Virus record (IMG/VR): IMGVR_UViG_3300014720_004476
Coordinates: 1 to 21,524 of that record
DNA length: 21,524 bases
Direction: 5' to 3' (one strand)
Origin: a virus
The notes below the pieces were generated by a model, which saw nothing but the letters and a program-made list of their open reading frames with translations, ran no database searches and was not told the origin of the DNA. The translations under genes were made by a program, and so were the position numbers. How positions within the stretch are numbered: position 1 is the first letter of the stretch; every line of letters begins with the position of its first letter. Of the stretch, positions 1 to 21,524 are shown piece after piece.

Positions 1-1
1 A

Positions 2-1114
2 ACTCCTTTACTAGAAGCGCCTAAGAAAAAATATGATGATGTAATAGATGTTACGCCTGTACAATCTAAAACTCCTATACTAGAAGCACCCAAATCTATA
101 GCTCCATTAATGCTTGAGGGACCCAAGCAAAAAACTAATCCAACGCCTTCTATATTAGACACATCTAAGAAAATAGAGCAACCTTCGTCTTCTGGAACAA
201 TTTCAACAAAGCTTGTTGAAGATATAGCTAGTATTAAAAAGGCTATGTTAAATGATGGTATATTAGTTAAAGTTATAAATCCCGAAGAATTGAAATCTCA
301 GAGCGGTGGGGAAGGGGGTGGAGGAGTAGGAGCACTTGATGTTGCTAAATCTGGATTAGATGCTATTGGAGATATAGCAGGTAATGGCAAAGCCCCAGAT
401 AAAGCAGGGGGAAAAGTAAGTAAATTTTTGGGTATGGCTGGCAAAGCTGCAAAAGTATTAGGACCAGCGGCAGCAATAGCTGGAGCTGCTTACAGTGGTT
501 TCGAGGGATTTCAAAACACAGAACAGAATTTTGATCTCAAAGAAGGTGAAAAAGCTACAACAGGACAAAAAATATCATCAACCTTAGGTGGTATAGCTTC
601 CGGCGCAACTTTCGGATTATTAAGCGAAAAAACTGCTGCTCAAGGTATTCAAAAAGCAGGAAATGCTATTGGCTCATTTTTTGGAATAGGTAAAAAAGAT
701 GAGACACCTACTCCTGGTAAAATTGAAGAAAAGGGAATAAGAATAGCAGGCGAAGCATATATAGAAGGACAACCATTATCTGAAAAACAAATGGCAGTAA
801 TTGGTATGGCTAAAGATATGGGTAAACAATATCCGCCCGCAATCGAAGCACAATATAGTAAACAAAAGCAAGAGCTTGTTAATAAAATAACACCTGCAGA
901 GAAAAAAGATATAGCAACACCCATGTCTGAAATGAGTAGAGATAATGAAGATTTAAAACGTCAATCATCTGCTCCCACACTAGCGCCACCAATAGTTTCT
1001 AATACAGTACAAACTAATAATACTCAAACACTGTCTCCTATTAAAGCTCAACCAAGAGGAACGATGAGTTCAGCATTAGAAAGATATGTGGATAGGGTAT
1101 CAGCGTTTGCATAA
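2..1114 (+). CDS. C-terminal part of a large phage structural protein (tape-measure-like), 5' end outside window
   Basis: The reading frame is open from the left edge of the window, so the first ATG at 110 is internal and this is the end of a longer gene. The visible part (about 370 residues) starts with short proline-rich repeats of the type TPLLEAPK / TPILEAPK / APLMLEGPK. It continues with a Gly-rich linker and then a long Ala/Gly-rich, mildly hydrophobic stretch (roughly residues 75-195 counted from the ATG at 110) with small-residue helices such as GPAAAIAGAAYSG. Such regions occur in tape-measure and other long internal tail or injected virion proteins, but I see no diagnostic enzyme motif. 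It is the only gene on the + strand and converges on the small secreted-protein gene, with a two-way terminator between them. Virion role is inference; the identity is uncertain. Confidence 0.6.
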   Translation, partial: TPLLEAPKKKYDDVIDVTPVQSKTPILEAPKSIAPLMLEGPKQKTNPTPSILDTSKKIEQPSSSGTISTKLVEDIASIKKAMLNDGILVKVINPEELKSQSGGEGGGGVGALDVAKSGLDAIGDIAGNGKAPDKAGGKVSKFLGMAGKAAKVLGPAAAIAGAAYSGFEGFQNTEQNFDLKEGEKATTGQKISSTLGGIASGATFGLLSEKTAAQGIQKAGNAIGSFFGIGKKDETPTPGKIEEKGIRIAGEAYIEGQPLSEKQMAVIGMAKDMGKQYPPAIEAQYSKQKQELVNKITPAEKKDIATPMSEMSRDNEDLKRQSSAPTLAPPIVSNTVQTNNTQTLSPIKAQPRGTMSSALERYVDRVSAFA

Positions 1115-1140
1115 AAAAAGGGAGCTAGGCTCCCTTTTTT
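1113..1140. terminator. Bidirectional Rho-independent terminator
   Basis: A 6-bp GC-rich stem, GGGAGC / GCTCCC with loop TAG (1120-1134), is flanked by seven A on the left and six T on the right. It therefore reads as a stem plus U-tract on both strands. It sits exactly between the converging genes ending at 1114 (+) and 1154 (-), as expected for a shared terminator. Confidence 0.9.
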
Positions 1141-1153
1141 GTTGACTACTAAA

Positions 1154-1381
1154 TTACTTCTTAGCAGGATCGGCTTTAGGAGCGTCCTTCTTTGGCTCCT
1201 CTTTCTTTTCTTCTACTGGCTTACCGTCTTTACCAACAGGCTTTACCTTTGGCTTAACAGGTTCTTCTTTCTTTGCTTCTGCTTTAGGAGCGTCCTTCTT
1301 TGGCTCCTCTTTCTTAGCATCAGCTGCAAAAACTCCAGTAATAAGACCAAGTGCTGCGAAAAGTGCAATTAAAGTTTTCAT
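1154..1381 (-). CDS. Small secreted Lys/Glu/Pro-rich protein with signal peptide
   Basis: A 75-residue protein. Residues 1-19 form a clear Sec signal peptide (MKTLIALFAALGLITGVFA) with a likely cleavage after GVFA. The mature part is made almost only of K, E, A, P and D, with the motif KKEEPKKDAPKA occurring near its start and again near its end; it should be disordered and highly charged. The start has a good Shine-Dalgarno sequence (AAGGAAAC) about 7 nt upstream. Similar lysine/proline-rich small exported proteins are common in bacteria and phages without assigned function. It would be exported to the periplasm of the infected cell. It lies downstream of gene 32 with about 100 nt of non-coding DNA between them. 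Function unknown. Confidence 0.7.
   Translation of the reverse strand: MKTLIALFAALGLITGVFAADAKKEEPKKDAPKAEAKKEEPVKPKVKPVGKDGKPVEEKKEEPKKDAPKADPAKK
1173..1315. repeat. Two 35-bp exact direct repeats inside the secreted-protein gene
   Basis: The same 35 bases occur at 1173-1207 and 1281-1315, 108 bp apart and in the same frame. They encode the two KKEEPKKDAPKA segments. Exact nucleotide identity suggests a recent internal duplication rather than only constrained protein sequence. Confidence 0.85.
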
Positions 1382-1481
1382 AAAAGTTTCCTTTTAAAGT
1401 TTAAAATAATAGGTCGTCATCCTTAGCGATTCATGATCTGAATTAGTCAGACGGATACTCGCATACAGCTTGGACTAGCTA
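1382..1481 (-). other. Non-coding gap downstream of gene 32
   Basis: A 100-nt stretch between the end of gene 32 and the start of the secreted-protein gene. It contains the Shine-Dalgarno of the latter and a weak 5-bp stem ATTCA/TGAAT (1429-1443). I see no convincing promoter, tRNA or strong terminator. Confidence 0.4.
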
Positions 1482-2402
1482 TCAGTCATCGTTTGCCAAT
1501 TTGGCAAAATAAGATAACGATTCTTCGTCGTCATCAAAATCTACTTCTTTAGGTGGCGCCTTTGCTGCAGGTTTAGATACAACCTGCGCTTTTGGAGCAG
1601 GTGCCATCGGTTCATCTAGTTCTACTTCTTCGGCTCTACGAGCAGCTGGTGCTGTAGTACCCGACAATACTGTTTCTAATTTTTGCTTCAAGAAATCATA
1701 AGTCTTGAAGTGCTTGGGATCAAGGAATTCTGTAAGTGAATATTGCTTACTCCAGATTGCCTCGATACGATCATCGTTATCTGCTACTGGGCTAGGAGAA
1801 TCAAACTCAGATTTATCATAATTACGATAACCCTCAACATTACGAATCTTAAGTTTGAAGTTTGCTCCTTCCCAGAAGTCAAATGGGTTAATTGGTTTCT
1901 CATCTTCGAATTGTGGTTGAGAAACATCTTTAATCTTGTCAAAAATTTTCTTACCAAATCTGAATAAGAAAACTTTTCCTTCATTCTCAGGATTAGCGGC
2001 ATCCTTAATAACAAGAATATTTGTAATGTAATTTAATTTACGCTTTTGCTTACGAGCTGTTTCTTTATCTGCTTCACTACCACTATTCCATAGTTTAGTA
2101 TTAAGCTCAGAAACAGGGTCAGTCTGACCAATAGTGGTCAATGAATTTTCAATGTACCATTTACCTGATGGACCTTGGAAACCATGAGACCAAATACGAA
2201 CCCAGGGAAGTTCTTCACCTTTAGGAGGTGCAAGAAAACGAATAACTGCATATCCGTTACCTGCCTTGTCTACCGCAGGAACCCAAAAGCGATCATCGCC
2301 TTTTGCTTCAGATTGGGGATTAGAAATCTTCTCAACCTCTTTCATTAGTGTATCAAAACCACCACGAGATTTGCGAAGATCGGATAGAGATGTAAATGCC
2401 AT
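1482..2402 (-). CDS. 32: T4 gp32-like single-stranded DNA-binding protein
   Basis: A 306-residue protein that matches the T4 gp32 family in length and in the order of parts. There is a basic N-terminal cooperativity (LAST-like) motif LRKSRGG at residues 9-15 and a core OB-fold region with the family signature KWYIENSLTT at about 81-90, followed by DPVSELNTKLWNSG and NPENEGKVFLFRFG. An Ala/Pro linker follows, then a strongly acidic tail (DFDDDEESLSYFAKLANDD) of the kind that contacts other replication proteins. It coats ssDNA during replication, recombination and repair and works with gp59. The whole protein contains no cysteine, so the zinc-binding site of T4 gp32 (one His and three Cys) cannot be present. 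The start is fixed by GGAG 8 nt upstream. It is followed upstream in the operon by genes 59 and 33, the T4 order. Confidence 0.95.
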   Translation of the reverse strand: MAFTSLSDLRKSRGGFDTLMKEVEKISNPQSEAKGDDRFWVPAVDKAGNGYAVIRFLAPPKGEELPWVRIWSHGFQGPSGKWYIENSLTTIGQTDPVSELNTKLWNSGSEADKETARKQKRKLNYITNILVIKDAANPENEGKVFLFRFGKKIFDKIKDVSQPQFEDEKPINPFDFWEGANFKLKIRNVEGYRNYDKSEFDSPSPVADNDDRIEAIWSKQYSLTEFLDPKHFKTYDFLKQKLETVLSGTTAPAARRAEEVELDEPMAPAPKAQVVSKPAAKAPPKEVDFDDDEESLSYFAKLANDD

Positions 2403-2435
2403 TTGTATTACTCCGTATTTGCGTTGTATAAAATT

Positions 2436-2621
2436 TTAGCGTCGTTTGATTTTTGTATAAGTATCATACTCAAGAAACTCATCAAATTCTGCATCATCTT
2501 TTCTCGATGATACTACATTATATATTAATTTTCGATGCTTGTCTAGTTTATTTTTGGAAGATTTGATCTTATGTAATCTTTTTTCGCGATCATAATCGTC
2601 AAACCGTTTTGTGTCACCCAT
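2436..2621 (-). CDS. Small highly charged protein of unknown function
   Basis: A 61-residue protein, very rich in Lys, Arg, Asp and Glu (for example DDYDREKRLHKIKSSKNK), with no membrane segment or signal peptide. AGGAAG lies about 11 nt before the ATG and the gap to the preceding stop codon is 6 nt, so it belongs to the 33-59-32 operon. Short charged proteins at this place are common in T4-like phages, but I do not recognise a named family. Confidence 0.65.
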   Translation of the reverse strand: MGDTKRFDDYDREKRLHKIKSSKNKLDKHRKLIYNVVSSRKDDAEFDEFLEYDTYTKIKRR

Positions 2622-2627
2622 ATGATT

Positions 2628-2867
2628 TTAAACTTCCTCGTCTCTATTATTAACCACAATGTATGGCCATGCTGAAATTCTTTTGGTTAATTCCTGCTGA
2701 TTTCTAGCTAGCTTTATTAAATACCTTTGTGTTTCTTTTATTGATTCAATTTGAGTATTGAGACTATCTACCATAGCATTAATTTGCTCGTTTATTCGAA
2801 TTAATTCTGTTTCAATGTTGGTTAGTCTCTGCGCCGTCATATCCAAATCGTCTTCTAATAATTTCAT
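2628..2867 (-). CDS. Small coiled-coil protein
   Basis: A 79-residue protein. From about residue 8 to 65 it is almost continuous heptad-like helix (LTNIETELIRINEQINAMVDS and beyond), so it is predicted to be a coiled coil. Its first 56 bases overlap the end of gene 59 in another frame. This start is supported by AAGGAT about 8 nt upstream; a later ATG (codon 10) would reduce the overlap but has no visible ribosome-binding site. It lies between gene 59 and a small charged gene in the replication block. Function unknown. Confidence 0.65.
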   Translation of the reverse strand: MKLLEDDLDMTAQRLTNIETELIRINEQINAMVDSLNTQIESIKETQRYLIKLARNQQELTKRISAWPYIVVNNRDEEV

Positions 2868-3444
2868 TAAATTTATCCTTATCTATTACAAGGAACGGTC
2901 TATACTTTTTAATTAGTCTTGATATATCGGGCCAAACAATAGTGTCACTAATTTCTGTATCGAATTTGTTAACCAACCCATATAATTTGTCCAGTATTAC
3001 TAGTGTTTCTATTGTTATGCTTTTTCTCAAATATGCCTTAATTATATATGGATGTTCGCCTTTTGCACAATTGAAAAGATCACCAAACTGCTTTTTGCTC
3101 TCTTCCAATTCCTCTAAAAGTTTATCTAAATCTTGCGTGAAATTATATGACAAACTTTCTACTCTTTTCTTCCAAAGAATATAGGTCTCTTTTGCTTCTG
3201 TATCAAATACTCCGCCCCACCGATCTCCAGAAACGAAATTAGCAATAAGAAAATTAGCTACTTCTTCGTCTGTATAAGTTTTTGCTACTTTATTTATTGC
3301 ATACAAATCTTTTCTTTTAGCAAAAGCTTGTCTGGTTGCTCTAACTTTCCCCTTCTGTTCAATAACATCATATTTGTCTGTTGTAAAATGTAACTTTAAT
3401 GCCAAGTAATACTTATAAACTTCAAATGCATCCATTACGATCAT
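2812..3444 (-). CDS. 59: T4 gp59-like replicative helicase loader
   Basis: A 210-residue protein close to T4 gp59 (217 residues) in length. The N-terminal part carries the family pattern: VYKYYLALKLHF then KYDV near residues 8-26, then RQAFAKRKDLYAINK. A middle FLIANFVSGDRWGG corresponds to the gp59 segment around its FISNLVANQDAW. In T4 this protein binds forks, contacts gp32 and loads the gp41 helicase. It is encoded next to genes 33 and 32, as in T4. The start overlaps the gene 33 stop in an ATGA arrangement, which suggests translational coupling. A second ATG three codons later is possible. Confidence 0.9.
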   Translation of the reverse strand: MIVMDAFEVYKYYLALKLHFTTDKYDVIEQKGKVRATRQAFAKRKDLYAINKVAKTYTDEEVANFLIANFVSGDRWGGVFDTEAKETYILWKKRVESLSYNFTQDLDKLLEELEESKKQFGDLFNCAKGEHPYIIKAYLRKSITIETLVILDKLYGLVNKFDTEISDTIVWPDISRLIKKYRPFLVIDKDKFNEIIRRRFGYDGAETNQH

Positions 3445-3704
3445 ATAGGTAATTTACCCCTTCGTTTTAGTAAATTTGCTTCTTCCGCCTCAATCTGAAT
3501 TTTATCCTTTAAAGATTGATTCACCAATGAGGCAACTGAAGAAACATCAATGTCAATATTATTACAATAATCTATGATAGCATCCATATAACCGATTTTT
3601 TCTTTGGCTACTTTTTCTTCTATGTGCAGAGAAAATTCATTTGCCGATCTAAATCTTTTAGTTATTATAATGCCATCGGTTAACTTATTAAATTCTTCAA
3701 TCAT
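3441..3704 (-). CDS. 33: T4 gp33-like late transcription co-activator
   Basis: An 87-residue protein. The central and C-terminal parts follow the gp33 pattern: a helix EEKVAKEKIGYMDAIIDYC, comparable to MVEEFGMSYLEATTAF in T4, and then SLKDKIQIEAEEANLL, comparable to IIEKIQSEAIDENLL. In T4 gp33 bridges RNA polymerase and the sliding clamp to activate late promoters. It is shorter than T4 gp33 (112 residues). It overlaps gene 59 and the upstream membrane-protein gene by ATGA on both sides. Its presence fits the TATAAATA late promoter found at 17932-17939. Synteny with gene 59 makes the call firmer than sequence alone. Confidence 0.82.
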   Translation of the reverse strand: MIEEFNKLTDGIIITKRFRSANEFSLHIEEKVAKEKIGYMDAIIDYCNNIDIDVSSVASLVNQSLKDKIQIEAEEANLLKRRGKLPI

Positions 3705-4036
3705 TTAAATAGCACCAAAGCTAGCATAATTGCGTGTGCTAAAAATCCACAACCAATAGTAATCACGTTAAGCATATCCTTTAAAATTGCTGCACGAATA
3801 AACAATAAAGATAATCCTACCCAAATAAACAATACCAGATCAATAGGAGGAGTTTTGTCAGACAATCCCGCCATCAAAGCAATCATTGTGGGAACAATAG
3901 ATGCATGAATTAAAATTATTGCAACCCAAGTAATAGTTTCTGCAGTAGCAGCTGTTACATGAGTTCTAAAATATTCTACAATCTTTTGCACATTAAATAA
4001 ATTTATATCTTTAATTTTTTGTACTAAATTGTTCAT
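3701..4036 (-). CDS. Small integral membrane protein
   Basis: A 111-residue protein with three predicted membrane helices (about residues 35-57, 65-81 and 88-110) after a mostly amphipathic N-terminal 30 residues. No signal peptide cleavage site or enzyme motif is visible. AAGGTTTC precedes the ATG, and the stop overlaps the gene 33 start by 4 nt. It would sit in the inner membrane of the infected cell. No family recognised; a role in lysis control or membrane remodelling cannot be told from the sequence. Confidence 0.7.
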   Translation of the reverse strand: MNNLVQKIKDINLFNVQKIVEYFRTHVTAATAETITWVAIILIHASIVPTMIALMAGLSDKTPPIDLVLFIWVGLSLLFIRAAILKDMLNVITIGCGFLAHAIMLALVLFK

Positions 4037-4044
4037 TTGAAACC

Positions 4045-4743
4045 TTATGTTCTGGTTGAATAATCTCTTTGTATTTTAAGAGATTTGAAAAAAGGATTTA
4101 ATCTTACATATGTAGAATTTGTCCTTTGAAGATATAATATCTTATCACAAATAGCTCTATCCGCAGGCATAACACCAAATTGATTACAAAATTCTATTAG
4201 TTTTTTAGCTCCCTTTGGTTTAAGAATGTATCCATATGCTCCTCTAAAACTAAAAGTACCTATAGTTTCGGTTAACTTGTCTTTGGGATAAAAACTATTA
4301 ATAGGATACTCAGATACTCCATTTTTTTCTATTTTTACATTCTGATTATACTTTAAAAAATGTTCTTCACTATCTGAAGGCAAGTTAGAATTAAATGGTA
4401 TAAAGGCATCTAAATGACATACTTCTTTTATATCCATATCAATTATTTTAGGATCTTTCAACACTAAGGCATCGTGTTCGAGAATTAAATATGATTCTAA
4501 ATCTTCACTACATTTTTTCCATAAACTCCAATGACTTAAAAAACAACCAATAGTTCCTAGTGTAATATGTTTTTGATTATTATTAACTTTTAAGTAAAAT
4601 CTAGATAAATCTTTTATATCTGTAATTCGTATGCCATCAAAAAATTTAGCATTGATATTTAAATTATTGCATGAAACCATAGTTTCTTCAGCTAAATTAC
4701 AAGAAAAATTATTTTCTTTCAATCTTATAATATAAGTTTTCAT
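4045..4743 (-). CDS. Glycosyltransferase family 25-like protein
   Basis: A 232-residue protein from the chosen start. It shows the GT25 (LPS galactosyltransferase / collagen galactosyltransferase) pattern: an N-terminal YIIRLKEN strand, GTIGCFLSHWSLWKK at about residues 63-77, and the catalytic-region motif YLILEHDALV at about 85-94, where most relatives have E-D-D. A later RGAYGYILKPKGAKKLIEF also fits the family. I chose the second ATG (4743) because it gives a TAATG junction with the preceding oxygenase gene; the first ATG would begin at 4755. It would transfer a sugar from a nucleotide-sugar donor in the cytoplasm; the acceptor is unknown. It is the last gene of a carbamoyltransferase-oxygenase-GT25 operon. 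Confidence 0.82.
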   Translation of the reverse strand: MKTYIIRLKENNFSCNLAEETMVSCNNLNINAKFFDGIRITDIKDLSRFYLKVNNNQKHITLGTIGCFLSHWSLWKKCSEDLESYLILEHDALVLKDPKIIDMDIKEVCHLDAFIPFNSNLPSDSEEHFLKYNQNVKIEKNGVSEYPINSFYPKDKLTETIGTFSFRGAYGYILKPKGAKKLIEFCNQFGVMPADRAICDKILYLQRTNSTYVRLNPFFKSLKIQRDYSTRT

Positions 4744-5306
4744 TAAGCAGCCCAAGATACAAAAGAATATCTAACCCCTTGCCTAACCGGTTCTACTCTA
4801 TGCGGAAAAAGAAAACTTGAGGGAAATACCATGATATCACCTGCCCTAAGTTCAATTTTTGTATTTTCAAAAAACACTAATTCACCACCTTCGTAATTAT
4901 TATTTAAAGCGCCCAGAACACTTAATACAGGCACACCCTTTACCTTTCCGTCGAACATAGAATAAATATGATCACAATGTAAGTCCATACTAGTATTTTC
5001 TAAATATCTATTTATTCTAACAGTAGTAATAGTTTTTACTGCTCTAAAATAAGGCAACCTTAAAAACTTTAAGTAATCATCTATTGCTGTTAAAATAAAA
5101 CTACGTAATCCAGATTTATCTTCTATATCAGCATTTTTAGAAATTTCCAAATCGTAGGAATTAGTTTTCATTTTCCCAGAAAAATTATTATAATATGCAT
5201 GTTTATTATACTCAATATTTTCTACATAATCACTTAAAAAAAGTAAATGATTTTTTGGAATTATATCCTTGAAAATTACTATATAATCATCTAAACTTTT
5301 ACGCAT
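4743..5306 (-). CDS. 2-oxoglutarate/Fe(II)-dependent dioxygenase (prolyl 4-hydroxylase-like)
   Basis: A 187-residue protein with the double-stranded beta-helix metal triad: H110-C-D112 in MDLHCDHIYS, H169 in FPHRVEPV, and R179 ten residues later as the likely 2-oxoglutarate anchor. GGELVFFENT and AGDIMVFPSSFLFPHRVEPV are typical of the P4Hc group. The reaction is hydroxylation of a substrate with O2 and 2-oxoglutarate. Members are frequent in T4-like phages of aquatic bacteria; targets are mostly unknown. It overlaps the carbamoyltransferase gene by 8 nt and touches the GT25 gene by TAATG, so the three products are probably made together and may act on the same substrate. Confidence 0.88.
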   Translation of the reverse strand: MRKSLDDYIVIFKDIIPKNHLLFLSDYVENIEYNKHAYYNNFSGKMKTNSYDLEISKNADIEDKSGLRSFILTAIDDYLKFLRLPYFRAVKTITTVRINRYLENTSMDLHCDHIYSMFDGKVKGVPVLSVLGALNNNYEGGELVFFENTKIELRAGDIMVFPSSFLFPHRVEPVRQGVRYSFVSWAA

Positions 5307-6963
5307 TTAATAAAACTTTCTCATCATCAAAATAAATGTAATCTAATTTACTATTATTTAGTAATTGAATTGCATCTTGTTTAGTTTGAATTAAAGGTCT
5401 GCCTGCTAAATTTAAACTTGTGTTTAATAGAACCGGGCATCCCGTTACATTATAAAATGCCAGTAATAAATTATATAAAAATCCATCTTCCTTATCAATA
5501 GTTTGTATTCTACAAGACCCATCAACATGAATGACAGCAGGAAATAGATTTTTTCCTTCTTCGTTTGATGTGAAATTAATTGTCATATGTGGGGAATCGT
5601 TTAGCCCCTCAGTAAAAAAGTATTTTTTAAATTCTGATCTAAGTATCACACCGGCAAAAGGTCTGTACCATTCTCGTTTTTTTATATTATTTACAATATT
5701 TCTGGCTTCATATTCTCTAGGATCAAATAGAATTGATCTATGCCCTAGTGCTCTTGGACCAGCTTCGGGTGCACCGTTAAAAATACCTAGGCTTTTTTGA
5801 TTCACTAATAAATCAACTAAATCTTTAATTTTTACTTTTTTACCAATATTGTTTCTTAACTTCTCTTTCTCATTATAAAAATGAAAAAAGGTATCTTTAA
5901 CTGGAACAGGCAAAGTTGAGGTTACCTCAAAATACTTTTTATAGCAAGCACCAATAGTAATACCAGTGTCATCTGCTACTGGCTCGAAATAAAAATTAAT
6001 TTTGGGTAAATTTTTTATATAGAAATTATTAGCAACAACATTTAATCCATACCCACCAACAATACAAACGTTATAAACTTGATATAGGTTAGTATATTTT
6101 TCTATTAGATTAAGAACTTGTTGTTGAGTCTGAGTTTGTACTTCTAGAGCTCTATCTGCATAAAACTGAAAATTATCTTTAGTTATTTCTTTTGTAATTT
6201 TTTTCCAATAATTTTTGAATACCACTGATTCTAAATTATCTTTGTTATGAATGAAAAAACTATTTTGGATATTACCATCTAAATCGAAATAAGAATGGTC
6301 AATTTTTTTTCCATAGGAGGATAATCCCATAGTTTTTCCATTTTCAAGTGGATGTTGTCCTATTAATGTTGTAGCAGCTTCATATACTTTAACTATACTA
6401 AACGAAGAGTTTGCCTTAATATCACAATCTTGAAAATTACTAGTTAAAAAATGTTTAATCTCATAAGGATCTACTTTAGAAGAACACCAATAGTTCTTAT
6501 AAACAGGTTTACATTTATTTTTTTGGTCAAATAAAAATATACTCTCAGCTTCTCTTGCTAAAAAACTATTTTTGGATGTATACAAACATGCCCCGTTTCT
6601 ATCCACCACAAAAACTAAAGATTTATCAAATTTACTATTTACGTAAGCTAACCAAGCGTGCAAATCATGATGAGAATTTTCACAAAATGTCTCGTAAGTT
6701 TTTACTCGCCTATACTTTTTAATAATAGTTTCAAAAATAGTGCGGCTAGATTCATTTATATCATCTAAAGACGGTGTAAGAAATAAACTATAATCTATAT
6801 CTTGATTTGGATAGTTTTCAAAATACGCTATTAAACTTTTTATAGGATTTGAATCTCTTTTAATTTTAGAAAATCTTTCTTCTTTTCCAAAAAATTCAAT
6901 TTCACCATTATTAAGTACACAAACAGAACTATCATGGGTAATATTATAAGATAAAATTCTCAT
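5299..6963 (-). CDS. O-carbamoyltransferase (NodU/CmcH/TobZ family)
   Basis: A 554-residue protein, full length for the family. The N-terminal Kae1-like half has ITHDSSVCVLNNGEIEFFGKEERF at the start (HDSS, residues 10-13), the metal motif HHDLHA at 98-103, VVDRNGA at 119-125, and GGYGLNVVAN at 303-312 followed by EPVADDTGITIGA. The C-terminal YrdC-like half has NGAPEAGPRALGHRSI at about 396-411 and REWYRPFAGVI at 430-440; these carry the carbamoyl-phosphate-binding arginines in TobZ. It makes carbamoyl-adenylate from ATP and carbamoyl phosphate and passes the group to a hydroxyl, usually on a sugar. Coupled by overlap to an oxygenase that could create a hydroxyl group and to a glycosyltransferase. 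Acceptor unknown. Confidence 0.92.
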   Translation of the reverse strand: MRILSYNITHDSSVCVLNNGEIEFFGKEERFSKIKRDSNPIKSLIAYFENYPNQDIDYSLFLTPSLDDINESSRTIFETIIKKYRRVKTYETFCENSHHDLHAWLAYVNSKFDKSLVFVVDRNGACLYTSKNSFLAREAESIFLFDQKNKCKPVYKNYWCSSKVDPYEIKHFLTSNFQDCDIKANSSFSIVKVYEAATTLIGQHPLENGKTMGLSSYGKKIDHSYFDLDGNIQNSFFIHNKDNLESVVFKNYWKKITKEITKDNFQFYADRALEVQTQTQQQVLNLIEKYTNLYQVYNVCIVGGYGLNVVANNFYIKNLPKINFYFEPVADDTGITIGACYKKYFEVTSTLPVPVKDTFFHFYNEKEKLRNNIGKKVKIKDLVDLLVNQKSLGIFNGAPEAGPRALGHRSILFDPREYEARNIVNNIKKREWYRPFAGVILRSEFKKYFFTEGLNDSPHMTINFTSNEEGKNLFPAVIHVDGSCRIQTIDKEDGFLYNLLLAFYNVTGCPVLLNTSLNLAGRPLIQTKQDAIQLLNNSKLDYIYFDDEKVLLNA

Positions 6964-6964
6964 A

Positions 6965-7498
6965 TCATTTGTAAAAAATATGGTTACCTATGGTAGCAAT
7001 TTTTTGTTTGTTCCATTTAGGGTTGACATAGTTTGCATGATAATACATTGCCTCTTCAAGCACATCTAATCTAAAACCTTCAAGCAAAACCTTTTTAGCT
7101 ACACCATAACATTCATTTAATGCTTCTTGGTGTAATGGTCTTTTTCTTGTTACTGCTTCACAATACCAACTGAATTGACATACTACTTTTTCCATAAAAA
7201 CATTTTTTTGATATACTACTTTACAAACGTCACTTGGAAATAATCCCGATGCTGCTCTATTTAATGTAACTTGTGCAACTGCTACTTTACCCTCAAACGA
7301 TTCTTTAGCTGCCTCATAGTAAATATTATATGCCAAGCATTCTAGTTGTTTTTCTCTTTCTGCCATTGTAGTATATTTAGTTTGTACTTTAGCATTATTT
7401 TTTAATGATTCAAGTTTATATTCTACAAACTTATAGAAAAAATTACCTAATATAACAGCAGCAAAGCATACTAAGAAAATCTTTAGTAACTTGTCCAT
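6965..7498 (-). CDS. SleB-type cell wall hydrolase with N-terminal membrane anchor
   Basis: A 177-residue protein. Residues 5-22 are a single hydrophobic helix after MDK, with no clear signal-peptidase site, so it looks like a signal anchor that leaves the enzyme in the periplasm. From residue 50 on it is a SleB/Hydrolase_2 domain: LAYNIYYEAAKES with the likely catalytic E62, VAVAQVTLNRAASG, CQFSWY, YYHANYVNPKW and a final IGNHIFY. This family cleaves peptidoglycan (lytic transglycosylase type). A second lytic enzyme of the GH19 type is encoded at 11476-12108. It starts 32 nt after the previous gene, behind AGGAATTTTA and a GC-rich hairpin. A role in lysis is likely; a role at entry is possible. 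Confidence 0.87.
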   Translation of the reverse strand: MDKLLKIFLVCFAAVILGNFFYKFVEYKLESLKNNAKVQTKYTTMAEREKQLECLAYNIYYEAAKESFEGKVAVAQVTLNRAASGLFPSDVCKVVYQKNVFMEKVVCQFSWYCEAVTRKRPLHQEALNECYGVAKKVLLEGFRLDVLEEAMYYHANYVNPKWNKQKIATIGNHIFYK

Positions 7499-7510
7499 TA
7501 AAATTCCTAA

Positions 7511-7525
7511 GGGGGCAGAGCCCCC
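7511..7525 (-). other. GC-rich hairpin just upstream of the SleB-type gene
   Basis: GGGGGC / GCCCCC with loop AGA on the + strand is a 6-bp all-GC stem in an AT-rich region. It lies between the stop at 7531 and the SleB start at 7498 and is followed on the minus strand by TTAGGAATTTTA, which holds the Shine-Dalgarno. No run of T follows directly, so it may be an RNA-stability or processing element, or a weak terminator. Confidence 0.5.
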
Positions 7526-7530
7526 ATAAA

Positions 7531-7800
7531 TTATTTCTTAGAAGATTTTTCTAAGGTGAGAGGAAGTTGTGATACAAAACCATTAAGAATCTGAGCTTTA
7601 TTAATGATTTCAGCTTCTGTTGGATAATGAGGATATCCAGGATGATCTGGTGGTTGTGTTCCAGCGTGACGGGCATTTTCTACTTTAGTAGTCCAGTCAT
7701 TGGAAATAGATTCACGTTTACCATAATAATCTTGCTCAAGCATGGTCTGAGCCATTTTAAGAAGCTCTAACCTAATTTCAAACGGTGACATATTACTCAT
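7531..7800 (-). CDS. Conserved small phage protein of unknown function
   Basis: An 89-residue protein. The N-terminal MSPFEIRLELLKMAQTMLEQ is an amphipathic helix, then comes a Pro-rich middle (PPDHPGYPHYP) and a second helix EAEIINKAQILNGFVSQLP. From memory this arrangement occurs in many T4-like phages of aquatic bacteria, without a known role. A good AAGGAG stands 8-9 nt before the ATG, and a CACACA-rich leader resembles that of the outer-membrane protein gene upstream. A start at the fourth codon (MSPFEIR) is possible. Confidence 0.75.
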   Translation of the reverse strand: MSNMSPFEIRLELLKMAQTMLEQDYYGKRESISNDWTTKVENARHAGTQPPDHPGYPHYPTEAEIINKAQILNGFVSQLPLTLEKSSKK

Positions 7801-7831
7801 TTACTACTCCTTGTGTTTGTGTGTGAAAAAT

Positions 7832-7859
7832 GGTGGATTTAAAGGTTCCACCGAACCTT
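7832..7859 (-). terminator. Possible terminator with two mutually exclusive hairpins
   Basis: Directly after the outer-membrane protein gene, the minus strand can form AAGGTTC-GGTG-GAACCTT (7842-7859, 7 bp). Alternatively it can form GGTGG / CCACC (7848-7852 with 7832-7836) followed by ATTTTTC, which looks like a Rho-independent terminator. Both cannot form together. Whether this is simple termination or attenuation before the gene at 7800 is open. Confidence 0.45.
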
Positions 7860-7863
7860 AATT

Positions 7864-8406
7864 TTAATAGGCTACACGTAGCCCAACACCAACTGCTTTT
7901 TCTTGAATGTCCTGTAAAGAACGACTCATGCTGGCGCTAACACTAACTGCTTTGTTGAGAGGCATACTGGCGCCTAACCAAGTAACAGTCTGCTTTGGAT
8001 TATCAGTGTCCCAATTTACTCGAGTCTTAACACCAGTAAAAGCGAATAGAGGACCAATAGGAACTCCTGCTTTGAGACCGACTAAGCCATAAGTAAAATC
8101 ACCGTTGACTTTACCATTAAAACCATTGTCATAACCTACACCGCCGAATGCATTAAGACCGGCAATGTTTTTACCTGCAGTAACTTCGACACTATTAAGC
8201 ATTCCGCCTTTATCAAAAACTGCTGTTCGAACCTGAAGATCCAAATTAAGTCCAGCCATATCTTTACCGGCACGGAAATACTGTGCAGTACTTTCTGCTT
8301 TGTTGCGAGTATCCTTAACTTGATCTACATCGAAACTTACATAATTAGCAGCTTGAGAAGTTGCCGCAGCTGTTGCTAAAGCTAATGCTAAAATTGTCTT
8401 TTTCAT
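7864..8406 (-). CDS. Phage-encoded outer-membrane beta-barrel-like protein
   Basis: A 180-residue protein from the ATG at 8406. This start has a strong AAGGAG 6 nt upstream and gives a classical Sec signal peptide (MKKTILALALATAAATSQA, cleavage before ANYV). An upstream ATG at 8445 would only add 13 residues inside the tmRNA pseudoknot. The mature part alternates hydrophobic and polar residues with many Gly and turns (TYGLVGLKAGVPIGPLFAFTG), and ends in the aromatic residue of VGVGLRVAY, a typical barrel-assembly C-terminus. It should insert in the host outer membrane. Blocking of superinfection or altering permeability are guesses. It follows the tmRNA coding piece; its ribosome-binding site is complementary to the loop of the upstream hairpin. 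Confidence 0.72.
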   Translation of the reverse strand: MKKTILALALATAAATSQAANYVSFDVDQVKDTRNKAESTAQYFRAGKDMAGLNLDLQVRTAVFDKGGMLNSVEVTAGKNIAGLNAFGGVGYDNGFNGKVNGDFTYGLVGLKAGVPIGPLFAFTGVKTRVNWDTDNPKQTVTWLGASMPLNKAVSVSASMSRSLQDIQEKAVGVGLRVAY

Positions 8407-8413
8407 TGAATCT

Positions 8414-8456
8414 CCTTGTGTGTGAGGCAGTTCGTTTGGTAACAAGGTGAACTGCC
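8414..8456 (-). promoter_or_regulatory. H-type pseudoknot that includes the Shine-Dalgarno of the downstream gene
   Basis: On the minus strand, stem 1 is GGCAGTTC (8456-8449) with GAACTGCC (8433-8426), 8 perfect pairs. Six loop bases, CCTTGT (8447-8442), are perfectly complementary to ACAAGG (8419-8414), which is the first part of the AAGGAG ribosome-binding site of the beta-barrel gene. This is probably the 3'-terminal pseudoknot of the tmRNA coding piece. If it forms in the long transcript it would hide the ribosome-binding site. Confidence 0.65.
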
Positions 8457-8604
8457 AAAACCCCGTCAGGTTTAAGCGACTAGCTTAAGATCCTGATAGA
8501 AATAGTCGTTGTTTGCGTCTATTTAGTTTGCTAGGATTACGTCCTTCGCCTTACGAGTTGTCCACTTACTTACTATTTGCCCCGTCGAAACCAGAATCAG
8601 GCCC
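8414..8604 (-). ncRNA. tmRNA coding piece with tag ANNDYFYQDLKLVA
   Basis: It starts at 8604 with GGGCCTG, then the tmRNA D-loop-like consensus. The resume codon is GCA at 8516-8514, preceded by AAATAGAC as in other tmRNAs (AATAGTC in E. coli). The encoded tag is ANNDYFYQDLKLVA, stop TAA at 8474-8472. The tag end and stop lie in a strong P5-like hairpin: TCAGG/CCTGA (8496-8492 with 8470-8466) and inside it TTAAGC/GCTTAA (8488-8483 with 8477-8472). A pseudoknot follows at 8456-8414. The 3' end is inferred from that pseudoknot. Confidence 0.85.
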
Positions 8605-8748
8605 CTCAGAAAATAACTTTAAGATTCTTTCAGTTTGTTGCTCAATTTCGCAAGACTGTTTTATAATCAACTCTCGTTGTTTATCAATATCAACCTTGTT
8701 TAATTGTTCATCTATAAATTTTTTAACTGACTCCATAACTGACTCCAT
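8566..8748 (-). CDS. Small ORF in the intervening segment of the permuted tmRNA
   Basis: A 60-codon frame that starts 24 nt after the tmRNA CCA end. GAGGAG stands 6 nt before the first ATG, an ideal ribosome-binding site. The product starts MESVMESVKKFIDEQ and is a charged, probably coiled-coil peptide up to about residue 46. The last 13 or so codons run into the 5' end of the tmRNA coding piece (SEGPDSGFDGANSK is the tRNA-like 5' end read as protein), so translation and tmRNA function would compete on the same RNA. It could be a real peptide or a remnant. I do not recognise a family. Confidence 0.45.
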   Translation of the reverse strand: MESVMESVKKFIDEQLNKVDIDKQRELIIKQSCEIEQQTERILKLFSEGPDSGFDGANSK

Positions 8749-8758
8749 AACTGACTCC
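8725..8758. repeat. Three tandem copies of a 12-bp unit at the start of the intervening ORF
   Basis: AACTGACTCC occurs three times with a 12-bp period (8725, 8737, 8749). Read on the minus strand it covers GGAGTCAGTT with ATG after two of the copies, so both the ribosome-binding site and two alternative start codons come from the same repeat. Confidence 0.85.
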
Positions 8759-8771
8759 TCGAATTATTTTT

Positions 8772-8840
8772 TGGTGGACCTGGGCGGAATCGAACCGCCG
8801 TCCGCAGCACGTTTCTGCTTGCTTCATACAACTATATGAA
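8772..8840 (-). ncRNA. tmRNA acceptor piece (3' half of the tRNA-like domain)
   Basis: Read on the minus strand it contains the conserved GCGGACG, then a T-arm GGCGG-TTCGATT-CCGCC (8799-8783), then the acceptor strand CAGGTCC, discriminator A and an encoded CCA ending at 8772. Six bases AGTTGT (8833-8828) are complementary to ACAACT (8561-8556) in the coding piece and could form part of helix P2, so the mature 5' end should lie at or above 8833. The AhpD-like gene stops at 8847, so the piece fits exactly in the gap. Confidence 0.85.
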
Positions 8841-8846
8841 TATATA

Positions 8847-9359
8847 TTAGTTATTCAAGACTCTAGATACTGCAGTAATTACAGCAGCGATACGGCCAAT
8901 GTCTCGTAACTGTTCTGTAGTATAGCCTTCTTTTTTCAAAGTCTCGTAATGAGCTTTGACGCAAAAATGACACTTACCCACAATACTAGCGGCTAGACTG
9001 TATGCTTCAAACCTCGCCTTAGTAGTACCGCCATGACTAGCAATAGCATTCATTCTTAACTGCGCTGGAAGACCTTTTAAGTTATCATCTTCCGCCATTT
9101 CGACATAGGGGTACCAAGTATTTGTCATTGACATTATACTTCCTGCCGTAAGTGCAGCATCTGCTTCATTACGTTCTAAAATCACACTATGTAACCAAGT
9201 CCAAAATTTAACGTTACCGGTGGCAAATGCTGCTGCAACAGCAATGGCTTCAGCCTCATTGGCTGGAATGCTGCTACGCTTAATTACTGCATCCAGATTA
9301 AGTCTTGTATCCTTGGCATAATCTGGAATAGTTTCTTTTAAATTATCAACCCAACTCAT
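8847..9359 (-). CDS. ahpD: AhpD-like alkylhydroperoxidase
   Basis: A 170-residue, all-helical protein of the AhpD/CMD superfamily, close to the 177 residues of M. tuberculosis AhpD. The redox motif GKCHFCVKAH gives C130, C133 and H137, with E118 twelve residues before the first Cys; these match the positions of the proton-relay residues in the mycobacterial enzyme. The His between the cysteines is one position earlier than usual (C-H-F-C). AhpD reduces AhpC through its C-x-x-C, taking electrons from lipoylated proteins. An AhpC-type peroxiredoxin is encoded two genes upstream. The start overlaps the end of the homing endonuclease gene by ATGA and has its own AAGGA, so it can be translated when the endonuclease is. 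Confidence 0.87.
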   Translation of the reverse strand: MSWVDNLKETIPDYAKDTRLNLDAVIKRSSIPANEAEAIAVAAAFATGNVKFWTWLHSVILERNEADAALTAGSIMSMTNTWYPYVEMAEDDNLKGLPAQLRMNAIASHGGTTKARFEAYSLAASIVGKCHFCVKAHYETLKKEGYTTEQLRDIGRIAAVITAVSRVLNN

Positions 9360-10111
9360 TCATCATCCTTATTTTTACATCTATCAAAATGATATCTAAC
9401 TAAATTGTGTTTTGCCCCGGATATATTGCAATGAGGGCAAATTACTTTTTCTAAAATTCTTCCTTGTTTCCAACCCAAATTCAAATAACTATTTAAATCC
9501 TCTTTATTAACCTTTTTATGATACACGCCATCATTGATCCATTTAGTATTGGCAACTAATATAGAAAGTTTTTGCTTAGTAATATCACTATGTAATCTAC
9601 CTATTGCCTTACTTCGTATTTTATTTCTACGAATTTCTTCTTGTTCTTTGGGTCTACTTAATTGGCCCAAAGACATTAATAATTTAGTTTCTTCAGATTT
9701 TTTTCTATTTTTCAAAGTTAATGATCTTTTAATGTTACTCTCTTTAGTTTGTTTTTTATTTTTTTGCGATAAAAGAGCTTTTTCGCTCGCTGGTCCATAA
9801 TTGCTAAACTTTTTACCACCCATATTCTTATTAAGCCAATCTGATTTTTTTAAAGCATTAACTTTTTTCAAAAATCTATATTCATAATCTAAAGCTTCTT
9901 GCGGTGTTTTAAATTTTTTTCTTACAGAGGCAAAAAAAGAATCAGTCCCATATTCTTGGATTAATTTATGAATTTTAACTGAAGAAGTAAAGTATCCATC
10001 TTTTTTCCAAAATAAACTTGGATTACTATTTTTAGCATATTTGGAACCATAATACTTCAATCCAGTTGGTTTGTGATAAACATAATAAGTATACGGTGTT
10101 TGGGCAGACAT
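9356..10111 (-). CDS. Free-standing homing endonuclease, GIY-YIG-like with C-terminal zinc finger
   Basis: A 251-residue protein. Residues 8-30 (YYVYHKPTGLKYYGSKYAKN) resemble a diverged GIY-YIG nuclease core, with a likely catalytic Glu in LDYEYRFLKK near residue 75. The middle is Lys/Ser-rich with NUMOD3-like DNA-binding repeats (KKSEETKLLMS, HSDITKQKLS). The C-terminus has a zinc finger CPHC...HFDRC seen in many T4-like phage homing endonucleases. Such genes spread by cutting alleles that lack them. This one lies between ahpC and ahpD and overlaps the latter by 4 nt. Expression appears controlled by the inverted repeat at 10100-10151. The nuclease subtype is less certain than the general assignment. 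Confidence 0.8.
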   Translation of the reverse strand: MSAQTPYTYYVYHKPTGLKYYGSKYAKNSNPSLFWKKDGYFTSSVKIHKLIQEYGTDSFFASVRKKFKTPQEALDYEYRFLKKVNALKKSDWLNKNMGGKKFSNYGPASEKALLSQKNKKQTKESNIKRSLTLKNRKKSEETKLLMSLGQLSRPKEQEEIRRNKIRSKAIGRLHSDITKQKLSILVANTKWINDGVYHKKVNKEDLNSYLNLGWKQGRILEKVICPHCNISGAKHNLVRYHFDRCKNKDDE

Positions 10112-10151
10112 ATATTTTTCCTGTTTAAATTATTTATTTATGTCTGCCCAA
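10100..10151 (-). promoter_or_regulatory. Perfect 12-bp inverted repeat hiding the endonuclease start codon
   Basis: On the minus strand, TTGGGCAGACAT (10151-10140) is perfectly complementary to ATGTCTGCCCAA (10111-10100), whose first three bases are the endonuclease start codon. The 28-nt loop holds the Shine-Dalgarno (CAGGAAAA) and AT-rich DNA. A transcript coming from ahpC would fold and hide the start. A transcript starting inside the loop would lack the first arm and be translated. Confidence 0.75.
10135..10142 (-). promoter_or_regulatory. Candidate T4-type late promoter inside the hairpin
   Basis: CATAAATA on the minus strand matches the T4 late consensus TATAAATA at seven of eight positions and starts in the first hairpin arm. 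Initiation a few bases downstream would give a leader with the Shine-Dalgarno but without the blocking arm. Confidence 0.45.
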
Positions 10152-10155
10152 CGGG

Positions 10156-10731
10156 TTATAGTGTTTCCTCACCTATCTCCCTAGAACAGGCGCACAATTC
10201 TCCAGTTTGACATGCATCAAGAATACGAAGTGTCTCCTCTGGGCTTCTACCAACATTTAAGTTATTAACCGTTATGTGTTGTATAACATTATTTGGATCA
10301 ACAATGAAGGTAGCTCTTAAAGGTACACCATTTACTTTATCCAAAATACCTAACGTAGCAGCCAAACCATTCTCGACATAGCGATCGTTATTATAATCTT
10401 GCGATTGTTTAATTAAATCTGCAAACATCCATGAATTAGTTTTCTTTAAATCTTCGTGATGATTTTTCCAGGCTAATAAACAATATTCATTATCTGTACA
10501 ACCCATTAATAAGATTGTATCGCGATCTTTAAAATCACCATTTAATTTATCATATCCTACGATTTCTGTAGGGCATACGAACGTAAATGATTTTGGATAG
10601 AACATAATCACTTTCCACTTACCAGGGAAAGATTGTTCCGTTAGGTCCTCAAAGGCACCTTCGGGTGTAAGAGCACCGGGCTTTACACCAACGATATTAA
10701 ACGGTTCTAGATTATCACCAACAGTCAGCAT
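10156..10731 (-). CDS. ahpC: AhpC-type 2-Cys peroxiredoxin
   Basis: A 191-residue protein from the ATG at 10731. This start has AAGGA 8-9 nt upstream and gives the usual AhpC beginning (MLTVGDNLEPF); the longer frame adds 19 basic residues that do not look like the family. The peroxidatic cysteine is C53 in FTFVCPTEIVGYDKL. The C-terminus has TGELCACS, with C180 and C182 as a C-x-C like that of M. tuberculosis AhpC (C174/C176), a type reduced by AhpD rather than by AhpF. C174 in LDACQTGE is a further candidate resolving residue. It reduces hydrogen peroxide and organic peroxides in the cytoplasm. Its AhpD partner follows after an inserted endonuclease gene. Confidence 0.92.
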   Translation of the reverse strand: MLTVGDNLEPFNIVGVKPGALTPEGAFEDLTEQSFPGKWKVIMFYPKSFTFVCPTEIVGYDKLNGDFKDRDTILLMGCTDNEYCLLAWKNHHEDLKKTNSWMFADLIKQSQDYNNDRYVENGLAATLGILDKVNGVPLRATFIVDPNNVIQHITVNNLNVGRSPEETLRILDACQTGELCACSREIGEETL

Positions 10732-10788
10732 TTGTTTTTTCCTTTTTAGCTTAAATGTTTTTAGGGGAGGGTATCTTCGCATAGACAT

Positions 10789-10817
10789 ATTATATAAGAA
10801 TAAGACTATAAAGTCTA
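10789..10817 (-). promoter_or_regulatory. Candidate sigma70-type promoter for ahpC
   Basis: Minus strand: TAGACT (10817-10812), 17-nt spacer, TATAAT (10794-10789). The -10 box is perfect and the -35 box matches four of six. The -35 box overlaps an inverted repeat AGACT-TTAT-AGTCT (10803-10816), a possible operator or weak hairpin at the end of the nuclease gene. It would give host-polymerase expression of ahpC and downstream genes. Confidence 0.55.
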
Positions 10818-11474
10818 GTCTTTAGTTGATCTTTCGTAATCGTCGCGCATCTTTAGTAATTTGCCAGCAAAATCGTCTCTTTTCTTATGAAAAATCTGAG
10901 GATAATCATTTTCTACAGCGATTAAAATAGTAATTCTTGGAACAGGAATCTTGTATCTTTCTTCAAACATAATGGCATATGCTGTTGCTTGTACAAAATA
11001 TCCTTCTATCCAATCTTCTCTTTTAGGTTTAGATGAAGTTTTAAAATCTATCACGTTCATTTTACCCTTGTATTCAGCAATACAATCTACTGTACCAGCT
11101 AATCTTAAATGGTCGGAATACAAATATTTTTCTTGTAAATGAATATTATCTATATGGTTTAAATAAGGCAGAACAGATTTAAACATCTCCAGATGGACAG
11201 GATTTTCAATTTCCATATCTTGATTTGCTAGATATTTTTCTACTATGGAATGTATTTTAGTACCTCTTGTAGATGCTGCCCTGGATATTTTATTTGCTTC
11301 CTCGTGCCCTATTTTATTTCTCCATTCATTTATAGCTTGCCTGCTAAAATAAGAAAGCATAGTTGTCACAGAAGGGTATTTGTTGCCCTCGGGTGTTAGA
11401 TAAAATCTTTTACCCGATTCTTCTGTGACTTGTTTTAAATCTAGATTAGGCACCGTAACATGATTAAATAGCAT
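10815..11474 (-). CDS. PD-(D/E)XK exonuclease, RecB/Cas4-like
   Basis: A 219-residue protein with the RecB-type nuclease motifs in order: a metal-binding His in RGTKIHSIVEKYL (H75), a Glu in LQEKYLYSD, D130 in LAGTVDCIAEY, and D143-x-K145 in NVIDFKTSSKP. A QxxxY motif stands at Q162/Y166 (YFVQATAYAIMF). This fold cuts DNA with Mg2+, usually as an exonuclease; phage members act in recombination, repair or host DNA breakdown. No iron-sulfur cysteines of the Cas4 type are visible (only one Cys). It starts 1 nt after the stop of the endolysin gene. Confidence 0.85.
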   Translation of the reverse strand: MLFNHVTVPNLDLKQVTEESGKRFYLTPEGNKYPSVTTMLSYFSRQAINEWRNKIGHEEANKISRAASTRGTKIHSIVEKYLANQDMEIENPVHLEMFKSVLPYLNHIDNIHLQEKYLYSDHLRLAGTVDCIAEYKGKMNVIDFKTSSKPKREDWIEGYFVQATAYAIMFEERYKIPVPRITILIAVENDYPQIFHKKRDDFAGKLLKMRDDYERSTKD

Positions 11475-11475
11475 A

Positions 11476-12108
11476 TTATTCTTGTAATACTTCTAAAGCG
11501 TGATTATAATGTTTAATACGATCTTCTAATCCTATAAATCCACCATTAATTTTCTTAGTTAAAGTTTTAATATCTTGAGCATCTGCCTGCTCATTTAATT
11601 TATTTGCATACCAAAACCAACAGGCAGAATGCAAGGCATAATAGGGTTGAACTAAAACATCTGGCATTCTTATTAAAGTATCATCCTCAAATAAGAACTG
11701 AGAACATCTGGAATAATTAGATTTACCGGTAAGTTGAATTAATCCTCTGCCTCTAAATTTATACCCTTCACCGCTTGACTCATCTCCATTGCCCATTCTA
11801 TTAGAATAGACTCTATTAGCTATCTTTTCAGGTTGACGATGATATGCTTGTGCCATTTCCGCAGTAGGAAAATATTTTGGAAATATTTTTCTTAATCCAT
11901 CAGCAGAATAATTTAAATTTTCTGATAGTGCAGTAAATCCTGCAGACTCATGTGCACACTGAGCAATAAATGCAGCAACTCTAGCAACATCACTAATATG
12001 ATATTGAGGAAGAGCATCGCACACAGCTTCGTACCATTCGCTTATATTTTTTACTCGAGGAATTAATTTTTGTAGTTTATGCTCAGTAAAATCGAAGTCA
12101 AATGACAT
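11476..12108 (-). CDS. GH19 chitinase-like endolysin
   Basis: A 210-residue single-domain protein of glycoside hydrolase family 19, the type used as endolysin by many phages of Gram-negatives. AAFIAQCAHESAGF contains the catalytic acid E54, LSENLNYSADGL contains the likely second Glu (E63), and SGEGYKFRGRGLIQLTGKSNY at about 112-132 is the family substrate-cleft signature. No signal peptide or membrane anchor is present, so it would need a holin or another exit route; none is obvious nearby. It overlaps the iscU gene by 11 nt. Confidence 0.92.
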   Translation of the reverse strand: MSFDFDFTEHKLQKLIPRVKNISEWYEAVCDALPQYHISDVARVAAFIAQCAHESAGFTALSENLNYSADGLRKIFPKYFPTAEMAQAYHRQPEKIANRVYSNRMGNGDESSGEGYKFRGRGLIQLTGKSNYSRCSQFLFEDDTLIRMPDVLVQPYYALHSACWFWYANKLNEQADAQDIKTLTKKINGGFIGLEDRIKHYNHALEVLQE

Positions 12109-12484
12109 TATGCTTCTCCTTAAAATCTTTTATAGCTGCCTTAATTGCATCTTCTGCTAAAATTGAGCAATGGATCTTTACTGGAGGTAACGCGAGTTCT
12201 TCTGCAATTTGTACATTTTTAATTTCACCTGCTTGATCAAGTGTTTTTCCTTTGACCCATTCTGTTACTAACGAGCTACTTGCAATAGCTGAACCACATC
12301 CATACGTCTTAAACTTAGCGTCAGTAATTATACCTTCTTCGTTAACCTGTATTTGTAGTTTCATCACATCACCACATGCCGGGGCACCCACCATACCTGT
12401 CCCAATACGCTTTAATTCTTTAGCGAAAGATCCCACATTGCGAGGATTTTCATAATGATCTAATACTTGTGTTGAATATGCCAT
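12098..12484 (-). CDS. iscU: IscU iron-sulfur cluster scaffold protein
   Basis: A 128-residue protein, the same length as E. coli IscU and very similar along its whole length. All cluster ligands are in place with the E. coli numbering: C37 and D39 (GAPACGDVMKLQI), C63 (KTYGCGSAIASSS), H105 and C106 (KIHCSILAEDA). The HscA-binding LPPVK motif is at 99-103. It holds nascent [2Fe-2S] clusters built from IscS sulfur and should plug into the host Isc machinery, because no cysteine desulfurase is encoded in this window. The start follows the stop of the A-type carrier gene directly (TAAATG), so the two are co-translated. Confidence 0.95.
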   Translation of the reverse strand: MAYSTQVLDHYENPRNVGSFAKELKRIGTGMVGAPACGDVMKLQIQVNEEGIITDAKFKTYGCGSAIASSSLVTEWVKGKTLDQAGEIKNVQIAEELALPPVKIHCSILAEDAIKAAIKDFKEKHNVI

Positions 12485-12805
12485 TTAAACTGAAAAAGAT
12501 GATCCGCAACCACACGTATTAGTTGCGTTAGGATTTTTTATTACAAACTGTGCAGAAGTTAAATCTTTTTTGTAATCTATTTCTGCTCCCTCAAGATATG
12601 ACATCGACATAGCATCTATTAATATTTTAACACCTTCTTTCTCAAAGATAAAGTCATCTTCGGCTTGATTCTCATCAAAAGTAAATCCGTAAGAAAAACC
12701 TGAACAACCTCCACCTTGTACAAAAATTCTTAAAGGTGACGAATCGTTTTCTTCAATTTGTACCATCTTAATTTGGTCATACGCTTTGTCTGTAACTTGT
12801 AACAT
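12485..12805 (-). CDS. iscA: A-type iron-sulfur carrier protein (IscA/ErpA)
   Basis: A 106-residue protein with the three invariant cysteines of A-type carriers: C34 in [13 protein letters not shown], and C98 and C100 in [10 protein letters not shown]. It passes Fe-S clusters from scaffold to target enzymes. The sequence [14 protein letters not shown] recalls ErpA as much as IscA, so the subtype is open. GGAGGAAGA precedes the ATG, and a late-promoter-like AATAAATA lies just upstream. It is followed without gap by iscU, forming a two-gene Fe-S module. Confidence 0.93.
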
Positions 12806-12823
12806 TCTTCCTCCGGATAGAAA

Positions 12824-12831
12824 TATTTATT
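12824..12831 (-). promoter_or_regulatory. Weak late-promoter candidate before the Fe-S genes
   Basis: AATAAATA on the minus strand matches TATAAATA at seven of eight positions and overlaps the stop codon of the upstream gene. It lies about 20 nt before the start of the A-type carrier. In such AT-rich DNA chance matches are likely. Confidence 0.3.
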
Positions 12832-13666
12832 ACTTTAGACCCATTTGTTTTCTTATTTTAGTAGCTGATATAGAATGTATTTTTTCATCAAATACTTCTT
12901 GTTCTATTGTATATCCCACATCTCTTCCATAAGTAATATTAACTATATTGGGAACTATAACTATCTCATACTGCCCTTGATAAAGCGGATCTAAATCTCT
13001 TTTAATAAAATCTTTCACTTTTTTCAATTCAAATGGGTTAGAATTATTCCATCCTTGGCAATCTCGTATCATTATACAAACCTGTCCAGTTTTTGCCAAT
13101 GCTCTTTCAAACAAAGCTCTATGTCCCGCATGCCAGGGTTGCCAGCGCCCCAGCATCTGTACTGTTTCTTTTTTCCAATCAAACACAGGACGTCTTTGAT
13201 TATCAAGAATCATTTTACCTACAATAGGAGCCCAATGCTCGGCATTTTGCTCTGTAATTCTAAAATCATACATATCTGGTGCTACGAATAATTTATTAGT
13301 ATCGTCAAATCTACCTGAGTCTATGGTATCCATCCAGATAGTCCAATCTGCTTTAAAATTATTTCGCATTTCTGGCATAGGAGCTACAAAATCGCATATT
13401 ACATATTCACAATTAGAAGTTAGAGCAAATTCAAACATTCTAATACTTTGTCGTATTCTTCCTTCCTTAGAAAAATCCCAATCATTAAATTTTCTTCTTA
13501 CATCATCACCATTAAACCAATCTACTCTTGCATTCATCTTTGGATAAGGAACATCTCCAATTGAGGATAAATCTCTGTACCCATAAGTTTCTAAAAATTT
13601 TTTTAAAAGATTAGCAAAATATGTTTTTCCGGAACCAGGTAGCCCCATAATTAAAATTTTTTCCAT
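12830..13666 (-). CDS. APS-kinase-like / HxGH nucleotidyltransferase fusion
   Basis: A 278-residue two-domain protein. Residues 1-160 form a P-loop kinase: GLPGSGKT at 8-15, DWFNGDDVRRKF at 49-60 resembling the DGDNVR motif of APS kinase, and DFSKEGRIRQSIRM. Residues 168-278 form an HxGH-type nucleotidyltransferase: LGRWQPWHAGH at 172-182 and ISATKIR at 266-272. The next gene upstream encodes a sulfotransferase, which suggests that the kinase makes PAPS from APS. A second reading is an NAD-salvage enzyme with nicotinamide riboside kinase and NMN adenylyltransferase activities, in the reverse order to NadR. The second domain is too short for a classical ATP sulfurylase. Substrates are not settled by sequence. 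Confidence 0.8.
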   Translation of the reverse strand: MEKILIMGLPGSGKTYFANLLKKFLETYGYRDLSSIGDVPYPKMNARVDWFNGDDVRRKFNDWDFSKEGRIRQSIRMFEFALTSNCEYVICDFVAPMPEMRNNFKADWTIWMDTIDSGRFDDTNKLFVAPDMYDFRITEQNAEHWAPIVGKMILDNQRRPVFDWKKETVQMLGRWQPWHAGHRALFERALAKTGQVCIMIRDCQGWNNSNPFELKKVKDFIKRDLDPLYQGQYEIVIVPNIVNITYGRDVGYTIEQEVFDEKIHSISATKIRKQMGLK

Positions 13667-13721
13667 AATACCTCGTATTTGATGTTAAAATTTCTTAGTA
13701 TTCAAAATTTTTCAATTAAAT

Positions 13722-14696
13722 TCAATGTAAATTTTTATATCCTATAAATGATTCTTGAACTTCGCTATTAACATCCTCACCTATTTCATTATTAAAATCA
13801 ACGTTTTTATCATAATCTATAATATCATTTTTTCTCCAAAATTCTAAATTTTTAAGTTTTTCTAAAACATTTTCAGGTAAAATATCTTCAGGAGTAGTTG
13901 ATACTTTTTCTAATTTTTTTCTAACTTCATGCATATCTTCAAGACCATATACTTGAAGATCATTTTCTCTATATAAATTCACTAAGTTATTGAAATCATG
14001 CTCATAATAATCCATTTCTAAATAATCGTATATTTTTCTCATAGTAGTTTCAGGATCAATTATCAAATCATTATATTCTATAATATGAACACAATCATCA
14101 TTTCCTTCTAAAAAACATTTCTTTAACCCATTATATGATTGCCCTATAATACCCATGTCACCACATAGAAATTCACATCGAACATCATCGGAAAGAGGCA
14201 AATTAGATTTAACTAAAGATTCATCCGGAAAAGGTAATTTACCCGATCCTTTATATAAATTTCGTTTATGCATAGATATAAAAGAAGCCAGTATCTCTTT
14301 TATATCCCTAACTGGATATAAAATTTTAGGTTTTTGTATGTTAAAATATCCGCGTATATAATTTATTTTATCTATCCAACTTCTATTTTTATCTATGATT
14401 ACTGGCGCGGAAATATCAGAATAAAAATTATCAAGAACACTAGAAATAATTTTGCTTGCTTGTTCTGGTTTAGGATACGCTAAAAAAAGTTCATCATTAC
14501 TTAGTGAGATTTCTATAGCTAACATTGTAGGTACGACAGGTGAACTGGGACCAGAATGAATATTTGGGTTTTGATTTAAAATAGCTGAAAGTAAAGTACT
14601 ACCTGATCTAGGTAACCCTGCCATAAAATGATATATTTTAGTATTTTTATTCATTTCTTCACGAATAATTTCTTTAATCATATTTTTCATATCCAT
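13722..14696 (-). CDS. PAPS-dependent sulfotransferase
   Basis: A 324-residue protein of the sulfotransferase superfamily. The 5'-phosphosulfate-binding loop is GLPRSGSTLLSAIL at 27-40, and the 3'-phosphate site is seen in LYPVRDIKEILASFISMHKR at about 126-145. The family moves a sulfate group from PAPS to a hydroxyl or amine of a glycan, protein or small molecule. The C-terminal 60 residues are acidic and not recognised. It lies between an APS-kinase-like gene downstream and three sugar-modifying genes upstream, so a glycan is the likely acceptor. ATGs at codons 3 and 6 are possible starts. A TATAAATA sequence lies 43 nt upstream. Confidence 0.87.
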   Translation of the reverse strand: MDMKNMIKEIIREEMNKNTKIYHFMAGLPRSGSTLLSAILNQNPNIHSGPSSPVVPTMLAIEISLSNDELFLAYPKPEQASKIISSVLDNFYSDISAPVIIDKNRSWIDKINYIRGYFNIQKPKILYPVRDIKEILASFISMHKRNLYKGSGKLPFPDESLVKSNLPLSDDVRCEFLCGDMGIIGQSYNGLKKCFLEGNDDCVHIIEYNDLIIDPETTMRKIYDYLEMDYYEHDFNNLVNLYRENDLQVYGLEDMHEVRKKLEKVSTTPEDILPENVLEKLKNLEFWRKNDIIDYDKNVDFNNEIGEDVNSEVQESFIGYKNLH

Positions 14697-14708
14697 AATA
14701 GTTATACC

Positions 14709-15605
14709 CTATTGATTATCAACAGAAACAATAATCTTATTTATATCAAATATTTTAGTGGTATCTGTAAAAGGATATTCTACTTCATTTCCATTAAAAT
14801 CAAAATCAAATAAGTAACTTCCAGGAAGTTTAAAATCATAAGGAACATCAGTACAAATATTATCATGTATATCGTAACCAAAAACTGAAGGGCTTGTACC
14901 ATTCCATAATACTGTAGATTTTCTCTTCATTGCTGCTGCAGCATGCTGTAGACAAGAATCAATTAAAATTCTTTTTTTACTATGAAGTATGATACTAAAA
15001 AGTTCCATCAAATTCAATGCTTGTGTTGGAGCAGCAAAAATATGTTCAGCTCCATTTAATTTTTCTGAATTAATTTTTGTAACCTGATATATGTGATAAT
15101 CATTTTTATAATAATCTACTAATTCCTGTGCTAAATCTGTGGGCATGTCCCTTGTCCAAGCATAAGGTTTAGCATCAGCAGTCATCATGCCCCCATTAGT
15201 ATGAATTAACATAATAGGTTTTTTTCTTGACCAAAATTTCTTTGAAATATCCCATTGTAGTTTATTAAATTTAATTTCAGGAGTTTCATTATTATATTTT
15301 AATTGGTGCATTTCGCACCAATTTTCAATTAATTTTTTTCTTTTGTGTATATGATTAGTTGTATAATATGGCTCATGATGAAAAATAATTGAATCCTTAT
15401 CTTGAATATATTCTTGATAAAAGTAACTTGTGTTCCCCAAAAGAAATACACGATCTACAAAAGATAAGTTAATAAAAATATCCGGATAGGCACATACGAT
15501 AATTAATTTTCTATCTGGATAATTATTTTTTATGGTTTTAGCTACTGCTGTTGCAGCTATATGTTTACCTATACCACCTTGAAGATGAAAAATACTATAT
15601 TTCAT
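14709..15605 (-). CDS. GT9 (heptosyltransferase)-like glycosyltransferase
   Basis: A 298-residue GT-B-fold protein. The N-terminal LQGGIGKHIAATAVAKTIK at about 8-26 is the loop typical of heptosyltransferases (GGxGD in classical members, here GGIGKH), followed by PDRKLIIVCAYPDIF. In the C-terminal half, LIHTNGG and ILIDSCLQHAAAAMKRKSTVLWNGTSP match the nucleotide-sugar-binding region. Relatives occur in T4-like phages of aquatic bacteria. It would add a sugar to a lipooligosaccharide-like or virion glycan. AAAGGTTT precedes the start; the gene is 9 nt from the next one. The start of the sulfotransferase follows 12 nt after its stop. Confidence 0.8.
   Translation of the reverse strand: MKYSIFHLQGGIGKHIAATAVAKTIKNNYPDRKLIIVCAYPDIFINLSFVDRVFLLGNTSYFYQEYIQDKDSIIFHHEPYYTTNHIHKRKKLIENWCEMHQLKYNNETPEIKFNKLQWDISKKFWSRKKPIMLIHTNGGMMTADAKPYAWTRDMPTDLAQELVDYYKNDYHIYQVTKINSEKLNGAEHIFAAPTQALNLMELFSIILHSKKRILIDSCLQHAAAAMKRKSTVLWNGTSPSVFGYDIHDNICTDVPYDFKLPGSYLFDFDFNGNEVEYPFTDTTKIFDINKIIVSVDNQ
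14738..14745 (-). promoter_or_regulatory. Exact TATAAATA upstream of the sulfotransferase
   Basis: An exact match to the T4 late consensus on the minus strand, within the last codons of the GT9-like gene and 41 nt before the sulfotransferase ATG. The position is suitable, but it lies inside an AT-rich coding sequence and may be chance. Confidence 0.35.
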
Positions 15606-15614
15606 AATAAACCT

Positions 15615-16904
15615 TTAAAATTTTTCCAATACTGTTAAACCATTATTATTAGTTTTATGTAGTTTAACTCTCCACTGCGGATTATCTATTATAAATTCTA
15701 AAATTGCTGGTATTAAACCTATACCTTTGCCCGTTTCGTCTCGTAGTCCATATGTAAATGTATCATGAAAAACAATAAATTTTTGTGCTTTATTTCCATG
15801 CAATTTTAATTCTTGTTTTAATTGATTATATGTATGGTAGGTATCAATGAATAAAAGATCCACCTCATCTATGGAAATTTTTAGTACATCATTTTGTAAA
15901 TATTTTACATCTTTTCCAAGAGTTTTAGCAACATCAAAAAGCTTTTGAACATTTTTATCTAAATATAAATCATATGAAATTAGCTTAGCATTTGTATTTA
16001 AAAATGCCCTAGTACTTACACCATATCGTACCCCCATTTCCACTATTGTTTCACATTTTTTAGCTAAATCGTAAAGTATATACAAATTTTCGTTTATATC
16101 AGAAGGTGTATCTTTTGCTAAAAGGTATTGTTCTTGTAAAATATCTGCACCTTTAACATTATATTGTTTGCTATCTATTGTAGATTGTTTAACTATGTTG
16201 TTGGGTATATCCCAGTTTTTTCCATTTTTAAAATGTTCAAAATTAAGTAGATTTTTGGAATCCAGTACCATTCTTTTGTTTATGTCGTCATTTTTATCAT
16301 TAAATTTTGTCAATGTTTCAGAAATTTTACCCTTTATTTTATTAGAATTGATAACGAGTATTCGTTTTGCTCGTTGTGCTAAATAATCATCACCATACCA
16401 AATCTGATAAAGTGTTGGTATAGGTGTATATGATAATCTTTGCATAAACATACAAATACCAAACGCCCAAGCTTGCCCACCTATTGGCTCTGTATCTATA
16501 TAGTTTAAAACAGAAATTTTTTCTTCAGTGTTTATAAAATCATCAATTTTAAAATTGTTTTGTCTACCTATCAAATTAACACCCATTAAATCTTTCGGTT
16601 GTATTTCATAATTTAATACCATTTCAAATATTTCTTTATCGACCTTTATGTCATCATTTAAAATTCCTATTATTTTAGTGGTTGCCAATCCAACACCTTC
16701 ATTCCATGCTTTATTGACATATACATTTTTACCATAATCAATAATTTTTATTTTTTTATTTTTTAGAATAGATGAATTCGTACGAGCTAATCTATTATTA
16801 TCTATTATAATAATTGTATTAATTAAATTATTACTGCAGTATGAATCAATTGTATTAGGGAATTCTTCAGGTACCCACATAGTAGGTATAATAATATCAA
16901 TCAT
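15615..16904 (-). CDS. GT2-like glycosyltransferase fused to a SAM methyltransferase
   Basis: A 429-residue protein with two parts. Residues 1-180 look like a GT-A glycosyltransferase: MIDIIIPTMWVPEEF, KNVYVNKAWNEGV, the DxD-like ILNDDI at 81-86, and WYGDDYLAQRAKR at 169-181. Residues 270-429 are a class I methyltransferase of the CmcI/Methyltransf_24 type: motif I VEMGVRYGVSTRA at 288-300, acidic D312 at the end of strand 2, DLLFIDTYHTYNQL at 349-362 and FHDTF at 379-383. The fusion may transfer a sugar and O-methylate it. The start overlaps the upstream gene by ATGA. Confidence 0.82.
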   Translation of the reverse strand: MIDIIIPTMWVPEEFPNTIDSYCSNNLINTIIIIDNNRLARTNSSILKNKKIKIIDYGKNVYVNKAWNEGVGLATTKIIGILNDDIKVDKEIFEMVLNYEIQPKDLMGVNLIGRQNNFKIDDFINTEEKISVLNYIDTEPIGGQAWAFGICMFMQRLSYTPIPTLYQIWYGDDYLAQRAKRILVINSNKIKGKISETLTKFNDKNDDINKRMVLDSKNLLNFEHFKNGKNWDIPNNIVKQSTIDSKQYNVKGADILQEQYLLAKDTPSDINENLYILYDLAKKCETIVEMGVRYGVSTRAFLNTNAKLISYDLYLDKNVQKLFDVAKTLGKDVKYLQNDVLKISIDEVDLLFIDTYHTYNQLKQELKLHGNKAQKFIVFHDTFTYGLRDETGKGIGLIPAILEFIIDNPQWRVKLHKTNNNGLTVLEKF

Positions 16905-17542
16905 AAAGAGTTTGCCTTTTTAAAGTCTCCCTTATACATTTTATTACCTATATGATCGACAGTATGATGTGGATTTAACCAAATGTCGTAACCCAATTCT
17001 TTCAATTTCAAACATAATGTAATATCTTCACCTACAAAAGAACCTTTACTATAGGTATATTCAAAAATGTTTTTAAGTTTTTTACCACGAAATAATAATT
17101 CTACGTTTGATTCCCACAAGTCTAATAATGCTTTGCGTGATATTTTTAAAAATCCCGAACCACAACGATCTATCTTAATAAAACCGTCTTCTTCATCTAT
17201 AAATTTCCCATTAAGCCAAACATTGAACTCAATTTTTTTATCACCTTTATTGACAACAGGTAAAGCAATCACATCTTTTTTTGAAAGAATAATATCTATT
17301 AAATATTGAGGATCCCAGGATTCATCATCATCTATGAATACAATAGTATCGTAATTATCTTTAACCGCTAAAGCTATTAACTCATTACGAGCCATAGGTA
17401 AAATACTCTCATTAGCCAAGAATACGCATTTTATCTCTATATTATTTTTTAACCCTAATAATATTGATTCACATAAACTATGAACAAAATAAGCATCTAC
17501 CTTTTGATTCAAGCTGGGTGTAGCTATCAAAACTTTTATCAT
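16901..17542 (-). CDS. GT2-like glycosyltransferase
   Basis: A 213-residue protein of GT-A fold. MIKVLIATPSLNQKV is the nucleotide-binding strand, MARNELIALAV and FIDDDESWDP (DDD at 71-73) give the metal site, GSGFLKISRKALLDL and GEDITLCLKLKELGYDIWLNP fit the acceptor side. Such compact GT2 proteins are common in phages that decorate glycans. It is the first sugar-modifying gene after the fibre block and is coupled to the following fusion gene. Confidence 0.82.
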   Translation of the reverse strand: MIKVLIATPSLNQKVDAYFVHSLCESILLGLKNNIEIKCVFLANESILPMARNELIALAVKDNYDTIVFIDDDESWDPQYLIDIILSKKDVIALPVVNKGDKKIEFNVWLNGKFIDEEDGFIKIDRCGSGFLKISRKALLDLWESNVELLFRGKKLKNIFEYTYSKGSFVGEDITLCLKLKELGYDIWLNPHHTVDHIGNKMYKGDFKKANSL

Positions 17543-17654
17543 AAATTTTTTCCATAATCAGTTACTGTAAGTAAATACTATAAGGAGGTAATGTGATCAA
17601 ACTAATTCTAATAAATGTTGAATTGGTAGTTAATATATGTATATAACTAAGTGA
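17543..17654 (-). other. Non-coding gap between small protein and GT2 gene
   Basis: 112 nt of AT-rich DNA. GTGATCA occurs at 17593-17599 and again within GTGATCAC at 17651-17658. On the + strand AAGGAGGT stands before a GTG frame of only 17 codons. No terminator or clear promoter seen. Confidence 0.4.
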
Positions 17655-17900
17655 TCACTGGTTTAATGCTGCTTCACCTTGATTAATTGCATTGTATAAA
17701 TCGGATATGTCCTCACCCGATCCCGAAACGTCTGGGTTTGCAACGACTAATTTAAGGTGTCCAACATTTCTATCAATGTTTCCGCGAATCATGTCTGTAA
17801 GTGTTTGTCCTGCAGCCAGTTTTGCTAAGGAATCTTGAATCACCCAAACACTGTCTCTAGCTGCTCTAATTGTTTGCAAAATTTCTAACGTAGTTGACAT
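17655..17900 (-). CDS. Small protein of unknown function next to the fibre gene
   Basis: An 81-residue soluble protein, mostly helical (LEILQTIRAARDSVWVIQDS, QTLTDMIRGNIDRNVGHLK), with a Gly/Ser break and a final acidic helix. AAAGGA lies 5-6 nt before the ATG and an exact late promoter is placed 32 nt upstream, so it should be made late, with the structural proteins. Position directly after the fibre suggests a fibre-associated or assembly protein, but this is inference only. Confidence 0.65.
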   Translation of the reverse strand: MSTTLEILQTIRAARDSVWVIQDSLAKLAAGQTLTDMIRGNIDRNVGHLKLVVANPDVSGSGEDISDLYNAINQGEAALNQ

Positions 17901-17931
17901 AAAATTCCTTTAAATTTTTACATACATAACA

Positions 17932-17939
17932 TATTTATA
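17932..17939 (-). promoter_or_regulatory. T4-type late promoter
   Basis: Exact TATAAATA on the minus strand in the 51-nt gap between the fibre gene and the 81-residue gene, with about 30 nt to the ATG. It is the best-placed exact copy in the window and agrees with the presence of a gp33-like late co-activator. Confidence 0.75.
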
Positions 17940-17951
17940 TATGATAAATGA

Positions 17952-20900
17952 TTATCTATTTTCTAACGCAATAATTTTTGTTCTTAATTCATCAACTTCA
18001 TTTACTAATTGTTTAATCGTATTAACTATAATAGGTATTAAATGATCAATAGTTACATGCAATTTACTATTATCTTGATCACTTACAATTACAGGATCAT
18101 TTCCTTCAATTTCTAAAATTTCTTGTGCACTAAAACCATAACGTTTCTTGATATCTGTAATTACATTAGTATCGCGATTTTTGAAGGAAAATTCAATAGG
18201 GTTAATTCTTCTTAAAAAATCTTTACCATGCGGAACAGGACCAAATACACATTTATCACGGATATCTGAAACTGTTGTCCAACCAATTTGAATTTGAGCA
18301 CAGGAATGACTACTATTGCCCATGATGATACGATTTGATTCTGTGGTAATATTTGCCAAACCTGTTGCACCAACACCAGAGTAACAACCGAAGAAAAGAT
18401 TGTTACTGCCAGTGGTATTGCAGCAACCAGCATTTAAACCAAAGAAATTATTATTGGTCCCAGTGGTATTGTTGCGACCAGCATTGTTACCAAAGAAATT
18501 ATTATGAGTGCCAGTGGTATTGCTGCGACCAGCATATCGACCAATAAAATTATTATGAGTGCCAGTGGTATTGTTGCGACCAGCATACATACCAAAGAAA
18601 TTATTATTACTGCCAGTGGTATTGTTTCCACCAGCTGCACGACCAATAAAATTATTATAACAACCAGTGGTATTATTTAGACCAACATTTTGACCAAAGA
18701 AATTGTTGTATCCGCCACTAGTTGTACTTTTTCCTGCATATCGACCGATAAAAATGTTATGTGATGCTGTATTATTACAACCAGCACATAAACCAATGAA
18801 AGTATTATAACTACCATTGGTATTGTTGAGACCAGCACCTACACCAAAGAAATTATTATGTACGCCAGTGGTATTGCAGCGACCAGCAGAATTACCAAAG
18901 AAATTATTATGACTGCCAGTAGTATTGGAGCGACCAGCAAATGTACCAAAGAAATTATTATTACACCCAGTGGTATTGCAGCAACCAGCATAGAAACCTA
19001 TGAAAGTATTACAACAGCCGTCGGTATTGTAGCGACCAGCAGAATTACCAAAGAAATTATTATAACTACCAGTGGTATTACTACGACCAGCATTTCCACC
19101 AAAGAAATTATTATTACTGCCACTGATATTGCTGAAACCAGCAGAATTACCAAAGAAAAGATTGTTATTGCCAGTGGTATTAGCGCAACCAGCAAATGCA
19201 CCAATGAAAGTATTATTACAGCCATTGGTATTGCAGAAACCAGCATAGCGACCAAAGAAATTATTAGAACCGCCGTCGGTATTGCTGCGACCAGCACTAC
19301 AACCAATGAAATTATTATGAGTGCCAGTGGTATTGCAGCAACCAGCACTACGACCAAAGAAATTATTATTACTGCCAGTAGTATTGTAGCGACCAGCATC
19401 ACGACCAAGGAAATTATTACAACTACCAGTGGTATTGCAGCAACCAGCATTTGAACCGATGAAATTATTATAACAGCCAGTGGTATTAAAGCGACCAGAA
19501 TATTGACCAATGAAAGTATTATAACTACCAGTGGTATTGTTTAAACCAGCAAACATACCAAAGAAATTATTATGATTCCCAGTGGTATTGCCGCGACCAA
19601 CATATCGACCAAAGAAATTATTATGACTGCCTGTGGTATTGCAATTGCCAGCACATGAACCAGCAAAAAAGTTATTAGTGCCGTAAAAACCTGTTCCACC
19701 TATGCAACTTACAATATTATTTGTTCCGCATACATTAAAGGTAGCACTAGCTGCCCCTGATGCACCTTGTACACCTTGAGCGCCTTGGACACCTACACCT
19801 GTTGCGCCTTGGACGCCCTGTGCCCCTTGAGCACCAACTGCACCCTGTGCACCAACTGCACCCTGTGCACCTTGATTACCCTGTGGTCCTGTTGCGCCTT
19901 GGACACCTTGATTACCCTGTGGTCCTATTGCGCCTTGGAAACCTTGATTACCCTGTGCACCAACTGCGCCTTGGTCACCTTGGTTTCCTTGAGGACCTGT
20001 TGCACCTTGGACACCTTGATTGCCCTGTGCACCAACTGCGCCCTGGACACCTTGATTACCCTGTGGTCCTGCAGCTAAAGGAATAGAATTAGCAGAAGTA
20101 ATTCTACCTGTACTATCTATCACCAATCCTACATGATGGGTATTATTACCATAATTTTCTGGAAAAACTCCTGTAGCTGATAATGTAATATTGCCTGTCG
20201 TGTTACTATAAACTATACCATTACCTGTCTTTATTGCTGATAATGTATTAGCATATGCTCTGGTATTAGTATAATATAAGTTTGTACCTTCAATAATATT
20301 ACTTGTGGTAATATTTTGAATAGAGTTTGCATATAATACATTAGCTATTATAGCATTGGGTATAATAACATTACCAGAATCGTTGAATGTAAAAGAATAT
20401 GATCCAGCTTCTATAATAGTATTAGTGAAATTGCCAATAATATTACTAACAGATATGTTTCCAGTTGTAGTTAAATTTCCTACATATAGGTTTGCTGCTG
20501 ATATATTACCGGTATAGAAAGGTAATATAGATATAACATTGGCATACGTTCTTGCATTACTATAGTAAAGATTAGTGCCTTCTGTTACATTACTTGTTGT
20601 TAAATCTACTACATTAGCTTTAAGTGCCAGATTACCTTTAACTGCTTCATATACTCTTAAATCAGTATAATAGAGATTGGTATCTTCAATTACATTACTA
20701 GTTTTAAGATCAGTTACATTAGCTTTAAGGGCTAAATTACCCGTAACTGCTGCATAAACACGAGCATTGGTATAGTATAGATTAGTACCTTCTGATACAT
20801 TTGAAGTAGTTAAATCTACTACATTCGCTTTGGTTGCTAAATTACCCGTAACTGCTGCATAAACACGAGCATTGGTATAGTATAGATTAGTACCTTCTGA

Positions 20901-21524
20901 TACATTTGAAGTAGTTAATAATCCAGATGAAGAAATAGATAATGCCAACTGATTATTACTTACGTTTCCTGTAGCGCCCCCTACAGATGAAACTCCCCCG
21001 GTGATAGTTATAATACCAGTAGAATTATCATAGTTTCCGCTTCCAACAACTGAAATAGCTAATCTTGACCTATCATTACTAAAATAAAGATTTGTACCTT
21101 CCGCTATATCTGTTGTGCTAGTAGGTAAAACATAATAAGTGGAACCATCATTGGTGAAAGACCATCTATCAGTGGATTCGTTCCATTTTATATCTACGTT
21201 ACCGCTTGTCCCCCTATTTAACAGAATCCCTGCATCTTGCGTAGGTACACCAGAATGATTAGAATTTAATACTATCTGATTGTCTGCTAGATACAATTCC
21301 TCAGCATTAATTATTGTAGTATTTCCTGATATAGTTAAATTACCAGTAACAACTACATTACCAAGTGTGACATTGTTGGAAAGTAATGTGATTACGTTAG
21401 AATATGTTCTAGCATTAGTAAAATATAAATTAGTACCTTCTGCTACATTACTTGATGTTAGGTCTACTATATTTGCTTTAAGTGCCAGATTACCTGTAAC
21501 TGCTTCATAAACACGAGCATTGGT
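17952..21524 (-). CDS. Giant repeat tail fibre with collagen-like region and S74 chaperone, 5' end outside window
   Basis: The frame is open through the right edge (the apparent start at 21296 is an internal TTG), so 1190 codons are visible and the N-terminus is missing. From N to C: modules of about 35 residues of the type [20 protein letters not shown]; [19 protein letters not shown], a segment often seen in tail fibres of aquatic T4-like phages; more modules; a Gly-X-Y stretch of about 36 triplets; 25 copies of a 17-residue repeat NTTGxxNNFFGxxAGxx, probably a beta-roll like that of YadA-type adhesin heads; and a C-terminal peptidase S74 intramolecular chaperone starting at VSDIRDK (the Ser codon at 18269-18267 is the likely self-cleavage site), ending in a coiled coil. 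Trimeric receptor-binding fibre is the likely role. Confidence 0.92.
18369..19640 (-). repeat. 51-bp tandem coding repeat, 25 copies
   Basis: Twenty-five in-frame units of 17 codons (one of 16 codons) with consensus NTTGSxNNFFGxxAGRx. Eighteen units begin with N-T-T and one with N-I-S, both N-glycosylation-like sequons. Positions 16-17 and 5-6 often are Cys. The DNA units differ at many positions, so this is an old array under protein-level selection with some near-identical neighbours. Confidence 0.93.
19751..20069 (-). repeat. Collagen-like Gly-X-Y coding repeat
   Basis: About 36 Gly-X-Y triplets, mainly [15 protein letters not shown] and GAT, with a single break (GV) near the C-terminal end. 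There is no Lys, and Pro occurs only in the X position. Typical of phage fibre shafts that form a triple helix. Confidence 0.93.
20731..20918 (-). repeat. 83-bp exact direct repeat with 105-bp period in the fibre gene
   Basis: Bases 20731-20813 and 20836-20918 are identical. They belong to two of the [18 protein letters not shown] modules, which also occur in diverged form at about 20540-20730 and 21400-21524. Perfect identity over 83 bp points to recent duplication or gene conversion. Confidence 0.9.

Follow-up and report, generated by a model that had tools for sequence, protein, structure and literature searches.

A circularly permuted tmRNA of a phage lineage and its intervening spacer as a probable exchangeable gene slot

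Architecture and setting of the tmRNA locus

The window, meaning the whole 21,524-base IMG/VR virus record analyzed here, encodes gp32-, gp33- and gp59-like proteins (Pfam/PHROG), and because of these its gene content identifies it as belonging to a T4-like phage. The same stretch lies on two longer IMG/VR contigs (75.6 and 41.0 kb), with 99.98-100% identity over the loci compared. Host-like metabolic genes occupy 10156-12805 (an AhpC/TSA-family peroxiredoxin, an IscU-like NifU_N protein and an IscA-like Fe-S_biosyn protein), and an ORF of 1114 residues spans 17952-21296; its translation shows collagen-like and NNFFGxxAG repeats and may be that of a tail fibre. A circularly permuted tmRNA gene lies on the minus strand at 8834-8426 (RF04321 and ARAGORN). 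Its upstream neighbor belongs to the carboxymuconolactone decarboxylase family (8847..9359, minus strand, PF02627, E 1.2e-12). The downstream gene (7864..8406, minus strand) starts with an ATG at 8406, ∼20 nt past the 3' hairpin of the tmRNA, and encodes a protein with a signal-peptide-like N-terminus, which neither Pfam nor PHROG matches at E 0.01.

The gene matches the Rfam model for permuted tmRNAs (RF04321, tmRNA_permuted) with 110.1 bits (E 4.7e-21, gathering cut-off 47) over 8833-8472, a span of 362 nt, and this is the sole Rfam match above its cut-off within the window (cmscan). ARAGORN likewise calls one gene in the window, a tmRNA* at 8381-8864(-) with the tag ANNDYFYQDLKLVA. A sequence-only reading of this DNA had proposed a circularly permuted two-piece tmRNA at this place and had named the Rfam two-piece models as the check. 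The general permuted model confirms the proposal on the minus strand. Of the clade models, the betaproteobacterial RF01850 (beta_tmRNA) scores best in the clan and stays under its cut-off (77.6 vs 84 bits). The two outcomes named as contrary to the proposal were the lack of any covariance match and a second, normal tmRNA 5' half; neither holds, as RF04321 does match and the only tmRNA that ARAGORN calls in the window is the permuted one.

Direct reading of the minus strand gives the order acceptor piece with CCA, spacer, coding piece. The acceptor piece (8772..8834, minus strand, 5' end predicted) comprises a D-side strand, the T-arm, the acceptor 3' half CAGGTCC, the discriminator A and an encoded CCA at 8774-8772, as located by RF04321, ARAGORN and the sequence itself. 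The coding piece (8426..8604, minus strand; sequence, ARAGORN and Rfam) opens at 8604 with the acceptor 5' half GGGCCTG, followed by TTTCGAC, the tag frame and the 3' hairpin. The two acceptor halves form seven of seven consecutive pairs, including G3-U70, and the piece ends that had been placed at 8604 and 8772 are exact. The tag frame at 8516-8472 (ANNDYFYQDLKLVA, ARAGORN) has the resume codon GCA and the stop codon TAA, and the P5-like 3' hairpin (GGCAGTTC/GAACTGCC) at 8456-8426 is aligned in part by RF01850. The locus thus combines a covariance match, a 7-bp acceptor stem with G3-U70 and CCA, and a tag frame with resume codon and stop, in line with the earlier view of a phage tmRNA with all core elements and a tag of its own. 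A pseudoknot between the loop of the 3' hairpin (CCUUGU) and the Shine-Dalgarno (SD) site of the downstream gene, visible by eye in the window, was dropped because it is not kept, again by eye, in the relatives L003 and L010.

Between the CCA and the 5' acceptor half lies an intervening spacer of 167 nt (8605..8771, minus strand), with a homologous spacer in L035/L124. It is closed by a stem directly after the CCA, in which 8762..8770 forms nine consecutive pairs (one G-U) with 8610..8618 in register. Most of a nested ORF of 60 codons (P0001, 8566..8748, minus strand; ORF list and sequence) is contained in the spacer, where it opens; its stop lies 39 nt into the 5' half. An SD-like GAGGAG (8755..8760, minus strand) stands 6 nt before its ATG. 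The sequence-only reading had warned of a false gene on the opposite strand, and an ORF is indeed listed there (8513-8839); the sense-strand ORF at 8748-8566, starting inside the spacer, was missing from it. A tandem 12-bp repeat (GGAGTCAGTTAT, window 8760-8725) duplicates the SD-like GGAG and the ATG and is present as a single copy in L124.

The expression context was surveyed over 7800-9400, where a sigma-70 scan returns 3 promoter-like sites vs 3.3 in shuffles and the minus strand holds no terminator-like site. Upstream of the relatives' tmRNAs, the T4-late-like motif [AC]TAAATA is enriched (55/167 vs 10/167 in a control stretch), which suggests late expression of these tmRNAs; no exact copy lies upstream of the window's own. 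BLAST matches span the coding piece together with the downstream gene in 19 of the 29 loci from the 20-base scan described below (window copies excluded). Since a search of 22 viral records, the window included and some perhaps fragments, turned up no SmpB, the host's SmpB would serve the tmRNA. SmpB has been reported in huge phages (available text of PMC7162821).

Relatives and lineage of the tmRNA

Relatives were collected by pattern scans. A 20-base pattern from the window yields 31 viral loci, to which a search with P0001 adds three; ARAGORN calls a tmRNA* in 29 of these 34, many with the tag ANDDYFYQDLKLAA. A looser backbone pattern (TTTCGAC..GG..AG..TGGACAAC) occurs in at least 120 stretches of viral contigs, and ARAGORN calls a tmRNA* at 93 of the 109 loci that were new. 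In bacterial and archaeal contigs (84,980 species) the same pattern finds two stretches and one true tmRNA. L368 was discarded, as it holds no tmRNA; the other, L367, belongs to an uncultured-bacterium MAG, and its nearby ORFs look phage-like by eye. At L367:1803-2456 (UBP17 MAG contig), one T-arm/acceptor/CCA end serves two tmRNAs, a standard bacterial one and a permuted one of phage type. The arrangement reflects either integration at this site or chimeric assembly, and might capture a permuted gene in the course of arising. Two further scans, on the spacer 3' end and the spacer 5' end, bring the total to 364 loci, with tmRNA* in 220, of which 213 could be parsed. The new loci contain tmRNA* in 88 of 109 cases for the 3'-end scan and in 11 of 113 for the 5'-end scan, whose 14-base pattern need not mark a tmRNA.

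Sequence comparison places the window's gene among these viral relatives. By crude global identity, the first 130 nt of its coding piece agree at 92% with the closest other viral sequences (tag ANDDYFYQDLKLAA) and at 63-65% with three bacterial tmRNAs that pass RF01850. These identities, together with the mostly viral occurrence of the backbone pattern, favor a phage lineage over a host gene acquired recently. The earlier suggestion that the phage took its tmRNA from a host with a permuted gene is therefore not supported as a recent event, and an old host origin may apply. The tmRNA could also be a decayed or non-functional remnant of an integration site, as tmRNA genes are known integration sites (available text of PMC11915505) and the window's tag ends in LVA, most relatives' tags ending in AA. 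However, every core element is intact, the 92% identity is to viral tmRNAs with only a slightly different tag, and none of the 14 window ORFs scanned with Pfam/PHROG, out of 54 listed, is an integrase; decay is scarcely credible.

Permuted tmRNAs are common in the phylum of the Sediminimonas MAG, which we take to be Pseudomonadota: 158 of 398 genomes have RF04321 above its cut-off. Infernal match spans were used for these hosts because the parser resolved spacers at only 9 of 50 host loci (L402 and L404 being the same place). The bacterial matches listed include 138 that score 96 bits or more; their spans run from 187 to 332 nt (median 216), compared with 362 nt in the window. Twelve listed matches with lower scores (50-65 bits), whose spans reach 337 nt, were left out. 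The longest host spacer at the nine parsed loci (115 nt) holds no ORF. Four phage isolates, XacN1, QDWS595, X1 and SM1 (L369, L370, L371 and L372), carry permuted tmRNAs by ARAGORN that are missing from their feature tables, and their spacers look non-coding by eye. No isolate phage with a coding spacer was found, and ORF searches in isolates gave no match.

Modular spacers and the genes they hold

The 213 parsed loci contain 159 distinct spacers of 20-273 nt, 144 of which end in TGAT. The closing stem recurs among them: it starts directly after the CCA, ends 4 nt before the 5' half and, over 140 distinct end-pairs, is 90.2% paired in register vs 40.7-56.8% in six controls slid by 1-3. It also covaries, with several pair types at most positions. 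Within this frame the spacers are exchanged. An identical 47-nt spacer occurs in tmRNAs with different tags, L032 (ANDDYFYQDLKLAA) and L002/4/6/7 (ANEEVFALAA), and in 36 of the 87 pairs with spacer cores at least 80% alike the coding pieces are less than 75% alike (random pairs average 67%). The window itself provides such a case. Its spacer core is 96% identical to that of L124/L035, which are one contig (118/123), and the first 200 nt of the coding pieces share 142 identities over 215 columns, 185 of them ungapped (66%). Spacers thus move between quite different phage tmRNA bodies, and non-coding spacers are modular too.

Many longer spacers are filled by an open frame. In the coding test, an ATG had to lie in the first 26 nt and the frame had to stay open to within 16 nt of the spacer end. 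At lengths of at least 106 nt, 32 of 41 spacers pass, against a mean of 1.64 and a maximum of 5 for shuffled interiors (200 rounds) and 0/41 for the reverse complements; the spacer 5'-end scan contributes 1 of 4. The body-only set is the fairer sample because the two spacer-end scans chose on spacer ends, and here 11 of 16 pass (shuffle mean 0.69, maximum 3). At 84-105 nt, 24/39 pass in the whole set vs 6.4 (maximum 12), but the body-only figure of 3/14 vs 1.27 (maximum 6) is not clearly above chance, so the excess in this range rests on the spacer-end scans. Shorter spacers (60-83 nt) pass in 9 of 54 cases vs 4.8 (maximum 9), the other 45 holding no ORF, and 21 of the 80 spacers of at least 84 nt lack one as well.

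Counting GTG and TTG starts where the spacer exceeds 100 nt, 59 distinct spacers are scored as coding, 56 of them with ATG. An SD-like site is present in 47/59 (8/15 in the body-only set). The frame stops at the UGA of the terminal UGAU in 36, just before it in 11, and runs open into the 5' half in 12. The terminal UGA alone is no sign of coding, because UGAU or UAAU terminates non-coding spacers too; UGAU thus belongs to the structure, and coding spacers make use of it. Clustering at 40% identity sorts the 59 ORFs into 38 groups, and 32 of the ORFs look membrane-spanning by a simple hydropathy cut. One, in L171, matches PGDYG (PF14083, 3.4e-6, 27.8 bits vs a cut-off of 27) and phrog_419 (E 9.7e-12). 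None of the 20 protein entries scanned among the spacer ORFs is an endonuclease.

Substitution patterns show that several of these predicted ORF families are under protein-level selection. pN/pS is 0.10 for L119/L215, 0.20 for L110/L024 and 0.31 for L160/L190; in a family of 23-24-residue membrane peptides it is 0.04-0.2 in many close pairs and 0.3-0.9 in more distant ones. Other pairs lie near or above 1 (L155/L186, 0.91; L048/L210, 1.28), and the short frames of L149/L194 and L194/L202 have no synonymous changes. Across 12 chosen pairs, the 121 differences fall on codon positions 1/2/3 as 33/13/75 (p 2e-11, differences taken as independent). One gene family also occurs both inside spacers and elsewhere: the L119 ORF has 12 viral homologs, six of them inside tmRNA spacers (five by ARAGORN, L428 by eye). 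The five ARAGORN-called tmRNAs carry four different tags, and the T-arm of one, L429, looks alphaproteobacterial by eye. The other six homologs have no tmRNA around them, and the five with visible ends differ in their C-termini.

Some non-coding spacers (L069, L098, L003, L014, L120, L165 and L243) contain T-arm-like motifs, perhaps remnants of captured tRNAs; ARAGORN finds tRNAs in 0/76 non-coding spacers by default and in 3/76 under relaxed settings. The cores of coding spacers are more stably folded than their shuffles (mean z -1.41, n=59), which leaves room for a role of RNA structure as well. These motifs, the folding of the coding cores and the modularity of non-coding spacers would all suit a functional non-coding RNA, a regulator or decoy excised from the precursor with the ORFs merely riding along. 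Such an RNA is nevertheless quite improbable, as the non-coding cores themselves barely beat their shuffles (mean z -0.29, n=76), coding spacers show the codon-position bias described above, and Rfam matches in the 11 loci tested were to tmRNA models only.

The window's own ORF is less clear-cut than these families. An SD-like site and a start codon lie near the 5' end of the spacer and the frame is open throughout, with no stop codon inside the spacer. P0001 matches no Pfam or PHROG family and gave no hit in the phages collection. No standalone homolog was found: the viral scan returned three loci, each of them a tmRNA spacer, and two of the three are near-identical duplicates of the window. 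The sole independent homolog (L035/L124) remains in frame, with one 12-nt repeat fewer, a multiple of three, and its spacer (L124) has no SD-like site. The pair differs by five changes, four of them non-synonymous, a pN/pS of 0.85 from five changes only.

The window could accordingly hold an ordinary phage two-piece tmRNA whose spacer is a processing linker and whose ORF is an accident of AT-rich sequence, whatever use other phages make of the slot. The homolog pair, in which protein-level selection is not seen, agrees with this, as do the missing stop within the spacer and the short non-coding spacers of many relatives. But only 10-30 of 2000 shuffles keep the P0001 frame free of stops across the spacer, the SD-like site stands at the usual distance, the length difference from L124 preserves the frame, and relatives' spacers of such length are mostly coding; a mere linker therefore appears rather unlikely, though it deserves weight. 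On these sequence features the balance tips modestly toward P0001 being translated.

Proposed model and known systems

With the tmRNA anatomy, the closing stem and the modularity of the spacers established, the interpretation that we favor and consider probable is that the circularly permuted tmRNA belongs to a phage lineage and that its intervening spacer works as a slot in which genes are exchanged. The precursor would run from acceptor piece through spacer to coding piece, with a stem that extends the acceptor helix beyond the CCA closing the spacer. By analogy with known two-piece tmRNAs, RNase P and tRNA 3'-end enzymes would cut at 8605/8604 and after 8772, and the acceptor helix would keep the two mature pieces together. 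G3-U70 would direct alanine charging and, with host SmpB, stalled products would be tagged with ANNDYFYQDLKLVA. A ribosome-binding site just after the CCA would drive a short ORF that fills the spacer and mostly ends at the UGA of UGAU, and this ORF would be translated from the precursor.

P0001 may be translated from the uncut precursor, or from a non-stop message after the RNase P cut, which would itself be a tmRNA substrate. As that cut leaves an open ORF without its stop codon, the mature tmRNA would tag the product, a possible self-limiting loop. The control of arfA in E. coli is a comparable case of limitation through a non-stop message. In L127 the spacer ORF, one of the open ones, shares its reading frame with the tag, which may be chance; translation of the uncut precursor would, given this continuous frame, yield a protein ending in ANEDSFVAERLAA. 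More speculatively, permuted tmRNA precursors may be dual-purpose in general, providing a mobile slot for small genes across body types in which the open cases are self-limited by maturation and trans-translation, an extension that we regard as possible but doubtful.

If the gene-slot interpretation is true, the discarded middle of the permuted tmRNA gene is a reservoir of genes that annotation can skip, and its use suggests a reason for phages keeping the permuted form. It would also link ribosome rescue to the expression of small phage proteins and offer a direct test case of one transcript serving as both messenger and structured-RNA precursor.

The phage two-piece tmRNA itself is a published kind, and what looks new is the gene-bearing, exchangeable spacer. 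According to the available text of PMC9004378, two-piece structures account for 53 of 133 phage tmRNAs, 50 of the 53 marine or aquatic. The corresponding text of PMC11915505 describes the merging of the clade models into RF04321, lists 79 phage tmRNAs and, among intervening sequences, notes one that contains a tRNA-Ala gene and another that contains a repetitive element. No report of a protein-coding gene inside the spacer of a permuted tmRNA was found in the mainly open-access literature searched on permuted and two-piece tmRNAs.

Four systems invite direct comparison. Relative to the Rfam families RF04321 and RF01850, the window matches the former over its full length, with a span beyond the range of the bacterial matches of at least 96 bits listed above. 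Phage Melnitz (PMC9004378), compared here by its description only, shares with the window a permuted tmRNA gene and T4-like genes, carried in its case by a myophage of aquatic bacteria. However, its tmRNA is alphaproteobacterial-like and accompanied by a glutamine riboswitch, whereas the window's best clade match, below cut-off, is to the betaproteobacterial model, and the available text mentions no spacer gene. The permuted tmRNA with tRNA-Ala (PMC11915505, available text) shares with the window a gene inside the intervening sequence, but that gene encodes an RNA and was seen in a single, nominally archaeal MAG, and no protein gene is reported there. Group I introns with homing-endonuclease genes in tmRNA (same source) resemble the window in placing a protein gene in a part that is removed; unlike these introns, which self-splice, the removed part in the window is the permutation spacer.
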